Assembly: GCF_025403485.1 (NCBI RefSeq)
Contig: NZ_CP099966.1
Coordinates: forward strand, 3,199,001-3,263,000
Direction of reading: 5' to 3'
Length of the DNA: 64,000 bases
From: Chryseobacterium paludis
GTDB taxonomy: Bacteria > Bacteroidota > Bacteroidia > Flavobacteriales > Weeksellaceae
Shown: one piece after another, positions 1-64,000 of the stretch
Layout of the letters: each line of letters opens with the position of its first letter
Numbering within the stretch: position 1 is the first letter of the stretch
Program-made: the position numbers and the translations under genes
The notes under the pieces: generated by a model
Database searches by the model: none
What the model was told of the DNA's origin: nothing
Seen by the model: only the letters and a program-made list of their open reading frames with translations

Positions 1-1
1 T

Positions 2-289
2 ACAAATTTAGACAGATCTAAAATGGTTGATAAAATGTTACTGATGAAAAATACTTTCGATGTGCCATATACAAAGCCTCAGATAGACTCTGCAAATAAA
101 TGGGCAGACAACCAGGCTGCGAAAATCGTAAAAGATATCTTCTCTGAAGCGAATGACTTAAAAGTGGCTTATGCTAAGAGACCTAAAGGTGAATTGGAGA
201 AAAAAGAGGTTGTAGCTCTTATCTCTTACTTACAAAGATTAGGTACTGATATCAAAACAACAGAAATAAAAACAGCAAGTAATAACTAA
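2..289 (+). CDS. ccoO: cbb3-type cytochrome c oxidase, CcoO end of CcoN/CcoNO (5' partial)
   Basis: The reading frame is open from the first bases of the window, so this is the C-terminal piece of a longer gene. The visible 95 residues are soluble and end in a helix with EVVALISYLQRLGTDI, which is typical of the end of CcoO, the membrane-anchored monoheme cytochrome c subunit of the high-affinity terminal oxidase. In Bacteroidota CcoN and CcoO are usually fused as one protein; the upstream part is outside the window, so the fusion is inferred and not seen. CcoQ follows after 15 bp and CcoP after that, which confirms the operon. An internal ATG at 23 is not the gene start. Confidence 0.88.
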   Translation, partial: TNLDRSKMVDKMLLMKNTFDVPYTKPQIDSANKWADNQAAKIVKDIFSEANDLKVAYAKRPKGELEKKEVVALISYLQRLGTDIKTTEIKTASNN

Positions 290-304
290 AAACATTAAGG
301 CTCA

Positions 305-502
305 ATGATTCCTCAGAACTTTAAAGATATATTATCCAATACAGAAAACGCTGGTTTTTACCAGACGCTGGCTCTGATTTTCTTTATGCTGTTCTTCGTA
401 GCTTTGGTAATTTATGTTTTTAGCAGGCCTAAAAAATATTACAAAGAAGAAGAAGAGGCTCCTCTGCAGGATGATGAAGACGACTTTAATTTAAAAAATT
501 AA
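305..502 (+). CDS. ccoQ: cbb3-type cytochrome oxidase subunit CcoQ/FixQ
   Basis: This 65-residue protein has one membrane segment (about residues 20-40, LALIFFMLFFVALVIYVFS) followed by an RPKKYYKEEEE stretch and an acidic cytoplasmic tail. Size, topology and position between the ccoO end and ccoP fit CcoQ, the small subunit that stabilises the cbb3 complex. It starts 15 bp after the ccoO stop and ends 9 bp before ccoP, so the three are almost certainly one transcript. Sequence conservation in CcoQ is low, so the call leans on context. Confidence 0.87.
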   Translation: MIPQNFKDILSNTENAGFYQTLALIFFMLFFVALVIYVFSRPKKYYKEEEEAPLQDDEDDFNLKN

Positions 503-511
503 ATATTTATT

Positions 512-1393
512 ATGAAACAAAGAACACCGGTTGTTGTAAACATTTTAATAATAATTGGACTTTTAATAGTTTTTTATTATTTATTTGTACAAAGCTATTC
601 GTTTTTAGCTTCACCATACTTCTGGGGAACTGTTGTGATAAGTGCTATCTTAGCTTATATTCATAGCTCTATTGGAGATTTAATTGAGAACAATAAGTTC
701 AAGAAATTATCTCCAGAAGAAAAAGCTGTGTATTTAAATGAGAAAAAGATTCCTTTCTTAAGAAGAATGTATGACAGCGCATTCAAAAAGCAATCTGTTA
801 CTGAAGAAAAAGATATCCTTATCGACCACGGTTTCGATGGTATTATGGAATTGGATAACCAGTTACCAAAATGGTGGGTAGGTTTGTTTTATTTTGGGAC
901 TGCTTTTTGTATTGTTTATATATGTGCATACTCTTTCACAGATTTCGCTCATCCTTTAAGCGAGTATGAGAAAGAATATAAAGAGCAGATTGCGAGTATT
1001 GCAGAATATGAAAAAAGTCAACCTCCTGTAACTATAGAAACAGCAAAATATTCAGCTGATAATATTGCAGAAGGTAAGGAGCTTTTCAAAACAAACTGTG
1101 CATCTTGCCACGGTGAAGACGGAAGAGGAGGTATTGGTCCGAACTTAACGGATAATTACTGGATCAACCAGCCGGAGAAAACTTTATTTAAGAATGTTTT
1201 CCATATGGACTGGAATGGTTCTCCTACTAACCCTGCAATGAGACCATTTGGTAAGAACGGAGAAGTTTCCGGTGCAGAGATTGAAAAGATTGCAGCTTTT
1301 GTATATCACATCAATCAGGAACAACCTCCAATTACAACTGCTCAAGGTGGAGCTGCTCCTCAAGGGACAGAAGCTCATTGGGAAAAAGAATAA
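512..1393 (+). CDS. ccoP: cbb3-type cytochrome c oxidase subunit CcoP (monoheme form)
   Basis: The 293-residue protein has two N-terminal hydrophobic helices (about 8-50), a third near 120-142 (KWWVGLFYFGTAF), and a C-terminal cytochrome c domain. The heme site is C196-A-S-C199-H200, with a likely Met ligand in NPAMRPFG. Proteobacterial CcoP has two CxxCH sites; here there is only one, as I recall for Bacteroidota. The short N-terminal membrane hairpin followed by a third anchor is also the Bacteroidota arrangement. It passes electrons to CcoO in the membrane complex. A strong hairpin after the stop (1417-1474) probably separates it from ccoG. Confidence 0.93.
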   Translation: MKQRTPVVVNILIIIGLLIVFYYLFVQSYSFLASPYFWGTVVISAILAYIHSSIGDLIENNKFKKLSPEEKAVYLNEKKIPFLRRMYDSAFKKQSVTEEKDILIDHGFDGIMELDNQLPKWWVGLFYFGTAFCIVYICAYSFTDFAHPLSEYEKEYKEQIASIAEYEKSQPPVTIETAKYSADNIAEGKELFKTNCASCHGEDGRGGIGPNLTDNYWINQPEKTLFKNVFHMDWNGSPTNPAMRPFGKNGEVSGAEIEKIAAFVYHINQEQPPITTAQGGAAPQGTEAHWEKE

Positions 1394-1416
1394 TTTCAAA
1401 AAAAATTAAAACATAT

Positions 1417-1474
1417 GAAAAGCATAATTTGTTATTAGAAAAAAAATAGTAACTAATTATGCTTTTCTTTTTTT
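1417..1474 (+). terminator. intrinsic terminator after ccoP
   Basis: A 13-bp perfect stem (1417-1429 with 1455-1467, GAAAAGCATAATT and its complement) is followed by a T run. It sits between ccoP and ccoG, so the oxidase structural genes and the assembly genes may be separately or only partly co-transcribed. Confidence 0.75.
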
Positions 1475-1488
1475 AAATATATTACAAA

Positions 1489-2943
1489 ATGTCAGACATA
1501 GAAGAAATAGAAGTACGCGGCGGACAGGGACAGGTTCTGGACCCTGAGACTTACAGAGATTCTATAGGGACTATGGAGCAATCCGGAAAGAGAAGATGGG
1601 TGTTCCCAAGAAAGCCGAAAGGTAAATACACAAACTATAGAAACATTGTAAGTTATACTTTATTACTGATCTATTTTGCCGTTCCTTTTTTAAAAATCAA
1701 TGGTAATCCTTTCTTTTTATTCAACGTTATTGATAGAGAGTTTTTCATCTTTGGACAACCCTTCTATCCACAAGACTTTTTTATCCTGACTCTGGGTGCT
1801 ATAGCATCTTTGATATTCATTATTATTTTTACGATTGCATTCGGAAGAATTTTCTGCGGGTGGATATGTCCTCAGACAATTTTTATGGAATCGATATTTC
1901 GTAAAATAGAATTTATAATTGAAGGTGACAGAAATAGACAAATGAAGTTGGACAGGCAACCTTGGAATACTGAGAAAATCTGGAAAAGGAGTTTAAAATG
2001 GTCTGTTTATATCGTTATTTCTTTGATCATCACTCATTTTATGTTCATGTATATTGTGGGCTATAAAGAGGTATTTAAAATTGTTTCTGAAGGACCATTT
2101 ACCCATCCAACCAACTTTATAGTAATGATCCTTTTAACAGGCGCATTCTACTTTGTATTTGCATGGTTTAGAGAGCAGGTATGTACGTTGGTATGTCCAT
2201 ATGGAAGACTACAGGGGGTTTTAATCGATAAAGATACAATCAACGTATTCTACGATTTCAATCGTGGTGAAAACCGTTCAAAATGGAGAAAGGGTGAAGA
2301 TAGAAAAGCGGCGGGAAAAGGAGACTGTATCGACTGCCATCAATGCGTTGTTGTTTGTCCTACAGGAATTGATATCAGAGACGGACAGCAATTGGAATGT
2401 ATAAACTGTACTGCATGTATTGATGCCTGCGATGAAGTAATGGAAAAAGTAGGCCTTCCAAAAGGCTTGGTCCGTTATGCTTCAGAAAATGAAATTGAAA
2501 ACCAAACAGAATTCAAGTTTACAGGAAGAATGAAAGGCTTCGCTGTTGTTCTTGCTTTATTGGTTGGTTTCTTAGGATACCTTCTTTATAATCGTGGTGA
2601 AATGGAAGCAAAATTCATTAAACCCGCAGGAAGTACATTCTTTGTAAGAGATGGTAAGATCACCAATACCTATAATTACACCTTCTTAAATAAGACAAAC
2701 GACAAGAAAATCGTAACCATTAAAGTGATTGAACCTGCTAAAGGAGAAATCATCTATAGTGCATCGAGCAAAATTACTGTTGAGAGAGATAAGATCTCAA
2801 AAGGAACAATCAACATCAGTTTTCCTGAAGATGCCATGAAATTATCGAAACAAAATATTACGATAGGAGTCTACGATATGAAAGGAAAGATGGTAGATTC
2901 TTACAAAACTTATTTCGAAGGTCCATTTAAATTACAATTTTAA
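1489..2943 (+). CDS. ccoG: cytochrome c oxidase accessory protein CcoG (FixG/RdxA)
   Basis: This 484-residue membrane iron-sulfur protein is needed for cbb3 oxidase assembly; in other bacteria CcoG is linked to copper handling for the oxidase. It has several membrane helices (about 50-70, 100-125, 165-190, 205-225), the motif CGWICPQ near 125, and a ferredoxin-like segment near 280-330 with two cysteine groups (CIDCHQCVVVCP and CINCTACIDACD). A further helix near 345-365 leads to a periplasmic Ig-like C-terminal domain. All of these are family hallmarks, and the length is normal. It lies between ccoP and ccoH in the usual order. Confidence 0.95.
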   Translation: MSDIEEIEVRGGQGQVLDPETYRDSIGTMEQSGKRRWVFPRKPKGKYTNYRNIVSYTLLLIYFAVPFLKINGNPFFLFNVIDREFFIFGQPFYPQDFFILTLGAIASLIFIIIFTIAFGRIFCGWICPQTIFMESIFRKIEFIIEGDRNRQMKLDRQPWNTEKIWKRSLKWSVYIVISLIITHFMFMYIVGYKEVFKIVSEGPFTHPTNFIVMILLTGAFYFVFAWFREQVCTLVCPYGRLQGVLIDKDTINVFYDFNRGENRSKWRKGEDRKAAGKGDCIDCHQCVVVCPTGIDIRDGQQLECINCTACIDACDEVMEKVGLPKGLVRYASENEIENQTEFKFTGRMKGFAVVLALLVGFLGYLLYNRGEMEAKFIKPAGSTFFVRDGKITNTYNYTFLNKTNDKKIVTIKVIEPAKGEIIYSASSKITVERDKISKGTINISFPEDAMKLSKQNITIGVYDMKGKMVDSYKTYFEGPFKLQF

Positions 2944-3013
2944 ATTTCAGGAACCTGTTCAAAATCCTAAAGGTTCCCGATAACTTATATAAAGACAAAA
3001 AAATCCGGAAAAA

Positions 3014-3465
3014 ATGAAAAACTTTAGTTGGGGACATGGTGTTGTAATTGCATTAGCTGCATTTATCATTTTCATTTTATCAATGTTGTTTCTTTTTCCA
3101 AACGGACAAAAGAACTCAGAAATGGTAACTGATAATTATTACGAAGAAGAACTACAATACCAGGATGTAATAGATGCTAAAAAAGAGCAGATGGACTACA
3201 GGAAAAACCTGTATACAGCCAGGATACAAATGGAATAAAAATAGTATTCCCAAAAGATTATAACAATTCGAATACAACTGTAAAGTTTGTTTTAAATAGA
3301 ACTGACGACCAGAATTTAGATATTAAAAGATCTGAACAGCTGGATGCAAATCAATCATTTTTAGTACCATCAAAGGTATTGAAAACCGGAGGTTACACTT
3401 TACGATTGATGTGGACTAAGGACAAAATCAACTACAGAATGGATTATGATGTGATATGGAAATAG
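3014..3465 (+). pseudogene. ccoH: CcoH/FixH family protein, interrupted by a -1 frameshift
   Basis: The first reading frame (3014-3238) encodes an N-terminal membrane helix followed by NYYEEELQYQDVIDAKK and then runs into a stop after 74 residues. The rest of a FixH protein is in the next frame: it reads AKKRADGLQEKPVYSQD, then NGIKIVFPK, and ends in YDVIWK at 3465. The frames join cleanly if the six-A tract at 3179-3184 is read as seven A's, giving an intact protein of about 150 residues. FixH/CcoH is a small membrane protein needed for cbb3 assembly. Options are a one-base sequencing or assembly error, a real disruption, or recoding at the A tract. A 6-bp hairpin lies just downstream (3197-3213). 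The restored end overlaps the next gene by 10 bp. Confidence 0.85.
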
Positions 3466-4223
3466 CACTTATTTTATCGGCAATTGGTTTAGGCTTTGCT
3501 TCCGGTTTTCACTGTATCGGAATGTGTGGTCCTATTGCATTATCGATGGGATTAACAAAAAAACAAGCTACAAATTTCTACCTTCAAAATCTTACTTATC
3601 AGTTTGGAAGGATTTTTACTTATTCTCTTTTAGGTGGGATTTTAGGTATCATTGGGCAAGGCTTTGAAATGGCAGGCTTTCAACAGTACTTAACGATTGC
3701 AGTGGGAGTTTTGTTAATTATAATGGCAGTGTTTTCTTTTGGAGGAAAAGATTTTGCTTCAAGAATTCCTTTCTTTTCAAAATTTCTGTATTCTGTAAAA
3801 TCAAATTTAGGAAGACTTCTTCAAAAAGCAGATTACCGATCAAGGTTTACAACAGGTATTCTTAATGGTTTTTTACCATGTGGGATGGTCTATATGGCCC
3901 TTACCGCGAGCCTGGCAAGCGGAGGAATATGGCAGGGAGCTTCATATATGGCCTTATTTGGTCTTGGAACACTTCCATTCATGTTTGCTGTGGTTCTTGT
4001 CGGGAATCTAATGAATCAGGCTTTCAGAGTAAAAGTATTGAAAGCTATTCCTGTTATCATGATTATTTTAGGAGGTTTGTTTATTATAAGAGGTTTGGAG
4101 TTAGGGATTCCTTACATTTCTCCAAGATCAGAGGCAATGACTATTTCTAAAGATAATCAAGGCGATTGCCATTTGCCAGGGGATCATAGCACTCATAATC
4201 ACAGTTCAGTCAATTGCCACTAA
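3456..4223 (+). CDS. sulfite exporter TauE/SafE family membrane protein of the cbb3 cluster
   Basis: This is a 255-residue polytopic membrane protein with about six helices. The first contains GFHCIGMCGPIALSMG, a His/Cys motif typical of the TauE/SafE-UreH-like group found beside cbb3 oxidase assembly genes. A second conserved block (LNGFLPCGMVYMAL, about 136-149) again has a membrane cysteine. The C-terminal tail is rich in His and Cys (DCHLPGDHSTHNHSS), which suggests metal binding. Together with its position directly after ccoH (10-bp overlap with the restored frame), this points to metal, probably copper, delivery for the oxidase rather than sulfite export; that is an inference. Confidence 0.8.
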   Translation: MEIALILSAIGLGFASGFHCIGMCGPIALSMGLTKKQATNFYLQNLTYQFGRIFTYSLLGGILGIIGQGFEMAGFQQYLTIAVGVLLIIMAVFSFGGKDFASRIPFFSKFLYSVKSNLGRLLQKADYRSRFTTGILNGFLPCGMVYMALTASLASGGIWQGASYMALFGLGTLPFMFAVVLVGNLMNQAFRVKVLKAIPVIMIILGGLFIIRGLELGIPYISPRSEAMTISKDNQGDCHLPGDHSTHNHSSVNCH

Positions 4224-4234
4224 TAAACTATACC

Positions 4235-4972
4235 ATGAAAAAAATATTCTTCTTATTAATTTTAAGCCTTCTGACGCTACAGTCTTGTACAATCAATTCT
4301 GAAATAATATATCATAAAGATGCTGCTTCGTCAACGATTATGGATATCGATGTAAAAGAATTTATGGCAGAGATGAAAGCAATGACCCCAGATTCATTAA
4401 ATAAAAAGGAATTTGGTGAAATGGATAAAATGCCAACTACCTGGACAAGTATGTATGACCTTGATAAGAAAGAAGGCACATTAAAAACCAAAGATCCTGA
4501 TTCTATAAAAGTTATGAAGAAGATTTTCATGAAATCTAATAAGGAAAATAATGAATATTCCGGGTTTTCTTTAAAATTAGATCACTTCACAAAATCAGAT
4601 CTTAATTCATTAAATGGCTTAACAAAGGGAGAAAAACTTCCCATTGATCAAAATATATACAATAATTGGGATGGTAAAACGCTAACCATAAATACAGACG
4701 ATTTCAATCTTAAAAACATTGAGGATGCGCTTCGCTCTAAAACTTCAAAAGAAGAAGCATTATCTACAGAAGGAATAGTTCCAATGCTTTTTAAACAGAT
4801 TGGAACAACCTTAAAATTTGAAAACAAAATAAAATCAATCACAGGAAAACATGACTGGCTGAAACAGATCGATGATCATTCCGTACGATTGGAATACGAT
4901 ATCAAGGCCTTGTATGATAAGGATTCTAAACTTAAACATTCTGATAAAAAAGTAATTATAACAACAGAATAA
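4235..4972 (+). CDS. hypothetical lipoprotein
   Basis: This is a 245-residue predicted lipoprotein: a basic start (MKKIFF), a hydrophobic stretch and the lipobox LLTLQSC with Cys at about 18. The ATG at 4235 is preferred over the in-frame ATG at 4214, because the upstream one overlaps the preceding gene and adds seven residues before the signal peptide. The mature part is hydrophilic and rich in Lys, Asp and Ser, with no recognised domain. It follows the cbb3 cluster on the same strand by a few bases, but nothing ties it functionally to the oxidase. Confidence 0.75.
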   Translation: MKKIFFLLILSLLTLQSCTINSEIIYHKDAASSTIMDIDVKEFMAEMKAMTPDSLNKKEFGEMDKMPTTWTSMYDLDKKEGTLKTKDPDSIKVMKKIFMKSNKENNEYSGFSLKLDHFTKSDLNSLNGLTKGEKLPIDQNIYNNWDGKTLTINTDDFNLKNIEDALRSKTSKEEALSTEGIVPMLFKQIGTTLKFENKIKSITGKHDWLKQIDDHSVRLEYDIKALYDKDSKLKHSDKKVIITTE

Positions 4973-4979
4973 AAATAAA

Positions 4980-5003
4980 AACCACCGAAATTTCGGTGGT
5001 TTA
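4980..5003. terminator. bidirectional terminator
   Basis: AAACCACCGAAA and TTTCGGTGGTTT form a perfect hairpin between the converging lipoprotein gene and serS, with A/T runs on both sides. Confidence 0.8.
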
Positions 5004-5012
5004 CTTTATCAA

Positions 5013-6281
5013 TTAGCTGATTAACTCAAATTTTGCATATTCAGCAACTTTCTTGGGAAGTTTAATACCCTCTTCTGTCTGATTGTTTTCAAGCAATGCA
5101 GCCATAATTCTTGGTAGAGCCATTGCAGATCCATTTAAGGTATGAACCAACTGGGATTTCCCTTCTGTCTTATAACGACACTTCAAACGGTTTGCCTGAA
5201 ATGTTTCAAAGTTAGAAACTGAACTCACCTCCAACCACTTTTCCTGTGCTGCACTCCATACTTCAAAATCATACGTCATTGCTGCCGCAAATCCTGTATC
5301 TCCACCACAAAGTCTTAATACCCTGTAAGGAAGCTCAAGGTCTGTAAGTATTTCTTTGATATGTTCTACCATTTCTTCCAGAACAGCATAAGAATTTTCA
5401 GGCTTCTCAATTCTTACAATTTCCACTTTTTCAAACTGATGAAGTCGGTTCAATCCTCTTACATGTGCACCATAGCTTCCTGCCTCTCTTCTGTAACATT
5501 GAGAAAAAGCAGTATTTTTAATTGGAAGATCTTTTTCATCCAATAAAACATCACGGTACAAATTCGTTACAGGAACTTCTGCTGTAGGAATTAAATATAG
5601 ATCATCTGCAGCAATGTAGTACATCTGCCCCTCTTTATCAGGTAATTGTCCTGTTCCATATCCTGAAGCTTCATTTACAACGTGAGGTGGATTGACCTCC
5701 ATATATCCAGCATCCACATTCTTATCAAGGAAATACTGAACCAATGCTCTTTGCATTCTTGCTCCTTTACCTAAATACACAGGAAAACCTGCACCGGCGA
5801 TTTTTACACCTAATTCAAAATCAATAAGGTTATATTTTTTAGCCAGTTCCCAATGTGGAATTGCACCTTCTCCAAGACCTTCAACATCATGTGACTGATA
5901 GATGATCTCATTATCTTCTGCAGAAATTCCACTTTTTACAATTTCATTAGGAATATTAGGAAGCTGATATAGAATATCTAATAAAGTTTTTTCCTTCACA
6001 TCCAACTGTGATTGTAATTCTTTACTCGATTCTTTATACTGTGCTGTTTTAGATTTTGCCGATTCTGCTTCATCTTTTTTTCCTTCCTTCATTAAAAGTC
6101 CAATTTCCTTGGATATTTTATTGATTTCCGAAAGTTGAGAATCTAATTCAAACTGGATTTTTTTCCTGTCATCATCGGTAGCAATAGCATCGTCTACCAA
6201 CTCAAGATTTTTGAATTGTCTTTTTTTCAGACCTTCTAAAACGCGTTCTTTGTTTTCGCGTAAAAAATTGACTTGTAACAT
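5013..6281 (-). CDS. serS: seryl-tRNA synthetase
   Basis: This cytoplasmic class II aminoacyl-tRNA synthetase charges tRNA-Ser. At 422 residues it has normal length. The N-terminal about 110 residues form the long coiled-coil arm that contacts the tRNA variable arm (FLRENKERVLEGLKKR onward). The catalytic domain shows the motif 2 region with FSQCYRREAGSYG, the serine-site LIPTAEVPVTN, the EVSSVSNFETFQANRL stretch and motif 3 near LNGSAMALPRIMAALLEN. It stands alone on its strand with a likely promoter box at 6343-6350. Confidence 0.97.
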   Translation of the reverse strand: MLQVNFLRENKERVLEGLKKRQFKNLELVDDAIATDDDRKKIQFELDSQLSEINKISKEIGLLMKEGKKDEAESAKSKTAQYKESSKELQSQLDVKEKTLLDILYQLPNIPNEIVKSGISAEDNEIIYQSHDVEGLGEGAIPHWELAKKYNLIDFELGVKIAGAGFPVYLGKGARMQRALVQYFLDKNVDAGYMEVNPPHVVNEASGYGTGQLPDKEGQMYYIAADDLYLIPTAEVPVTNLYRDVLLDEKDLPIKNTAFSQCYRREAGSYGAHVRGLNRLHQFEKVEIVRIEKPENSYAVLEEMVEHIKEILTDLELPYRVLRLCGGDTGFAAAMTYDFEVWSAAQEKWLEVSSVSNFETFQANRLKCRYKTEGKSQLVHTLNGSAMALPRIMAALLENNQTEEGIKLPKKVAEYAKFELIS

Positions 6282-6342
6282 TTTATTTAGATGTTAGTTT
6301 ATTAGAATGTTAAACACTAGATCATCCAGGTTAACAGTTTTG

Positions 6343-6350
6343 CAAATTTA
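6343..6350 (-). promoter_or_regulatory. promoter -7 box for serS
   Basis: TAAATTTG on the minus strand matches the flavobacterial TAnnTTTG element. It lies about 62 bp upstream of the serS ATG. No clear -33 TTG was found. Confidence 0.5.
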
Positions 6351-6353
6351 AAA

Positions 6354-6857
6354 TTATTTTACGATCGTAACAACATTTGGTAAACCGGGCTTCTTCGTAA
6401 ACTTCAGCTCGTCATTATAAAATACTTTGGAGACTTCAAATACAGAAGGTGTCCAGTGATACTGTATTCTCAATATATCATTAGTTACTTCATTAGTAGT
6501 TTCAGTAAGCTTTTTTGTAAGTGTTAATGTTATTCGGGATTCATAGGTTCTATCTGCCGGACTGATAGAGTCAAATTTCGGCCTTCTTGCTCCATCAATA
6601 TATTCAATATAAAGAGTAGAGTCTGCTGTTGCTTTTAATGCAAAACTTACGGGTGCAATATCTGACACCCCATTTATATCATTCATCGCTATTGATGAAT
6701 AAGAGCCTGCTTTTTTCGCATTAAGCAAATCCTGTCCAGCACTGTTTTTCATATACAGATTAAAAATCTGATCGATTCTTTGCACATCTTCATCATCACT
6801 CTTACAACTTAAAAGCGCAAATAAAACAATTAGAACTCCAAATACTACATTTCTCAT
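6354..6857 (-). CDS. hypothetical surface-type lipoprotein
   Basis: A 167-residue protein begins MRNVVFGVLIVLFALLSC, a clear lipoprotein signal with lipobox Cys at residue 18. Directly after the Cys is KSDDED, an acidic stretch resembling the lipoprotein export signal that sends Bacteroidota lipoproteins to the cell surface. The ATG at 6857 is chosen; the longer frame would use TTG at 6866. The mature part looks beta-rich, with no recognised domain. It lies 20 bp downstream of the flippase gene on the same strand, so it may be co-transcribed with the polysaccharide genes. Confidence 0.7.
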   Translation of the reverse strand: MRNVVFGVLIVLFALLSCKSDDEDVQRIDQIFNLYMKNSAGQDLLNAKKAGSYSSIAMNDINGVSDIAPVSFALKATADSTLYIEYIDGARRPKFDSISPADRTYESRITLTLTKKLTETTNEVTNDILRIQYHWTPSVFEVSKVFYNDELKFTKKPGLPNVVTIVK

Positions 6858-6877
6858 TTCAAACAAAGATAAATATT

Positions 6878-8137
6878 TTAATTATTTTTTCTTAATACTT
6901 TACTCAGCAATACATTAATTTCAGATCGGGATATCATATAGTCCCGGATACGAAATGGTGTTAATTCATAAAATTTCCAAAAAAGTAGTGCTGATGATAT
7001 ACAATATGAAGCCGAAGTAATAATACATGCTCCGATAATTCCCCAACGCGGAATAATAAAAATAGATGATATAATCGTAAAGATAAGTCCTACAACAGAT
7101 TTAATATTTAAAATTCTAAGTTTATTAATACCCGCAAAATAGTATCCAATTATATTGCTCACCGCTATAGCCAAAATTCCCGGCGTCAAAAATATAGTGA
7201 TCTTTTTTGTCTCATGAAAATCTTTACCAAATATCATTACATAAAACTGCGCTGGAAGTAATAAAATCCCAATGATAAATAATAAGGTGATCAAAAAACT
7301 GATTTTTAAAGATATTTTGGTTTTTTCAATAGCATCATTATGATCAGTATTATTAACAACATCTGCATAAAGAATTATTGAAAGGCTTCTACTTACTGTC
7401 CAGATGGCCTCAGAAAAGGCAATCCCAATTGAAAATATACCCACACTCGTAATCCCTTTAAAAAACTCTAAAAAGTAAAATGAAAGTCTGTTGTTCAAAA
7501 ACTGAAGAAATGCACTTAGCTGTGTCTTCCAACCATAGTCAAATAATCTATTTCGAATCTCTTTAGAAAATGAAATATTTGCTATTTTACAATCCTTTAT
7601 GATCTGAAAACTGCTGATAATAAATAAAAATGCAAAGCAGCTTATTTGAGCAATAAAATAGGATACCACAGAAGTTATATTAATAATATATACAATCAGT
7701 ACAATAAACAAAATATGAACTATCTGTTGTAAAATCGTATAGAGATTGAACATCCGAATATTTTGCTGTCCAACGAATAAATTAACGTTGGCCGCAAGAA
7801 GGGAAGATAATACTGATAAGCCCATGAGATAATATGGGTATTCCAAACTATGAGTTAAACTAAAGATCAGTGGAACGGATATTCCAATAAGGATAGACCA
7901 AATATATGCATACAATAATATCTGTTCTGTTTTATACTTCGATGCAAAATAAGTAACACTGCTTCCGACAAAAATATTACAGAAAAAACCTATAATCGTT
8001 AAGTCTGCTATAACTATTGAAACAACTCCTTTTCCCTCGCTACCCCACATGTTTGTAGTGTATACAACAAGTCCGAAATTTAATATCAGTATTAAAAAAC
8101 GAGAAATAAAAGTCTTTACAATAGTATTTTGCTTCAT
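6878..8137 (-). CDS. polysaccharide flippase (Wzx/MATE-like, MVF superfamily)
   Basis: This 419-residue protein is almost entirely hydrophobic helices (about 12), with a short basic C-terminus. Helix spacing and features such as GKGVVSIVIADLTIIGFF near the N-terminus, with paired helices repeated in two halves, fit the oligosaccharide flippase family that moves lipid-linked sugar units across the inner membrane. It follows a glycosyltransferase with only a 4-bp gap, so the pair probably acts in a surface polysaccharide pathway. The rest of such a pathway is not here, apart from the distant sugar transferase at 28194. Confidence 0.85.
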   Translation of the reverse strand: MKQNTIVKTFISRFLILILNFGLVVYTTNMWGSEGKGVVSIVIADLTIIGFFCNIFVGSSVTYFASKYKTEQILLYAYIWSILIGISVPLIFSLTHSLEYPYYLMGLSVLSSLLAANVNLFVGQQNIRMFNLYTILQQIVHILFIVLIVYIINITSVVSYFIAQISCFAFLFIISSFQIIKDCKIANISFSKEIRNRLFDYGWKTQLSAFLQFLNNRLSFYFLEFFKGITSVGIFSIGIAFSEAIWTVSRSLSIILYADVVNNTDHNDAIEKTKISLKISFLITLLFIIGILLLPAQFYVMIFGKDFHETKKITIFLTPGILAIAVSNIIGYYFAGINKLRILNIKSVVGLIFTIISSIFIIPRWGIIGACIITSASYCISSALLFWKFYELTPFRIRDYMISRSEINVLLSKVLRKNN

Positions 8138-8141
8138 CTTT

Positions 8142-9272
8142 TTAATGTAGTGATTGTTTGATGAAGTTCGTAAAGAGGTCCTTTATCATGTTCCAGTTAT
8201 ATTTTTTCTCATATTCTCTTCGGGCATTTTGTGCATGCTGACTATACAATTGTGGATTATCTATATAATTTACAATTGCATTGGCAATGGAATAAGAATC
8301 TTCCGGATCTACCAAAAAACCAAATTTAGAGACATCTACATGTTCTCGGGTTGCTTTTAAATCAGTATAAACAACTGGCTTACCAGAAGCGGCATAATAA
8401 AATATTTTAATGGGTAAACAGTGATGATTTTCATAACTCATTTCCCTTAGATCAAAACAAATATCAGCATCAGAATAGGCCTGAGTAAATGTTTCAAAGG
8501 AAGCGGGCTTTTCTATTTTAATATGTTCCCATTTATATTTTGATAATAAATAAGTAAAATATTTTTCATCTCTTTCTTTTCTAGAAGATCCAATTATCAA
8601 AATTGAGATTTCTAAGTCCGGTCTCATTTTCCTTAATCTATCACTTGCTTTAAAAAAATTCTCAATCCCTTTTTCCTTTGAAATTTGCCCTGTATAACAT
8701 AAAGTTATTTTATTAGGCTCTAGTTGCTTGATATTCTTATGAATATAAATATCATTTGGAAAATATGGCAGAATAATTCTTTTTTTCCAAGGAAAGACAT
8801 AAGCTAATGGAAATTTTTTAGTGTTCTCCCCAAAAATAAAATGAGTACTTATCCATCCAACATACAATTGGATCAGAAAGAACTTAGTAGCATGAATTCC
8901 TTTTAAAAAAAATGGAAATTTTTCTACCATCCTTTTTGAAGGATACCATTCTGTAATATCATATATTACACTAATATTTCTCTCTTCTTTTATTTTTTTT
9001 GAAGCAAGAATAGCAAGCGGCTCAGAGCCTATGATACAATCCGGTTGAAAATTGTCACAAACTCTTTCAAACACTTTGATCTTCTTAGTGGTATTTTGAT
9101 CTAAAATAGAATAGGATTCAATCTCAATACCATCAATAATGCCACGATAATCCGAACTTAAACTGCAAATTTTCACATCATACCCAATGCCTTTAAGTTC
9201 TTTTGCCTGATGATAAAAGATCCTGTCATCGTTGTATTTGTGTGCAGTTGTTAGAAAAAGTATTTTAGGCAT
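8142..9272 (-). CDS. glycosyltransferase (GT4/GT-B type)
   Basis: This 376-residue protein has GT-B architecture. The N-terminal half starts MPKILFLTTAHKYNDDRIFYHQAK, a common opening for these enzymes. The C-terminal donor-binding domain carries LCYTGQISKEKGIENFFKA near 195 and a late segment (YYAASGKPVVYTDL, then GFLVDPEDSYSIANAI). Such enzymes move a sugar from a nucleotide-sugar donor onto a lipid-linked acceptor at the cytoplasmic face. The substrate cannot be told from the sequence. It is the first gene of a likely glycosyltransferase-flippase-lipoprotein unit, with a promoter box at 9341-9348. Confidence 0.85.
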   Translation of the reverse strand: MPKILFLTTAHKYNDDRIFYHQAKELKGIGYDVKICSLSSDYRGIIDGIEIESYSILDQNTTKKIKVFERVCDNFQPDCIIGSEPLAILASKKIKEERNISVIYDITEWYPSKRMVEKFPFFLKGIHATKFFLIQLYVGWISTHFIFGENTKKFPLAYVFPWKKRIILPYFPNDIYIHKNIKQLEPNKITLCYTGQISKEKGIENFFKASDRLRKMRPDLEISILIIGSSRKERDEKYFTYLLSKYKWEHIKIEKPASFETFTQAYSDADICFDLREMSYENHHCLPIKIFYYAASGKPVVYTDLKATREHVDVSKFGFLVDPEDSYSIANAIVNYIDNPQLYSQHAQNARREYEKKYNWNMIKDLFTNFIKQSLH

Positions 9273-9340
9273 GGCTTTTCTGAAATGATATTCAGGCAGA
9301 AGTATATTTTGTTTAATAATTAAAACTACCTGATATTGTA

Positions 9341-9348
9341 CAAATATA
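9341..9348 (-). promoter_or_regulatory. promoter -7 box for the glycosyltransferase unit
   Basis: TATATTTG on the minus strand is an exact TAnnTTTG match about 69 bp upstream of the start at 9272. Confidence 0.5.
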
Positions 9349-9360
9349 CTTTAAAAAGAA

Positions 9361-9383
9361 AAAAGTGGAAACAATCCACTTTT
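9361..9383. terminator. terminator after the gene at 9409
   Basis: AAAAGTGGA and TCCACTTTT form a 9-bp stem with a 5-nt loop. On the minus strand it is followed by a T-rich run, so it suits the gene ending at 9409. Confidence 0.75.
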
Positions 9384-9408
9384 CTTTTTCTCTTAGTTAT
9401 CAATAAAC

Positions 9409-9897
9409 TTATTTTATAGAAGCCGCCCAGCTTTTGTCTAATGGCAAAAGGAAATGACTTAAAAAATCAAGATAGGTATTTTTTGAAAAATCAAACACCT
9501 GGATATCTCTTGATAATTCTGCATTTCTTAATTTTGTTTTAAAGTCGATAAGCTTTAATGTTTTAACCTCTCCTTCTTCAACAAAACTGGCTTTCATTCG
9601 GTCAAACAATCCCAATTGGTATTCTCCATCTATATCTCTCATGATCTTCCCCAGAGCATCAATACTACATCCTGAAGCCATTTCTTTCTCTTCATCCACA
9701 CAAACTACAATAAATTGATTCTTTTCAATTTTAAATGATGATGAAAGTGGTTTTCCATGCGCTGCCCAACCTGCTAAAAAATCATATAACTTTTCGGTGA
9801 TCACCTTGGCCTCTTTTGTAGTAAAAGGTCTTGAAGCAGGATATATGATAACTCTATAATCGCTCGTTTCTACTATATTGGATTCTTCAATCTTCAT
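9409..9897 (-). CDS. conserved hypothetical protein of Bacteroidota
   Basis: This 162-residue soluble protein has no signal peptide. It begins MKIEESNIVETSDYRVIIYPASRPFT and contains GWAAHGKPLSSSF and a DRMKASFVEEGEV stretch. I recall similar proteins next to iron-sulfur redox genes in flavobacteria, often labelled ABC transporter ATPase. That label is not supported here: there is no Walker A, Walker B or ABC signature. Its position just downstream of the Fe-S pair, on the same strand but after a terminator hairpin, suggests conserved gene order rather than a tight operon. Function unknown. Confidence 0.75.
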   Translation of the reverse strand: MKIEESNIVETSDYRVIIYPASRPFTTKEAKVITEKLYDFLAGWAAHGKPLSSSFKIEKNQFIVVCVDEEKEMASGCSIDALGKIMRDIDGEYQLGLFDRMKASFVEEGEVKTLKLIDFKTKLRNAELSRDIQVFDFSKNTYLDFLSHFLLPLDKSWAASIK

Positions 9898-9956
9898 TTT
9901 TGTAAATTTAAAGTATAAAATTAAGAATTATAATTGACTTTATTTTGTAAAGAACA

Positions 9957-9982
9957 AAACTCAAGAATATTCCTGAGTTTTA
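9957..9982. terminator. terminator after the Fe-S protein gene
   Basis: AAAACTCA and TGAGTTTT pair around an inner GAATATTC palindrome, 25 bp beyond the stop of the gene at 10007. Confidence 0.65.
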
Positions 9983-10006
9983 ATAATTTATTTTCCAATT
10001 TACTAT

Positions 10007-10792
10007 CTATAAATCGTCTGCCTCAGCAAGAAGCTCTACAATATCTTTTACAGCAACCTCTTCATTCTTATTGAAGTGTTTCACGCCATCAGTCATCATT
10101 GTATTACAGAAAGGACATCCTGTGGCAATAACTTTTGGTTCAAAAGATAAAGCTTCTTCTGTTCTTTCGATATTGATGTCTTTATTTCCCTTTTCAGGTT
10201 CTTTAAACATTTGTGCTCCTCCAGCTCCGCAACAAAGCCCATTTGTTTTACAACGTTTCATTTCTACAAGTTCAGCATCAAGCTTTTCCAAAAGTATTCT
10301 TGGTGCCTCATACTCATTGTTTGCTCTTCCTAAATAACAAGGATCATGGAACGTTATTTTTTTTCCTTTAAAAGCACCACCTTCAATCTTCAACCTTCCT
10401 TCTTCCATTAATGTTTTAAGGAATTGTGTATGGTGTACAACTTCAAAGTGTCCTCCTAAACTAGGGTATTCATTTTTAAGAGTATTAAAACAGTGAGGAC
10501 AAGCCGTCACAATTTTCTTTACTTCATATGCATTAAGTACTTCAATATTTGTTAATGCCATCATTTGGAAAACAAACTCGTTTCCAGCACGTTTAGCAGG
10601 ATCTCCGGTACAGCTTTCTTCCTGACCTAATACTCCAAATTCAACACCTATTTTATTTAATATCTTGCAAAATGCTTTCGTAATCTTTTTCGCGCGGTCA
10701 TCAAAGCTTCCCGCACAGCCAACCCAGAATAAAACTTCTGGTGCTTTTCCTTCGGCAGCATATTCTGCCATTGTTTTTATATTGAAATCCAT
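10007..10792 (-). CDS. CCG-domain (Fe-S)-binding protein, HdrB/GlpC-like
   Basis: This 261-residue soluble protein has two cysteine-rich CCG-type domains. The second is canonical: a Cys in FHDPCYLG, then NGLCCGAGG, then CPFCNTMM. The first is looser, with VGCAGSFD, an ESCTGDP segment and TACPHCF. Such domains bind iron-sulfur clusters and are found in heterodisulfide reductase HdrB, GlpC and glycolate oxidase GlcF. Directly upstream (94 bp) is a membrane ferredoxin-type protein resembling HdrC/HdrD partners, so the two probably form one electron-transfer complex at the membrane, possibly to menaquinone. The electron donor is not identifiable here. Confidence 0.87.
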   Translation of the reverse strand: MDFNIKTMAEYAAEGKAPEVLFWVGCAGSFDDRAKKITKAFCKILNKIGVEFGVLGQEESCTGDPAKRAGNEFVFQMMALTNIEVLNAYEVKKIVTACPHCFNTLKNEYPSLGGHFEVVHHTQFLKTLMEEGRLKIEGGAFKGKKITFHDPCYLGRANNEYEAPRILLEKLDAELVEMKRCKTNGLCCGAGGAQMFKEPEKGNKDINIERTEEALSFEPKVIATGCPFCNTMMTDGVKHFNKNEEVAVKDIVELLAEADDL

Positions 10793-10886
10793 TTAGTTGT
10801 AAAATGTATTTTTTATTAATGTAAAGTATTTAAAATTTTCAAGCTTATACATCTAAATACCACTTGAAGATTCTATACTATAGATA

Positions 10887-12215
10887 TTAATCGTTTGCCC
10901 AGTTTAAACGATCTGCCTGGTTATACTGCCAAGGGGCAGCATTGTTTTCTACATTCGTCATCATTAAATTTAATTCCTGTGGTGCAGCAGACTGTTCCAT
11001 CACCAGGAATCTTCTCATTTCAAAAATAATAGAAAGAGGATCTAACAATATAGGACAAGCTTCAGTACAAGCATTACAAGTAGTACACGCCCAAAGTTCT
11101 TCTTTTGTTATATAATCATTCAACAGCTTTTTGCCATCATCTACGAATTTCCCGTTTTTATCAATATTCTTTCCTACTTCTTCCAGACGATCTCTGGTTT
11201 TCATAAGGATTAATCTTGGAGAAAGTTTCTTACCAGTAATATTTGCAGGGCATACCGAGGTACATCTACCACATTCTGTACATGAATAGGCATTAAGTAA
11301 CTGAACCTGATTTAAATCAAAAATATCTTCGGCACCAAATTTAGAAGGTACATCAGACTCTGCTCCTTCTGCAGGTGCAGCATATGGATCGGCATTAGGA
11401 TCCATCATTAGTTTTATCTCTTTGGTAACAGATTCTAAATTATTGAATTTACCTTTTTTGTCCAAGTTCGCAAACCAAGTACTTGGAAATGCTAAAATGA
11501 TATGCAAATGCTTCGAATAATAAAGGTAATTCATAAAGAATAAAATACCTACAAAGTGAAACCACCATGCAGCTTTTTCTGTAAAGAATAAGAAACCATC
11601 ACTGAAGTTGCTGAATATCGGACCTAGAAGTGTTGAGCTGATTGGAAAACTTCCATGTTCAGGAAGCAATCCTCTTTGTTGTAGAGCCCAATCTGCTGTG
11701 TTCATCTTAAGAAAAGCTATCATTAAAGCAAATTCAATGATAAGAATCCAGTTAGCATCATGTTTTGGCCAGCCAAAGAGTTCTTTCATTGTTAATCTCT
11801 TAACTCCATAAAAATTTCTACGGATAAAGAAAACAACAACCCCAATGATTACCAGTAAGGCTAAAACTTCCAATGTTGCTGTGAAAAAACTATAAAAAGC
11901 GTGTCCGAAGATCGAGGACAGGAATCGGTGTGTACCGAATATACCATCAACAATGATCTCAATAAGTTCTATATTAATAATAATAAAACCTACATAAACA
12001 AAAAGGTGTAGAATTCCCGCTACAGGACGTTTTACCATTTTACTTTGTCCCATTGCAACACGTGCCATGGTCTCCCAACGTTCTGACTTTTTATCACTTC
12101 GATTGATTTCCTTACCCAATTGAATATTTCTGTAAATTTTCAACAGGCTTTTAGCAAACAACCCAAACCCAGCAACTAATAAGATCAGAAAAATAACATT
12201 ATCGATATACTGCAT
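10887..12215 (-). CDS. membrane-bound 4Fe-4S dicluster protein (Hdr-like)
   Basis: This 442-residue protein has an N-terminal membrane domain of about five helices (near 5-25, 65-90, 100-130, 155-175, 210-235), resembling NarI/HdrE-like cytochrome b parts. The C-terminal ferredoxin domain has two 4Fe-4S motifs, CTECGRCTSVCPANI near 313 and CTTCNACTEACPILL near 376. It is thus a fusion of membrane and HdrC-like parts. With the CCG protein downstream it makes a compact quinone-linked redox module. It starts 11 bp after the MlaD-like gene, so it appears co-transcribed with it. Confidence 0.87.
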   Translation of the reverse strand: MQYIDNVIFLILLVAGFGLFAKSLLKIYRNIQLGKEINRSDKKSERWETMARVAMGQSKMVKRPVAGILHLFVYVGFIIINIELIEIIVDGIFGTHRFLSSIFGHAFYSFFTATLEVLALLVIIGVVVFFIRRNFYGVKRLTMKELFGWPKHDANWILIIEFALMIAFLKMNTADWALQQRGLLPEHGSFPISSTLLGPIFSNFSDGFLFFTEKAAWWFHFVGILFFMNYLYYSKHLHIILAFPSTWFANLDKKGKFNNLESVTKEIKLMMDPNADPYAAPAEGAESDVPSKFGAEDIFDLNQVQLLNAYSCTECGRCTSVCPANITGKKLSPRLILMKTRDRLEEVGKNIDKNGKFVDDGKKLLNDYITKEELWACTTCNACTEACPILLDPLSIIFEMRRFLVMEQSAAPQELNLMMTNVENNAAPWQYNQADRLNWAND

Positions 12216-12226
12216 AAGGTGTACTA

Positions 12227-13177
12227 TTAGTCTTTATTGTTCTTTCCGAAAACAGAGAAGTTGATATATCTCTTAGGATTAGCTTTCATGTCTTCAATTA
12301 ATGAATTAAGATTGGTAGATGCAGAATTCAAATTATTATACAGCTGCTCATCTTTCATCAGTTTACCTAAACTACCCTGTCCATTATCTATACCTCCAAT
12401 AACCTGATTCAGCTTACCCACTGTTGCATCTAAATTAGCAATGGTAGAATTTAGCTTTTTAGTATCAATACTTTCTGCTAAGTTTCCGTATTTATCTAAG
12501 GTAACTTTTCCACTTTGCATAGTTAAACTGGCATCATCCAATACTTTTTGAAGCTTAGGGTCATTGTGCCCAACTAAGTTGTTTACACTTCCGGCCGTTG
12601 TTTGCAATGCTCCAACTGTTTTGTTAAGGTTAGAAAGTAAAGCTTTAATTTCAGCTCTATTCTGCCCATCAACAATTAGATTTGCATTAGCCATTAGAGA
12701 ATCAACACGATGAAGAACAGATTGCAATTGATCTTTAACGGGGCCTACCTGAGAAGACAGACTTCCCAATGTTCCCAATTTGAACCCTCCCTGTAATGTA
12801 TCGCCGTCTTTTGCAGTTGCTCCACCATACATAAGGTTTACCCTCATTTCCTTGCCAGACATCAATCCCGGTTCAAAAATTTCCAAGGTGGAATTCTTTG
12901 AAAACTCAAATTTGTTATCAACTGTAATTTTCACCACAAAATTGATCTTGCCTTCTTTATTTGTCTGAGGGATGATTTTATCAACCTGCCCTACTTTCAA
13001 ACCATTGATGGAAACCGGTGAAGATTGAGATAATCCTTCAACGTTATCATATTTTGCGTAAAATATATTATCGGTAGTAAAAAGACTTCTGCCTTTCATA
13101 AATTGAAATAATAACACAAAGCCTACAATAGCTAAAAGTGCAATTACACCAGCTTTTAATTCTTTACTGAACTTCAC
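12227..13177 (-). CDS. MlaD-family MCE protein
   Basis: This 316-residue protein has an N-terminal anchor (KAGVIALLAIVGFVLLFQF, about 8-27) and then one MCE domain at about 38-116 (NVEGLSQSSPVSINGLKVGQV and the LEIFEPGLMSGKEM region). A helical, Asn/Leu-rich tail with repeated LNSTIANL-like segments follows. MCE proteins form hexameric rings that carry lipids between the membranes, fed by an MlaE/MlaF ABC transporter; that pair is present at 29.6-31.2 kb. The start is GTG at 13177, because a stop codon lies two codons upstream and no ATG precedes the anchor. Confidence 0.88.
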   Translation of the reverse strand: MKFSKELKAGVIALLAIVGFVLLFQFMKGRSLFTTDNIFYAKYDNVEGLSQSSPVSINGLKVGQVDKIIPQTNKEGKINFVVKITVDNKFEFSKNSTLEIFEPGLMSGKEMRVNLMYGGATAKDGDTLQGGFKLGTLGSLSSQVGPVKDQLQSVLHRVDSLMANANLIVDGQNRAEIKALLSNLNKTVGALQTTAGSVNNLVGHNDPKLQKVLDDASLTMQSGKVTLDKYGNLAESIDTKKLNSTIANLDATVGKLNQVIGGIDNGQGSLGKLMKDEQLYNNLNSASTNLNSLIEDMKANPKRYINFSVFGKNNKD

Positions 13178-13256
13178 TTGCTAAATTTTTTCTAATGAGC
13201 AAATATAGCACATTTTAAATTAATGTTCCTGTTTATTGCTCTGCGTTAAATACAAA

Positions 13257-13283
13257 AAAAGCGGCATATTCTATGCCGCTTTT
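13257..13283. terminator. terminator after the PpiD-like gene
   Basis: AAAAGCGGCATA and TATGCCGCTTTT form a 12-bp perfect stem with a 3-nt loop and a flanking A/T run. Confidence 0.88.
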
Positions 13284-13304
13284 AGTATCTATAAGATTAT
13301 TTTT

Positions 13305-15458
13305 TTATTGTTGCTGATTTCCCAGTTTATTCCAGATCTCAATTCTATAATCATCGATCTCTGCATTATCCTGCAAGCTCTTTAACCAAGCCTGACCAAA
13401 CATTCCAGCACTTCTCTGAGAAACTGACTCTGTAAACTGTTTTAGATCACCTGGCTGCTTATTTACTGTTTCACTCTTTTTAATTAAAACATAAACACCA
13501 GTTCCACCTTCAACAGGCTTAGAAAGTTTAGATTTATCAACACCAAAAGCAGCACCTGCCACTTTAGGCTCCATTGATCCAGCTACTGATGGATTTAATA
13601 AGTTCACCTGAGCTGATTGTTTTGTAGTTGCAAATAATTTAGCGATCTGATCTAAATTAGAAGCTTTAGCCGCTGTAATTTTATCAGCAATTTGTTTTGC
13701 TGCTAATTTATTTTTAACGACAACCTCGATTTGATCTCTTACAGATTCAGGATCAGCCAGGCCTTTTTCTTGTTTACCATTCAGGTATACAACGATTTTA
13801 TCCCCTGTCCCATCTACTGTAAAGAATTCTGTATCTCCTTTAGTTCTTTTCTTATCAAAAGCCCAAGCAAGGATCTCACCATCTTTCTCTGTTCCTAATC
13901 CCTGTAATTGACCATCAAATCTTTTTGCCGATTTAGGGTTTGAGAACTGATAGTTTCCTTTTTTAGCAATATTAACAAAATCATTAAATGACTTCCCTTG
14001 AACCTGCTGAATGAATCTTCTAGCTTTTTTATCAACATCTGCTTCTGTAGCATCTGAAGGCTTAATTGCTTTAACAACATTAGCTACCTTGTATCCTAAT
14101 GCTCCCGGCTTTTTATCTTCAATATTGATAATATGATATCCAAACTGAGTTTCTACAACACCTGTAGCTCCTTTAGGGTTATTCGCCAAATATGTTAAGA
14201 ATTCAGGAACAAAAGGAGTTTCCGGAGTAGTCCATCCTAAGCTACCACCTTGAGCAGCTGAACTAGGATCGTTAGAAAGCTTAAGGAATTCTGTAAATTT
14301 AGCAGGATTTGCTTTTACAACGGCTCCAACAGAGTCTGCTAACTTCTTAGCATCTTCTTTAGATCTTGTAACACCTTCTCCCGCAGGACTTCCTTTGAAT
14401 GCAATAAGTATATGTCTCGATAATGTAGAATCTGAAGTCTTTTTACCCAAAAGTTTAGAAACAACATAGAAGTTCTGTTCTTTATATGGTCCAAAAGTCT
14501 GTCCAACTGCTGCAGTAGCAATTTGCGACTGAAGTGTTTGTGGCAATTGATTTGGTTTCAAATACTGATTATTGAAAGGCATATCAGAGTTTGCCATTAC
14601 AAACATAGAGTCGTTAGTCGTATTTTGGAAGTTTTCTTTTCCACCACTAGCATCTGTACCTCCTGAGAATATTTTTGTAATCTCTTTTTGAGCAGCTGCG
14701 TCATCAGCTGCACTTGGTTTAGAAGGAAAGAAAACAACACCAATATTTCTGCTTGGTTCAGCCTTAAACATCACTGGGTGCTGCTTAATATAGTTAGCTA
14801 AATCTTCAGTTTTAACTTTGATATTATTTTTTTGAAGATATGAAGTATAGTCTACTTTCACAAAATCAATATCAGCCATCTGATCTCTCTGTCTCATCAA
14901 CTCTTCAGCTTCTTTCTTACCTGTAGTGATCCCTGTCGAAATATTAGCAAAAACCTGTCTTGCCATAATTCTATACTCAACAGATTTTCTGGTTTTCAAC
15001 CATTGGTTGTAACCTTCCGCACTAGAAGTTTTTAACTCTTCGATTTGTTTTTTTAGCTCCTGAGTTTTAAAATTACCTTTTTCATCAAAGAATTGTTTGT
15101 TTTGAGCAAACATTTGATCATACTGGATCTGATTCCAGAAATAATCGTCTGTCATTTCAAAACCCATTTTATCAAACTGCTGCTTGATAAGCTTTGATTG
15201 CACCAACAACTGCCAAGCCTGTTCTTCAAGACCATTTTTTGGTTGACCTTGTTGGTCTGCTTGTTGTTGTAGCACGAAAAGTTGATCGTTAAACTCTTCG
15301 CGGGTAATTTTTTCACCATTTACTTTTCCTAAAACATCAGGATTTTTTCCAAAAACCTTATCAATGCTATCAGGATTTACTAAAAACGCTAAAAGCGCCA
15401 GTGCAATTACTCCCATCAAAAGCCAAGGTCTATTCCTAATCTGTCCTAAAATTGCCAT
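13305..15458 (-). CDS. PpiD-like periplasmic folding chaperone/peptidylprolyl isomerase
   Basis: This 717-residue protein starts with one membrane anchor (RPWLLMGVIALALLAFLV, about 9-26) and a SurA_N-like region containing GKVNGEKITREEFNDQL. A parvulin-type rotamase domain at roughly 340-455 begins SRHILIAFKGSP and includes AAQGGSLGW and ETQFGYHIINI. A second, more diverged SurA-like segment follows. This is the architecture of PpiD, a membrane-tethered chaperone for proteins leaving the Sec translocon. Length is slightly above E. coli PpiD. It is transcribed divergently from lon and may share stress control with it, which is an inference from position. Confidence 0.9.
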   Translation of the reverse strand: MAILGQIRNRPWLLMGVIALALLAFLVNPDSIDKVFGKNPDVLGKVNGEKITREEFNDQLFVLQQQADQQGQPKNGLEEQAWQLLVQSKLIKQQFDKMGFEMTDDYFWNQIQYDQMFAQNKQFFDEKGNFKTQELKKQIEELKTSSAEGYNQWLKTRKSVEYRIMARQVFANISTGITTGKKEAEELMRQRDQMADIDFVKVDYTSYLQKNNIKVKTEDLANYIKQHPVMFKAEPSRNIGVVFFPSKPSAADDAAAQKEITKIFSGGTDASGGKENFQNTTNDSMFVMANSDMPFNNQYLKPNQLPQTLQSQIATAAVGQTFGPYKEQNFYVVSKLLGKKTSDSTLSRHILIAFKGSPAGEGVTRSKEDAKKLADSVGAVVKANPAKFTEFLKLSNDPSSAAQGGSLGWTTPETPFVPEFLTYLANNPKGATGVVETQFGYHIINIEDKKPGALGYKVANVVKAIKPSDATEADVDKKARRFIQQVQGKSFNDFVNIAKKGNYQFSNPKSAKRFDGQLQGLGTEKDGEILAWAFDKKRTKGDTEFFTVDGTGDKIVVYLNGKQEKGLADPESVRDQIEVVVKNKLAAKQIADKITAAKASNLDQIAKLFATTKQSAQVNLLNPSVAGSMEPKVAGAAFGVDKSKLSKPVEGGTGVYVLIKKSETVNKQPGDLKQFTESVSQRSAGMFGQAWLKSLQDNAEIDDYRIEIWNKLGNQQQ

Positions 15459-15608
15459 TTTATAAATTATAGTTTTTTATCAGGTTGCGAAAATACACAT
15501 TTTTAAGAAATTACAGAAATCCCAGCCCTTTTTTTAATTTTTAAAATTTAAATTTTGCAAAAAAGGAAATTTTGACCATATTTTTTAATGAAAAACAAAT
15601 GGCATAGG

Positions 15609-15665
15609 TATTGTGCATTTTACATTCACATAATATTCTAAGTGTTTTCTAAGCATATTGTGCAT
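15609..15665 (+). repeat. direct repeat of TATTGTGCAT upstream of lon
   Basis: TATTGTGCAT occurs at 15609-15618 and again at 15656-15665, 47 bp apart, in the gap between the divergent PpiD-like and lon genes. Two exact 10-bp copies in 258 bp look like paired regulator sites. Confidence 0.45.
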
Positions 15666-15690
15666 AATCACTTTAACGATTTAAAACGAT

Positions 15691-15707
15691 AATGACAATT
15701 TGTCATT
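15691..15707. promoter_or_regulatory. inverted repeat immediately upstream of lon
   Basis: AATGACA-ATT-TGTCATT is a perfect 7-bp inverted repeat with a 3-nt spacer, ending 9 bp before the lon ATG. It has no following T run, so it is more likely an operator or an mRNA hairpin than a terminator. Confidence 0.45.
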
Positions 15708-15716
15708 TGATTTACT

Positions 15717-18122
15717 ATGACAGAATTTGAAGATATTAGTTTGGAGGAAATGATTAGCGATGGATTTGATATTGTTGCAGAAGAGATTAATCTTTCCGAC
15801 TTTTCGGAAACTGATAAAAATTCCGAACAAAAGATATTTCCTATTCTTCCTGTAAGAAACATGGTTATGTTTCCCAACGTTGTAATTCCTATTACGGCTG
15901 GAAGAAAGGCATCTATACAACTTCTCGAAGAAGCTCAGAAAAACGGAGATTTTATCGGAATTGTAAGCCAGAAAAATTCAGAACTAGAGCAGCCCACTGA
16001 AAAAGATTTATATCACACAGGAACTTTAGCAAAGATTATCAAGGTCATAAAACTTCCTGAAGGAAATATTACGGCTATTACTAAAGGTTTCCACAGATTT
16101 AAAGTTAAAAAATTTATTGAAACGCAACCTTACTTTAAGGCTGAAATCAATAAATTAAAGGATACGAAAGCAAAGAAGCAAGACGAATATGATGCTTTAT
16201 TAGATAACATTAAAGATTTAGCTTTAAAGATCATTGAACTAGATCCAAATATTCCTAATGCTGCTAATTTTGCAATAAAAAACATCAACAATAATGATGA
16301 TTTATTAAATTTTATCTGCACCAATGCTAATTTTCCTTCAGTAGAAAAGCAAAAGCTGCTTGAGGAAAAGAGCCTTATGGAAAGAGCCAACAGCTGCTAT
16401 GAAAAGATGCACGAGGATTATAGAAAGCTGGAACTGAGAAATCAGATCCATCAGAAAACCTCAAAAGATCTTGACAAGCAGCAAAGGGAATACTTTCTAA
16501 ATCAACAGATCAGAACTATTCAGGAAGAGTTGGGTGGCGGATCTGAAAGTGATGTTGAAGATTTGATCAATAAAGCGAAAGCAAAAAAATGGAGCGATGA
16601 AGTTGAAGAACATTTCCTAAAAGAAATCAACAGACTACAAAGACAAAACCCGAACTCACCAGATTATAACGTTCAGAGAAATTATCTTGATTTCTTCACA
16701 GATTTACCTTGGGAGACCTTTACAAAAGACATTTTTGATATTGCAAAGGCAGAAAAAGTTTTAGATAAAGCTCATTTTGGTTTAGAAGATATCAAGAAAA
16801 GAATTTTGGAACACATGGCTGTTTTGAAATTGAAAAATAATATGAAATCTCCAATTTTATTATTGGTAGGTCCTCCGGGAGTTGGTAAAACTTCTTTAGG
16901 AAAATCTGTTGCTGATGCTTTAGGAAGAAAATATGTAAGATTATCATTAGGAGGTCTTCATGATGAAAGTGAGATCCGTGGTCACAGAAAAACGTATATC
17001 GGAGCTATGGCCGGAAGAATCCTTCAATCTATCAAAAAATCCGGAACATCGAATCCAGTTATCGTACTTGATGAGATTGATAAGGTGGGACAAGGCATTC
17101 ATGGTGATCCAAGTTCCGCACTATTAGAAGTCCTGGACCCTGAACAGAATAAAGCATTCTATGACAATTTCTTGGAAATGGGCTATGACTTGTCTAAAGT
17201 AATGTTTATTGCCACAGCGAATTCACTTTCAACTATACAGACTCCCCTTCTTGACAGAATGGAGATCATCCAGATCGCTGGTTATACGATGGAAGAAAAA
17301 ACTGAGATCGCTAAAAGACACCTCATCAAAAAACAGCAGGAAGAAAATGGATTGAATTCCAAATCTTTCAAACTTGGGAATGCAGAGCTTAAACATATTA
17401 TTGAAGCTCATACTTCAGAAAGTGGAGTTAGAACATTAGAAAAAAGAATTGCATCTATTGCAAGATGGGTGGCATTGCAAACAGCCTTACTTAAGGAATA
17501 CGACTCTAAAATATCTCTTGAAAAGGTAGATGAAATACTTGGAGTTCCAAGACCTAAAAGTCTATCTGAAATAACAGGAGTTCCGGGAGTAGTAACAGGT
17601 TTGGCGTGGACAAGCGTAGGAGGAGATATTTTATTTATAGAAAGCATTCTAAGTAATGGAAAAGGCACTCTTACGATGACTGGTAACTTGGGAACCGTAA
17701 TGAAAGAGTCTGCAACAATTGCTTTAGAATATATCAAAGCCAGACATAAAGAGCTGGGAATTGATCAGGAAGATATCGAAAAGAAAAACATTCACGTTCA
17801 CGTTCCGGAAGGTGCTACACCCAAGGATGGACCGTCTGCAGGTATTGCTATGCTGACATCTATGGTTTCTTCATTTAAAAATAAGAAAGTAAAACCTCAT
17901 TTAGCCATGACAGGCGAAATTACCCTAAGAGGAAAGGTACTTCCTGTTGGCGGAATTAAAGAAAAACTTCTTGCTGCAACAAGAGCCGGAATTAAAGATG
18001 TTATTCTTTGTGAGGCCAACAGAAAAGATGTAGAAGAAATCAAGAAAGATTATCTAAAAGATCTGAATGTCCACTATGTTAACAGAATGGAAGACGTTGT
18101 TGAGATCGCTATTGAAAAGTAA
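15717..18122 (+). CDS. lon: ATP-dependent protease La (Lon)
   Basis: This cytoplasmic AAA+ serine protease degrades misfolded and regulatory proteins. Of its 801 residues, the N-terminal substrate domain begins at about 40 ([18 protein letters not shown]) and a coiled-coil region spans about 230-290 ([12 protein letters not shown]). The AAA+ module carries Walker A GPPGVGKT (Lys391) and Walker B VIVLDEID. The protease domain carries the catalytic Ser707 in PKDGPSAG and the Lys dyad in GGIKEKL (about 748). Length is normal. The start codon follows an inverted repeat that could control it. Confidence 0.97.
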
Positions 18123-18234
18123 CAACTTCTAAAGTCTGTAAAAAATACATTTCAAAGTGGAGACGTGTTTTTTATTAAAGGCTATATCTGGTGTATGAAA
18201 TGAAAAATGTAAAGAATTCAAGTTAATTAAATAA

Positions 18235-18263
18235 TAAAAGCCCTTCAATTGAAAGGGTTTTAT
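18235..18263 (+). terminator. terminator after lon
   Basis: An imperfect hairpin (CCCTT with AAGGG around a CAATTG core) is followed by TTTTATTATTTTT. Confidence 0.7.
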
Positions 18264-18289
18264 TATTTTTATACTACAGATTTTGAATT

Positions 18290-19402
18290 ATGAATTTTTT
18301 TAAGCTTCCTTTTCTTTTAAAACTTACCCTTGTTATCATGTCTATCATAGGCCTCGGGTATCTATTAGAGGTAGGACAAAGTATTTTAGCTCCCTTTTTT
18401 CTGGCTTTTTTAATGGCCATGTTATTTTTACCTTTTTCTAACTTTTTAGAAAAAAAATTAAGATTTCCACGTTCAGTTTCTACGATGATATCTGTAACGG
18501 CGATGTTGGTTATATTAGCTGGACTAATATTTTTCTTTGGATCTCAATTATCAAGCTTCAGCAAAGATATTCCTCATTTGAGGATGCAGTTCGACACTGT
18601 TTTCAATGGTCTCCAAAACTGGGTATCCCATACATTTCATGTTAAAATACATGAGCAATTGGATTATATTGATCAGGCTTTAAATAAACTCCTTTCATCT
18701 TCTGGTGTTATATTAGGATTTACATTTGGAATATTTTCCACAGGGTTAGGCTTTTTGTTATTCTTTATTCTGTTTTTCATTTTTATTTTAAACTACAGAA
18801 GAATTTTAAACAATTTTATTGTAAATGTTTTTAGTGAAAAACATAAAGCCAGTGTGCAGGAGGTGGTATCCGAAGTTCGTCTTATGACAAAAAAATATAT
18901 CATCGGCCTTTGCATTCAGGTGATTATTGTTTCCAGCCTTACCTCAATCGTTCTCACTATCTTAGGCGTAAAATATGCTATCCTTTTAGGTGTTTTAACA
19001 GGCTTACTGAATGTTATTCCATATTTAGGAATATGTATCTCTCTTTTGATCTCATGCTTTATTGCCTTTGCAACCGCCACTCCTTCCACATGTATTTACG
19101 TAATTATCGGTTATATAGCTGTACATGTAGTAGATGGAAATATAATACTTCCTTTTGTGGTGGGTTCAAAAGTTAAAATCAATGCATTATTTTCCTTTAT
19201 AGGAATTATTGTTGGAGAACATCTTTGGGGAATTTCAGGAATGTTCCTTTGTATTCCCGCTATAGCAATTATTAAGATAATTTTTGAAAGAGTAGATGGA
19301 CTGAAACCTTGGGGCAAACTACTAGGCGAAGAAGACCGACCCCACAAAAAGAAAAAGAGCTATAAGATTTCTAAGAATATAACTTTAAAGGAAATGGATT
19401 AA
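18290..19402 (+). CDS. AI-2E family transporter (PerM/TqsA-like)
   Basis: This 370-residue membrane protein has about seven to eight helices. The N-terminal pair (LLKLTLVIMSIIGLGYLL and PFFLAFLMAMLFLPF) is followed by a soluble segment (about 90-135) and a C-terminal bundle with LGVLTGLLNVIPYLG and VVGSKVKINALF, both family hallmarks. Members export or exchange small molecules; the name comes from TqsA and autoinducer-2, but most have unknown substrates, and no quorum-sensing gene lies nearby. It ends in a basic cytoplasmic tail. It lies 167 bp after lon behind that gene's terminator. Confidence 0.9.
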   Translation: MNFFKLPFLLKLTLVIMSIIGLGYLLEVGQSILAPFFLAFLMAMLFLPFSNFLEKKLRFPRSVSTMISVTAMLVILAGLIFFFGSQLSSFSKDIPHLRMQFDTVFNGLQNWVSHTFHVKIHEQLDYIDQALNKLLSSSGVILGFTFGIFSTGLGFLLFFILFFIFILNYRRILNNFIVNVFSEKHKASVQEVVSEVRLMTKKYIIGLCIQVIIVSSLTSIVLTILGVKYAILLGVLTGLLNVIPYLGICISLLISCFIAFATATPSTCIYVIIGYIAVHVVDGNIILPFVVGSKVKINALFSFIGIIVGEHLWGISGMFLCIPAIAIIKIIFERVDGLKPWGKLLGEEDRPHKKKKSYKISKNITLKEMD

Positions 19403-19415
19403 GGTTATTAAAAAA

Positions 19416-19441
19416 AAAGCCCTCTATATTCAGAGGGCTTT
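19416..19441. terminator. bidirectional terminator
   Basis: AAAGCCCTCT and AGAGGGCTTT form a perfect 10-bp stem between the converging AI-2E transporter and bacteriocin-like genes, with A and T runs on either side. Confidence 0.85.
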
Positions 19442-19446
19442 AATTT

Positions 19447-19701
19447 TTATCCTATTGCACAAAGTGGGCTCATTCCATTAGGGCAAGATTGGTTACAAGG
19501 GATGTAAGTATGGCTATCCGGACAATATCCAATGTCTGTTCCAGGACCCGGGTCGCCAGGACCACCACCTCCAAGACATGGATCACCAGGGGGAATTTTA
19601 CATGGACAACCGATAGGGCCTATGTCACAAGGACCAATACCCACCCCACCAATAATTTCTTTTAGATCACTACGATTTAGTTTCTGAAGATTTTTTAACA
19701 T
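19447..19701 (-). CDS. bacteriocin-like precursor peptide with double-glycine leader
   Basis: This 84-residue peptide has a leader MLKNLQKLNRSDLKEIIGG (19 residues) ending in Gly-Gly, as in precursors cut and exported by C39-peptidase ABC transporters. Leaders of the form (L/M)KxLxKLxRxxLKxIxGG are common in Chryseobacterium. The 65-residue remainder is rich in Gly, Pro and Cys (eight Cys, in patterns such as CPCKIPPGDPC and NQSCPNG), so disulfides or other cross-links are likely. No transporter, modifying enzyme or immunity gene is adjacent. It could be a bacteriocin, a signalling peptide or another exported peptide; the activity is unproven. Confidence 0.75.
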   Translation of the reverse strand: MLKNLQKLNRSDLKEIIGGVGIGPCDIGPIGCPCKIPPGDPCLGGGGPGDPGPGTDIGYCPDSHTYIPCNQSCPNGMSPLCAIG

Positions 19702-19726
19702 AATATTATTTATTTAATTTGCCTAA

Positions 19727-19734
19727 CAAATATA
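19727..19734 (-). promoter_or_regulatory. promoter -7 box for the bacteriocin-like gene
   Basis: TATATTTG on the minus strand lies 25 bp upstream of the ATG, matching TAnnTTTG and implying a short leader of about 20 nt. Confidence 0.5.
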
Positions 19735-19828
19735 TAAATTCAAATAACAGGAATGAAATCATTTATCAAAAAAAACATCGAATACTTACATTTTAATTGA
19801 AATATATTCATTAATTATATTTTTGTTT

Positions 19829-19836
19829 TAAATTTG
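19829..19836 (+). promoter_or_regulatory. promoter -7 box for the DoxX-like gene
   Basis: TAAATTTG lies 17 bp upstream of the ATG at 19854, so the leader would be about 12 nt. Confidence 0.45.
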
Positions 19837-19853
19837 ATAAAAATTCTTCAATT

Positions 19854-20231
19854 ATGAAAGCAATAAAATTTATCATTTGTTTACTCTTTGGACTTATGTT
19901 TCTTAATGCAGGATTAGATAAGTTCTTACATTACATGCCCATGCCAAAACTTACTGAAGTACAGATAAAATTATACACCGCTTTTGGTGAAATTGGCTGG
20001 CTGTTTCCTTTAGTAGGTACTGTGGAAATTGTTGGCGGATTATTATTTATTTTCCCTAAAACACGAGCTCTTGGAGCCATTGTTATCTTACCGGTAATGG
20101 TAGGAATTGTCCTGCACAATGCATACAGAGACCCTTCCACAACAGGAATTGCCATCTCACTTGTTCTATTTCTAATTAATATCTGGATCATTGCGGATAA
20201 TAGTAAAAAATACAAAGCTTTAGTAAGCTAA
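19854..20231 (+). CDS. DoxX-like membrane protein
   Basis: This 125-residue protein has four membrane helices: KAIKFIICLLFGLMFLNAG at the start, one near 45-65 (GWLFPLVGTVEIVGGLLF), one near 72-88 and one near 100-118. The conserved NAGLDKFLHYMPMP and EIVGG segments fit the DoxX/DoxD-like family of small quinone-linked or redox membrane proteins, mostly of unknown role. It is a single-gene unit with its own promoter box and a strong terminator shared with the converging acyl-CoA dehydrogenase gene. Confidence 0.8.
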   Translation: MKAIKFIICLLFGLMFLNAGLDKFLHYMPMPKLTEVQIKLYTAFGEIGWLFPLVGTVEIVGGLLFIFPKTRALGAIVILPVMVGIVLHNAYRDPSTTGIAISLVLFLINIWIIADNSKKYKALVS

Positions 20232-20260
20232 AAAAGGACTGCAAAATTGTAGTCCTTTTT
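20231..20260. terminator. bidirectional terminator
   Basis: AAAAAGGACT and AGTCCTTTTT pair around a 10-nt loop between two converging genes. Confidence 0.85.
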
Positions 20261-20263
20261 TAT

Positions 20264-21622
20264 TTATACAAATGCACTAAAGCCGGTAATAGACCTTCCG
20301 ACAATCAACGAGTTAATTTCCTTGGTTCCTTCATAAGAGTAGATCGCTTCAGCATCCGCTACAAATCTCGCCACATCATATTCAAGTAAAATCCCGTTCC
20401 CACCCATAACCTCTCGTGCTCTGGATACGACATCTCTTGTTCGCATTGTACAGAATACTTTTGCCAAAGATGCATGTTCATCTTTTAAAATTCCTTCATC
20501 CTGCATTTCAGACAATCTAAAAACCAATGTCTGCATTGCGGTAAGATTGGATAACATTTCTACCAAATGCCCCTGAATCATTTGAAATGCTGCTATAGGC
20601 TTTCCAAACTGTTCTCTTTTTCTCGTGTAATCTAAAGCACTTTCATAAGCTCCTCTGGCACAACCTGTTGCCATCCAAGCCACACCAGCTCTTGTCATTC
20701 TTAAAACTTTACCGGTATCTTTGAATGAATTGGCATTTTGTAATCTATTCTCTTCTGTTATTAAACAGTCTTTTAAAGTTATCAACCCATTCTGTACAAT
20801 CCTTAAAGCCATTTTCCCTTTTATCTTCTCTACTGAAAATCCGGGGTTATCTTTTTCCACAATGAATCCTTTTACTTCACCGCTATCTACATCCCGTGCC
20901 CAGATAATAACAAGATCTGCGAACGTAGCATTTCCGATCCATTTTTTTTCACCATTTAATATCCAGCCTTCGGGAGTCTTTTTGCAAGTGGCTGTTAATC
21001 CGCCAGCCGCTCCTGAACCAACTTCAGGTTCCGTTAATCCGAATGCTCCAATTTTTTCAAATTTCTGCATTTGTGGAAGCCATTTCTGCTTTTGCTCCTC
21101 GGAACCGCAAATATAAATAGAGCCCATTGCCAGTCCTGATTGTACCCCAAAAAATGTAGCAATAGAAGCATCTATCCTTGCCATTTCCATTGCAATAACG
21201 CCTTCCATTAAAAATGGCATTCCAGGACATCCGTACCCTTCATAAGTTACTCCACAAATACCCAGTTTTTGAAACTTCGGGATTAATTCAAATGGAAATT
21301 CATCTCTTAGCCAATAATGATTTACCAGAGGTTTCACTTCTTTTTCCATAAAAGCTCTTACCTTCAGCTGAATTTCTCTCTGTTCAGGTGTCAATGTATG
21401 ATAGATATCATAAAAGTCTCCATCTATAGGCGGCAGTTCTTTTTTCTTTTTATTTGGATCAAGCATTTTCATTAACCCTCCCATTTGTTTATCATCCAGT
21501 TTTGAAAAATTCTGCATCAACTTTGGAAGATCTACCTTTTGAGATATTGCACTTAATTGATCAAAGTCTATTGATCTGAATAATTCTATCGCGTTTCTGA
21601 TTTTAGAAAAAGTATTAGACAT
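20264..21622 (-). CDS. acyl-CoA dehydrogenase (glutaryl-CoA dehydrogenase-like)
   Basis: This is a 452-residue flavoenzyme of the acyl-CoA dehydrogenase family, which oxidises acyl-CoA and passes electrons to ETF. The N-terminal about 65 residues are an extra helical extension. The dehydrogenase core then shows KLGICGVTYEGYGCPG, the FAD/substrate region GAFGLTEPEVGSGAAG, RKREQFGKPIAAFQMIQ and the C-terminal ARFVADAEAIYSYEGTKEIN. The pattern is nearest to glutaryl-CoA dehydrogenase, but the exact substrate is uncertain. The start is placed at MSNTFSKI (21622); the longer in-frame upstream part looks non-coding. Confidence 0.88.
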   Translation of the reverse strand: MSNTFSKIRNAIELFRSIDFDQLSAISQKVDLPKLMQNFSKLDDKQMGGLMKMLDPNKKKKELPPIDGDFYDIYHTLTPEQREIQLKVRAFMEKEVKPLVNHYWLRDEFPFELIPKFQKLGICGVTYEGYGCPGMPFLMEGVIAMEMARIDASIATFFGVQSGLAMGSIYICGSEEQKQKWLPQMQKFEKIGAFGLTEPEVGSGAAGGLTATCKKTPEGWILNGEKKWIGNATFADLVIIWARDVDSGEVKGFIVEKDNPGFSVEKIKGKMALRIVQNGLITLKDCLITEENRLQNANSFKDTGKVLRMTRAGVAWMATGCARGAYESALDYTRKREQFGKPIAAFQMIQGHLVEMLSNLTAMQTLVFRLSEMQDEGILKDEHASLAKVFCTMRTRDVVSRAREVMGGNGILLEYDVARFVADAEAIYSYEGTKEINSLIVGRSITGFSAFV

Positions 21623-21829
21623 AGTTATAGTTGTGATTTTGATTTGTAAAAGACATACAAAAATCACTCCGAAATCTACATCATCACCTAAGACATGTTT
21701 TACAAAACACTAACTAACAAATAGTTAAACTCATTTTTATGTTTACAAAATTTTTACCTTCAATTTTCAAACATTACAAATGATTCCATCTGAACTTTGA
21801 GGTAAGCAAAAACATTAAAAATCAATCTT

Positions 21830-22741
21830 ATGAAAACTACTTACATTAAATTATCACTTTGTGCCCTTACTCTATTAGGAATTTATTCTTGTAAAAAAGG
21901 GGAAGCAACAGCAACCGAATATGAAACTTCAGCGGCTGCCGATTCCGCCGCCATTATGACTTCAGATAGTATTTCTTCTGTTGCAACTATGAAAGTAGAA
22001 GATAAACAATTCATAAAAACGGCAGATGTAAATATGGAGGTGAAAGATGTTTATGAGGCTACAATTTCGATTGAAAAATCTGTTCAGGATCTGGGTGGAT
22101 TTGTTACGCATAGTAATTTACAGAGTAATGTGGTTTCAGAAAACACCTATAATACATCCGGAGAAGATGCCATGCTTGTCAAAAAATATCAAACTGAAAA
22201 CACCATGCAGGTACGTGTTCCTACAATAAAACTAGGTGAACTTTTAACTTCAATCAATGACAAAAAACTTTTTCTAAATTCAAGATCTATTAATGCAGAA
22301 GACGTAACCTCTAATATAAAATATGCAGAGCTTGAGGGAAAAAGAATTAAAAAAACAGGAGAAAACATTTCTCTACTCAAAACAAATAAAGACAAAGTGA
22401 ATATGAGTGATGCTAATATGTCTGAAGAAAACCTGCAGCAACTTGCGAATTTAGATGTCACAGATAATCTGAAATACAGTACAATTAACATTTACATTAA
22501 AGAACCCAAGACTCGTATTGCTGAAATTGCAATTACAAATACTAAGAATATCGATAATAAGTATAAGTTCAACTTTATCTATGATGCTAAAAATGCTTTT
22601 GTAGAAGGGTTTTATTTAATTCAAAAAATTATACTGGGATTGATCACGATCTGGCCGGTTCTGTTAATTGCAATAATGATTATTTATTTTATCAGAAGAC
22701 GAAAATCATTTCACAAACCTACTCATCATATCTCTGAATAA
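21830..22741 (+). CDS. DUF4349 domain lipoprotein
   Basis: This 303-residue protein has a lipoprotein signal, with YSCKKGEAT placing the lipobox Cys near 21, and an Ala/Ser-rich linker. A DUF4349-like domain at about 60-225 contains FIKTADVNMEVKDVYEA and QDLGGFVTHSNL, then a coiled-coil-like segment where KYAELEGKRIKKT occurs. A C-terminal helix (LITIWPVLLIAIMIIYF, about 272-289) and basic tail follow. DUF4349 proteins are membrane-anchored with unknown function. Having both an N-terminal lipid anchor and a C-terminal helix is usual for the family. Confidence 0.82.
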   Translation: MKTTYIKLSLCALTLLGIYSCKKGEATATEYETSAAADSAAIMTSDSISSVATMKVEDKQFIKTADVNMEVKDVYEATISIEKSVQDLGGFVTHSNLQSNVVSENTYNTSGEDAMLVKKYQTENTMQVRVPTIKLGELLTSINDKKLFLNSRSINAEDVTSNIKYAELEGKRIKKTGENISLLKTNKDKVNMSDANMSEENLQQLANLDVTDNLKYSTINIYIKEPKTRIAEIAITNTKNIDNKYKFNFIYDAKNAFVEGFYLIQKIILGLITIWPVLLIAIMIIYFIRRRKSFHKPTHHISE

Positions 22742-22750
22742 CATACCGCT

Positions 22751-22822
22751 ATCCTAACCTTTCGGTTATCATCATAATTTTAGATTTTACAACCTCCTGT
22801 TTTCTTAGGGGGTTGTATTTTT
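22751..22822 (+). repeat. imperfect direct repeat, copy A
   Basis: About 72 bp that reappear at 24821-24893 at roughly 80% identity by eye. The core GTTATCATCATAATTTTA is identical in both copies. It includes the terminator hairpin listed separately. Confidence 0.7.
22790..22816. terminator. terminator between DUF4349 and beta-helix genes
   Basis: ACAACCTCC and GGGGGTTGT pair with one G-T wobble and are followed by ATTTTTATT. It lies within repeat copy A and serves the converging DUF4349 and beta-helix genes. Confidence 0.75.
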
Positions 22823-22834
22823 ATTATAATTTCC

Positions 22835-24574
22835 TTATTTTTTAATGATAATTTTCTTAGCTACTTTCAAATTTCCACTATCTATCTTAACCAGGTAAGT
22901 CCCTTCAGTCAGTTCTGATAGATCAATCGAAAACCGACTGGTTAAAAAATTATATTTTTTTAATTCCTGTCCATTTGTATTATATATGATAACGAGATGT
23001 GATTTTTTACCTGCATCTAAATCAAAATTAAAAATACCATTTGACGGATTAGGAGAAATAGTCCCAAAATTCAAATTATTGACTTCTTTTGTATTTAATG
23101 TAGATCCATATTCGCTTGCTCCTATATCAATGATCATATTCGAAATTCTACTATATCCATAAAAATCCAATTCTCCGGAAGAAATTATGGTGGTTGGTTT
23201 CCCTTTATTTATACATGGACTTCCTAAATTTAAATGGATATCCGGTATTGCATTTGAGGTGGACATCAAACTTGGATTGGCATAAATAGAATTTGCATCC
23301 TGGTTGGTTGCAGCTTTATATGCTGAGAATGAACTATAATTTGAGTTTCTCCAATTTACTGTTATATCATTTTGATTGTTATTTGGAGTATACCAACAAT
23401 TATAATTAAAAGTATTATTAGTTTGTGGATTAATGTTATCAATACTCATTAATACATTTTCAGAACTGGTATAGAAGATGTTGTTTTCAAATATGCAATT
23501 TGAAGCCTTGGTCATAGCAATCTCCCCCGTTCCATCATTTAAAGTATTATTTTGTAAAAATGTATTGTTTCTGATAATACAGTTTATTACCTGACCAGTA
23601 GTTCCAACATCATACCCTCCAATAGAGAGACCCGCCTGTTTATTTTTGTATATCAAATTATTTTTCACGGTAATTTGCTGAACGATCCCATTAAGCTCTG
23701 CGCCTACTTCAATACCCCATCCATTTTGATAACTTTTGTTTTTCTCGACTGTGATATTCTTTGCGCCATCTACATAGATTCCAGCTGAAGTCGCATATTC
23801 CGAAACATTATTATAACATGTATTATTAACGACCACTCCATTTCTGGCTTCGTCTAAAGATGCATTTGATGCCGTCCCCTCATGTCCTAATATATCAATC
23901 CCGATATTTGTATTATCATGTACTACACAGTTTTTTACTGTAAATCCATCTACATTTCCATTTACTGCTAATGCTTCACTATAACCCAAAATATTATCAA
24001 ATACTTTGCACCCATCTATGGTAAGGTTAGTAATTCCACCATTTCTACCATAGACAATAAAACCTTGAGCATTATCATTGGAAGTAGCTGGTGTGCTCTT
24101 AATTGGGGTCCAATTGATATTTTTAATAGTGATATTTTTAAAAGTCAGATCAGTTGATGAGCTAGTGCCTGTCGTTTGCACAAGCAGACCTTGCGCATCA
24201 TTCACTGTCTTATTCTGAATTGTTAAATTTTCAAATTTCAAATAATTTTTATTTGTAATCGTTAGTAAAGTAGTCCCTGCTGTTCCTGTCCCATCAATGA
24301 TAACATTATCATTTAAATAGTTTTTAAAAGTGATATAATTTCCACTTGTTCCACTTACATTTATTACAATATTCTCAAAATAGGTGCCTGCTTTTATATT
24401 TACAATACTGTTTGGGGTGGCACTACTAGCTGCTTTTTGTATTGTTTTCCAGGGTGCGGTAATACTTCCATTATTTGCATTGTTTCCAGAAGCTTTATCG
24501 ACATAATAGTTGGTTTGAGAAAAGCCCAAACTATATACAAGCAACAGCAATGTGGTTTGAATCAGTTTTTTCAT
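22835..24574 (-). CDS. secreted right-handed beta-helix protein with T9SS sorting domain
   Basis: The 579-residue protein has a signal peptide (MKKLIQTTLLLLVYSLGFSQ) and opens with NYYVDKASGNNANNGS, a common start for Bacteroidota parallel beta-helix proteins. Residues of about 60-430 hold many short repeats with N-rich turns (NLTIQNKT, NITIKNI, NCVVHDNT), as in pectate-lyase-like helices. The last about 80 residues (SPNPSNGIFNFDLDAG to AKKIIIKK) are a type A T9SS sorting domain. It is probably a surface or secreted polysaccharide-binding or -cleaving protein, but no catalytic residues can be assigned. It sits between two imperfect direct repeats. Confidence 0.87.
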   Translation of the reverse strand: MKKLIQTTLLLLVYSLGFSQTNYYVDKASGNNANNGSITAPWKTIQKAASSATPNSIVNIKAGTYFENIVINVSGTSGNYITFKNYLNDNVIIDGTGTAGTTLLTITNKNYLKFENLTIQNKTVNDAQGLLVQTTGTSSSTDLTFKNITIKNINWTPIKSTPATSNDNAQGFIVYGRNGGITNLTIDGCKVFDNILGYSEALAVNGNVDGFTVKNCVVHDNTNIGIDILGHEGTASNASLDEARNGVVVNNTCYNNVSEYATSAGIYVDGAKNITVEKNKSYQNGWGIEVGAELNGIVQQITVKNNLIYKNKQAGLSIGGYDVGTTGQVINCIIRNNTFLQNNTLNDGTGEIAMTKASNCIFENNIFYTSSENVLMSIDNINPQTNNTFNYNCWYTPNNNQNDITVNWRNSNYSSFSAYKAATNQDANSIYANPSLMSTSNAIPDIHLNLGSPCINKGKPTTIISSGELDFYGYSRISNMIIDIGASEYGSTLNTKEVNNLNFGTISPNPSNGIFNFDLDAGKKSHLVIIYNTNGQELKKYNFLTSRFSIDLSELTEGTYLVKIDSGNLKVAKKIIIKK

Positions 24575-24820
24575 TATATATTCAATTTAATCGGTGTATA
24601 TTTTGTGATGGTATACCTTGTAACGGTTTGTTAATGTATGCAGGAGAAAGTATTTATCAAATTTCTTAACATCACCTAAATGTACAAAGTTTTTAATTAT
24701 CTAAAAACCAATTGGTATTAATATCCAAAATGAGTATAGGACTTACTAGCTACCTTCCTAAGCAGCATTTCATTTCCATTAATAATCTCATCCATATCAA
24801 ATTAAAATAATGTCTAAACT

Positions 24821-24893
24821 ACCCTAACATTTACGTTATCATCATAATTTTAAATTTTACAGCATCCAATTTTTTCTCGGAGGTTTTATTTTT
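24821..24893 (+). repeat. imperfect direct repeat, copy B
   Basis: This matches copy A at 22751-22822 in the same orientation. The hairpin arm of copy A is degraded here (AGCATCCAA against CGGAGGTTTT), so it probably no longer terminates well. The pgi -7 box lies just after it. Confidence 0.7.
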
Positions 24894-24896
24894 CCT

Positions 24897-24904
24897 TAAA
24901 TTTG
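24897..24904 (+). promoter_or_regulatory. promoter -7 box for pgi
   Basis: TAAATTTG, followed by CA, is an exact TAnnTTTG match 63 bp upstream of the pgi ATG. Confidence 0.6.
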
Positions 24905-24967
24905 CATTTTAATTTCAAGATTCCTTAAAAATTATTTTTTTTAAACTTGAGCTTTAAACTCTAAAAT

Positions 24968-26608
24968 ATGCTATCAAAAATAAATCCTATACAAACTAAC
25001 AGCTGGAAAGCACTGGACGAACACTTTGCAGGAAATGACTTTGATTTAAGGTCTCTTTTCCAGTACAATAAAAATCGTTTTAATGAATTTTCTCTGAAAG
25101 GAGAAAACTTTCTTTTTGATTATTCAAAAAACCTTATTGATACAAGGACTAAGCAGTTGTTATTAAATTTAGCTGAAGAATGTCAGTTAAAAGATGCTAT
25201 TTCCAAGATGTTTTCTGGAGATAAAATCAATGAAACAGAAGGTAGAGCGGTTCTCCATACAGCTCTCAGGGACTTTTCTGACCGTGAAATTTTAATTGAT
25301 GGCGAGAATATAAAACCTCAGATCAAAAGAGTACTTAACCATATGAAATCTTTTTCTGAAAGTATTATTTCAGGAGAACATAAAGGTTTTAGTGGAAAAG
25401 AAATTACAGATATAGTAAATATCGGAATAGGAGGTTCTGATTTGGGACCAGTGATGGTTGTTTCAGCTTTAAAGCATTTTAAAACCAGATTAGATGTTCA
25501 CTTTGTATCTAATGTGGATGGAAATCATATAGCAGAAGTTGTTAAAAACTTAAATCCAGAAACGACTTTATTCATTATTGCTTCTAAAACTTTCACGACT
25601 CAAGAAACTATGACGAATGCTAATTCTGCAAAGGATTGGTTTTTAAAAGCAGGAAAACAGGAAGATGTAGCTAAGCATTTTGTAGCTTTATCAACTAATG
25701 TTCAAGCTGTTAAAGACTTCGGGATTGCAGAAGAAAATATATTTGAATTCTGGGATTGGGTAGGCGGAAGATATTCTCTTTGGAGTGCTATTGGATTAAG
25801 TATTGTTCTGGCTGTTGGTTATGAAAATTTCGAAGAGTTATTAAAAGGAGCCTTTGATACTGACCAACATTTTCAAAATACAGATTTTTCTGAAAACGTT
25901 CCTGTTTTAATGGGGTTACTGGGTATTTGGTACCGTAACTTTTATGCAGCAACAAGTTATGCCATATTGCCTTATTCTCAGTATCTTGACCGATTTGCAG
26001 CTTATCTACAGCAGGGAGATATGGAAAGCAACGGAAAATGTGTTGACAGAAGTGGAGAGTTTGTTGAATATGAAACAGGCCCAATTATTTGGGGTGAACC
26101 CGGAACAAATGGACAGCATGCTTTCTATCAATTGATTCATCAGGGTACGGAATTAATTCCTGCTGACTTTATTGCTTATGCAAAAAGCAGTAATAAAGTT
26201 TCTGATCATCAAGACAAGCTGCTTGCTAACTTTTTCGCACAGACAGAAGCATTGGCATTTGGTAAAAATGAAGAAGAGGTGGAAGAAGAATTACAAACCG
26301 CAGGAAAGTCTGAAGAAGAAATTGATAGATTATTAAACTTCAAGGTCTTCCATGGAAATACTCCAACTAACTCAATGCTATTCAAGGAATTAACTCCTTT
26401 TTCACTAGGCCAACTAATTGCAATGTACGAGCACAAAATATTTGTACAAGGAGTAATATGGAATATTTTCAGCTTCGACCAGTTTGGTGTAGAGTTAGGA
26501 AAAGTCTTAGCTAATAAGATTTTACCTGAGCTTGAAAACAATGAAGAAATACATTCTCATGATAGTTCTACCAATGGGTTGATCAATTATTATAAGGGTA
26601 ATAAGTAA
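24968..26608 (+). CDS. pgi: glucose-6-phosphate isomerase
   Basis: This cytoplasmic enzyme interconverts glucose-6-phosphate and fructose-6-phosphate in glycolysis and gluconeogenesis. At 546 residues it has normal length for the long bacterial form. Family signatures are present: [13 protein letters not shown] (about 152-164), the phosphate loop [14 protein letters not shown] (about 206-219), [13 protein letters not shown] and the C-terminal [13 protein letters not shown]. The catalytic Glu lies in the QGDMESNGK region and a His in FHGNTPTNS. folD follows after 27 bp, with its own promoter box overlapping the pgi stop. Confidence 0.98.
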
Positions 26609-26613
26609 ATTTG
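26606..26613 (+). promoter_or_regulatory. promoter -7 box for folD
   Basis: TAAATTTG overlaps the pgi stop codon and lies 22 bp before the folD ATG, so folD may be read from its own start as well as from pgi. Confidence 0.45.
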
Positions 26614-26635
26614 AAATATCTAATAAAAAAGTAAA

Positions 26636-27520
26636 ATGGCAGAAATTCTTGACGGACTTAAAGTATCCAAAGAAATAAAGGCTGAAATCAAGGTTGAAGT
26701 TGAAAAGATCCTTGAAAGTAAGAAAAGAGCACCACATTTGGTTGCTATTCTTGTAGGAAATAATGGCGCTAGTAAGGCATACGTAAATAGTAAGGTAAAG
26801 GATTGTGAAGAAGTGGGTTTCCGTTCTACTCTTGTAAAATTTCCGAGTACGGTCTCAGAATCCGAATTATTGGAGAAAATCGACGAATTAAACAAATCTA
26901 AAGCTGTTGATGGGTTTATCGTACAATTGCCTTTGCCAGACCAGATCGATCAGGAAAAAATCATTATGGCAATTGATCCAAGAAAAGATGTTGATGGTTT
27001 CCATCCTGAAAATTTTGGAAAAATGGCTTTGGAAATGGATACATTCCTTCCAGCAACTCCTTTTGGAATTTTAACATTATTAGAGAGGTATAATATCGAA
27101 ACAAAAGGAAAAGACTGTGTAATCATCGGAAGAAGTAAAATCGTAGGAAGACCTATGAGTATCTTAATGGGAAGAAAAGATTTCCCTGGAAATTCTACTG
27201 TTACGCTTACACACTCTTACACAAAAGATATTGAAGAATATACTAAAAGTGCAGATATCGTAATTACAGCTTTAGGAGATCCTCATTTTTTAAAAGGAGA
27301 CATGATTAAAGATGGAGCAGTAATCGTAGATGTAGGAATTACAAGAGTAGATGACGACTCTCCAAAGGGATATTACCTTGCAGGTGATGTAGATTTTGAC
27401 AGTTGTGCTGCAAAAGCAAGCTGGATTACACCTGTACCTGGGGGAGTTGGGCCAATGACCAGAGCTATGTTGATGAAAAATACCATCATAGCTTATAAAA
27501 CTTCGGTCTATAATGACTAA
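26636..27520 (+). CDS. folD: bifunctional methylenetetrahydrofolate dehydrogenase/cyclohydrolase
   Basis: FolD converts 5,10-methylene-THF to 10-formyl-THF in two steps in the cytoplasm, feeding purine and formyl-Met synthesis. It has 294 residues, a normal length. Signatures are AILVGNNGASKAYVNSKVKDC (about 37-57, with the catalytic Lys), DGFIVQLPLPDQID, the NAD(P)-binding VIIGRSKIVGRPMSILM, and PVPGGVGPMTRAMLM near the C-terminus. queE begins 6 bp after its stop, suggesting co-transcription. Confidence 0.97.
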   Translation: MAEILDGLKVSKEIKAEIKVEVEKILESKKRAPHLVAILVGNNGASKAYVNSKVKDCEEVGFRSTLVKFPSTVSESELLEKIDELNKSKAVDGFIVQLPLPDQIDQEKIIMAIDPRKDVDGFHPENFGKMALEMDTFLPATPFGILTLLERYNIETKGKDCVIIGRSKIVGRPMSILMGRKDFPGNSTVTLTHSYTKDIEEYTKSADIVITALGDPHFLKGDMIKDGAVIVDVGITRVDDDSPKGYYLAGDVDFDSCAAKASWITPVPGGVGPMTRAMLMKNTIIAYKTSVYND

Positions 27521-27526
27521 TTTAAA

Positions 27527-28156
27527 ATGAACAAAGAAGAAGATATTTTATTAAATGAAGGTAAAATGCTCCCTGTGATGGAGCATTTTTACACTTTACA
27601 GGGAGAAGGAGCACACACAGGGAAAGCAGCCTATTTTATAAGATTAGGAGGTTGTGATGTTGGATGTCATTGGTGCGACGTAAAAGAAAGCTGGAATCCA
27701 GATCTTCATCCATTAATGAATGCAGAAGAAATAGCAGAAACTGCAGCAAAACATTGTAAAACTATTGTATTAACAGGTGGGGAACCTCTGATGTGGAATT
27801 TAGATATTTTAACCTCTAGGTTAAAAGAATTAGGATGTACTATTCACATTGAAACTTCAGGTGCATACCCAACAAGCGGTCAATTGGATTGGATCACACT
27901 TTCTCCTAAAAAAACAGGGCTTCCAAAAGAAGATGTTTATGAAAAAGCCAACGAACTGAAAGTAATTATTTTCAATAATCACGATTTTGCATTTGCGGAA
28001 GAACAAGCTGCAAAAGTTTCAAAAGACTGCAGGCTTTATCTTCAGAGTGAGTGGAGTAAACGTGACGAAATGTATCCTAAAATTACGGATTTTATTTTGG
28101 CACATCCTGAGTGGCAGGCGTCAGTTCAGACCCATAAATATCTTAATATCCCATAA
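27527..28156 (+). CDS. queE: 7-carboxy-7-deazaguanine synthase
   Basis: QueE is a radical SAM enzyme that makes the deazapurine ring of queuosine from carboxytetrahydropterin. The 209-residue protein has FYTLQGEGAHTGKAAYFIRL and the cluster motif C43-DVG-C47-HW-C50, the CxxxCxxC form. TGGEPLMW is the SAM-binding GGEP, and HIETSGAYP follows. Length and motifs are typical. It is tightly linked to folD. The other queuosine genes are not in the window. Confidence 0.95.
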   Translation: MNKEEDILLNEGKMLPVMEHFYTLQGEGAHTGKAAYFIRLGGCDVGCHWCDVKESWNPDLHPLMNAEEIAETAAKHCKTIVLTGGEPLMWNLDILTSRLKELGCTIHIETSGAYPTSGQLDWITLSPKKTGLPKEDVYEKANELKVIIFNNHDFAFAEEQAAKVSKDCRLYLQSEWSKRDEMYPKITDFILAHPEWQASVQTHKYLNIP

Positions 28157-28193
28157 AATTATGTATTTTAGCATTTCCCTTATACTGTGATAG

Positions 28194-29564
28194 ATGCAGA
28201 GAATTCGATACTCTAGGTATTTAAAATCGATTATCCTTTTGCTTGACCTTCTGGTTATTGCATTTGTCTTTATATTCTTTTTTCTGAGCAGAAATCTGGA
28301 TCTGATACATGATAGGGAAATTTGGTATGAGAATTCTTTTCCTTTGCTTTTACTTATATCTTTTTGGATCTTATTGAGTGGTAGGACTAAAATTTATAAT
28401 ATCCGAAGGAATCTCACCTACATTATTTTTGTAGAACGTATTGTTACCCATTTCCTTTTATTTGTGATTGGTTTGTTATTAATAAGAAAGGTGAGCAACA
28501 ATAAATTTTTCAGTTCAGAATTGTCATGGCTTTCGCTGTATCTGTTTTCTTTTATATTTATTACAAAATCTTTTATTTATTTTGCAATAAAATATCTTAG
28601 ATCCTTAGGTATCAACAACAGAAATGTGATGTTTCTCAGTGAAAATAGCTCCACTAAAATACTCAAAAATATCTTAAAGGAAAGGAAAGATTACGGATAC
28701 AAAATTTTTGATTATCATACTGAAAAAATTCAACAAAATGAACTTCAGTTTTTCTGGAAAGACAATGGTATTCATACATTATTTTTACCTCTGGAGAATT
28801 CATTTGATCTTAAAACAGAAGATGAGATTTTTAGATTAGCAGAAGCAAACAAAGTACACATTTCACTGATCCCAAATATATCGCAAACTGATCTATTCTC
28901 TTATGATTTGGCATATATTGAGACACAACCTGTTTTAAATCAAATAAAATACCCTTTAGATTATTACTCAAATTATCTTGTAAAAAGACTATTTGATATT
29001 ATCTTCTCTCTTCTGATAATTGTATGCATCTGTTCATGGTTATTTCCAATAATTGCAATTTTCATCAAATTATCATCAAAAGGGCCTGTTTTTTTCATAC
29101 AGAAAAGATATGGATTTCATGAGGAGGTATTTAGTTGTCTAAAGTTCCGAACAATGTTAGTGAATGATGAATCAACAACGAAAACCACATCAAAGAATGA
29201 TTCAAGAATTACAAAAATCGGAAAATTCCTTAGGAAGACCAGTCTGGATGAGATGCCACAGTTCATTAATGTATTGAGAGGAGAAATGTCTGTTGTTGGT
29301 CCACGTCCACATATGCTTGCAGTAGATAATTATTATAAACCAAAAATTGGAAGGTATAGTCTTAGAAGCATGGTCAATCCAGGGATTACTGGCCTGGCAC
29401 AAGTAAATGGATTAAGAGGAGATTCGGGAGACGTAAAGGTTGAAATGAAGAAACGGGTTCTTGCTGATGCCTTCTATGTTAGAAACTGGAGCTTTGCATT
29501 GGATCTGATCATTATTTTGAAAACCATTTTGTTGGTTTTAGGGGGAGATAAAAACGCAAAATAA
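28194..29564 (+). CDS. undecaprenyl-phosphate sugar-phosphotransferase (WcaJ/PssY-like)
   Basis: This 456-residue membrane protein starts a surface polysaccharide unit by moving a sugar-1-phosphate onto undecaprenyl phosphate. About five N-terminal helices (15-130) lead to a Rossmann-like segment (about 140-230, variable). A re-entrant helix (KRLFDIIFSLLIIV, about 265-278) precedes the catalytic domain, with KFRTMLVND, TSLDEMPQFINVLRGEMSV and VGPRPHM, then PGITGLAQVNGLRG. The whole family architecture is present. Its partners may be the glycosyltransferase and flippase at 6.9-9.3 kb, about 19 kb away. Confidence 0.92.
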   Translation: MQRIRYSRYLKSIILLLDLLVIAFVFIFFFLSRNLDLIHDREIWYENSFPLLLLISFWILLSGRTKIYNIRRNLTYIIFVERIVTHFLLFVIGLLLIRKVSNNKFFSSELSWLSLYLFSFIFITKSFIYFAIKYLRSLGINNRNVMFLSENSSTKILKNILKERKDYGYKIFDYHTEKIQQNELQFFWKDNGIHTLFLPLENSFDLKTEDEIFRLAEANKVHISLIPNISQTDLFSYDLAYIETQPVLNQIKYPLDYYSNYLVKRLFDIIFSLLIIVCICSWLFPIIAIFIKLSSKGPVFFIQKRYGFHEEVFSCLKFRTMLVNDESTTKTTSKNDSRITKIGKFLRKTSLDEMPQFINVLRGEMSVVGPRPHMLAVDNYYKPKIGRYSLRSMVNPGITGLAQVNGLRGDSGDVKVEMKKRVLADAFYVRNWSFALDLIIILKTILLVLGGDKNAK

Positions 29565-29598
29565 AGAATCCTTAATAAAAAAAGTCTAATTTAGCAGA

Positions 29599-30351
29599 AT
29601 GTTAAAAAAGTTTTTTACAGCAGTAGGAGAATATATGATCCTTCTTGGTAAATCCATGCAAAAACCTCAGAAAATGAGGGTTTTTTGGAAGCTGTTCATG
29701 AGAGAAATAAATGATTTAGGGGTCAACTCATTCGGGTTGGTTATATTCACATCTATATTTGTTGGAGCTGTAGTTGCCATCCAAATGTTTAATAATTTTG
29801 ATGCTTCTTCTTTTCCCATTCCCACTTCTTTTGTGGGATATGCAACAAAAGCAGTATTGGTATTAGAGTTTTCACCTACTATTATCAGTCTTATTCTGGC
29901 AGGTAAAGTTGGCTCATATATTGCTTCCAGTATTGGAACAATGAGGGTATCAGAGCAAATTGATGCTTTGGACATTATGGGAGTTAATTCTCCTAATTTT
30001 CTGATACTACCCAAAATAATCGCTTGCGTTATTTTCAATCCTCTACTTATTGCCATTAGTATTGTATTTGGTATTGGTGGTGGTTATATTGCAGGAATGT
30101 TAACTGGAAACTGGACTGAATCTGACTATATAACAGGGATACAAATGTATATGCCGAATTTATTTGTTTACTATGCATTTATAAAAACAACTGTTTTTGC
30201 TTTTGTGATTGCAACAGTTCCTTCATATTTCGGTTATTTTGTAAAGGGAGGTTCATTAGAAGTAGGTAGAGCAAGTACACAAGCAGTGGTTTGGACTATG
30301 GTATTTATCATTATTTCCGAATTAATATTAACACAATTGATATTAAGCTAA
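29599..30351 (+). CDS. mlaE: MlaE-family ABC transporter permease
   Basis: This 250-residue inner-membrane protein has five to six helices. Family markers are FTSIFVGAVVAIQ near 51, FSPTIISLILAGKVGS near 95-110 and the coupling-helix motif SEQIDALDIMGVNSP near 120. MlaE works with MlaF and an MCE protein to move phospholipid between membranes. Its stop (TAA, ending 30351) overlaps the ATG of mlaF, so the two are translationally coupled. The probable MCE partner, the MlaD-like protein, is encoded 16 kb away at 12227. Confidence 0.93.
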   Translation: MLKKFFTAVGEYMILLGKSMQKPQKMRVFWKLFMREINDLGVNSFGLVIFTSIFVGAVVAIQMFNNFDASSFPIPTSFVGYATKAVLVLEFSPTIISLILAGKVGSYIASSIGTMRVSEQIDALDIMGVNSPNFLILPKIIACVIFNPLLIAISIVFGIGGGYIAGMLTGNWTESDYITGIQMYMPNLFVYYAFIKTTVFAFVIATVPSYFGYFVKGGSLEVGRASTQAVVWTMVFIIISELILTQLILS

Positions 30352-31166
30352 TGATTGAGGTAAAGAATCTTAAAAAAAGTTTTGATGATGTTGAAGTACT
30401 AAAAGGAATTTCAACTTCTTTTGATAAAGGAAAAGTAAATCTAATTATCGGCCAGAGTGGATCTGGAAAAACAGTTTTTCTTAAAAGCCTATTAAATGTT
30501 TATCTGCCGACTTCGGGAGAAATTCTTTTTGATGGTAAGGACATCAATACGATGTCGAGGGATGAAAAACAACATTTACGATCAGAAATTGGAACACTAT
30601 TTCAGGGGAGTGCATTGTTTGACTCACTAACGGTAGAGGAAAATATCATGTTTCCGTTGGATATGTTTACGAATTTAACCTTCAGGGAAAAGAAAAAAAG
30701 AGTTTTTGAGGTTATTGGCCGTGTACATTTAGACAAAGCAAACAGAAAGTTTCCATCCGAGATCTCTGGTGGTATGCAGAAGCGTGTGGCTATTGCAAGA
30801 GCCATCGTGAACTATCCAAAATATTTATTCTGTGATGAGCCTAATTCAGGATTAGATCCATATACATCGAATGTAATTGATGATCTATTGCTTGAAATCA
30901 CTAAAGAATACAACACAACAACGATCATTAATACCCATGATATGAACTCCGTAATGACAATAGGTGAAAAGATTGTTTATCTAAGGTTAGGAATCAAAGA
31001 ATGGGAGGGAAATAAAGATATCCTGATTACTGCAGGCAATAAAAATCTTATTGATTTCGTTTATTCCTCAGAGCTATTTAAAGAATTGAGAGTGTATTTA
31101 CTCGAGAATAATAAAACTATTGAAAATACGATCACAAAACTAGACGAAAATGAAACAAATATTTAG
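30351..31166 (+). CDS. mlaF: MlaF-family ABC transporter ATP-binding protein
   Basis: This 271-residue cytoplasmic ATPase drives MlaE. Walker A is GQSGSGKT (Lys40), the Q-loop is in TLFQGSALFD, the signature is ISGGMQKR instead of the usual LSGGQ (typical for MlaF), Walker B is YLFCDEPNSGLD, and the switch His is in NTHDMNSV. The start at 30351 (MIEVKNL) is chosen; an upstream in-frame ATG at 30291 would lie deep inside mlaE. The 3' end overlaps the next gene by 17 bp. Confidence 0.95.
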   Translation: MIEVKNLKKSFDDVEVLKGISTSFDKGKVNLIIGQSGSGKTVFLKSLLNVYLPTSGEILFDGKDINTMSRDEKQHLRSEIGTLFQGSALFDSLTVEENIMFPLDMFTNLTFREKKKRVFEVIGRVHLDKANRKFPSEISGGMQKRVAIARAIVNYPKYLFCDEPNSGLDPYTSNVIDDLLLEITKEYNTTTIINTHDMNSVMTIGEKIVYLRLGIKEWEGNKDILITAGNKNLIDFVYSSELFKELRVYLLENNKTIENTITKLDENETNI

Positions 31167-31767
31167 TATCGCACTATTAGGCTTATCAGTTTTTGCTTCT
31201 GCACAGCTTTCACTTGCTGCTAAGGCAAACTTAATTTTTCCAACAGGATCACCTTCTTGGAAAAACATCACTAATACAGCTAGTGCAGCAATAGACAACA
31301 CAGGTAAAAACAATGTAGGATTTAATGTTGGGCTTTCCTTAAAAGCCAATCTTCCTATGGCCTTTTTCCTAATGCCAGAATTGTATTACACAACATTTAA
31401 GAATGAATTTACAGATCCTGTTTCTAATACGACTTTCAATATTAAAAACAACCGTATTGACTTACCAGTTCTTGTAGGGCATAAGGTATTAGGAGATATG
31501 CTTGGTGTATTTATTGGACCTGTTGCAAGTTACAACTTAAGCAAAGAAGATACCTTTAATGATTTCAAAGAAAATGCAAGAGACAATTTTACTGTTGGGT
31601 ATCAGTTCGGCGCACAGGTTGAAATTAAAAAGCTACTTATCAATGCAAGATATGAAGGTGCATTTAGTAAGGATCAAAGAAATTTCGTAAACAGAGTATC
31701 TGGTGAAGAGATCAGATATGATAACCGCCCAAATTTATTTATGGTAGGTTTAGGATATAAATTTTAA
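31150..31767 (+). CDS. outer-membrane beta-barrel protein (porin family)
   Basis: This 205-residue protein has a signal peptide (KQIFSIALLGLSVFASAQ, cleaved near 19). Amphipathic alternating segments follow throughout, and it ends in an aromatic residue (VGLGYKF), as small outer-membrane beta-barrels of Bacteroidota do. A DRRxxF-like pattern is absent; the call rests on the barrel-like strands and ending. It overlaps mlaF by 17 bp, so it is translated from the same transcript and could be an outer-membrane partner of the lipid transporter, which is an inference. Confidence 0.8.
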   Translation: MKQIFSIALLGLSVFASAQLSLAAKANLIFPTGSPSWKNITNTASAAIDNTGKNNVGFNVGLSLKANLPMAFFLMPELYYTTFKNEFTDPVSNTTFNIKNNRIDLPVLVGHKVLGDMLGVFIGPVASYNLSKEDTFNDFKENARDNFTVGYQFGAQVEIKKLLINARYEGAFSKDQRNFVNRVSGEEIRYDNRPNLFMVGLGYKF

Positions 31768-31790
31768 TCGAACGAAAATAACAACCATTA

Positions 31791-31821
31791 AAAAATCCTC
31801 AAATTATATTTGAGGATTTTT
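31791..31821. terminator. bidirectional terminator
   Basis: AAAAATCCTCAAA and TTTGAGGATTTTT form a 13-bp stem with a 5-nt loop between converging genes. Confidence 0.9.
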
Positions 31822-32115
31822 ATTTTGGTTTTCCAATTCAACCTGTCGTTTTGCAATTTCGGCAGCTTGCTTTTCCAATTCTTCTTTATCTTTTTGTAAC
31901 TGCTTAAATTCTTTCCTTTTCTGCTCTTCTTTAATAGCAGTTCCTTTACTTAGATACCCTATCATACCACCGATTATGAGACCAATACCAATCCCTGCCA
32001 TTATTCCTATAACGTGAGACAGTTTGATCTGCTCAACAGCAAAATCAGTAGTTAAATAAAAAAGCAACGCTGAGATTGCTAACAGTATAAGTCCTGCAAT
32101 TGATATACTTTTCAT
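31804..32115 (-). CDS. hypothetical small membrane protein with C-terminal coiled coil
   Basis: This 103-residue protein has two membrane helices (ISIAGLILLAISALLFYLT and GIMAGIGIGLIIGGMIGYL). A charged segment rich in Lys, Glu and Gln follows (about 60-100, EEQKRKEFKQLQKDKEELE), predicted as coiled coil. Its 3' end reaches into the terminator shared with the beta-barrel gene. No function is recognised. Confidence 0.72.
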   Translation of the reverse strand: MKSISIAGLILLAISALLFYLTTDFAVEQIKLSHVIGIMAGIGIGLIIGGMIGYLSKGTAIKEEQKRKEFKQLQKDKEELEKQAAEIAKRQVELENQNKNPQI

Positions 32116-32138
32116 AATATTGTGTTTTGGAGATTTAA

Positions 32139-32174
32139 AGTCTTACTCAATTTAGTGAAAAATTGAATAAGACT
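32139..32174. terminator. long hairpin between the M48 and small membrane protein genes
   Basis: AGTCTTACTCAATTT and AAATTGAATAAGACT pair over 15 bp with one mismatch and a 6-nt loop. The following T run on the minus strand is weak, so it is a likely but not certain terminator. Confidence 0.55.
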
Positions 32175-32188
32175 ATGTAAAATTCTGA

Positions 32189-32995
32189 TTATATTTTTCC
32201 TCCGGCAGCTTTATAGTATTCTAAAGCTTTTGGTAAATTTTTCTGAATATCTGAAATTCTAGACTCAGGATTTGGGTGAGTAGATAAGAATTCGGGTTGT
32301 CTGCTTCCTGAGGAAGAGGCCTCCATTCTGTTCCAGAAAGGAATTGCTTCTCTTGGGTCATATCCTGCCATAGACATTAATTGCAATCCCATCTGATCTG
32401 CTTCAGATTCCTGATTTCTTCCATATTTTAGCAATGCCACTTGCGAGCCTATCGGATATACCTTCTGGAATATACCAGCCCACTGTGAATTAGAAATTGT
32501 TCCTCCCAAGATCGATCCACCATACTGAGCAACCATGGCCTGAGAAATCCTTTCATTTCCATGGCCTGCTAAAGCATGAGAAACCTCGTGTCCTAAAACA
32601 ACAGCAAGTCCATTATCATTTTTAGTTACAGGTAATATTCCTGTATATACCGCTACTTTTCCACCAGGCATACACCAGGCGTTTAACTCATTACTCTGAA
32701 GAAGATTAAACTCCCAGCTGTAATTAGCAAGATCTGCTGATCTGCCTATACTCTGATAATACCTTTCAGCTGCACTTTTTATTCTGCTACCTACACTTAC
32801 CACTCTTTTCGCGTCTGTAGTACCTGAAATTATTTTAGATTTGGATAATGTTGTTTTATATTCCTGTGAGGACATCGTCAATATTTCTGAATTATTTGCA
32901 ATCTGCAAAGAAGATCTACCCGTAATGGGGTTTGTGGTACAAGCTGCAACTGATAAAGCCATTGCTCCTACTCCTAATAGATAAGTTATTTTCAT
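32189..32995 (-). CDS. M48-family metalloprotease lipoprotein
   Basis: This 268-residue protein starts with a lipoprotein signal (MKITYLLGVGAMALSVAAC, lipobox Cys at 19). The zinc site is HEVSH in VVLGHEVSHALAGHGNER (about 140-148), with the third ligand Glu in ESEADQMGLQLM. This is the M48/BepA-LoiP type: a periplasmic, membrane-anchored protease that usually handles outer-membrane protein quality control. The upstream gap (50 bp) contains the oppositely directed DUF4251 gene's start region. Confidence 0.9.
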   Translation of the reverse strand: MKITYLLGVGAMALSVAACTTNPITGRSSLQIANNSEILTMSSQEYKTTLSKSKIISGTTDAKRVVSVGSRIKSAAERYYQSIGRSADLANYSWEFNLLQSNELNAWCMPGGKVAVYTGILPVTKNDNGLAVVLGHEVSHALAGHGNERISQAMVAQYGGSILGGTISNSQWAGIFQKVYPIGSQVALLKYGRNQESEADQMGLQLMSMAGYDPREAIPFWNRMEASSSGSRQPEFLSTHPNPESRISDIQKNLPKALEYYKAAGGKI

Positions 32996-33055
32996 AGTTT
33001 AGAGTGTTAATAATTCAACTTTAACAATTATTATTCCAAAAAGTTTTGCAAACTA

Positions 33056-33063
33056 TATATTTG
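33056..33063 (+). promoter_or_regulatory. promoter -7 box for the DUF4251 gene
   Basis: TATATTTG followed by CA matches TAnnTTTG. The predicted transcript start (about 33069) lies after the TTG codon at 33046, which argues for the ATG at 33097 or 33103 as the real start. Confidence 0.55.
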
Positions 33064-33096
33064 CATACATTTTGCTACTTAAAATTAACAATTATT

Positions 33097-33636
33097 ATGG
33101 TTATGAAAAAATATATTTCACTTATATTTATTTTGGGACTTGTCTTCTTTTTCCAAAGCTGCGCTTCTCAAAATACTGGCGATCCTAAAATGGTGGATGC
33201 ACTCGTGAATTCTCAGGAATTTACTTTTCATGCAGAAAGAGCAAATCCGACTAATTATGACGTTATCAATGTTATGAATTCAATGCCTAATTCACCTTCG
33301 ACGAGGATCTTACAACTTAATGGCAACTATACAGTTGAAGTAAAAAATAATATTTTGGAAGTTGTTTTGCCCTATTTTGGAAGATTATTTAATCCAACTT
33401 ATGGCAATACCAGCAACAATAGTTACCGATTTACCTCAAAGGATTTTACGATAGATAAATCTCAAAATAAAAAAGGAAACTGGATTGTAAAAATCAAGCC
33501 TAACGATGTAAATAACGTTGATCAAATCATCATTGAAGTTTATAAAAATGGAAAGGCTTTTACTTCTGTAAGAAGTAATGACAGGCAACCTATAACTTAT
33601 GATGGGTTTATCTCTAAGAATGAACCGATTCCTTAG
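33097..33636 (+). CDS. DUF4251 domain lipoprotein
   Basis: This 179-residue protein has a lipoprotein signal (MKKYISLIFILGLVFFFQSC, lipobox Cys at about residue 22). A DUF4251-type domain follows with SQEFTFHAERANP, LNGNYTVEVKNN, the conserved LPYFGR segment and SKDFTID. These are small, beta-rich, exported Bacteroidota proteins of unknown role. The start is placed at the ATG at 33097; 33103 is equally possible. Its stop overlaps by 4 bp the converging meaB gene. Confidence 0.82.
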   Translation: MVMKKYISLIFILGLVFFFQSCASQNTGDPKMVDALVNSQEFTFHAERANPTNYDVINVMNSMPNSPSTRILQLNGNYTVEVKNNILEVVLPYFGRLFNPTYGNTSNNSYRFTSKDFTIDKSQNKKGNWIVKIKPNDVNNVDQIIIEVYKNGKAFTSVRSNDRQPITYDGFISKNEPIP

Positions 33637-34628
33637 TCTGCATCTCTTTCATTAGATAAGAATTTTTCTACAAATAATTTAGCTTCGGTACTTGGATTAG
33701 AAATCATTGCCGAAGCATTTTCTTTATGCTGTTGATAGGCTTCTTCCATTGAATTACTTTTCTTCATCATTGCGAGAATGTATTCCTGAACCCAGTATTC
33801 AAAACGCTTTTCTGCCTGATGAGTCCTAATCCCATCAAAGCTTCCCGCCTTCTTTTTTACAGCTATAAATTCATCTATAGTATTGTAAACATCTTCTAAT
33901 CCTTCATTATTAAGCGCTGAGCCTAATAAAACAGGGACTTTCCATCCTTTTTCTTTTGGTGGAATAAAATCAAGAGCTCTTTTTAATTCAAGCTTGGTAT
34001 TTTTTGCTTTCTGCAAATTACTTTCTTCAACTTTATTAATGAAAATAATATCTACCATTTCCATTATACCTCTTTTAATTCCTTGAAGTTCATCTCCCCC
34101 GCCTATGATTTTTAGAAATAAAAAGACGTCTGTTATATCAGCTACCAAGACTTCTGATTGTCCTACTCCTACAGTTTCTATAAGAATAAAATCAAAACCC
34201 GAAGCCTCACAAATCATCATGGTTTCGAAAGTTGTATTGGCAACACCTCCTAAGAATCCAGAACTTGGAGAAGGTCGGATAAATGCATTTTCTTCTTTCG
34301 CCAATTCCTCCATTCGTGTTTTATCACCCAGAATACTTCCCTTATTGATTGCTGAACTTGGATCAATAGCAAGAACTGCTACTTTCTTATTATTAGCAAT
34401 CGCTAATCTTCCAAAATTCTCAATAAATGTAGATTTTCCAGCTCCCGGAACTCCAGTAATCCCAACTCTTATTGAATTTCCAGTAAAGGGCATTATTGCT
34501 TTCAGCAATTCCTCGGCCTGAAGGCGATGTTCAGCTTTTTTACTTTCAACTAAAGTAATAGCTTTTGCGATCAGGCGCTTATTCCCTGATCGTATTCCCT
34601 CTATTAACTCGTCGGTAGAAAATTTCAT
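33633..34628 (-). CDS. meaB: methylmalonyl-CoA mutase-associated GTPase MeaB (ArgK family)
   Basis: This G3E-family P-loop GTPase protects and reactivates the B12-dependent methylmalonyl-CoA mutase. The 331-residue protein has Walker A GVPGAGKST (Lys65), DPSSAINKGSILGDKTRM, the ETVGVGQSE switch region and NKVEESN as the guanine-specific NKxD-like site. The mutase large subunit lies about 9 kb away at 43689. The start at 34628 (MKFSTDELI) is preferred. A TAnnTTTG box at 34634-34641 ends only 5 nt before it, so the mRNA may be leaderless. Confidence 0.94.
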   Translation of the reverse strand: MKFSTDELIEGIRSGNKRLIAKAITLVESKKAEHRLQAEELLKAIMPFTGNSIRVGITGVPGAGKSTFIENFGRLAIANNKKVAVLAIDPSSAINKGSILGDKTRMEELAKEENAFIRPSPSSGFLGGVANTTFETMMICEASGFDFILIETVGVGQSEVLVADITDVFLFLKIIGGGDELQGIKRGIMEMVDIIFINKVEESNLQKAKNTKLELKRALDFIPPKEKGWKVPVLLGSALNNEGLEDVYNTIDEFIAVKKKAGSFDGIRTHQAEKRFEYWVQEYILAMMKKSNSMEEAYQQHKENASAMISNPSTEAKLFVEKFLSNERDAD

Positions 34629-34633
34629 TAATT

Positions 34634-34641
34634 CAAAAATA
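34634..34641 (-). promoter_or_regulatory. promoter -7 box for meaB
   Basis: TATTTTTG on the minus strand fits TAnnTTTG and sits 5 nt before the ATG, giving a very short or absent 5' leader. Confidence 0.4.
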
Positions 34642-34738
34642 TAAAAATAAGTGCCAAAACTCAGCATAAATACCCTTTAATTTTATTTCTTCTAAATTAA
34701 AACTACGGTTGATTTTATCAATGAGATAGGGAATTTGC

Positions 34739-34746
34739 TACATTTG
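34739..34746 (+). promoter_or_regulatory. promoter -7 box for the cytochrome c pair
   Basis: TACATTTG lies 23 bp before the ATG at 34770. Confidence 0.45.
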
Positions 34747-34769
34747 TTATTAATCAAATAAAAGAAACA

Positions 34770-35063
34770 ATGAAAAAAATAATCACTATAGCATCTTTTA
34801 CTGCTGTTTTGGTAGCTTCATGTACACCAAAATCTTCAACAGCAACTTCTGCTATAGGACCCGCAGTATCCACTGCTGAACAAATTGCTCAGGGTAAAAC
34901 AATTTTTGAAAGCTCTTGTACAAGATGTCATAAATTACCTGATCCTACCGCACATAATTCTGTTCAATGGGTAGGAATCATGAATGCTATGGCTCCAAAA
35001 GCAAAATTGACTGACGAGCAACATCAATGGGTTTACGATTATATTGTTTCTGTAAAAAAGTAA
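34770..35063 (+). CDS. cytochrome c lipoprotein, first of a tandem pair
   Basis: This 97-residue protein has a signal peptide and lipobox (SFTAVLVASC, Cys at 18). The small class I cytochrome c domain starts with AQGKTIFESSCTRCH (CxxCH near 51-55), followed by KLPDPTAH. A likely Met ligand is in NAMAPKAKL. It is probably membrane-anchored on the periplasmic side. The following gene is about 60% identical to it, indicating tandem duplication. Which oxidase or reductase it serves is not shown. Confidence 0.88.
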   Translation: MKKIITIASFTAVLVASCTPKSSTATSAIGPAVSTAEQIAQGKTIFESSCTRCHKLPDPTAHNSVQWVGIMNAMAPKAKLTDEQHQWVYDYIVSVKK

Positions 35064-35083
35064 ATCATATAAAAAATATTACA

Positions 35084-35371
35084 ATGAAAAAGTTAGTTTT
35101 AAGTATCATTGCAGGTTCAGCTTTTATGGTTTCTTGCGGACCTAAAAGTGTAGCTGTAACAGGACCTAAGTACACTTCATCTGAACAGCTGGCTCAAGGA
35201 AAAACTGTCTTTGAAAACTCATGTAACAAATGTCACCAATTACCTGACCCTGCAAAACATGATGATCAAGGATGGATAAAGACCTTAAGCAGAATGGCTC
35301 CAAAAGCTAAATTAAATGATGACCAGCATCAAATGGTCTATGACTATCTCATTTCTGTAAATAAAAAATAA
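35084..35371 (+). CDS. cytochrome c lipoprotein, second of a tandem pair
   Basis: This 95-residue protein starts MKKLVLSIIAGSAFMVSC (lipobox Cys at 18) and has AQGKTVFENSCNKCH, HQLPDPAKH and a Met in SRMAPKAKL. It is a clear paralogue of the gene 20 bp upstream, with the same order of signal peptide, linker and heme domain, so both are likely on one transcript. The start at 35084 is chosen, since the longer frame overlaps the previous gene without a signal peptide. A terminator follows at once. Confidence 0.88.
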   Translation: MKKLVLSIIAGSAFMVSCGPKSVAVTGPKYTSSEQLAQGKTVFENSCNKCHQLPDPAKHDDQGWIKTLSRMAPKAKLNDDQHQMVYDYLISVNKK

Positions 35372-35398
35372 GCTTTCAAATGAAAGCTTATTTTTTTA
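35370..35398. terminator. terminator after the cytochrome pair
   Basis: AAGCTTTCA and TGAAAGCTT form a 9-bp stem with a 2-nt loop, then ATTTTTTT. It overlaps both the last codon of the cytochrome gene and the stop of the converging epimerase gene. Confidence 0.8.
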
Positions 35399-36383
35399 AT
35401 TCAATCCCTAGACCTGGTTTTTCGGATAGTTTTATTTTGCCGTTTTCCACAAAATTTCCAGTAGCATAGTCATTGGAAATAAGATTTGCACCATCAAGGT
35501 CGGTATAATCAACAAGGCCGGTAAGTACACAACCTGCGGAAATACCAATGGTAGATTCTGTCATGCAACCGATCATGACTTTATAATTCAGTTCTTTGGC
35601 TTTTAGAATCATTTCAAGAGCTGGGGTTAATCCACCACATTTCATTAGTTTGATATTGACACTTTTATAGTAAGGTCGTAATTCATCCAAAGATTCCAAA
35701 TTCTGACAGTCTTCATCAGCCATCCAATTGGCAAGGCTTTCCTTTTTCAAAATTTGATAATGATCGATTGGCCTTGGCTGTTCGAGGTATGAAAATTTTT
35801 GAACGTCCACATTTTCCTGGAACCAAATACAGTCATTATCAGTAAAACTCGCATTCGAATCTAAAGCAATATTCTTATTCAACTGCAAAAGCTTTTCAAC
35901 ATCAGGCTTATTTAAACCCTTACACTTCACTTTGAATCTACTCCATTCGCTTGCCTGAATTTTCTTAATCTGGTCATTAATATCGCCGATTGATATGGTA
36001 ATGGAGCTTTCAATTAAATTTTTAGAAGGAAGGTCATTGAGTTCAATAAAATTTTTCTTTTCGAGCTTTCCGAAAAGATCCCAATACGAGCAGTCTAAAG
36101 CCGAAAGTAAAAATGGATGTAGATTAAAACGCAATAAAAATAAATAAAATTCTTTTGGAGGTATTATTTTGTGAGTTTCAATTTTTGACTGAATCTCTTT
36201 TAATTTAAAAATAAAATCCCTTAGATTAATTTGGTAATAATCTATGGCAACACATTCTCCATATCCTGTTTGATTTTGGTAGGATAACTTTATAAGTAAA
36301 GCATCCCGAGAATTATAATTCCCATAGGCAATTGAAAATGTTTCTTTTAATTGAAGTTGTTTAAGTTCATAGCGCAATACCAT
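35388..36383 (-). CDS. dipeptide epimerase (enolase superfamily)
   Basis: This 331-residue enolase-superfamily enzyme lies in the muconate-lactonizing subgroup. The K-x-K catalytic motif is RFKVKCKG (about 152-158); metal ligands are Asp in ALDSNASF, Glu in YLEQP and Asp in ADEDC; the second-side Lys is in NIKLMKCGG. The DLDG near the C-terminus is a mark of L-Ala-D/L-Glu and related dipeptide epimerases, which recycle murein peptides. An o-succinylbenzoate synthase role is less likely, since no menaquinone genes are adjacent. The dipeptide specificity is not determined. Confidence 0.85.
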   Translation of the reverse strand: MVLRYELKQLQLKETFSIAYGNYNSRDALLIKLSYQNQTGYGECVAIDYYQINLRDFIFKLKEIQSKIETHKIIPPKEFYLFLLRFNLHPFLLSALDCSYWDLFGKLEKKNFIELNDLPSKNLIESSITISIGDINDQIKKIQASEWSRFKVKCKGLNKPDVEKLLQLNKNIALDSNASFTDNDCIWFQENVDVQKFSYLEQPRPIDHYQILKKESLANWMADEDCQNLESLDELRPYYKSVNIKLMKCGGLTPALEMILKAKELNYKVMIGCMTESTIGISAGCVLTGLVDYTDLDGANLISNDYATGNFVENGKIKLSEKPGLGIELKK

Positions 36384-36398
36384 ATACTAAAGTTACAA

Positions 36399-36426
36399 AA
36401 AAAGGAAACCCCAAGGTTTCCTTTTT
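36399..36426. terminator. terminator between the epimerase and M36 genes
   Basis: AAAAAGGAAACC and GGTTTCCTTTTT form a perfect 12-bp stem with a 4-nt loop. It follows the M36 protease gene on the minus strand. Confidence 0.88.
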
Positions 36427-36443
36427 ACATTTATAATTGAGTT

Positions 36444-39011
36444 TTACTTCACAATCAACTTTTCACTTTGACTTTTGGTACCTTGCTTGATATGAACCAT
36501 ATAAACTCCCTTAGGGAAACCTTTTGTAGAGATGGCCTTTTTAGATTCCGGCATTCTAGAATCCGTGATCACAAGTTTACCCGACATATCAAATACTCTT
36601 ATTTGCACCTCATCACGTGATTGACCTATATTTCCAACAAAGAATTCATCATAAGTAGGGTTAGGAAACATAACAAATTTGTTATCTGAAAGTTTAGTAT
36701 CCTGAGTCGCCAAAATATTATTACATTCCTGAGGAACTGTAAAATCTTCCACCTGATCATTAGCAATCGTTTTATTTCCCGCAGAAGCATTCACACCCAA
36801 CCCTCTTTTAGCAAATGCTTTCCAGATCATACATTTATCTACTCCTCCGTTTCCAATTACATCAGCCTGAAGAATAGCATCCCTTCCCTCGATAAATGTC
36901 GGACTACAAGGTTGTAGTTTAAGTCCATCAACCACTATTTGTAAAGCTTTCGCATTCCCAGAGGTTGTGCTCGCTAGTACATCACTATTATAACCATAGG
37001 TTTCAATATATTTCCAGGTAAGGTCCCATAACATTGTAGCCCAGATAAACCCTACCCCATGAGGAATTATAGCTGTATTAGTATTCGTGTATGTATTGTT
37101 GTTTACCGAAAAATCCGGAGAATATTTAGCCGGTCTAATTCCCACGCCTGTATTAGGTTGTCCCATCGGATAAGTCCCCATCCCTCTTGCCAAAGATGAT
37201 GTATCACCAGGTCTTGTTGTCAGCATTAAAGCAAAATAATCGGACCAACCTTCTCCCATCTGCTCAGTGGTATCTTGTGTTGAAAGGCAACTATATCCCT
37301 GACCCGTTAATCTATTTGAAATACCATGCCCATATTCATGAGTAATAATACCATTATCAAAACTAGAATGTTTAAAACCACTATAATCAAAATTGAAAGT
37401 TGTATTAATAATTGTTCCCCCAGTAATTTGACTCGTAAGATATTCTCCCTCATCTTTTCCCATCATAATAGAAGGAATAGTAACCCCAGAAACAGCATCA
37501 TCTTTCCCCATTAGAATGGGTTCTAAATTTACAGGATCATAAATAATAACCCCAACCGCACCTGCAGCTTGTATATTTTTCACTTTAAGAGCAAAGCTAC
37601 ATCCCCCTCTTTTTGCAACACCTATTTTCCCTGTCATACTAGCCACAGCAGTGCAGGCATCGTCTGGCACAGAAATAACCAAATCACCAGTTACGGTTTG
37701 CCCTCCAAATAAAAGAGAACCAAATCCTGCTCCTCCGGTAATTACTTTAGGTCTGCTTACAATTGATGCAGGAGAATTATATTGATATCTTACAATAGGA
37801 TCAGTAGCTGTTTGTGCTCTATCATAAAGATACATTTGCATTCTCGGTGCAGCAAGATATGTTTGTCCGGAAATCACCGCTTCATATCCTGGGTTAAAAT
37901 TGGCATTATTAAGCCCACTGCCATCAAATGCTTCAGCTCTTACAGCATCACCCTGCATTCCTCCTTTTCCAAAATTATTTGTCTGATAATTTCGGGCAGC
38001 CTCAGTAAATCCAAATTTATAGAATACATCATGAACTTTATTATTCATATAAAATAAATTTGTGACAGCAGCATCTCTATGAGTAAAAGGGTCATCATAC
38101 CTTCCATCTCCAAAAGGAAAATTAAAGTTCAGACTACTTCCTCCATTTGGTGAATATCCAGGGTTATTGGTATTCGTCTCATCTGAATAGGCATAAACAT
38201 TATTTCCTCGCGTATTGGTATAATTATTTGTTCCGTCTGAATGCCATCCTTCTGGTGAAGCCAAAATATCCCAAGGGTTATTAATGATTGATCGAGCTCC
38301 AAACGTAGGAGCTTCTACAGGTAGTGCAAAAACATTATATGATGCACTGATCGTATTATCAACAAATTTATTCAGAGAAGTCTCATCAGCGTCCACATGC
38401 AATGGATGAGTGGAAGTATTTTGTTTTGTGTTTAAATCTGAATCATGTTCAAAATCACAACTAACGGTCAGGTTATCTTTTTTAAGTATTCCTCCTGTAT
38501 TCGCATTGGCAATAATATGCCACACATCTGAAGAATTTTTGTCGGAAACAAAAAATTCTTTCGCAAGTATATAAACTCCATTTATTTCAAAGTATACATT
38601 AGGCAGGTAATCAACTTTGGAAATTTCTTTTAGTTCCAGCTTCTGTTTAAGAGTTTCTATTGAAAACTCTTCTTTAGCACTTCCTTGATTAGTAATCACA
38701 ACATTTCTCTTAAAATCATTTTTTTCAGAGATGATCTTATCTTCTTTAATGACTACTTTTCCTAAAGCATTATAAATCCTAAGTCCATCATAAGTCTGCT
38801 GTACATTCACAATATTTACACCAAGACTTTTAGAAACATCTTCATTTAAAATAATGATACCAACCTTACTGGCATTGTTGTCCTTTTGAATTAATTGCTC
38901 ATTTTTCTTATAATACTCGTGAATTAATGTTTTAGAATCTTGTGCATTGACTTTCCCAAAAGCAAAAATAACAGCAATAGAAATTGGCATTAAAAATAAA
39001 CTTTTACCCAT
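36444..39011 (-). CDS. secreted M36 (fungalysin-like) metalloprotease with T9SS domain
   Basis: This 855-residue extracellular zinc protease has a signal peptide (SLFLMPISIAVIFAFGKVNA), an FTP-type propeptide at about 25-170, and the M36 catalytic domain. The zinc motif is HEYGHGISNRL (first His at about 558), with a downstream Glu in EQMGEGWSDYFA. A PA-type domain is inserted before it (about 420-530, with ACTAVASMTGKIGVAKRGGC). The last about 75 residues (VMFPNPTYDEFFVG to SEKLIVK) are a T9SS type A sorting domain. The start at 39011 is chosen because it begins the signal peptide. Confidence 0.93.
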   Translation of the reverse strand: MGKSLFLMPISIAVIFAFGKVNAQDSKTLIHEYYKKNEQLIQKDNNASKVGIIILNEDVSKSLGVNIVNVQQTYDGLRIYNALGKVVIKEDKIISEKNDFKRNVVITNQGSAKEEFSIETLKQKLELKEISKVDYLPNVYFEINGVYILAKEFFVSDKNSSDVWHIIANANTGGILKKDNLTVSCDFEHDSDLNTKQNTSTHPLHVDADETSLNKFVDNTISASYNVFALPVEAPTFGARSIINNPWDILASPEGWHSDGTNNYTNTRGNNVYAYSDETNTNNPGYSPNGGSSLNFNFPFGDGRYDDPFTHRDAAVTNLFYMNNKVHDVFYKFGFTEAARNYQTNNFGKGGMQGDAVRAEAFDGSGLNNANFNPGYEAVISGQTYLAAPRMQMYLYDRAQTATDPIVRYQYNSPASIVSRPKVITGGAGFGSLLFGGQTVTGDLVISVPDDACTAVASMTGKIGVAKRGGCSFALKVKNIQAAGAVGVIIYDPVNLEPILMGKDDAVSGVTIPSIMMGKDEGEYLTSQITGGTIINTTFNFDYSGFKHSSFDNGIITHEYGHGISNRLTGQGYSCLSTQDTTEQMGEGWSDYFALMLTTRPGDTSSLARGMGTYPMGQPNTGVGIRPAKYSPDFSVNNNTYTNTNTAIIPHGVGFIWATMLWDLTWKYIETYGYNSDVLASTTSGNAKALQIVVDGLKLQPCSPTFIEGRDAILQADVIGNGGVDKCMIWKAFAKRGLGVNASAGNKTIANDQVEDFTVPQECNNILATQDTKLSDNKFVMFPNPTYDEFFVGNIGQSRDEVQIRVFDMSGKLVITDSRMPESKKAISTKGFPKGVYMVHIKQGTKSQSEKLIVK

Positions 39012-39103
39012 AATATATGTTTTAAAAATGTTAAATTTATACTTTATCAATATTAAAACATTTAATAATTTGTTAAAAAATCAAAACAATACCACATTTG
39101 GTA

Positions 39104-39616
39104 TTATCTTGATTTTTTCTTGTTTTTTTTTAACTTATTAGGTAATTTTGCATTTACAAATTTCACTCTATCATCTAAAAAATCGGTCATGCATTTATTG
39201 TAGCTGTATTTTTTAGCTTCCTTTAATGGCTCTAAAGCTTTCTTATACTCTAATTTAATTTCACATAATAAGGATTGATGAATCAATATTCTAGCTTTAT
39301 CTATTCCTTTGATCTTTAAAGCAAATTGAATGAGCTTTTCTGCCTCATGAAGATCTTCATTATCCAAGAGACATTTAATATAATATTGAGGAGTATTAGG
39401 ATTTGAAACATTATGATACATTGCTTCGTCAAAATACAATTTTGCTTTTTCATAGTCCATTAATATTTCGCTGTATATTCTCCCCATTAAACATAAACTG
39501 TCTGCATCTTCAGGATCGTAGGACAGCGCATAGTTCAATGCTTCCAGGCAATCCGGAAGGCTGTATGGATAATTATCCAGAGCCTCAAAGTAATATTTAT
39601 TTTTAGTTAAGGTCAT
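39104..39616 (-). CDS. tetratricopeptide-repeat protein
   Basis: This 170-residue soluble protein has about four TPR-like helical pairs: YPDCLEALNYALSYDP-type spacing near 18-36, DADSLCLMGRIYSEI with KLYFDEAMYH, then further pairs to about 150, and a very basic tail (NKLKKNKKKSR). TPRs bind other proteins. It is the last gene of the PrfH-RtcB cluster and overlaps prfH by 14 bp, so it is translated with it. Whether it belongs functionally to the repair system or is a passenger is unknown. Confidence 0.8.
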   Translation of the reverse strand: MTLTKNKYYFEALDNYPYSLPDCLEALNYALSYDPEDADSLCLMGRIYSEILMDYEKAKLYFDEAMYHNVSNPNTPQYYIKCLLDNEDLHEAEKLIQFALKIKGIDKARILIHQSLLCEIKLEYKKALEPLKEAKKYSYNKCMTDFLDDRVKFVNAKLPNKLKKNKKKSR

Positions 39617-40301
39617 TTTTTAAATTTTTAAGTTCGTTTTTTAGAACATTTCTCTTTTTTTTGAAAGATTTCTCCTCGTAATTATTTTTAAAATCTGTTC
39701 CTGAAAAAGTACGTACTGGATTCCCTCTTTGTACCTGCAGATGGTTACTCCATGTTTCCTGCATCCTTTTCTCCAGTTGTTGAATATGCAATTCCATTAC
39801 TTTTTCTTTTAATCTGATAATTGAAAGCTTTTTGTTCTCCAATTGCGAACGGGAATCCTGTGCAAAAACACTTTGCCCGGTCGGTAAATAAGTTGCCCGA
39901 ACAGCCGTGTTTACTTTATTTACATTTTGTCCGCCACTTCCCTGACTTCTTGTTGTTTGAAACTGAATATCTTTTTCATTAAAACTTATTTTTTCTACAT
40001 CTTCAATTTCAAAAATGCCAATAAACCAGTTACTTCTTTTATGCAGTTTTCGGAATGTACTTTTCCCAATCCACAGAATACTCCCCAACCAGTTTTTTAA
40101 AAATCCTGAAGTTTCCTTGCCTTTTAAAAGCAGCGTTACAGATTTCAAGGTCAGATTTTCATCCCCATTTTCACGATGGATGATTTCATATTCTATTTTT
40201 TCTTGTTTTATTTCCTCTAGAAGAATCTTCAGAACTTTAGCGACTACCCATTGGCATTCTAAAGGTCCTCTACCCGAGGTAATTTGTATTATCTTATCCA
40301 T
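39603..40301 (-). CDS. prfH: peptide chain release factor homologue PrfH
   Basis: This 232-residue class I release factor relative starts MDKIIQITSGRGPLECQWVV, the usual PrfH opening, and has the peptidyl-hydrolysis loop with [17 protein letters not shown] (GGQ at about 123-125), then SVFAQDSRSQ and a basic helical C-terminus. It is much shorter than RF1 (361 residues, also encoded here at 55708) and lacks its codon-recognition domain. PrfH is typically encoded with RtcB; in E. coli the pair repairs ribosomes cleaved in the 16S decoding centre, with PrfH releasing the stalled peptide. The start at 40301 gives a stop-A-ATG junction with the upstream gene. Confidence 0.92.
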   Translation of the reverse strand: MDKIIQITSGRGPLECQWVVAKVLKILLEEIKQEKIEYEIIHRENGDENLTLKSVTLLLKGKETSGFLKNWLGSILWIGKSTFRKLHKRSNWFIGIFEIEDVEKISFNEKDIQFQTTRSQGSGGQNVNKVNTAVRATYLPTGQSVFAQDSRSQLENKKLSIIRLKEKVMELHIQQLEKRMQETWSNHLQVQRGNPVRTFSGTDFKNNYEEKSFKKKRNVLKNELKNLKNDLN

Positions 40302-40302
40302 T

Positions 40303-40848
40303 TTACTTTGGTATTTCACTTAATCTGGGGTGACCGACAGGATCAATTCCTTTTTGCAGCAGATCTTTTGCGGCCATTACTGCCCAACATTTATCGCTGG
40401 AATGAATATTTCTGTAGAAAGAAAGTAACAACTCTGGTTTTACTATCGTAAAGCCATTGGCCTTTATTGTTTCCAAGTCGTTTCTTTCAAAAAAGTCGAT
40501 GGTGATCCTGTGAAACTTATTGTTTTCTAACTCGATTGTTTTTTCATACCTGCGAAAGTTCTCCTCACTTGGGAGATGATCATATCGGGTCCAAACCTTT
40601 TGAAAGTCTTCCTTTTGGAGGATCATCACAACCTCAGCAACGTTTTCTTTTTCTACAAAAACATCAATATCCTTATGATCATGAGCATGTTTATATTCTG
40701 TATGTTCTATTTCAGACATAAAATGCCATGCCCAACCTCCAGATAAAATGATTTTATTTTTTAATTTTTCTAAAATTTCAAGTCCGTATTGAATTCTAAA
40801 TTCCGGCCAGACCTCGCCGTATCTTTTTATGTTATGTGGTGCTCCCAT
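40303..40848 (-). CDS. nucleotidyltransferase-fold protein in the RtcB-PrfH cluster
   Basis: This 181-residue protein has the hallmarks of a polymerase-beta-type nucleotidyltransferase: ILSGGWAWHF (G-G motif near 36-40), DHKDIDVFVE (DxD near 59-61) and a third acidic residue in RITIDFFE near 117. A helical tail follows (CWAVMAAKDLLQKG). The layout resembles AbiEii/LinA-like stand-alone nucleotidyltransferases. It lies between rtcB and prfH, with its stop 1 bp from the prfH start, implying coupled translation. Possible roles are adding nucleotides or modifying RNA in repair, or an antibiotic- or toxin-type activity. The assignment is by motif, not by comparison with a known family member. Confidence 0.72.
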   Translation of the reverse strand: MGAPHNIKRYGEVWPEFRIQYGLEILEKLKNKIILSGGWAWHFMSEIEHTEYKHAHDHKDIDVFVEKENVAEVVMILQKEDFQKVWTRYDHLPSEENFRRYEKTIELENNKFHRITIDFFERNDLETIKANGFTIVKPELLLSFYRNIHSSDKCWAVMAAKDLLQKGIDPVGHPRLSEIPK

Positions 40849-40976
40849 TTCTTTTGTTTTTAAATGTTTTTAAATGTTGTCAATTCGAATGAAACAAAGT
40901 ATCATTAAAAATCTTTATTATTTAGACTCTTCATTCCCTTCTGTTTCATTCCAAATGACTGCTTTTTTTTAGCCCT

Positions 40977-41040
40977 GATTGTAATGAAAATCCTTTTGTT
41001 TTTCTTTGACGTAAGGAAAAGCAAAAGATTGCAATGGAAA
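40977..41040. repeat. imperfect repeat element in the gap between rtcB and the nucleotidyltransferase gene
   Basis: GATTGTAATGAAAA (40977-40990) and GATTGCAATGGAAA (41027-41040) are near-identical direct repeats. They flank a hairpin in which 40993-41004 pairs with 41016-41027 at 11 of 12 bases. I recall similar GATTG(C/T)AA elements elsewhere in Chryseobacterium genomes. Confidence 0.5.
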
Positions 41041-41060
41041 GCAGGATTAAGCTCCTAATT

Positions 41061-42452
41061 CTACTTATCCATTCTCACAATCCTTGGTTGGAAAGTTCCT
41101 AGAATATCGACCAGCTCACTCTGTGCGTTCATCACTTCATTGATGTCTTTGTAAGCCATCGGTGCTTCTTCAGCGTTCCCACCCATTAAAACCACATTCT
41201 TCAGTTTTAGTTCTTTTTTGATGTCATTTTGAGTGAAAAGATTACGGCATTCGCCTCTGGAATATGCTCTTCCTGCTCCATGTGACGCAGAATTTAAAGA
41301 ATCAGGATTTCCTTTTCCTTTTACGATAAATCCTTTTGCTGTCATTGATCCAGGAATCATTCCCAGCTCATTTTCATTGGCAGGGGTTGCACCTTTCCGG
41401 TGAACGATCACTTCTTTTCCGTTATGGATTTCTTTCCAAGCGAAATTGTGATGGTTTTCAATTCTGGCTTTTACCCTTCCTCCAACTGCTTTCACGAGTC
41501 TTCTATGAATATCGTCATGACAAGCTGAGGCATAATCTCCCGCCAGATTCATTGCTGTCCAATATTCCAATCCCAGATGCGTATTCAAATCCAGCCAGGC
41601 GAAATTTTGAGCTTCTTTTGGTAATGGACATTGCTCTGTTGCTACTCTGGAATAATATTGAGCAATTTCAGCTCCCAATCCCCGCGAACCGCTGTGTGAA
41701 AGAATACCCAGGTATTTTCCTTTTGGAAGTCCAATCTGTTGATCTTCTTCTGTAATTTCAACCTCACCAAATTCCACGAAGTGATTTCCACCACCTGAAG
41801 AACCCATTTGCTTGATAGCCTTCCCTTTTAATCTTCTCAAAATTGGAATCATATCGAATGTGTCCCTATCGAAAATCTCGTGTTCTACATGAGATTTATG
41901 CGTTTCATACATTCCGAATTTGGTGTGTTCGGACAGTGCTTTTTCATATTTATCTTTAGCACCGTGCAGATATGAAATTGGGGTATCCAAAATACTGAGA
42001 CTCATTCTGCAACCGATATCCATTCCTACTCCATAAGGAATTACGGCATTGTCTACGGCGAGAACTCCACCGATTGGAAGTCCATAACCACTATGTGCAT
42101 CAGGCATTAAAGCTCCCTGTATTGAAATTGGAAGTTTCAACGCGGTGTACAATTGGTTCTTTGCTTCATCAGAAATGTTGTTTCCGAAAATATGGAAAGA
42201 AGTACGGTTCGTATTCAACATTCTTTTCTCTGTTTTCTTTGATGATAGTAGAGCTTCCGCTATCTGTCCAAAGGTTAAATCTTTTTCAAAATCTTCTGGG
42301 TTGACCAGAATTTCTTTTAAAAGACCTTTCACATGATGAATATTCTTTGTTGCAAAATTTCTTTTCATGACTTCCAAAGCAATATTGATACTTTGATTAT
42401 TTGGATAGCCTAATTTTAATATATCTTTTCCTTTTAGTTTTAAATTTCCCAT
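41061..42452 (-). CDS. rtcB: RNA-splicing ligase RtcB (RtcB2-type)
   Basis: RtcB joins RNA 3'-phosphate or 2',3'-cyclic phosphate ends to 5'-OH ends using GTP and Mn2+. The 463-residue protein keeps the metal and guanylation residues: GVGMDIGCRMS (Asp, Cys), GGGNHFVEFG, SHSGSRGLG, HRKGATPA and SASHGAGRAYSR (nucleophilic His391). It is close to the RtcB found with PrfH, which repairs damaged ribosomal RNA. The start at 42452 (MGNLKLKGKD) is preferred; an in-frame ATG at 42470 is possible. It follows the basic hypothetical gene by 8-26 bp and precedes the nucleotidyltransferase gene by 212 bp. Confidence 0.93.
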   Translation of the reverse strand: MGNLKLKGKDILKLGYPNNQSINIALEVMKRNFATKNIHHVKGLLKEILVNPEDFEKDLTFGQIAEALLSSKKTEKRMLNTNRTSFHIFGNNISDEAKNQLYTALKLPISIQGALMPDAHSGYGLPIGGVLAVDNAVIPYGVGMDIGCRMSLSILDTPISYLHGAKDKYEKALSEHTKFGMYETHKSHVEHEIFDRDTFDMIPILRRLKGKAIKQMGSSGGGNHFVEFGEVEITEEDQQIGLPKGKYLGILSHSGSRGLGAEIAQYYSRVATEQCPLPKEAQNFAWLDLNTHLGLEYWTAMNLAGDYASACHDDIHRRLVKAVGGRVKARIENHHNFAWKEIHNGKEVIVHRKGATPANENELGMIPGSMTAKGFIVKGKGNPDSLNSASHGAGRAYSRGECRNLFTQNDIKKELKLKNVVLMGGNAEEAPMAYKDINEVMNAQSELVDILGTFQPRIVRMDK

Positions 42453-42478
42453 TGTTTTTGTTTTAAACATTTTTGGAC

Positions 42479-43216
42479 CTATAAGTCCTGTAAATAGTCT
42501 GCAAACTCCGTTGCTGACATTTTGTAGTGAAAGTATTTTTTACTTTCGATAAGATTAATTTTTTCATCTTCACACCTCCATTTGCGCGATTTTCCGCGGA
42601 TTTTATTACAAATAATACCTAGGATTCTATATTGATCTAAATAGGATTCCAGCGCTTCATACTCTTTTTCTAATTCCGAGTCTAAAGGTTTGTAATGCGT
42701 GATCATATAAGGTCTTATCCTTAAAGTGAATCGCCAGGGTTCGATGAATTCGTAGTAAGTATCATATCTTTTTCTAAATGGATTGTATTCTTCTTTCTTC
42801 AGAAAGTATTGTCTTTCTCTTTCCGTAAGAGTGAACTTTGGATCAGCCCAGCTAAATGAAGAAATTCTCTCGAGCTTTTGCTCCCTTGGTATATATATTC
42901 TCCGACCGAATTTTCTTTTCTTTTTTACAAATTTTCGATTTTCGGAATAGGTATACGTATTAATCTTATTCAAAATTCCTTCAAAGAAATTTCCGTCATT
43001 AGATGTTTTTATGTCGTCTCTAACAACAAATGATCTTACAAATCCTTTTTGATAAGGTTTTTCAAGAGGCACTAAAGGGATATTTCTTCTTATTTCCCAT
43101 AATTCCTTACTACGTTTATATTTTTTTCTTATCTGTTTTTCTTCGTCTTTTTTTATTATCCTTTTTCTGCTTTTGATGCTTCTCAAGCGATGAAACAGAA
43201 GATTATTATTTTCCAT
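42479..43216 (-). CDS. very basic hypothetical protein, first gene of the RtcB-PrfH cluster
   Basis: This 245-residue protein has no recognised domain. It is strongly basic: the first 40 residues are rich in Lys/Arg (SKELWEIRRN and neighbours), a KKKRKFGRRIYIPREQ patch lies near 100, and a GKSRKWR patch lies near 213. Many aromatic residues also occur (YYEFIEPWRF, RPYMITHYKP). There is no signal peptide, membrane helix or zinc motif. The charge suggests RNA or ribosome binding. It is the first gene of the minus-strand cluster, so it may be a partner of RtcB and PrfH. I do not recognise it. Confidence 0.7.
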   Translation of the reverse strand: MENNNLLFHRLRSIKSRKRIIKKDEEKQIRKKYKRSKELWEIRRNIPLVPLEKPYQKGFVRSFVVRDDIKTSNDGNFFEGILNKINTYTYSENRKFVKKKRKFGRRIYIPREQKLERISSFSWADPKFTLTERERQYFLKKEEYNPFRKRYDTYYEFIEPWRFTLRIRPYMITHYKPLDSELEKEYEALESYLDQYRILGIICNKIRGKSRKWRCEDEKINLIESKKYFHYKMSATEFADYLQDL

Positions 43217-43289
43217 TAATTATTCATAGAGACAGATCTCTGATATAGGACTCAAGATATTTGAGGCCACATATCACATCAGATCTCGT

Positions 43290-43311
43290 ATCAACTAAAA
43301 AAATAGTTGAT
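43290..43311. other. hairpin upstream of the RtcB-PrfH cluster
   Basis: ATCAACTA and TAGTTGAT pair with a 6-A loop, 74 bp before the first gene. It lacks a T run, so it could be an mRNA leader structure or an operator. Confidence 0.4.
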
Positions 43312-43350
43312 GGGTTTAAATAGTGAACATTATATGAAGAAAATCATTTA

Positions 43351-43377
43351 AGATTCTTTCACTTTGTTCAGAATGAC
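43351..43377 (-). repeat. short GTCATTCTGA repeat-like element
   Basis: On the minus strand GTCATTCTGAACAAAGTGAA is followed by AGAATCT. It resembles a motif (GTCATTCTGA.CGAAGTGAAGAATC) that I recall as dispersed between genes in many Bacteroidota. Confidence 0.45.
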
Positions 43378-43421
43378 AATAAAAAGATTTCGGGGAAACT
43401 GAAGTTTGAAATATTGCGCAA

Positions 43422-43592
43422 TAAAAAACCCGAAATCTCTACGACTTCGGGTTTTGATATTTCAATATACTATTGTTCTATGAATGTACCAAACTACGAA
43501 GCCTTACCACCATAAGTGGCAAACCGATTGGAGAATTATGATCAAATTTGAACATTGCTTCGTTGTTTTTTAATGGGTTAAACTTTATTTTC
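43422..43592 (-). ncRNA. candidate structured non-coding RNA (about 170 nt)
   Basis: On the minus strand a TATATTTG promoter box (43598-43605) is followed by a region with three pairings and an intrinsic terminator. The pairings are ACGAAGC at 43557-43563 with GCTTCGT at 43496-43502; an inner TTGCCAC/GTGGTAA stem (43504-43522, one G-U); and CAATA/TATTG (43463-43475). The terminator stem is 43425-43434 with 43446-43455 and a U run. No coding sequence is visible. The predicted transcript starts near 43592 and ends near 43422. It might be a 6S-like or other flavobacterial RNA; I cannot name the family. Confidence 0.45.
43425..43455 (-). terminator. intrinsic terminator of the candidate ncRNA
   Basis: AAAACCCGAA and TTCGGGTTTT form a 10-bp stem with an 11-nt loop and TTTTTTAT after it on the minus strand. 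Confidence 0.8.
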
Positions 43593-43597
43593 AGGTG

Positions 43598-43605
43598 CAA
43601 ATATA
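43598..43605 (-). promoter_or_regulatory. promoter -7 box for the candidate ncRNA
   Basis: TATATTTG on the minus strand is an exact TAnnTTTG match, lying downstream of the scpA stop at 43689 and not in front of any open reading frame. Confidence 0.5.
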
Positions 43606-43688
43606 TACATTTTTTTGAAAATGCTAATTTTTTTTAATAATTTATCAAAAACAATATAAAAACATACATGGAAATTAATGCTATGTTT

Positions 43689-45812
43689 CTAACTTTTATT
43701 TAGAAACATATTGAGTATTTCTACGGCACATTTTGGAAGATTAGTTCCCGGACCGAAAATAAAATCGGCTCCGTTGGCATACAGGAATTCGTAGTCCTGC
43801 TGAGGGATTACTCCACCTACCACAATAGTAACATCTTCGGCTCCTAATTTTTTTAATTCTTCTACCACCTGTGGAACTAAAGTCTTATGTCCTGCCGCTA
43901 ATGAAGATACTCCTAAAATATGAATATCGTTTTCTACAGCTTGTTTTGCGACCTCTTCGGGAGTCTGAAATAAAGGTGCTACATCTACGTCAAATCCCAT
44001 ATCAGCAAATGCCGTTGCTACTACTTTTGCTCCTCTATCGTGACCATCCTGTCCCATTTTGGCAACCATTAATCTTGGACGACGTCCTTCTTCTTCTTCA
44101 AATTTCTGAGTTAATTGAAGGGCTTTTTCAAAAAATTCGTTTTTTCCGGCATTCATGGCATATACTCCTGAAATTGTTCTAATATTTGCTTTATATCTAC
44201 CGAAGCTTTCTTCCATCGCATCACTCATCTCGCCTAATGTTACTCTTCTCCTTGCAGCCTCGATACAGAGTGCTAACAGATTTCCTTTGCCTGTTTTTGC
44301 ACTTTCTCTGATCTCATTGAGGATCTGATCAACAGCCTCAGAATTCCTCGTACTTTTTATTGAGTCTAATCTTTCAATTTGTTTTCTACGAACTTCCGTA
44401 TTATCAATATCCAAGATCTCTATTGACTGTTGTTTTAAAGAAGATCTAAATGAATTTACACCAATAATAAACTCTTCACTACTGTCTATCTTTGCCTGTT
44501 TTTTGGCCGCAGCTTCTTCAATTCTCATTTTAGGGATCCCTGCTTCAATAGCTTTCGTCATTCCTCCTTCCTGTTCAACCTCATCAATATATTTCATGGC
44601 TTCATCAATCATTTGCTGAGTAAGGCTTTCAACCAAATTACTTCCACCCATCGGATCTACAACATCACAGATTCCACTTTCCTGCTGTAAAATAATTTGT
44701 GTATTTCTGGCAATTTTTGCTGAATAATCTGTGGGTAAAGCAATAGCTTCATCCAATGCATTCGTATGGAGAGACTGTGTTCCACCTAAGGCGGAAGATA
44801 GCGCTTCAATAGCTGTTCTGGTAATATTATTAAAAGGTTCCTGCTCAGTTAAAGACCAACCTGATGTTTGTGAATGAGTTCTTAATGCTAAAGATTTTGG
44901 ATTTTGGGGATTAAATTGTTTCAAGAGATTAGCCCAGATATATCTTGCGGCACGCATTTTAGCGATCTCCATAAAATGATTCATTCCGATCGCCCAGAAA
45001 AAAGAGAGTCTTGGAGCAAAATCATCGACATTCATTCCCGCTTTAATACCTGTTCTTACATACTCCAATCCATCAGCCAAGGTATAAGCCATTTCTAAAA
45101 CCGGTGTTGCACCCGCTTCCTGCATGTGATATCCTGAGATAGAAATTGAGTTAAACTTAGGAATGTTTTTAGAAGTATATTCAAAAATATCTGCAATGAT
45201 CTTCATGGAAGGTGCTGGCGGATAAATATAGGTATTTCTTACCATGAACTCTTTCAGGATATCATTCTGGATAGTTCCTGAAAGCTGATCTTGTTGTACC
45301 CCTTGTTCTTCAGCGGCAACAATATAAAAAGATAAGATTGGCAGAACTGCACCGTTCATCGTCATTGAAACCGAAATCTGATCCAATGGAATTTCATTGA
45401 ATAATATTTTCATGTCTTCAACGGAATCAATTGCAACTCCAGCTTTTCCAACATCACCAACCACTCTTGCGTGGTTAGAATCATATCCTCTATGGGTAGC
45501 AAGATCAAATGCTACTGAAAGTCCTTTTTGACCTGCCTCTAAATTTCTTCTGTAAAATGCATTGGATTCCTCCGCTGTAGAGAATCCCGCATACTGACGG
45601 ACTGTCCATGGTTTTTGAACATACATCGTAGAATATGGACCTCTTAAATAGGGTGAAATTCCGGGAGATGTCTCTGTGAGGGATTTATTTTTAACATCAT
45701 AATTGGTATATGATGATTTTAACTCCAGTCCATCTTTTTCGAAATTATAAATTTCACCTTCTTTAGGTAATATATGTAGATCCAACTTTCTTACAGAAAT
45801 TGTCTTTCGCAT
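43689..45812 (-). CDS. scpA: methylmalonyl-CoA mutase large (catalytic) subunit
   Basis: This cytoplasmic B12 enzyme interconverts succinyl-CoA and methylmalonyl-CoA. Of its 707 residues, the N-terminal TIM barrel carries the substrate-binding stretch [22 protein letters not shown] at about 53-74, with [12 protein letters not shown] and [10 protein letters not shown] further on. The C-terminal B12 domain (about 575-705) carries QDGHDRGAK, whose His591 is the cobalt ligand, then GVSSLAAGH and [10 protein letters not shown]. Everything needed for catalysis is present. The small subunit, usually encoded directly upstream, is not adjacent here. MeaB is about 9 kb away. Confidence 0.95.
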
Positions 45813-45903
45813 TTCAATAATTTTATCCCTGTAAAGTTAATTTTTTTGAACGAAACATGAAACTGAAGTTAATCCACTGACAATACAATTATTGACAAAA
45901 TAA

Positions 45904-45929
45904 AAAGGCCGGGCAATTGCCCGGCCTTT
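45904..45929. terminator. perfect palindromic terminator after metalloprotease 1
   Basis: A 26-bp perfect palindrome, AAAGGCCGGG-CAATTG-CCCGGCCTTT, lies just beyond the stop of the gene at 45950. The terminator of its paralogue has the same CAATTG core. Confidence 0.85.
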
Positions 45930-45949
45930 CCAACAAGATTAGTTATTAA

Positions 45950-48900
45950 TTATCTCTTAATCAGTTTAGTATTAAATGTTTTAGTTTCTGTAGTAATAGT
46001 AATAATATACATTCCTTTTACTAATGAAGCAACGTTAATCCTCTGCCCATCTAATTTACCGCTTTGTACTAATCTTCCTTCAGCACTGTAAATTTTATAA
46101 TCAGCTTTTTCTTTTAAGTTTTTAACCTCAACGAAAGTATCAGCCGGGTTTGGATAGATTTCTATTTCAGATTTAATATTTGTAATTTCTTTCACAGCAA
46201 GAGCATTATTATCTGCTATTTTCACGGAAAAATCTCTGAATGAACCACTTGAAACAACTCCTCCTCCCGTAGTAGGAACTGTTGGGCTGCCACAAGGACT
46301 GTTAGCTGCATTAAAGAACGTACTGGCCACTCTCATTCTCAAAGTTTTATCTCCCGAATAGGCTGTAGCAGGCACTGTAAATGTCACACTTCCATCACGA
46401 AGGTATGCCTGAGCTGCCGCTGCAAAGAAAGGAGTATCACTACTAGAAGCAACTTTTTCTGAGTCTTCAAAAACACCGTTTCTGTTATAATCTATCCAGA
46501 TCTCAAGCCAGTCATCATAGTTTCCACCGGCCAGGTTTCTAAATGTAGCCGTGTACTGAGTCCCTTTTGTTAAGTTAACCACTTTAGTTGCATCTTCACT
46601 AAAGTCCAGATATGTTTTATAAACATCCATGCCGGAAAAAACATACGTTAAATTAGATAAAACCAGTCTTATGAGGCCGCTATTAAAGCTGCCTCCATTT
46701 CCTCCTGTCGTCATTAAACAATAGTCAACCCCTGTTTTCAATCCTTTCGTTTTGAAAGTATAGTTGTTGGAAAATGTACCTGGAATAGAATTTACCACAG
46801 CGGCAACCTGCACTTCGTAGCTTGTTTCATCTTCAAGGTTATTAAGAACTACTGAATTTACTGGACTTGTTGCATTAGACCAGTTGGCAGTTCCTGGTTT
46901 TCTATAATTAATTGAATACGTAGCACCAGGTACACTGTTCCAAGCTACTCTTGCCGTCGTTTTGAAGACCTCTGTATTAATAGTGGCAACTCCAGTTGGA
47001 GCATTAGTGGTTGAAGTTGGAGCTGTTCCTATAGTAACTTGAGGAGATACTGCATAGAACACGTTTCCAACTGCAGATATCCTGAATTTAACAGCACCTG
47101 TCAGGTTACTTGGCATTTGAGCAGAATAACTACCTGTATTGGGAGTAGAAGCTACTAAATCTGTCCATGTCGTTCCATTATTTGTTGTATAATCTATTTT
47201 TACACTAGCTACATTATATGGAGCTGCATTTGTATTAGCTACCGCCCACTGGATTGTATTTGAAGCATTATTATACAATACCGAAGAAGCTGTAAGTCCA
47301 TTGAACTTAAATGGTCCATCATTTCCTACTGTTACTATTGTCTCGGAAGTAGAAGTCATTGGCCTCTGAGCATCCTGATCTCTTACGGTAACAGCATAAT
47401 TCAATTCTCTCGGAATATAAGAAACTGTTTCCCAACCTTGTTTATCCGTCAATACCCCATTTAAAACACTCTCCAATTTAGGAAAATACCTTCTGCTATT
47501 TGCAGTTCCAGGGAGCGATCTCGCCAATGCACCTTCTGCATTGTATCCCCAACCACTGTCTCCGGATATTGAGTTTCTATCGCTTACACTGTTATACTGC
47601 TCCCAGGTATAATTAACAGGATTGTTTTCAGCATCTACGGCAACTGCATCCAGATAATAGGCTGTTCCTTTAGGAATGTTATATGCTGTAAGCGGAGTAA
47701 TTACCGGAGCAGTGTTGGTCACAATAGCTGTTGAAGTTCCACATGCAGGTTTGCTTTCCAGATTATTTAACACCTGTGAAATCGATTTATAATGGAAGTA
47801 CCCATCCATATTATTCTGGATATTATCCTGAGTGATACCCGGATATCCCATAATGGTTGTTCCTCCCCAAGGCTCAACGTTCGCTCCTGAACCTTCAGTC
47901 CTCATTGAAAAAGTATGATTTGCCCCCAATTGATGCCCCATTTCATGAGCAGCCATAAGGTCAAAAACTTCTCCTGTAGGATCTGGACTCATCGAAAAAG
48001 CAGAACCCTTAGCTGTAGAAGTGTTATTAGCAGGGTTTGTACAAACAATTCCGATACCTCCCGCATTTCCGTTTCTGCTTCCACCAACATTACGATGAAA
48101 TACATGTCCGATATCGTAATTGGCATTTCCAACCTGTGCTGTTAATGTTTGTTGAAGCTGAAGATTAAGTGATGGATCACCCTGAGCTACTGGCGGAGTA
48201 TAAAAATCTGTTGCCGCATCTGTATAAATTATTGCAGGTATATCCTGAACAATAAAATGAGCGCCAAAATCTTTTTCAAAAACCCCATTGATTCTTGTCA
48301 TTGTATTATTGATAGCCGTAAGAGCTCCAGCTTGTGTCCCACCATGAAACTGGGTATACTCTCCTGTCGCTGCCATTGCCATTCTGAAGGTTCTATATCG
48401 TGTATTGGTAGGTCTGTTGGTTATCCCAATACTGGAAAGTTGTTTTTTCCCATTTTCTACCAGCTTATCAATATCTTTAAGATCATGCTCATCGGTACCA
48501 CATCCAAAGCCGTGTATTCCACCTTCTCCTTTTGTCTTATAGAATACACCATAAGTCAGTTTATCAGTCGTAATAGGTTCAATAAACTGGAATACTCCGT
48601 CTTTAATGATCATGGACTCCATATCAGTTGGAGATGTACTAAATCGTAGATACTTAGACGGATCATCAATCCCTACCCCTACATAAGAGCCGAGTTTGTA
48701 TTTTTCTGTTATTGATTTCTCCATAACAGGATTACTGTAGACTGCAAATTTTTCTATTTTACCCTCTACAGTAGGCAAGGATATCACAACAGCTTTTGCA
48801 TTGTTTCCAGTTTCAACAGCATCCTTTAAGAGATTTCTCAAAGTTGCCAAATCTACGCGATAAGCACTTTTTACCTCAACGTCTTTCCTTATTTGAGAAG

Positions 48901-48988
48901 ACCTTTGAGAAACAGATTCCCATCTTTGTGCATGAATACTGACAAAGCCAGTAGCTAGTACACCAATGAGTAAAATTTTCTTTTTCAT
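45950..48988 (-). CDS. secreted metzincin (reprolysin-like) protease with T9SS domain, paralogue 1
   Basis: This 1012-residue secreted zinc protease has a signal peptide (KKILLIGVLATGFVSIHA) and a propeptide-like region (about 25-195). The metzincin catalytic domain carries HEMGHQLGANH (first His at about 348) and a Met-turn in TTIMGYPG. Ig-like and fibronectin type III segments follow (about 560-760), then a GEVED-type domain (NYDDWLEIWIDYNRNGVFED) and a T9SS type A sorting domain from about 935 (EIYPNPADTFVEV). About 75-80% of residues match the neighbour at 49402, so the two arose by tandem duplication. Confidence 0.92.
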   Translation of the reverse strand: MKKKILLIGVLATGFVSIHAQRWESVSQRSSQIRKDVEVKSAYRVDLATLRNLLKDAVETGNNAKAVVISLPTVEGKIEKFAVYSNPVMEKSITEKYKLGSYVGVGIDDPSKYLRFSTSPTDMESMIIKDGVFQFIEPITTDKLTYGVFYKTKGEGGIHGFGCGTDEHDLKDIDKLVENGKKQLSSIGITNRPTNTRYRTFRMAMAATGEYTQFHGGTQAGALTAINNTMTRINGVFEKDFGAHFIVQDIPAIIYTDAATDFYTPPVAQGDPSLNLQLQQTLTAQVGNANYDIGHVFHRNVGGSRNGNAGGIGIVCTNPANNTSTAKGSAFSMSPDPTGEVFDLMAAHEMGHQLGANHTFSMRTEGSGANVEPWGGTTIMGYPGITQDNIQNNMDGYFHYKSISQVLNNLESKPACGTSTAIVTNTAPVITPLTAYNIPKGTAYYLDAVAVDAENNPVNYTWEQYNSVSDRNSISGDSGWGYNAEGALARSLPGTANSRRYFPKLESVLNGVLTDKQGWETVSYIPRELNYAVTVRDQDAQRPMTSTSETIVTVGNDGPFKFNGLTASSVLYNNASNTIQWAVANTNAAPYNVASVKIDYTTNNGTTWTDLVASTPNTGSYSAQMPSNLTGAVKFRISAVGNVFYAVSPQVTIGTAPTSTTNAPTGVATINTEVFKTTARVAWNSVPGATYSINYRKPGTANWSNATSPVNSVVLNNLEDETSYEVQVAAVVNSIPGTFSNNYTFKTKGLKTGVDYCLMTTGGNGGSFNSGLIRLVLSNLTYVFSGMDVYKTYLDFSEDATKVVNLTKGTQYTATFRNLAGGNYDDWLEIWIDYNRNGVFEDSEKVASSSDTPFFAAAAQAYLRDGSVTFTVPATAYSGDKTLRMRVASTFFNAANSPCGSPTVPTTGGGVVSSGSFRDFSVKIADNNALAVKEITNIKSEIEIYPNPADTFVEVKNLKEKADYKIYSAEGRLVQSGKLDGQRINVASLVKGMYIITITTETKTFNTKLIKR

Positions 48989-49026
48989 AAATTACATTTA
49001 TTTCAATAAAACATTAAGTATTTAAG

Positions 49027-49034
49027 CAAAAATA
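49027..49034 (-). promoter_or_regulatory. promoter -7 box for metalloprotease 1
   Basis: TATTTTTG on the minus strand lies 38 bp upstream of the start at 48988. Confidence 0.45.
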
Positions 49035-49352
49035 AAAACTAATGAAAAGAATTACATAAATAAATAGCAAAAATTCAGCTAAAACAGCAAATCAGCATAA
49101 CTTCATCGTTTGTGATTAATTTTTTTAATATTAATTCTAAAATTAATGAAATAAATACACATAAGAAGCAAAATCACAGTCTTAAGAAACAATAATTTTA
49201 ACTATAAAAACCCTATCCACAAATCAAAATACTCTATTTTTTAAAAGATTAACAGGTAAATTTATATTTATATTACAATCTAATACCCATCCTATTATTT
49301 ATAAAATTTAAGCTTTTCCAGGGATTTACTGAAATTCAGACATACATGAAAA

Positions 49353-49374
49353 AAGCCGGACAATTGTCCGGCTT
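49353..49374. terminator. perfect palindromic terminator after metalloprotease 2
   Basis: A 22-bp perfect palindrome, AAGCCGGA-CAATTG-TCCGGCTT, lies 28 bp beyond the stop of the gene at 49402. It shares its centre with the terminator at 45904. Confidence 0.85.
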
Positions 49375-49401
49375 GATCAATACAATATAATAAGTTTAGT
49401 C

Positions 49402-52400
49402 TTATTTCTTAATTAACTTCGTATTATATGTTTTGCTTTCACTTGTAATAGTAATGACATACATTCCTTTTATTAATGAAGCAACATTAATTCTCTGACC
49501 ATCCAGTTTACCACTTTGTACCAATCTTCCTTCAGCACTGTAAATCTTGTAATCAGCTTTTCCTTTCAGATTTTTAACCTCTACAAAAGTATCAGCCGGA
49601 TTTGGATAAATTTCGATTTCAGAGTTTGTTCCTTTTACTTCATCTACAGCTAAAGCTCCGGTAATTTTCACAGGGAAATCTCTGAAAGAACCTGCTGAAA
49701 CAAACTGACCTCCTCCTGCTGGAACAGATGGGCTACCACATGGATCGCTCACTGCATTAAAGAAAGTACTTGCGACTCTCATTCTTAAAGTTTTATCTCC
49801 GGAATATGCCGTTGCAGGTACCGTAAATACTACTGTTCCTGTGTGTCTTGCATTAGCATTAGGAATAGCATTTTTTGCTCCTATCAATTCTGAAGCTTCA
49901 AAAACACCATTTCTGTTATAATCGATCCAAACCTGAAACCAGTCATTATATTGACCACCTGCTCTGTTTGCATAATCTGAGTAAGATAGTGTATACTGAG
50001 TCCCTTTTGTTAAATTGATCAGTTTAGTAGGATCCTCACTATAATCTTTATAAGTCTTAGAGATATCTGGCAACGTACCACCTTCAGAATGCGTCAAGTT
50101 AGATAAAGACATTGATAGAAGTGCACTATAAAATGTACTAAGCATATTATTTCCTCCTGTCGTCATTAAGCAGTAGTCAACTCCAGTCTTCAGTCCTTTC
50201 GTTTTGAAAGTATAGTTACTGGAGAATGTCCCCGGAACAGAATTCACTACAGCAGCAACCTGCACCTCGTAATTCGTTTCATCTTCAAGGTTATTAAGAA
50301 CTACTGAATTTACTGGACTTGTTGCATTGGACCAGTTTGTAGTCCCTGCTTTTCTGTAATTGACTGAATAAGTAGCACCAGGCACACTGTTCCAATCTAC
50401 TCTTGCTGTTGTTTTGAAAACTTCCGTATCAATAGTTGCAACTCCTGTTGGAGCATTCGTTGTTGATGTTGGAGCAGTTCCTATAGTAACCTGAGGAGAT
50501 ACTGCATAGAAGATGTTTCCAACTGCAGATATTCTGAATTTAACAGTACCTGTTAGGCTACCTGGCATTTGCGCAGAATAACTACCTGTATTAGGAGCAG
50601 AAGCGACCAAGTCCGTCCATGTCGTTCCGTTGTTTGTTGTATAGTCTATTTTGACATTCGTAACATTATATGGAGCAGCGTTTGTATTGGCTACTTCCCA
50701 ATGAATGGTATTTGTTGCATTATTATACAATACTGAAGAAGCGGTAAGGCCATTGAATTTAAATGGTCCGTCATTTCCAACAGTCACAGTAGTTTCAGAA
50801 GAAGACAACATTGGTCTTGCATTATTCTCATCTCTTACTGTTACCGCATAATGTAATGTTCTAGGTACATAAGGAACTGTTTCCCATGTAGCTTTATTAG
50901 TAAGAACTCCATTCATTACTAAAGGCATACTTGGGAAATATCTTCTTCCACTTGCTGTTCCAAAGAAAGATCTTGCTAAAGATCCCTTAGTATTATATCC
51001 CCATCCACTGTCTCCAGAAATTGAAGCAAAGCTATCAACACTGTCATACTGTTCCCAGGTATAATTTAAAGGATCACTCTGAGCATCTGTCGCCGTAGCA
51101 TCAAGATAATAAGCTGTTCCTTTAGGAATGCTATATGCCGTAAGAGGAGCAATTACAGGCGGAGTGTTGGTCGTAATATCCTGAGACACCCCACAAGCCG
51201 CTGGTTTACTCTCAAGATTAGTTAGGATCTGATTAATTGAAGCATAATGGAAATAAGCATCAGAATTCAACTGTACGTTATCTTGTGTAATTCCTGCATA
51301 TCCCATAATGGTTGTTCCTCCACCGGGTTCTATATTCACCCCTGAACTCTCAGTACTCATAGAATAGGTGTGATTACCTCCTATCTGATGCCCCATTTCA
51401 TGAGCTACATAATCGATATCAAAAGTATCACCGTTTGGATTTCCATCAGCAGGAGAAGTATATCCGGATCCTTTTCCTTCAGGATCTGCAGCTGTAGGAT
51501 TCACACAGATACATCCAATACATCCTGCGTTACCGCCACCTCCTGTAGCTCCAAACAAATGACCAATATCATAAGCAGCGTTCCCAACATTGGCAGTCAA
51601 AGTATTTTGTAACTCTAAATTCCAATTTCCCATATCATCAGCAATAGAATAAGGATCCGTAGCAGCATTTGTATAAATAATTCCCGGTAAATCCTGAACT
51701 ATTAATTTAACTCCAAAATCTTTTTCAAATACTCCGTTTACACGGGTCATTGTTGCATTCATTTGCGTTACAGCACCGGCCACGGTACCACCAAAATGCT
51801 GAGTATATTCTCCTGTAACAGATAATGCTAACTTATAGGTTCTGTATTTTGTACTTGATGGTCTGCTCGTAATTCCTACACTAGAAAGATTTTTTTTTCC
51901 GTTTTGCAATAAAGACTGTATATCTTTAAGATCTTTTTCCTCTGTTGAACAGTCAAAACCGTGTCCCCCATTTGTTCTCTTTGTTTTATAGAACACACCA
52001 TAAGTCTGCTTATCAGCAGTTACCGGTTCTATAAACTGATATTGCCCGTCTTTAATGATCATAGACTGCATCTCGGTAGGAGAAGTACTAAATCTAAGAT
52101 ATTTTGAAGGATCATCAATTCCTACCCCAACATAAGACCCCAACTGGTATCTGTCTGCCAGAGACTTTTCCATAACGGGATTATTATAAACCGCAAATTT
52201 TTCAATCTTACCATCTACGGTTGGCAAAGAAATAACTACAGGTTTCGCACCATTCCCCGTTTCTACGGCATCTTTTAAAAGGTTCCTAAGTGACGCTAAA
52301 TCTACTCTGTAAGCATATTTAACATCTACCTCTTTTCTCGTTGGGGAAACCTTTGAAGCAGGCTCCCATCTCTGTGCATAAGCTCCAGTAAAACCAGCAG

Positions 52401-52434
52401 CCAATACACAAATGAGTAAAATTTTCTTTTTCAT
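49402..52434 (-). CDS. secreted metzincin (reprolysin-like) protease with T9SS domain, paralogue 2
   Basis: This 1010-residue protein has the same architecture as its neighbour: signal peptide (KKILLICVLAAGFTGAYA), propeptide, catalytic HEMGHQIGGNH (first His at about 345), Met-turn in TTIMGYAG, Ig/fibronectin-like middle (about 560-760), a GEVED-type domain (QYNDWFQVWIDYNRNGVFEA) and a T9SS type A tail. The two differ most in the catalytic domain. There this copy has CIGCICVNP and NAGCIGCI-like Cys residues that paralogue 1 lacks in that form, while the C-terminal third is nearly identical. This suggests divergence of substrate range or gene conversion in the C-terminal half. Confidence 0.92.
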   Translation of the reverse strand: MKKKILLICVLAAGFTGAYAQRWEPASKVSPTRKEVDVKYAYRVDLASLRNLLKDAVETGNGAKPVVISLPTVDGKIEKFAVYNNPVMEKSLADRYQLGSYVGVGIDDPSKYLRFSTSPTEMQSMIIKDGQYQFIEPVTADKQTYGVFYKTKRTNGGHGFDCSTEEKDLKDIQSLLQNGKKNLSSVGITSRPSSTKYRTYKLALSVTGEYTQHFGGTVAGAVTQMNATMTRVNGVFEKDFGVKLIVQDLPGIIYTNAATDPYSIADDMGNWNLELQNTLTANVGNAAYDIGHLFGATGGGGNAGCIGCICVNPTAADPEGKGSGYTSPADGNPNGDTFDIDYVAHEMGHQIGGNHTYSMSTESSGVNIEPGGGTTIMGYAGITQDNVQLNSDAYFHYASINQILTNLESKPAACGVSQDITTNTPPVIAPLTAYSIPKGTAYYLDATATDAQSDPLNYTWEQYDSVDSFASISGDSGWGYNTKGSLARSFFGTASGRRYFPSMPLVMNGVLTNKATWETVPYVPRTLHYAVTVRDENNARPMLSSSETTVTVGNDGPFKFNGLTASSVLYNNATNTIHWEVANTNAAPYNVTNVKIDYTTNNGTTWTDLVASAPNTGSYSAQMPGSLTGTVKFRISAVGNIFYAVSPQVTIGTAPTSTTNAPTGVATIDTEVFKTTARVDWNSVPGATYSVNYRKAGTTNWSNATSPVNSVVLNNLEDETNYEVQVAAVVNSVPGTFSSNYTFKTKGLKTGVDYCLMTTGGNNMLSTFYSALLSMSLSNLTHSEGGTLPDISKTYKDYSEDPTKLINLTKGTQYTLSYSDYANRAGGQYNDWFQVWIDYNRNGVFEASELIGAKNAIPNANARHTGTVVFTVPATAYSGDKTLRMRVASTFFNAVSDPCGSPSVPAGGGQFVSAGSFRDFPVKITGALAVDEVKGTNSEIEIYPNPADTFVEVKNLKGKADYKIYSAEGRLVQSGKLDGQRINVASLIKGMYVITITSESKTYNTKLIKK

Positions 52435-52483
52435 AAATTCAATAATGTCATATTTAAAATTAATAAATTAAAAACGTTACCAA

Positions 52484-52512
52484 CAAAAGTAACAATTTCC
52501 AACATACAACAA
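52484..52512 (-). promoter_or_regulatory. promoter of metalloprotease 2
   Basis: TACTTTTG (52484-52491, minus strand) has a TTG at 52510-52512, 18 bp upstream of it. This fits the TTG-N(17-23)-TAnnTTTG flavobacterial promoter; the start codon is 50 bp downstream. Confidence 0.6.
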
Positions 52513-52691
52513 TTAAAAAAAATGACTATTTTTTATCAAATCAGTCATTTCAATGAAATATCCGCTTTTGTGTTTTAGTTTTATAATTTTAATAATATCC
52601 TTATAGATAAAGAAATACATAAGAAATACTTCATAGTGAACTATTATCACATTATAATCAAAACAACAAAAATATAATGCATATAATAAAA

Positions 52692-52721
52692 AAGACGACC
52701 AATTTTTAAATTAGCCGTCTT
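52692..52721. terminator. terminator after the prolyl oligopeptidase gene
   Basis: AAGACG and CGTCTT pair, with an inner AATTT/AAATT stem and an internal loop. An A-rich run lies on the side that follows for the minus strand. Confidence 0.6.
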
Positions 52722-52740
52722 AATAAATATATATTAATAA

Positions 52741-54849
52741 TTAATTAATATTTTTAATTCCCATTTCAAAAAGAGCAAAAGAAATTAAATCTGCATTTTC
52801 ACCTATAACCTGTTCCGTGGATCTACCAGCTCCGTGGCCTGCATTTTTTTCTATCCTTAATAATACAGGATTTTTACATGCTTGTTTTTCCTGAAGTTCT
52901 GCTCCAAATTTAAATGAATGCGCCGGAACTACCCTGTCGTCGTGATCACTTGTAATAATCATTGTTGAGGGATAGCATGTTCCTGCTTTTACATTATGAA
53001 CAGGTGAGTAGGACTTTAAATAATCAAACATTTCTTTGTTGTCTTCTGCTGTTCCATAATCGTAAGACCATCCCGCTCCAGCTGTAAATTTATTATACCT
53101 CAACATATCAAGTACTCCAACTCCCGGAAACGCAACTTTTGCAAGATCCGGTCTCATGGTCATTGTGGCTCCAACTAATAATCCACCATTTGATCTTCCA
53201 GAAAGTGCCATATATTCTTTTGAAGTATATTTCTTACTTTGAAGATATTCTCCTGCAGCAATAAAATCTTCAAAAACATTTTTCTTTTGCATTTTAGTTC
53301 CTGCATCGTGCCATTTCTTTCCATACTCACCACCACCACGAATGTTTGGAACAGCATAAATACCACCATTTTCCATCCAAATCGCATTTACGACTGAAAA
53401 TGAAGGCTGCAAACTAATATTAAAACCTCCATAAGAGTAAAGAATCGTGGGATTTTTACCATCCAGCTTTGTTCCTTTTTTATAATTGATCATCATCGGG
53501 ATTTTTGTTCCATCCTTTGATGTATAAAATACCTGCTCTGAAATATAATCTTCCGGGTTAAACTTCACTTTTGGTTTTTCGTAAACCTCCGATTTACCAG
53601 AATCTGCATTGAATTTATAGGTCGTTCCAGGGGTAATGTAATTGGTAAAAGAAAAATAAAGCTCTTTTTCTTTTTCTTTACCTCCGAAGCCTGAAACATT
53701 TCCTTTTCCCGGAAGCGAAATCTCTCTAACTAATTTACCCGTTTTATCATATTGCTTTACCTGATCAACAGCATCAACCATATAGGTTGCAAAGAAGTAT
53801 CCACCACCCGTAGAAATTCCTAACACATTTTCAGTCTGAGGAATTACATCTTTCCAATTATCCGGAGAAGGATTTCTGATGTTTGTTTTTACCAAACGCA
53901 TATTCGGAGCATCTTTATCTGTAGCAATAAACAGATCATCCCCTTCAGTATCTACAATACTAGCATTAATATCAAATCCGGTGTTAATTTGTACAAAGTC
54001 ACCGCCATTCTTTAAATCTTTTATATATAACTCATTCCCATTTGTAGCATTAGCAGCAGAAATAATAAGATATCTTTGATCTTCAGAAACTCCAGCTCCC
54101 AAGTATCTTCTTGGTGTTTTATCACCGCCAAATATTAATTGATCTGAAGATTGCTTTGTTCCTAGTTTGTGGAAAAACACTTTATGCTTATCTGTCATTC
54201 CTGAAAGCACAGTCCCTTCTTTTGGTTTATCGTAGCTGGAATAATAGAAACCTTCATCTCCCTGCCATGAAATTCCACTGAACTTCACATCTACCAGTGT
54301 TTCATCAATCTGCTTTTTGGTAATCGCGTCGATGATGATAATTTTATTCCAGTCACTTCCACCCTCAGAAATAGAATAGGCTACTAAATTCCCCTTTTTA
54401 TTGAATGATAGCTGCGAAAGTGAAGTCGTTCCTTTTTCTGAAAATTTATTAGGATCCAGAAATACTTCTGTCGCTTTTGTCGCATTGTTTGTTCTATATA
54501 AAACAGACTGTGCCTGCAATCCATCATTTTTAGAATAATATGTATAATCTCCTTCCTTGAAAGGTGCTGAAATTTTCTCATAATTCCAGATATCCCTTAG
54601 TTGACTCTTAATCTTTTCTCTGAAAGGTATTTTTGAAAGATAATTCTGGCTGAAAGCCACTTCTTCATCCACCCATTTTTTCGTAGGCTCCGAATCATTC
54701 TCTAAATCTCTATATGGATCTGCCACAGCAGTTCCGAAGTATGTATCAGTTTGAGTACCTTTTAATGCTTTAGGATAAGTCATTTTTTGTGAATAAAAAG
54801 ATGCTGAAAATAAAACTCCAGCCGTTAATAAGATAGGTTTAAAATTCAT
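52741..54849 (-). CDS. prolyl oligopeptidase (S9A), periplasmic or secreted
   Basis: This serine peptidase cuts after proline in short peptides. The 702-residue protein has an N-terminal signal (MNFKPILLTAGVLFSASFYS), a beta-propeller (about 90-430) and the catalytic domain with SGRSNGGLL (Ser553), SDHDDRV (Asp) and AGHGAGR (His). It is very like the prolyl endopeptidase of Elizabethkingia meningoseptica as I remember it. The usual DPYRW in the N-terminal region is DPYRD here. The start at 54849 is supported by a promoter box at 54865-54872, which overlaps the longer frame. Confidence 0.95.
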   Translation of the reverse strand: MNFKPILLTAGVLFSASFYSQKMTYPKALKGTQTDTYFGTAVADPYRDLENDSEPTKKWVDEEVAFSQNYLSKIPFREKIKSQLRDIWNYEKISAPFKEGDYTYYSKNDGLQAQSVLYRTNNATKATEVFLDPNKFSEKGTTSLSQLSFNKKGNLVAYSISEGGSDWNKIIIIDAITKKQIDETLVDVKFSGISWQGDEGFYYSSYDKPKEGTVLSGMTDKHKVFFHKLGTKQSSDQLIFGGDKTPRRYLGAGVSEDQRYLIISAANATNGNELYIKDLKNGGDFVQINTGFDINASIVDTEGDDLFIATDKDAPNMRLVKTNIRNPSPDNWKDVIPQTENVLGISTGGGYFFATYMVDAVDQVKQYDKTGKLVREISLPGKGNVSGFGGKEKEKELYFSFTNYITPGTTYKFNADSGKSEVYEKPKVKFNPEDYISEQVFYTSKDGTKIPMMINYKKGTKLDGKNPTILYSYGGFNISLQPSFSVVNAIWMENGGIYAVPNIRGGGEYGKKWHDAGTKMQKKNVFEDFIAAGEYLQSKKYTSKEYMALSGRSNGGLLVGATMTMRPDLAKVAFPGVGVLDMLRYNKFTAGAGWSYDYGTAEDNKEMFDYLKSYSPVHNVKAGTCYPSTMIITSDHDDRVVPAHSFKFGAELQEKQACKNPVLLRIEKNAGHGAGRSTEQVIGENADLISFALFEMGIKNIN

Positions 54850-54864
54850 TTTGAAGGATTTTAT

Positions 54865-54872
54865 CAAAAATA
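54865..54872 (-). promoter_or_regulatory. promoter -7 box for the prolyl oligopeptidase gene
   Basis: TATTTTTG on the minus strand lies 15 bp before the ATG at 54849. It makes the upstream in-frame start at 54867 unlikely and implies a short leader. Confidence 0.5.
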
Positions 54873-54942
54873 CATAATCTCATTTAATAAAAAAAACCTC
54901 CAACAATCGAAGGTTCTATTTAAACAAGAGCTTTACAGAATA

Positions 54943-55614
54943 TTATTTAACTCCAAAACTTTCAAAATAAAAATCTGTAAGTGTTGAAACAATTTGGTCC
55001 GGGCTCCCATTCCAATAATAGATCTTCCCATTATGTTTAAGCTCGTACAGACTAAATTCCTGTTCCGTTGTTACTATTTTATCCGCATTTTTAAATTTTT
55101 CTATAATATCTGTTAAAAAAGCTTTCAGCTCTTCAGGTTTTACCTTATCAGAATCGGGAATAATAACTTCAGATATTTTTGATGGAACCTTAAAAGTTAC
55201 CGAATACTGAATTCTGGCAATTTTCTGATCCGGAACATACTCGTTTTGTACCAGTTCTACTTTTTTAACTGACATCTTTGCATTCTGGAAGTTTTCATAT
55301 AATACCTTGAAATAATCTTCACTTTCTTTTTTACATGCAATCGCCACATTTTTTGGATACGGCAACAAGAAATTCTCAGCACTAGTTTTTATCACTCCTT
55401 CTGAAATCTCCTTTATATTAGCCTGATAAGAATCTTTACCCTCTACTGTTGGTCTTAAATAATCATTAAGTTTTGCAACTCCCTCATTATTATACCTGAG
55501 AAAAGTGTCAAAGTAAAGACCAAAAACTTCTGCTGGCTTTTTAACTTCCTGGGCTTTTACAATCTGTACAAACAATGTTAATATTAAAAAGAAAAAAACT
55601 TTATAATTTTTCAT
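54943..55614 (-). CDS. hypothetical exported protein
   Basis: This 223-residue protein has a signal peptide (MKNYKVFFFLILTLFVQIVKA, cut near 21) and a soluble, Lys/Glu-rich mature part with no recognised domain. Conserved-looking stretches are FGLYFDTFLRYNNEGVAKL and YYWNGSPDQI near the end. There is no sorting domain or lipobox, so a periplasmic location is most likely. The start at the ATG 55614 is preferred over a TTG at 55620. It lies between prfA and the prolyl oligopeptidase gene with no clear functional link. Confidence 0.68.
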   Translation of the reverse strand: MKNYKVFFFLILTLFVQIVKAQEVKKPAEVFGLYFDTFLRYNNEGVAKLNDYLRPTVEGKDSYQANIKEISEGVIKTSAENFLLPYPKNVAIACKKESEDYFKVLYENFQNAKMSVKKVELVQNEYVPDQKIARIQYSVTFKVPSKISEVIIPDSDKVKPEELKAFLTDIIEKFKNADKIVTTEQEFSLYELKHNGKIYYWNGSPDQIVSTLTDFYFESFGVK

Positions 55615-55660
55615 AGTCAACTCTGGATTTAATGCATCTAAATTAATAATTTGAAATAAG

Positions 55661-55687
55661 AAAGCCCCCGAAAAATCAGAGGCTTTA
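55661..55687. terminator. terminator after prfA
   Basis: AAAGCC and GGCTTT pair across an imperfect loop between prfA and the exported-protein gene, with ACTTTTTATTTTTT on one side. Confidence 0.55.
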
Positions 55688-55707
55688 CTTTTTATTTTTT
55701 AAAATCT

Positions 55708-56793
55708 TTAGTAATTATCTTCTTCGCCTTTCATTTTTTCTGCGTTTTCTGCCATGATAACAGCATCAATCATTTCAGAAATATCCCCGTTCATATAAGC
55801 ATCAAGATTGTACATTGATTTATTGATTCTATGGTCTGTAACTCTACCTTGCGGGTAGTTGTATGTTTTAATCTTTGCAGAACGGTCACCGGTAGAAACC
55901 ATTGATTTACGTTGTGCTGCAATGTCGCCTTGAACTTTCTGTAATTCGATATCATATAATTTCGTTCTAAGCATTTCCATTGCCAATTCACGGTTAGCCA
56001 ACTGAGAACGTGCCTGTTGACAGACAACTACCATACCTGAAGGCTTGTGAGTAAGCTGAACTTTAGTTTCAACCTTGTTTACATTCTGACCTCCGGCTCC
56101 TCCTGAACGTGAAGTCTGCATTTCGATATCTGCAGGATTAAGTTCGAAATCTACCTCTTCTGCTTCTGGTAAAACAGCAATAGTGATCGCGGAAGTATGA
56201 ACTCTACCTTGAGATTCAGTTTCAGGAACACGCTGAACACGGTGAACTCCGGATTCGAATTTCATGATTCCATAAACACCTTCACCCTCCACTTTCATGA
56301 TCAGTTCTTTGTATCCTTTCGCTGCTTCATTAGAATCTGTTACTTCATGTTTCCAGCCTTTCGTTTTGAAATACATAGAATACATTCTATAAATATCTTC
56401 TACAAAAATTGCTGCTTCATCACCTCCGGTTCCGGCACGTAATTCTACAATGATGTTTTTATCATCTGCAGGATCTTTAGGAATCAGTAAAACTTTTAGC
56501 TCTTCTTCCAATCCTGGAAGTTTAGCCTGAGCCTCCATTTTTTCTTCCTTCGCCAGATCTACCAAGTCTTTGTCTGAACCATCAGCAATAATTTCTTCAG
56601 ATTCTGCAATATTGTCTAAAGCCCCTTTATACTGATCATAAACTTTAACAATTTTACCTAAATCACTATACTCTTTGTTCAATGAAGAATATTTTTTCTG
56701 ATCTGAAATGACATCAGGCTGTATAATAAGGTCTGCAACCTCATTATATCTTTGTTTAATAGCTTCTAATTTTGGAATTAATGACTTAGACAT
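55708..56793 (-). CDS. prfA: peptide chain release factor 1
   Basis: RF1 reads UAA and UAG and releases finished proteins. The 361-residue protein has normal length. Domain 1 is helical (1-100); [19 protein letters not shown] leads to the codon-recognition region; and the GGQ loop ([17 protein letters not shown] at 234-236) is intact, with the VVCQQARSQ and [23 protein letters not shown] segments. It is the housekeeping factor, distinct from the PrfH homologue at 39603, which shares the GGQ region. A promoter box lies at 56813-56820. Confidence 0.98.
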
Positions 56794-57125
56794 TGTAGAA
56801 ATTTTGTGGCTGCAAAGATATGAATTATTAATTCAATTTAAAAGTCCTTTAGTTTTCTGATTTAGAAAGTCTTCGGTCTAAGAAAAGAGAATACCTCTAA
56901 AAGCAATAATTTCATGTTTAGTATTACCACCTACTCTTTGTATTAGATTTCAAATTTATAAGGTAAGCCTCTTTCTTTAAAAGCGAGATCCTTCAGGTTT
57001 AAAAATGTCAGGTTCAAGGTCAATATTGTCTTGCTCACACTTTTAGTGATTGCCTTACTTAAGCTACCTTACTACTTTTGACCAGAAATTAAAGTGATTT
57101 CAAAACAATTTAAAAACCTAAAGCT
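56794..57125. other. intergenic region between prfA and the alpha/beta hydrolase
   Basis: This 332-bp gap between divergent genes holds the prfA promoter box (56813-56820) and no obvious box for the hydrolase. No hairpin, tRNA or coding sequence was recognised. Confidence 0.55.
56813..56820 (-). promoter_or_regulatory. promoter -7 box for prfA
   Basis: TATCTTTG followed by CA on the minus strand matches TAnnTTTG, 19 bp before the prfA ATG. Confidence 0.5.
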
Positions 57126-58166
57126 ATGTTTCAAAAAACAACATTTAAGTTTCAGTATATCATTGAAAAATTTGCCATAAGTGCAGTCCTCCTGGTGCTT
57201 TTCAATATTGGACTGGCAAATGCCCAACAGAAAGTAAAAAAAATACCTACTGACAATCAAGCTCTGGAAAGCTTAGGGGCATTAAAACAAATTAATGCCG
57301 GTGTCCTTAGTATTGGATATGCAGAAGCTGGACCAGCTGATGGGACTCCTGTCATTTTACTTCATGGATGGCCATATGATATTCATAGTTATAACGAAGT
57401 AGTTCCTATATTGGTATCAAAGGGATACAGAGTCATCACTCCTTATCTAAGAGGATTTGGAACCACCCGATTTCTTTCCGAGGATACGATGAGAAATGGA
57501 CAACAGTCTGCCGTTGCCAGTGATATTATTGCATTGATGGATGCTCTGAAAATAGATAAAGCAGTTTTGGGAGGATTTGACTGGGGAGCAAGAACAGCAG
57601 ATATTATGGCAGCGTTATGGCCTGAACGCGTAAAAGCATTGGTTTCTGTAAGTGGTTATTTAATTACAAATCTTGAAGCGAACAAAAATCCGTTAAATCC
57701 TACTGCTGAGTATGGTTGGTGGTATCAGTATTATTTTTCTACTGAACGCGGTGAGAAAGGTTACACCGGAAACACTTATGAGTTCAACAAATTAATATGG
57801 AAACTTGCTTCCCCTAAATGGAATTTTGATACAACTACATTTGATCAGACAGCTCAATCTTTCAACAATCCTGATCATGCTGCAATTGTAATCCACAACT
57901 ACCGCTGGAGACTTTCCCTTGCCAAAGGAGAACCCAAGTATGAAGATCTTGAAACCCGCCTTGCTAAGCGACCTGTTATTCAAGTTCCTACCATTACCAT
58001 AGCAAGTGATTTTGATGGCTCTGCAGCAGATGGTAAAGCTTATGCTAATAAATTTACTGGTAAATATTCACATAGGGTCCTGAATGGGATCGGTCACAAT
58101 GTACCACAAGAAGCACCAAGGGAATTCGCTGATGCAATTATTGAAGCTGATGGTTATTCAAAATAA
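57126..58166 (+). CDS. exported alpha/beta hydrolase with Asp nucleophile (epoxide hydrolase-like)
   Basis: This 346-residue protein has a signal peptide (FAISAVLLVLFNIGLANA, cleaved near 36). The alpha/beta hydrolase fold has LLHGWPYD (oxyanion, HGxP), the nucleophile elbow GGFDWGA (Asp152) and GIGHNVPQE (catalytic His324). An Asp at the elbow is typical of epoxide hydrolases and haloalkane dehalogenases rather than of esterases. The HGWP motif favours the epoxide hydrolase group. A cap domain lies at about 185-260. Substrate unknown; an exported location is unusual for the group. Confidence 0.85.
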   Translation: MFQKTTFKFQYIIEKFAISAVLLVLFNIGLANAQQKVKKIPTDNQALESLGALKQINAGVLSIGYAEAGPADGTPVILLHGWPYDIHSYNEVVPILVSKGYRVITPYLRGFGTTRFLSEDTMRNGQQSAVASDIIALMDALKIDKAVLGGFDWGARTADIMAALWPERVKALVSVSGYLITNLEANKNPLNPTAEYGWWYQYYFSTERGEKGYTGNTYEFNKLIWKLASPKWNFDTTTFDQTAQSFNNPDHAAIVIHNYRWRLSLAKGEPKYEDLETRLAKRPVIQVPTITIASDFDGSAADGKAYANKFTGKYSHRVLNGIGHNVPQEAPREFADAIIEADGYSK

Positions 58167-58198
58167 TCCATGGGACAATTTTAATATGATCAAAAAAC

Positions 58199-58237
58199 AA
58201 AACCCACGATGTGCTACATAGGATACACCGTGGGTTT
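58199..58237 (+). terminator. terminator after the alpha/beta hydrolase
   Basis: AAACCCACG and CGTGGGTTT form a 9-bp stem around a 20-nt loop. Confidence 0.65.
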
Positions 58238-58291
58238 ATTTAACTAAAAAATGAACTATCTTTATTTTTCTCTATATCAAAATTTGAAAAA

Positions 58292-58316
58292 ACAAAAGGC
58301 TCTTTCTAAAGCCTTT
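58292..58316. terminator. terminator after the FISUMP gene
   Basis: AAAAGGCT and AGCCTTTT pair (8 bp), just downstream of the gene ending at 58344 on the minus strand. Confidence 0.75.
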
Positions 58317-58343
58317 TGCAAATAATCAATCAATATGCGAACA

Positions 58344-60407
58344 TTAATTTTTAATGATCTTTTTTAAGAATGTTTGCCCATTCTTTAATTTTAACTGCAC
58401 CATATAAACTCCGTTTGGAACTCCATGCATATTAATTTGGTTATTAAAGAATGGCACATTTATTATTTGTCCTACAACATTGGTTACCTGTACATTTTCT
58501 ATTATAGAATCAGTTTTGATATTAAGAATGCCATTTGTAGGATTTGGATAAACACCCAAAGTATTCAGTCTGATCTCTGAGGTGCTTAATGAAGATGCTT
58601 CTTTGACACATCTTACAGACTGCCCCTGACCTCTAGGTCCTCCGGCATTAGGATTTCCAATTGTAGTTCCAATGTAGAAGTACTTAGCTCCGAAAGATGA
58701 CGGAGTAGAACTCCAATAATAACCTCTTTGTCCGACAAATGTAAAATCTCCCGTTGACGATCCTCTGTACCCAGCTGCAGGTAATTTTAGAGTACTACTA
58801 TATGCGGTAGTTGGGTTATTGATTACTTCAGCATTTTGTAAAACTGCCCAATCTGCCTGGGTTGGCATTTTCCAATCTTGGTCAATAACCTTACAAGGAT
58901 CATATCCGTTGGTAGAGTTTACTCCAGCAACAGTATTCGCGGACCATTGATCCGTTAAAGAGTTAGCTGACCACCAAGATCCGGTAATAAATGATGTTAC
59001 CCCCGTCAATCCGTCCGGAGAATTTGGAGTTGGAAGTCCACTCGTTAATGAATTTCTTTTCTGATGGCCATCATCCCATCTTCCCCATTGGAATAAATCT
59101 CCATAAGAATCTTCATCCGTCATTGATGTTGCTACTTGAGTACTTCCCAAATTTTGCTGAAGCCATACCTTACCATCTTTCCCTCTTACTGTATTATAAG
59201 AAACCTGTTGTCCTTTATAAGTAAAGGAAACACAACCAATATCTCCAGGATTATTTCCGGGATCCGTATTTGTACAAGTTTGGGCTGAATTGGCAATTGA
59301 AATCCTTTTTACTCTTGTTCCATCTTGGGAATAAGCCAATACAAGATATTTATTTAGTTTATCTATAGCCAGATCATTATAAGTTGCCGCGTTGTCGGAA
59401 ACAAAATCTCCTCCAAAACTTCCCCATGTCTGAGTGGCAGCATCCAATTTATAAACTGTATTTCTTAACTGGTTGTCATTTTCCCAACGACTTACAACAA
59501 CATAAGGATCACCAGTAGGGGTCACTGCTACAGCAGTGTATTGTACTGCTCCAGAAGAAAAATAAGCGTTCCCTAATTGCTCCCAGGTCGTTCCGTTAAA
59601 TTTTTTAACGTTCACTTTTCTCCCGTTAGCTACATTTGAAACATAAGCAACATATAGATTGTTATTAGCATCAATTGCAATATCAGAATAATATTGTTCT
59701 CCCGAAGAAGAAGCATCAACAATACTTCCACCGACCAGAGTCCAATTATCAGAAGCAGTAGCTGTAGTAGAGTTTTGATATACGTTTACTCCATTTGCTA
59801 CATTACACGTATAAACCTTATCATTAGTCCCAATCACCATTTCAGCAAAGGCTGCTCCATCGGAAAAACCTGAGTTTCCAACTTGTTCCCAACTTCCGTT
59901 TACATAACGTTTTACCGTTCCTGAATCATAATTGCTGTAAGTAAATAAAACATCAGAAGGAGAAACGGCAGAAGCCTGGTAGTTGACCGGACCTGATGTT
60001 ACATTAGCCAATTGTGCCCATGCTATTCCTGTAAATTGTCTGACCTCCAATCCAGACCCCGGATAACCAATTTGATTAGTATAATAAGGATTTCCTGCAT
60101 TGTCCAAAGTCAATGAGTTATAGAGAGCAGTTCCTGTTGTAATTCCCGCAGCTCCACCTACATAAGACCATGCTGTTCCGTCAAATTTCTGAACAGAACC
60201 TTTACCCACAGAAGTATCATAGTATGATAAATAATATTTTCCCGAATTATCTACAACCAAGTTGTTATTACTACTTCCTCCTGCTGAAACAATTTGAATT
60301 CCGCCAACATCCTCCCACTGCTGGGCATATAAAAAACTACTGGCAATGCTGAGCAACCCTAATCCTACTCCCAATTTTCGCATCGCAAAATGTAAATTTT
60401 TGAACAT
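58344..60407 (-). CDS. secreted FISUMP-domain protein with T9SS sorting domain
   Basis: This 687-residue protein has a signal peptide (LGVGLGLLSIASSFLYAQ, cleaved near 28). An N-terminal half (about 30-375) is made of repeats of about 50 residues with FDGTAWSYVGG, FTGIAWAQLANV and FNGTTWEQLGN, resembling a beta-propeller. A Fibrobacter succinogenes major paralogous (FISUMP) domain spans about 390-610 (VWLQQNLGSTQVA, FQWGRWDDGHQKR, SVRCVKE). A T9SS type A sorting domain comes last (GVYPNPTNGILN onward). The role is probably surface binding; the ligand is unknown. The start at 60407 is used; an ATG eight codons later is possible. Confidence 0.87.
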   Translation of the reverse strand: MFKNLHFAMRKLGVGLGLLSIASSFLYAQQWEDVGGIQIVSAGGSSNNNLVVDNSGKYYLSYYDTSVGKGSVQKFDGTAWSYVGGAAGITTGTALYNSLTLDNAGNPYYTNQIGYPGSGLEVRQFTGIAWAQLANVTSGPVNYQASAVSPSDVLFTYSNYDSGTVKRYVNGSWEQVGNSGFSDGAAFAEMVIGTNDKVYTCNVANGVNVYQNSTTATASDNWTLVGGSIVDASSSGEQYYSDIAIDANNNLYVAYVSNVANGRKVNVKKFNGTTWEQLGNAYFSSGAVQYTAVAVTPTGDPYVVVSRWENDNQLRNTVYKLDAATQTWGSFGGDFVSDNAATYNDLAIDKLNKYLVLAYSQDGTRVKRISIANSAQTCTNTDPGNNPGDIGCVSFTYKGQQVSYNTVRGKDGKVWLQQNLGSTQVATSMTDEDSYGDLFQWGRWDDGHQKRNSLTSGLPTPNSPDGLTGVTSFITGSWWSANSLTDQWSANTVAGVNSTNGYDPCKVIDQDWKMPTQADWAVLQNAEVINNPTTAYSSTLKLPAAGYRGSSTGDFTFVGQRGYYWSSTPSSFGAKYFYIGTTIGNPNAGGPRGQGQSVRCVKEASSLSTSEIRLNTLGVYPNPTNGILNIKTDSIIENVQVTNVVGQIINVPFFNNQINMHGVPNGVYMVQLKLKNGQTFLKKIIKN

Positions 60408-60452
60408 AATGAATATTATTTTTAATTATTCTAAATTTAATTTAACTTTGCG

Positions 60453-60460
60453 CAAAAGTA
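60453..60460 (-). promoter_or_regulatory. promoter -7 box for the FISUMP gene
   Basis: TACTTTTG on the minus strand, followed by CG, lies 45 bp upstream of the start. Confidence 0.45.
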
Positions 60461-60559
60461 CTGGACTCTATTAACCTTGAGTTATCATTTTCAAACTTTT
60501 TGTTATCTGATCCTTTGCTTTAACTTCAAATTGTACCATGATTGTAAAAAGATTGTCAC

Positions 60560-61429
60560 ATGAAAGACCAATCTAGAAAGGGATTATTATTCAGATCCGA
60601 GGACATTAAAATAATAATGCAGGAAGAATTATGCTCCGAAAAATTTCCAAAATCAAGAATGATTGAAGAGAGATCAAGCTTTAATCTCATCTTTTTATTA
60701 AGTCCCAACATCCATTTGGAGGCTCAAGACTCTGGCACAAGTTTTTTATTTAAAAAAAATCAATACATTCTTCACTATTCTCCCCAAGAAAGTACTGCCG
60801 AGCTTTGGACAGAAAATCACGAAATTTTGAAATATCTTCAAATTCAAGTCAATTATCAATATATATTCAATTTAATAAATCCCGGATCTACAAAGGAAAG
60901 CATTGACATACTGGAGAACATGATGAATAACAATTATATTTTCCTTCATAAAGAAACTCCACCTTCTATGACTGTTGAAATGCATATGATTTTGAAAGAG
61001 ATTGTTAGTAATTCTAAAAAAGGGGTGATGCAAAAACTGCTTGTTGAGGCTAAGATCATCAAACTTCTCATTTTAATCTTCGAACAGTTTGATGAAAAAA
61101 CCACGGATGAAATTCTACCTAAAACAGCTTCAATGATCAAGAAATTTGTTGATGAAAATTTTCATAAAAATATTAAAGTTGAAGAAATAGGAAAACTGAT
61201 TGGAATTAATCAGAACAGTATCCGGAAAGAGTTTAAAGCACAATACCATACCACAATAACAGATTATATTTCAGAACTGAGAATGCTTAAGGCAAAAAAA
61301 ATGATCATCAATAAGGAAATTATGATCAAAGAGATCGCCATTGAATGTGGTTACGAATATGTTCAGAATTTCACAAGAGCCTTTAAAAAGAAATTCGGAT
61401 TATCTCCGGAGAAACTGAGAAATGAATAA
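60560..61429 (+). CDS. AraC-family transcriptional regulator
   Basis: This 289-residue DNA-binding protein has a C-terminal AraC domain of two helix-turn-helix units at about 195-289: KVEEIGKLIGINQNSIRKEFK and IKEIAIECGYEYVQNFTRAFKKKFGLSPEKLRNE, the latter with the typical GY...F.RAFKK..G.SP signature. The N-terminal about 190 residues are a sensor part without a recognised domain. It is transcribed away from the FISUMP gene, so that neighbour is a possible target, an inference from position only. Confidence 0.93.
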   Translation: MKDQSRKGLLFRSEDIKIIMQEELCSEKFPKSRMIEERSSFNLIFLLSPNIHLEAQDSGTSFLFKKNQYILHYSPQESTAELWTENHEILKYLQIQVNYQYIFNLINPGSTKESIDILENMMNNNYIFLHKETPPSMTVEMHMILKEIVSNSKKGVMQKLLVEAKIIKLLILIFEQFDEKTTDEILPKTASMIKKFVDENFHKNIKVEEIGKLIGINQNSIRKEFKAQYHTTITDYISELRMLKAKKMIINKEIMIKEIAIECGYEYVQNFTRAFKKKFGLSPEKLRNE

Positions 61430-61435
61430 ATAAAA

Positions 61436-61461
61436 AAACCACCTAATAAATTAAGTGGTTT
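61436..61461 (+). terminator. terminator after the AraC gene
   Basis: AAACCAC and GTGGTTT form a 7-bp stem with an inner TAAT/ATTA pairing. Confidence 0.75.
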
Positions 61462-61527
61462 ATATATGTTGTTTTGCTTTGATATTACTTTTTCAGAATT
61501 AAGGTGAAAAAGCAATGACAAAATCAA

Positions 61528-61809
61528 TTAATGATGATGTCCGTGACTATCATGTAAGAAAGGACCGTTACCTTTAGGCTCGCTGAAGATTACTGTTACT
61601 CCTTCTTGCTCATATACTTTCTTTCTTCTAATATCTTCCGGATCAAAAGGCTTCACTTTACCGAAGTATTCCATCAAACCTTCACTTAACCACATTGGGA
61701 TTACTAATCCAAAAAACATAAAGATACACCAGAATCCTACCAGGAACATTGTAATAAAATAGATTGTCCAAAGGAACTGATAAAACGGCCAAAATGCTGA
61801 TAACATCAT
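61528..61809 (-). CDS. hypothetical small membrane protein with His-rich C-terminus
   Basis: This 93-residue protein has two membrane helices (FWPFYQFLWTIYFITMFLVG and WCIFMFFGLVIPMWLSEGL), then a soluble tail (KPFDPEDIRRKKVYEQEG, GPFLHDSHGHHH) ending in a His cluster that may bind metal or simply be a basic tail. It lies about 95 bp downstream of the class I fumarase on the same strand. No family is recognised. Confidence 0.68.
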   Translation of the reverse strand: MMLSAFWPFYQFLWTIYFITMFLVGFWCIFMFFGLVIPMWLSEGLMEYFGKVKPFDPEDIRRKKVYEQEGVTVIFSEPKGNGPFLHDSHGHHH

Positions 61810-61904
61810 TTTTCTTATATATTTTAGGCAAAAATAGAACTTTTTTATTTTTTACACAAAAGATAGAAGCTCTATTTTCATTATTTATTTTAATTTTAAA
61901 CTAA

Positions 61905-63512
61905 TTAATGCGCAAGGTCTGCAAAGAAATCATTCCCTTTATCATCTGTAATGATAAATGCCGGGAAATCTTTGATCTCAATTTTTCTTACAGCCTCCAT
62001 TCCGAGCTCAGGAAAATCGACAATATCAACTGACAGAATATTGTCTTTCGCAAGAATTGCGGCGGGGCCTCCGATAGAACCAAGATAGAATCCACCATAC
62101 TTATTACAAGCATTCGTCACATCTTTACTTCTATTCCCTTTTGCCAACATAATCATGCTTCCACCATGGCTTTGGAATTCATCAACATAAACATCCATTC
62201 TTCCTGCTGTAGTCGGGCCAAAACTTCCAGAAGCCATTCCTTCCGGAGTCTTTGCAGGTCCTGCATAATAGACAGGGTGGTTTTTAAAATATTCCGGCAT
62301 CGGTTTACCACTGTCGATCAGTTCTTTAATTTTTGCATGAGCAATATCTCTCGCAACGATCAAAGTTCCATTCAGTTTTAGTCTGGTTTTGATTGGATAT
62401 TTAGAAAGTTCAGCCAAAATTTCAGGCATTGGCTTATTCAAATCAATATCAACAGCTTCTTCCAAATGTGGAGCAGTATCGGGTAAAAATCTCTTTGGAT
62501 TTTCTTCCAGCTGCTCAAGGAAGATTCCTTCTTTGGTAATTTTACCTTTGATATTTCTGTCTGCTGAGCAAGAAACTCCCATACCTACAGGACAAGATGC
62601 TGCATGACGGGGTAATCTTATTACTCTTACATCATGTGTTAAATACTTTCCTCCAAACTGGGCTCCGATAGCACTTTCCTGACACATTTTTTGAACTTTA
62701 GCCTCCCATTCAAGATCTCTAAAAGCCTGTCCACCTTCATTTCCTGAGGTTGGAAGATTATCGTAATATTTTGCGGATGCCTTTTTCACTGCCGCTAAAT
62801 TAGCTTCCGCAGAAGTCCCTCCAATAACTAAAGCCAGGTGATAAGGAGGACAGGCAGCAGTACCTAGATCCGAAATTCTCTCTTTAATAAATTCCTCTAA
62901 AGACTTTTCATTTAATAAAGATTTTGTCTTTTGGTATAAAAATGTCTTATTAGCGGAACCTCCGCCTTTGGTTAGAAATAAAAATTCATAAGAGTCTCCT
63001 TTCTTTGCATATAAATCAATCTGAGCAGGCAGGTTTGAACCGGAGTTCTTTTCATCAAACATCGTTAAAGGAACGATCTGAGAATATCTAAGGTTTCTTT
63101 TCTGATATGTATTATAAATTCCTTTGCTTAAATATTCTCCATCATCTACGCCAGTATAAACATTTTCACCCTTCTTACCCATAACGATAGCTGTTCCTGT
63201 ATCCTGGCAAGAAGGGAGAGCTCCTTCTACCGCTACTGCTGCATTTTGCAGTAAATTATAAGCAACAAACCGGTCGTTATCCGTAGCTTCAGGATCATCG
63301 ATAATTCTCCTAAGACTTTCTAAATGAGAAGAACGAAGCATAAAAGAAACATCAGCCATTGCTTCCTCAGCCAACAACTCCAATCCTTTTGGATCAACAG
63401 TTAGAATCTCTCTTTCTCCAAGTTTTTCAACTTTTACATAGTCTGACGTAAGTTTCTTATATACCGTATCATCTTTCTGAATAGGATACGGATCCTGATA
63501 TCTAAATTCCAT
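61905..63512 (-). CDS. fumarate hydratase class I (iron-sulfur)
   Basis: This 4Fe-4S fumarase converts fumarate and malate in the TCA cycle. The 535-residue protein is a full-length two-domain form. Cysteines of the cluster are in LPSCQDTG (about 100) and in the stretch with [10 protein letters not shown] (about 305-320). The C-terminal domain shows [16 protein letters not shown] and the [10 protein letters not shown] segment. It is oxygen-sensitive in related organisms. A class II (iron-free) fumarase begins 137 bp away on the other strand. A promoter box lies at 63530-63537. Confidence 0.95.
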
Positions 63513-63529
63513 TCAATTTTTTCTTTGTG

Positions 63530-63537
63530 CAAAAATA
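63530..63537 (-). promoter_or_regulatory. promoter -7 box for the class I fumarase
   Basis: TATTTTTG followed by CA on the minus strand, 17 bp before the ATG, matches TAnnTTTG. Confidence 0.5.
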
Positions 63538-63648
63538 AACATAGTCTAAAAAACATGAGTAAAATCACCAACATCCGTTGATATTTATAACGATTATAAA
63601 TTGTGGATTTTCCAGTTAATGATTAACTTTATAAAAATTTCAATCACA

Positions 63649-64000
63649 ATGAATTACAGAATAGAAAAAGACACCATGGGTGAGGTGCAGGTTCCTGCTG
63701 ATAAGTTTTGGGGTGCACAAACGGAACGTTCAAGGAATAATTTCAAGATCGGTCCCGAAGGTTCAATGCCACATGAAATTATTGAAGCTTTTGCTTATTT
63801 AAAGAAAGCTGCGGCTTATGCAAACACCGATTTGGGAGCTCTTCCTTCTGAAAAAAGAGATATGATTGCTAAAGTTTGTGATGAGATCTTAGAGGGAAAA
63901 TTAAACGACCAGTTTCCATTGGTTATCTGGCAAACAGGTTCCGGAACACAGTCAAATATGAATATCAATGAGGTCGTTTCGAATAGAGCTCATGTCAATA
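63649..64000 (+). CDS. fumC: fumarate hydratase class II (3' partial)
   Basis: The frame is open from the ATG at 63649 to the end of the window (117 codons) and opens [20 protein letters not shown], then [15 protein letters not shown] and [18 protein letters not shown], the last two signatures of FumC. Class II fumarase is the iron-free, oxygen-stable form. The C-terminal part with the active-site GSSIMPGK loop is outside the window. It is transcribed away from the class I fumarase gene, so the pair may be regulated in opposite ways by iron or oxygen. Confidence 0.95.

Follow-up and report, generated by a model that had tools for sequence, protein, structure and literature searches.

A putative five-gene RtcB-PrfH operon in Chryseobacterium whose nucleotidyltransferase and basic-protein genes are linked to prfH

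Do the genes that surround the rtcB-prfH pair of Chryseobacterium paludis belong with it, and what might they contribute to ribosome repair? Here, we analysed a stretch of 64,000 nucleotides (the window) from a genome of 5.05 Mb in one contig. We compared the locus with relatives across the genus and the phylum, and examined the encoded proteins by profile searches, alignments and predicted structures.

Layout and control region of the locus

The initial annotation described a cluster of five minus-strand genes, and the ORF list confirmed all five as open reading frames on the same strand at the claimed places. The features of the locus are as follows.

43292..43309, no strand: dyad CAACT-N8-AGTTG, conserved, 75 nt upstream of the first start codon
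43217..43291, minus: leader from the dyad to the first ATG, with a predicted hairpin, from folding energy
42479..43216, minus: basic protein, 245 aa, first gene, open ORF
41061..42470, minus, common start probably 42452: RtcB RNA ligase of the PrfH-linked type (PF01139)
40967..41052, plus: Flavo-1 RNA element in the rtcB-NTase gap (RF01705)
40303..40848, minus: putative Pol-beta-superfamily nucleotidyltransferase (NTase), 181 aa
39603..40301, minus: PrfH (RFH) release factor, 232 aa, with GGQ and a basic C-terminal extension (TIGR03072)
39104..39616, minus: putative TPR protein, 170 aa, with a lysine-rich C-terminal tail (sub-cut-off TPR models)
39083..39110, minus: inverted repeat then a T-rich run directly past the TPR gene, a possible terminator

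The junction sizes given earlier were also verified. The basic gene lies 8 nt from the first rtcB ATG and 26 nt from the MGNLKLKGK start at 42452, which is common to the RtcBs of relatives; the NTase and prfH genes are 1 nt apart, and prfH and the TPR gene overlap by 14 nt. The junction between rtcB and the NTase gene is looser (212 nt) because a Flavo-1 RNA, encoded on the plus strand, occupies the gap (76.8 bits against a gathering threshold of 42, E 2.9e-16). By eye, Flavo-1-like GGAGCT...GGGGCTA elements recur upstream of rtcB, for example in loci L036-L041, L050 and L066.

Upstream of the first operon gene, be it the basic gene or rtcB, we found the 18-bp dyad with an A-T-rich centre. Among 41 related loci, 29 carried it exactly and four with one mismatch, and in eight it was not found; no exact copy appeared in the other 38 loci scanned. 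The dyad was kept although the surrounding sequence had diverged, and it could serve as an operator or form a hairpin in the leader. In L053 and L058, where the dyad is missing, both arms are altered with four of the five pairs kept, as judged by eye. A role as a regulon site was considered and rejected, since the genome holds six such sites, not above the eight of the reversed control. The leader was predicted to fold at -19.7 kcal/mol (z -2.2 against single-base shuffles), and its sequence is not conserved. The inverted repeat past the TPR gene has 12-nt arms that are 83% complementary; a terminator scan of the locus did not report it.

Linkage of the accessory genes to prfH

We surveyed gene order in 118 genomes of the genus and 395 genomes of the phylum, as had been suggested, and the NTase and basic genes co-occurred with rtcB-prfH beyond the strain of the window. 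Of the 118 genus genomes sampled, 116 had prfH, with two of the copies broken and one truncated at a contig end; 84 had the NTase gene, one of these matches being a remnant of 26 residues, and 74 had the basic gene, of which six were clearly broken or fragmentary. The NTase gene adjoined prfH in 83 of the 84, at 85-1272 bp from start to start; the sole exception, at a contig break, lies on another contig than a truncated prfH. The basic gene was located 2.2-3.9 kb from prfH in 73 of the 74, the exception being genome G396, which is without prfH. Both genes occurred together in 62 genomes, the NTase gene alone in 22 and the basic gene alone in 12, while 21 of the 116 genomes with prfH carried neither. 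In G469, the second genus genome without prfH, there was no RtcB match either.

In the phylum sample, prfH scored above its cut-off in 28 of 395 genomes, and the NTase family (8 genomes) and the basic family (12 genomes) fell entirely within these 28. Their coordinates placed the NTase gene beside prfH in 8/8 cases and the basic gene in 12/12, with hypergeometric probabilities of 2e-10 and 1e-15, respectively, in a test that ignores shared ancestry. Homologues of the two genes scattered independently of rtcB-prfH were sought and not found. Taken together, these counts indicate that the gene grouping is not due to chance, with co-occurrence far above it, and that what had been a suggestion from gene neighbourhood is now a counted, near-exclusive linkage.

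The locus of G396 (L198) carries a tandem repeat array of about 226-bp units at 4117-5916, the expected position of prfH, in which seven pieces hold the last 36-55 codons of rtcB. The basic gene and rtcB are intact there, searches for the NTase gene and prfH found neither, and the next gene reads as Xre-like.

We then compared 79 loci (the window, 51 and 27 others), not all of them independent. Among them, rtcB was found in 75, in each case in the same-strand neighbourhood of prfH, the TPR gene in 70, the basic gene in 36, the NTase gene in 29, a zinc-ribbon protein gene in 14 and an ERI1-like exonuclease gene in 10. The commonest form is plain rtcB-prfH-TPR (22/79), and the five-gene order of the window occurs in eight loci, the window counted. 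The rtcB-prfH interval behaves as a variable slot, which may be empty or hold the NTase gene (as in the window), the zinc-ribbon gene, both, or an uncharacterised gene. Four loci, L073 and L075 of Aquimarina, L074 of Kordia and L080 of Dokdonia, differ in that the NTase gene comes after the TPR gene, with the exonuclease gene behind it.

Several loci showed further peculiarities. In a few Chryseobacterium operons, those of L046 (7352-7996), L053 (7378-7998 and 4849-5337) and L058 (4905-5390), uncharacterised genes of clusters 35 and 37 are inserted; the two inserted L053 proteins tested gave no Pfam match above cut-off. Two paralogues of the basic protein share one neighbourhood in L132 (3298-3969 and 4727-5419, in prfH orientation). 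The prfH locus L073 holds basic, TPR, NTase and exonuclease genes, and no rtcB within the 16.7 kb examined. In L071 (2655-5833), and similarly in L072, L074, L076, L077 and L079, the rtcB linked to prfH is preceded, some 1-4 kb upstream, by a gene for a second, distant RtcB. A gene for a nucleotidyltransferase of the poly(A)-polymerase/CCA type comes after this second gene in L071, and L072 has a slipin gene downstream as well.

The exonuclease of Capnocytophaga leadbetteri L067 had ERI1 as its best PDB sequence match (E 8e-19). ERI1-like exonucleases occurred in 28 of 390 genomes and beside prfH in only 3 of the 28, so the family is not exclusive to these loci. In the genus labelled g4, the exonuclease was found in 11 of 15 genomes with prfH vs 1 of at least 8 without it (one-sided Fisher 0.008), an association that is only suggestive, the count having been made by hand from samples of 395 and 390 genomes that differ slightly. 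The genome of the window itself carries two tandem ERI1-like exonuclease genes far from prfH. They lie in a possible second RNA-repair locus (L201 2195-6588, C1:2572000-2582000), together with genes for a Band-7 slipin, an RNase H-like protein and a protein with the cyclic-phosphate-processing receiver domain cREC_REC.

The encoded proteins and a proposed repair scheme

The window protein scored 215.7 bits on TIGR03072 (cut-off 166.65), indicating a bona fide PrfH. It keeps the GGQ motif (SGGQNVNK) and, when its 232 aa are aligned with E. coli PrfH, the N-terminal GTPase-interacting domain is absent; the RF2 model aligns to it only from position 118 on. RtcB scored 271 bits on PF01139 (cut-off 27), and D151, C154, H230, H259, H341 and H397 are invariant among 10 RtcBs aligned, so the ligase residues C154, H230, H259, H341 and H397 are intact as judged from the alignment. 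RtcB fell below the cut-offs of the RtcB2 equivalog models TIGR03073 and NF007153 (144.8 of 271.8 and 176.6 of 407), and three other PrfH-linked RtcBs likewise scored under them. A second RtcB elsewhere in the genome, 27% identical to that of the operon, reached only 56.4 and 79.8 on these models.

The basic protein contains 59 K+R and 36 D+E in 245 aa, and matched none of the Pfam or NCBIfam models at E 1. Its AF2 model had a mean pLDDT of 81.2, with 10-residue means of 84-95 over residues 21-200 and values below 50 at residues 209-233, and showed no clear PDB fold match. The TPR protein matched TPR models only under cut-off (TPR_12 23.8 of 30.1), and its lysine-rich tail was present in the 8 sequences aligned. 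The NTase likewise takes its name from sub-cut-off models (PF14907 19 of 31.2; PF10706 18.0 of 21), and also from catalytic acids that are invariant in 55 sequences and from a confidently predicted NTase fold of the ANT/Lnu/MenT-like kind.

We consider it probable that the cluster is a chromosomal ribosome-rescue and RNA-repair operon, accessory roles included. By analogy with E. coli RtcB2-PrfH, PrfH would enter 70S ribosomes jammed by a cut in the decoding centre of 16S rRNA and release the peptide through GGQ, and RtcB would then re-seal the cut ends. The TPR protein, with its lysine-rich tail, and the basic protein would most likely dock the enzymes on the damaged ribosome or rRNA. The NTase would most likely act on the RNA 3' end, restoring or adding nucleotides after cleavage and trimming, which is the weakest step of the scheme. 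The repair reading is supported by the above-cut-off PrfH with its GGQ and without the N-terminal domain, by the intact RtcB residues in a genome that has a second RtcB elsewhere, by the linkage of the NTase and basic genes to prfH, by rtcB and TPR genes in 75 and 70 of 79 loci, by the conserved acids and predicted fold of the NTase, and by the E. coli findings on colicin E3 and rRNA degradation given below. Against it, the NTase and basic genes are dispensable, as seen in the 21 genomes with neither and in the broken copies, G396 keeps the basic gene and rtcB without prfH, and RtcB misses the RtcB2-type cut-offs.

In the E. coli study (PMC9223846), PrfH acted on ribosomes that colicin E3 had cleaved and freed their peptide, RtcB2 re-ligated the 16S rRNA, and the module protected against this colicin; RtcB2 alone, at high level, also protected, a point against the scheme. 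Primer extension favoured possible further degradation of the rRNA after the cut, according to the authors. The module gave no protection against two tRNA-cleaving colicins, which weighs against a tRNA substrate in E. coli. Repair of trimmed RNA by an NTase was suggested in the 2019 release-factor survey (PMC6514570), and the NTase of the window, whose active site appears intact from its conserved acids, may offer an entry point to the mending of ribosomes that are cut and then trimmed.

The product of an NTase ends in a 3'-OH, and RtcB is not known to join a 3'-OH to a 5'-OH; its substrate end is a phosphate or cyclic phosphate. Given that no gene of the five resembles a cyclase or a kinase of 3' ends, a simple refilling followed by RtcB sealing is strained, and another step would be needed. 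The NTase and the ERI1-like 3'-5' exonuclease might together form a 3'-end remodelling arm of this RtcB-PrfH version, and RtcB-PrfH could then mend RNA with lost nucleotides, not only clean cuts. The two genes lie side by side in Aquimarina, Kordia and Dokdonia, and the exonucleases of the window's genome are encoded elsewhere; we regard such an arm as unlikely.

We give a somewhat smaller chance to the NTase being a brake of the MenT kind, which would nucleotidylate either tRNA 3' ends or a translation factor and keep translation on hold during the work of RtcB-PrfH. MenT, ANT(2'')-Ia and LnuA have the Pol-beta-type fold in common with the window NTase, at 9-16% identity in structural alignments. 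The same likeness bears on a reading in which the NTase inactivates a small molecule aimed at the decoding centre, so that drug inactivation and ribosome repair are paired. LnuA was the top Foldseek match (E 1.9e-4, the sole match below 0.001), ANT(2'')-Ia and LnuA were the top VIA matches, and faint Lnu and PF10706 signals appeared in the sequence. However, the drug-NTase models stayed under their cut-offs (the PF10706 score given above; Lnu(C) 21.3 of 300), 46 of 181 NTase positions are invariant among the 55 sequences, and the gene is linked to prfH, all of which make drug inactivation very improbable.

The initial annotation took the cluster for an extended ribosome-repair or RNA-damage defence island. 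The linkage counts bear out the extended repair cluster; the defence island is weakly supported. RtcB-PrfH has been termed a counter-conflict system, sporadic and horizontally spread (PMC6514570), its accessory genes are variable, and PrfH relatives were found in 36 of 72,556 plasmid records (E 1e-20; some records chromosome-sized) and in 30 of 50,697 phage records (E 1e-10; coverage of 80% in only 2). However, all of these plasmid and phage matches were below 60% identity, and 0/5 proteins matched PADLOC 2.0.0 at E 0.01. In the flanks of 52 loci, cluster 6 (read as methylmalonyl-CoA mutase-like) recurred in 22 and cluster 5 (read as a MeaB/ArgK-like GTPase) in 24. A mobile anti-phage island fits poorly because nearly every sampled genome of the genus carries the operon and its flanking genes recur, and we hold it for highly doubtful; the pattern resembles that of a core operon of the genus whose accessory genes vary. 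Such near-universality suggests that ribosome damage is an everyday rather than an occasional event in the genus.

Comparison with known RtcB-PrfH systems

The E. coli RtcB2-PrfH system (PMC9223846; PDB 7sa4) resembles the window in its two adjacent core enzymes, the GGQ motif and the shared ligase residues. In contrast, the E. coli locus (L199) holds the pair without the accessory genes, its RtcB2 (379 aa) is 30% identical to the window RtcB, and the E. coli PrfH compared has no basic C-terminal extension. The PrfH of PDB 9mor/9mq4 (Capnocytophaga-like) is very close to the window PrfH (E 4.9e-102) and closer to that of C. leadbetteri L067 (4e-137); unlike the window, L067 carries exonuclease and zinc-ribbon genes, with no NTase or TPR gene found.

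The initial annotation also took the known system to be a pair of these two genes. This does not stand, as accessory genes around RFH-RtcB, encoding TPR, Pol-beta NTase, zinc-ribbon and charged-helical proteins, were described in 2019 (Burroughs and Aravind, PMC6514570). The window shares with these systems prfH, rtcB, the TPR gene (by sub-threshold models only) and a Pol-beta NTase without a specific relationship to RlaP, and probably also a charged-helical protein; the zinc-ribbon protein is found in relatives of the locus. The basic protein fits the description of item 4 of that survey, a charged-helical protein without detectable homologues, and is likely the same protein, the two having been compared by description only. 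Term searches of its main text returned no Chryseobacterium, ERI1, RNase T or DEDD, and section 2.4 gives no upstream dyad or counts. Overall, an extended ribosome-repair cluster is supported, yet the 2019 survey had already described its main partners. Relative to the sections of that survey examined, the present analysis adds the counted exclusivity, the rtcB-prfH slot, the dyad, the Flavo-1 insert, the predicted NTase fold and the operon-side exonuclease.
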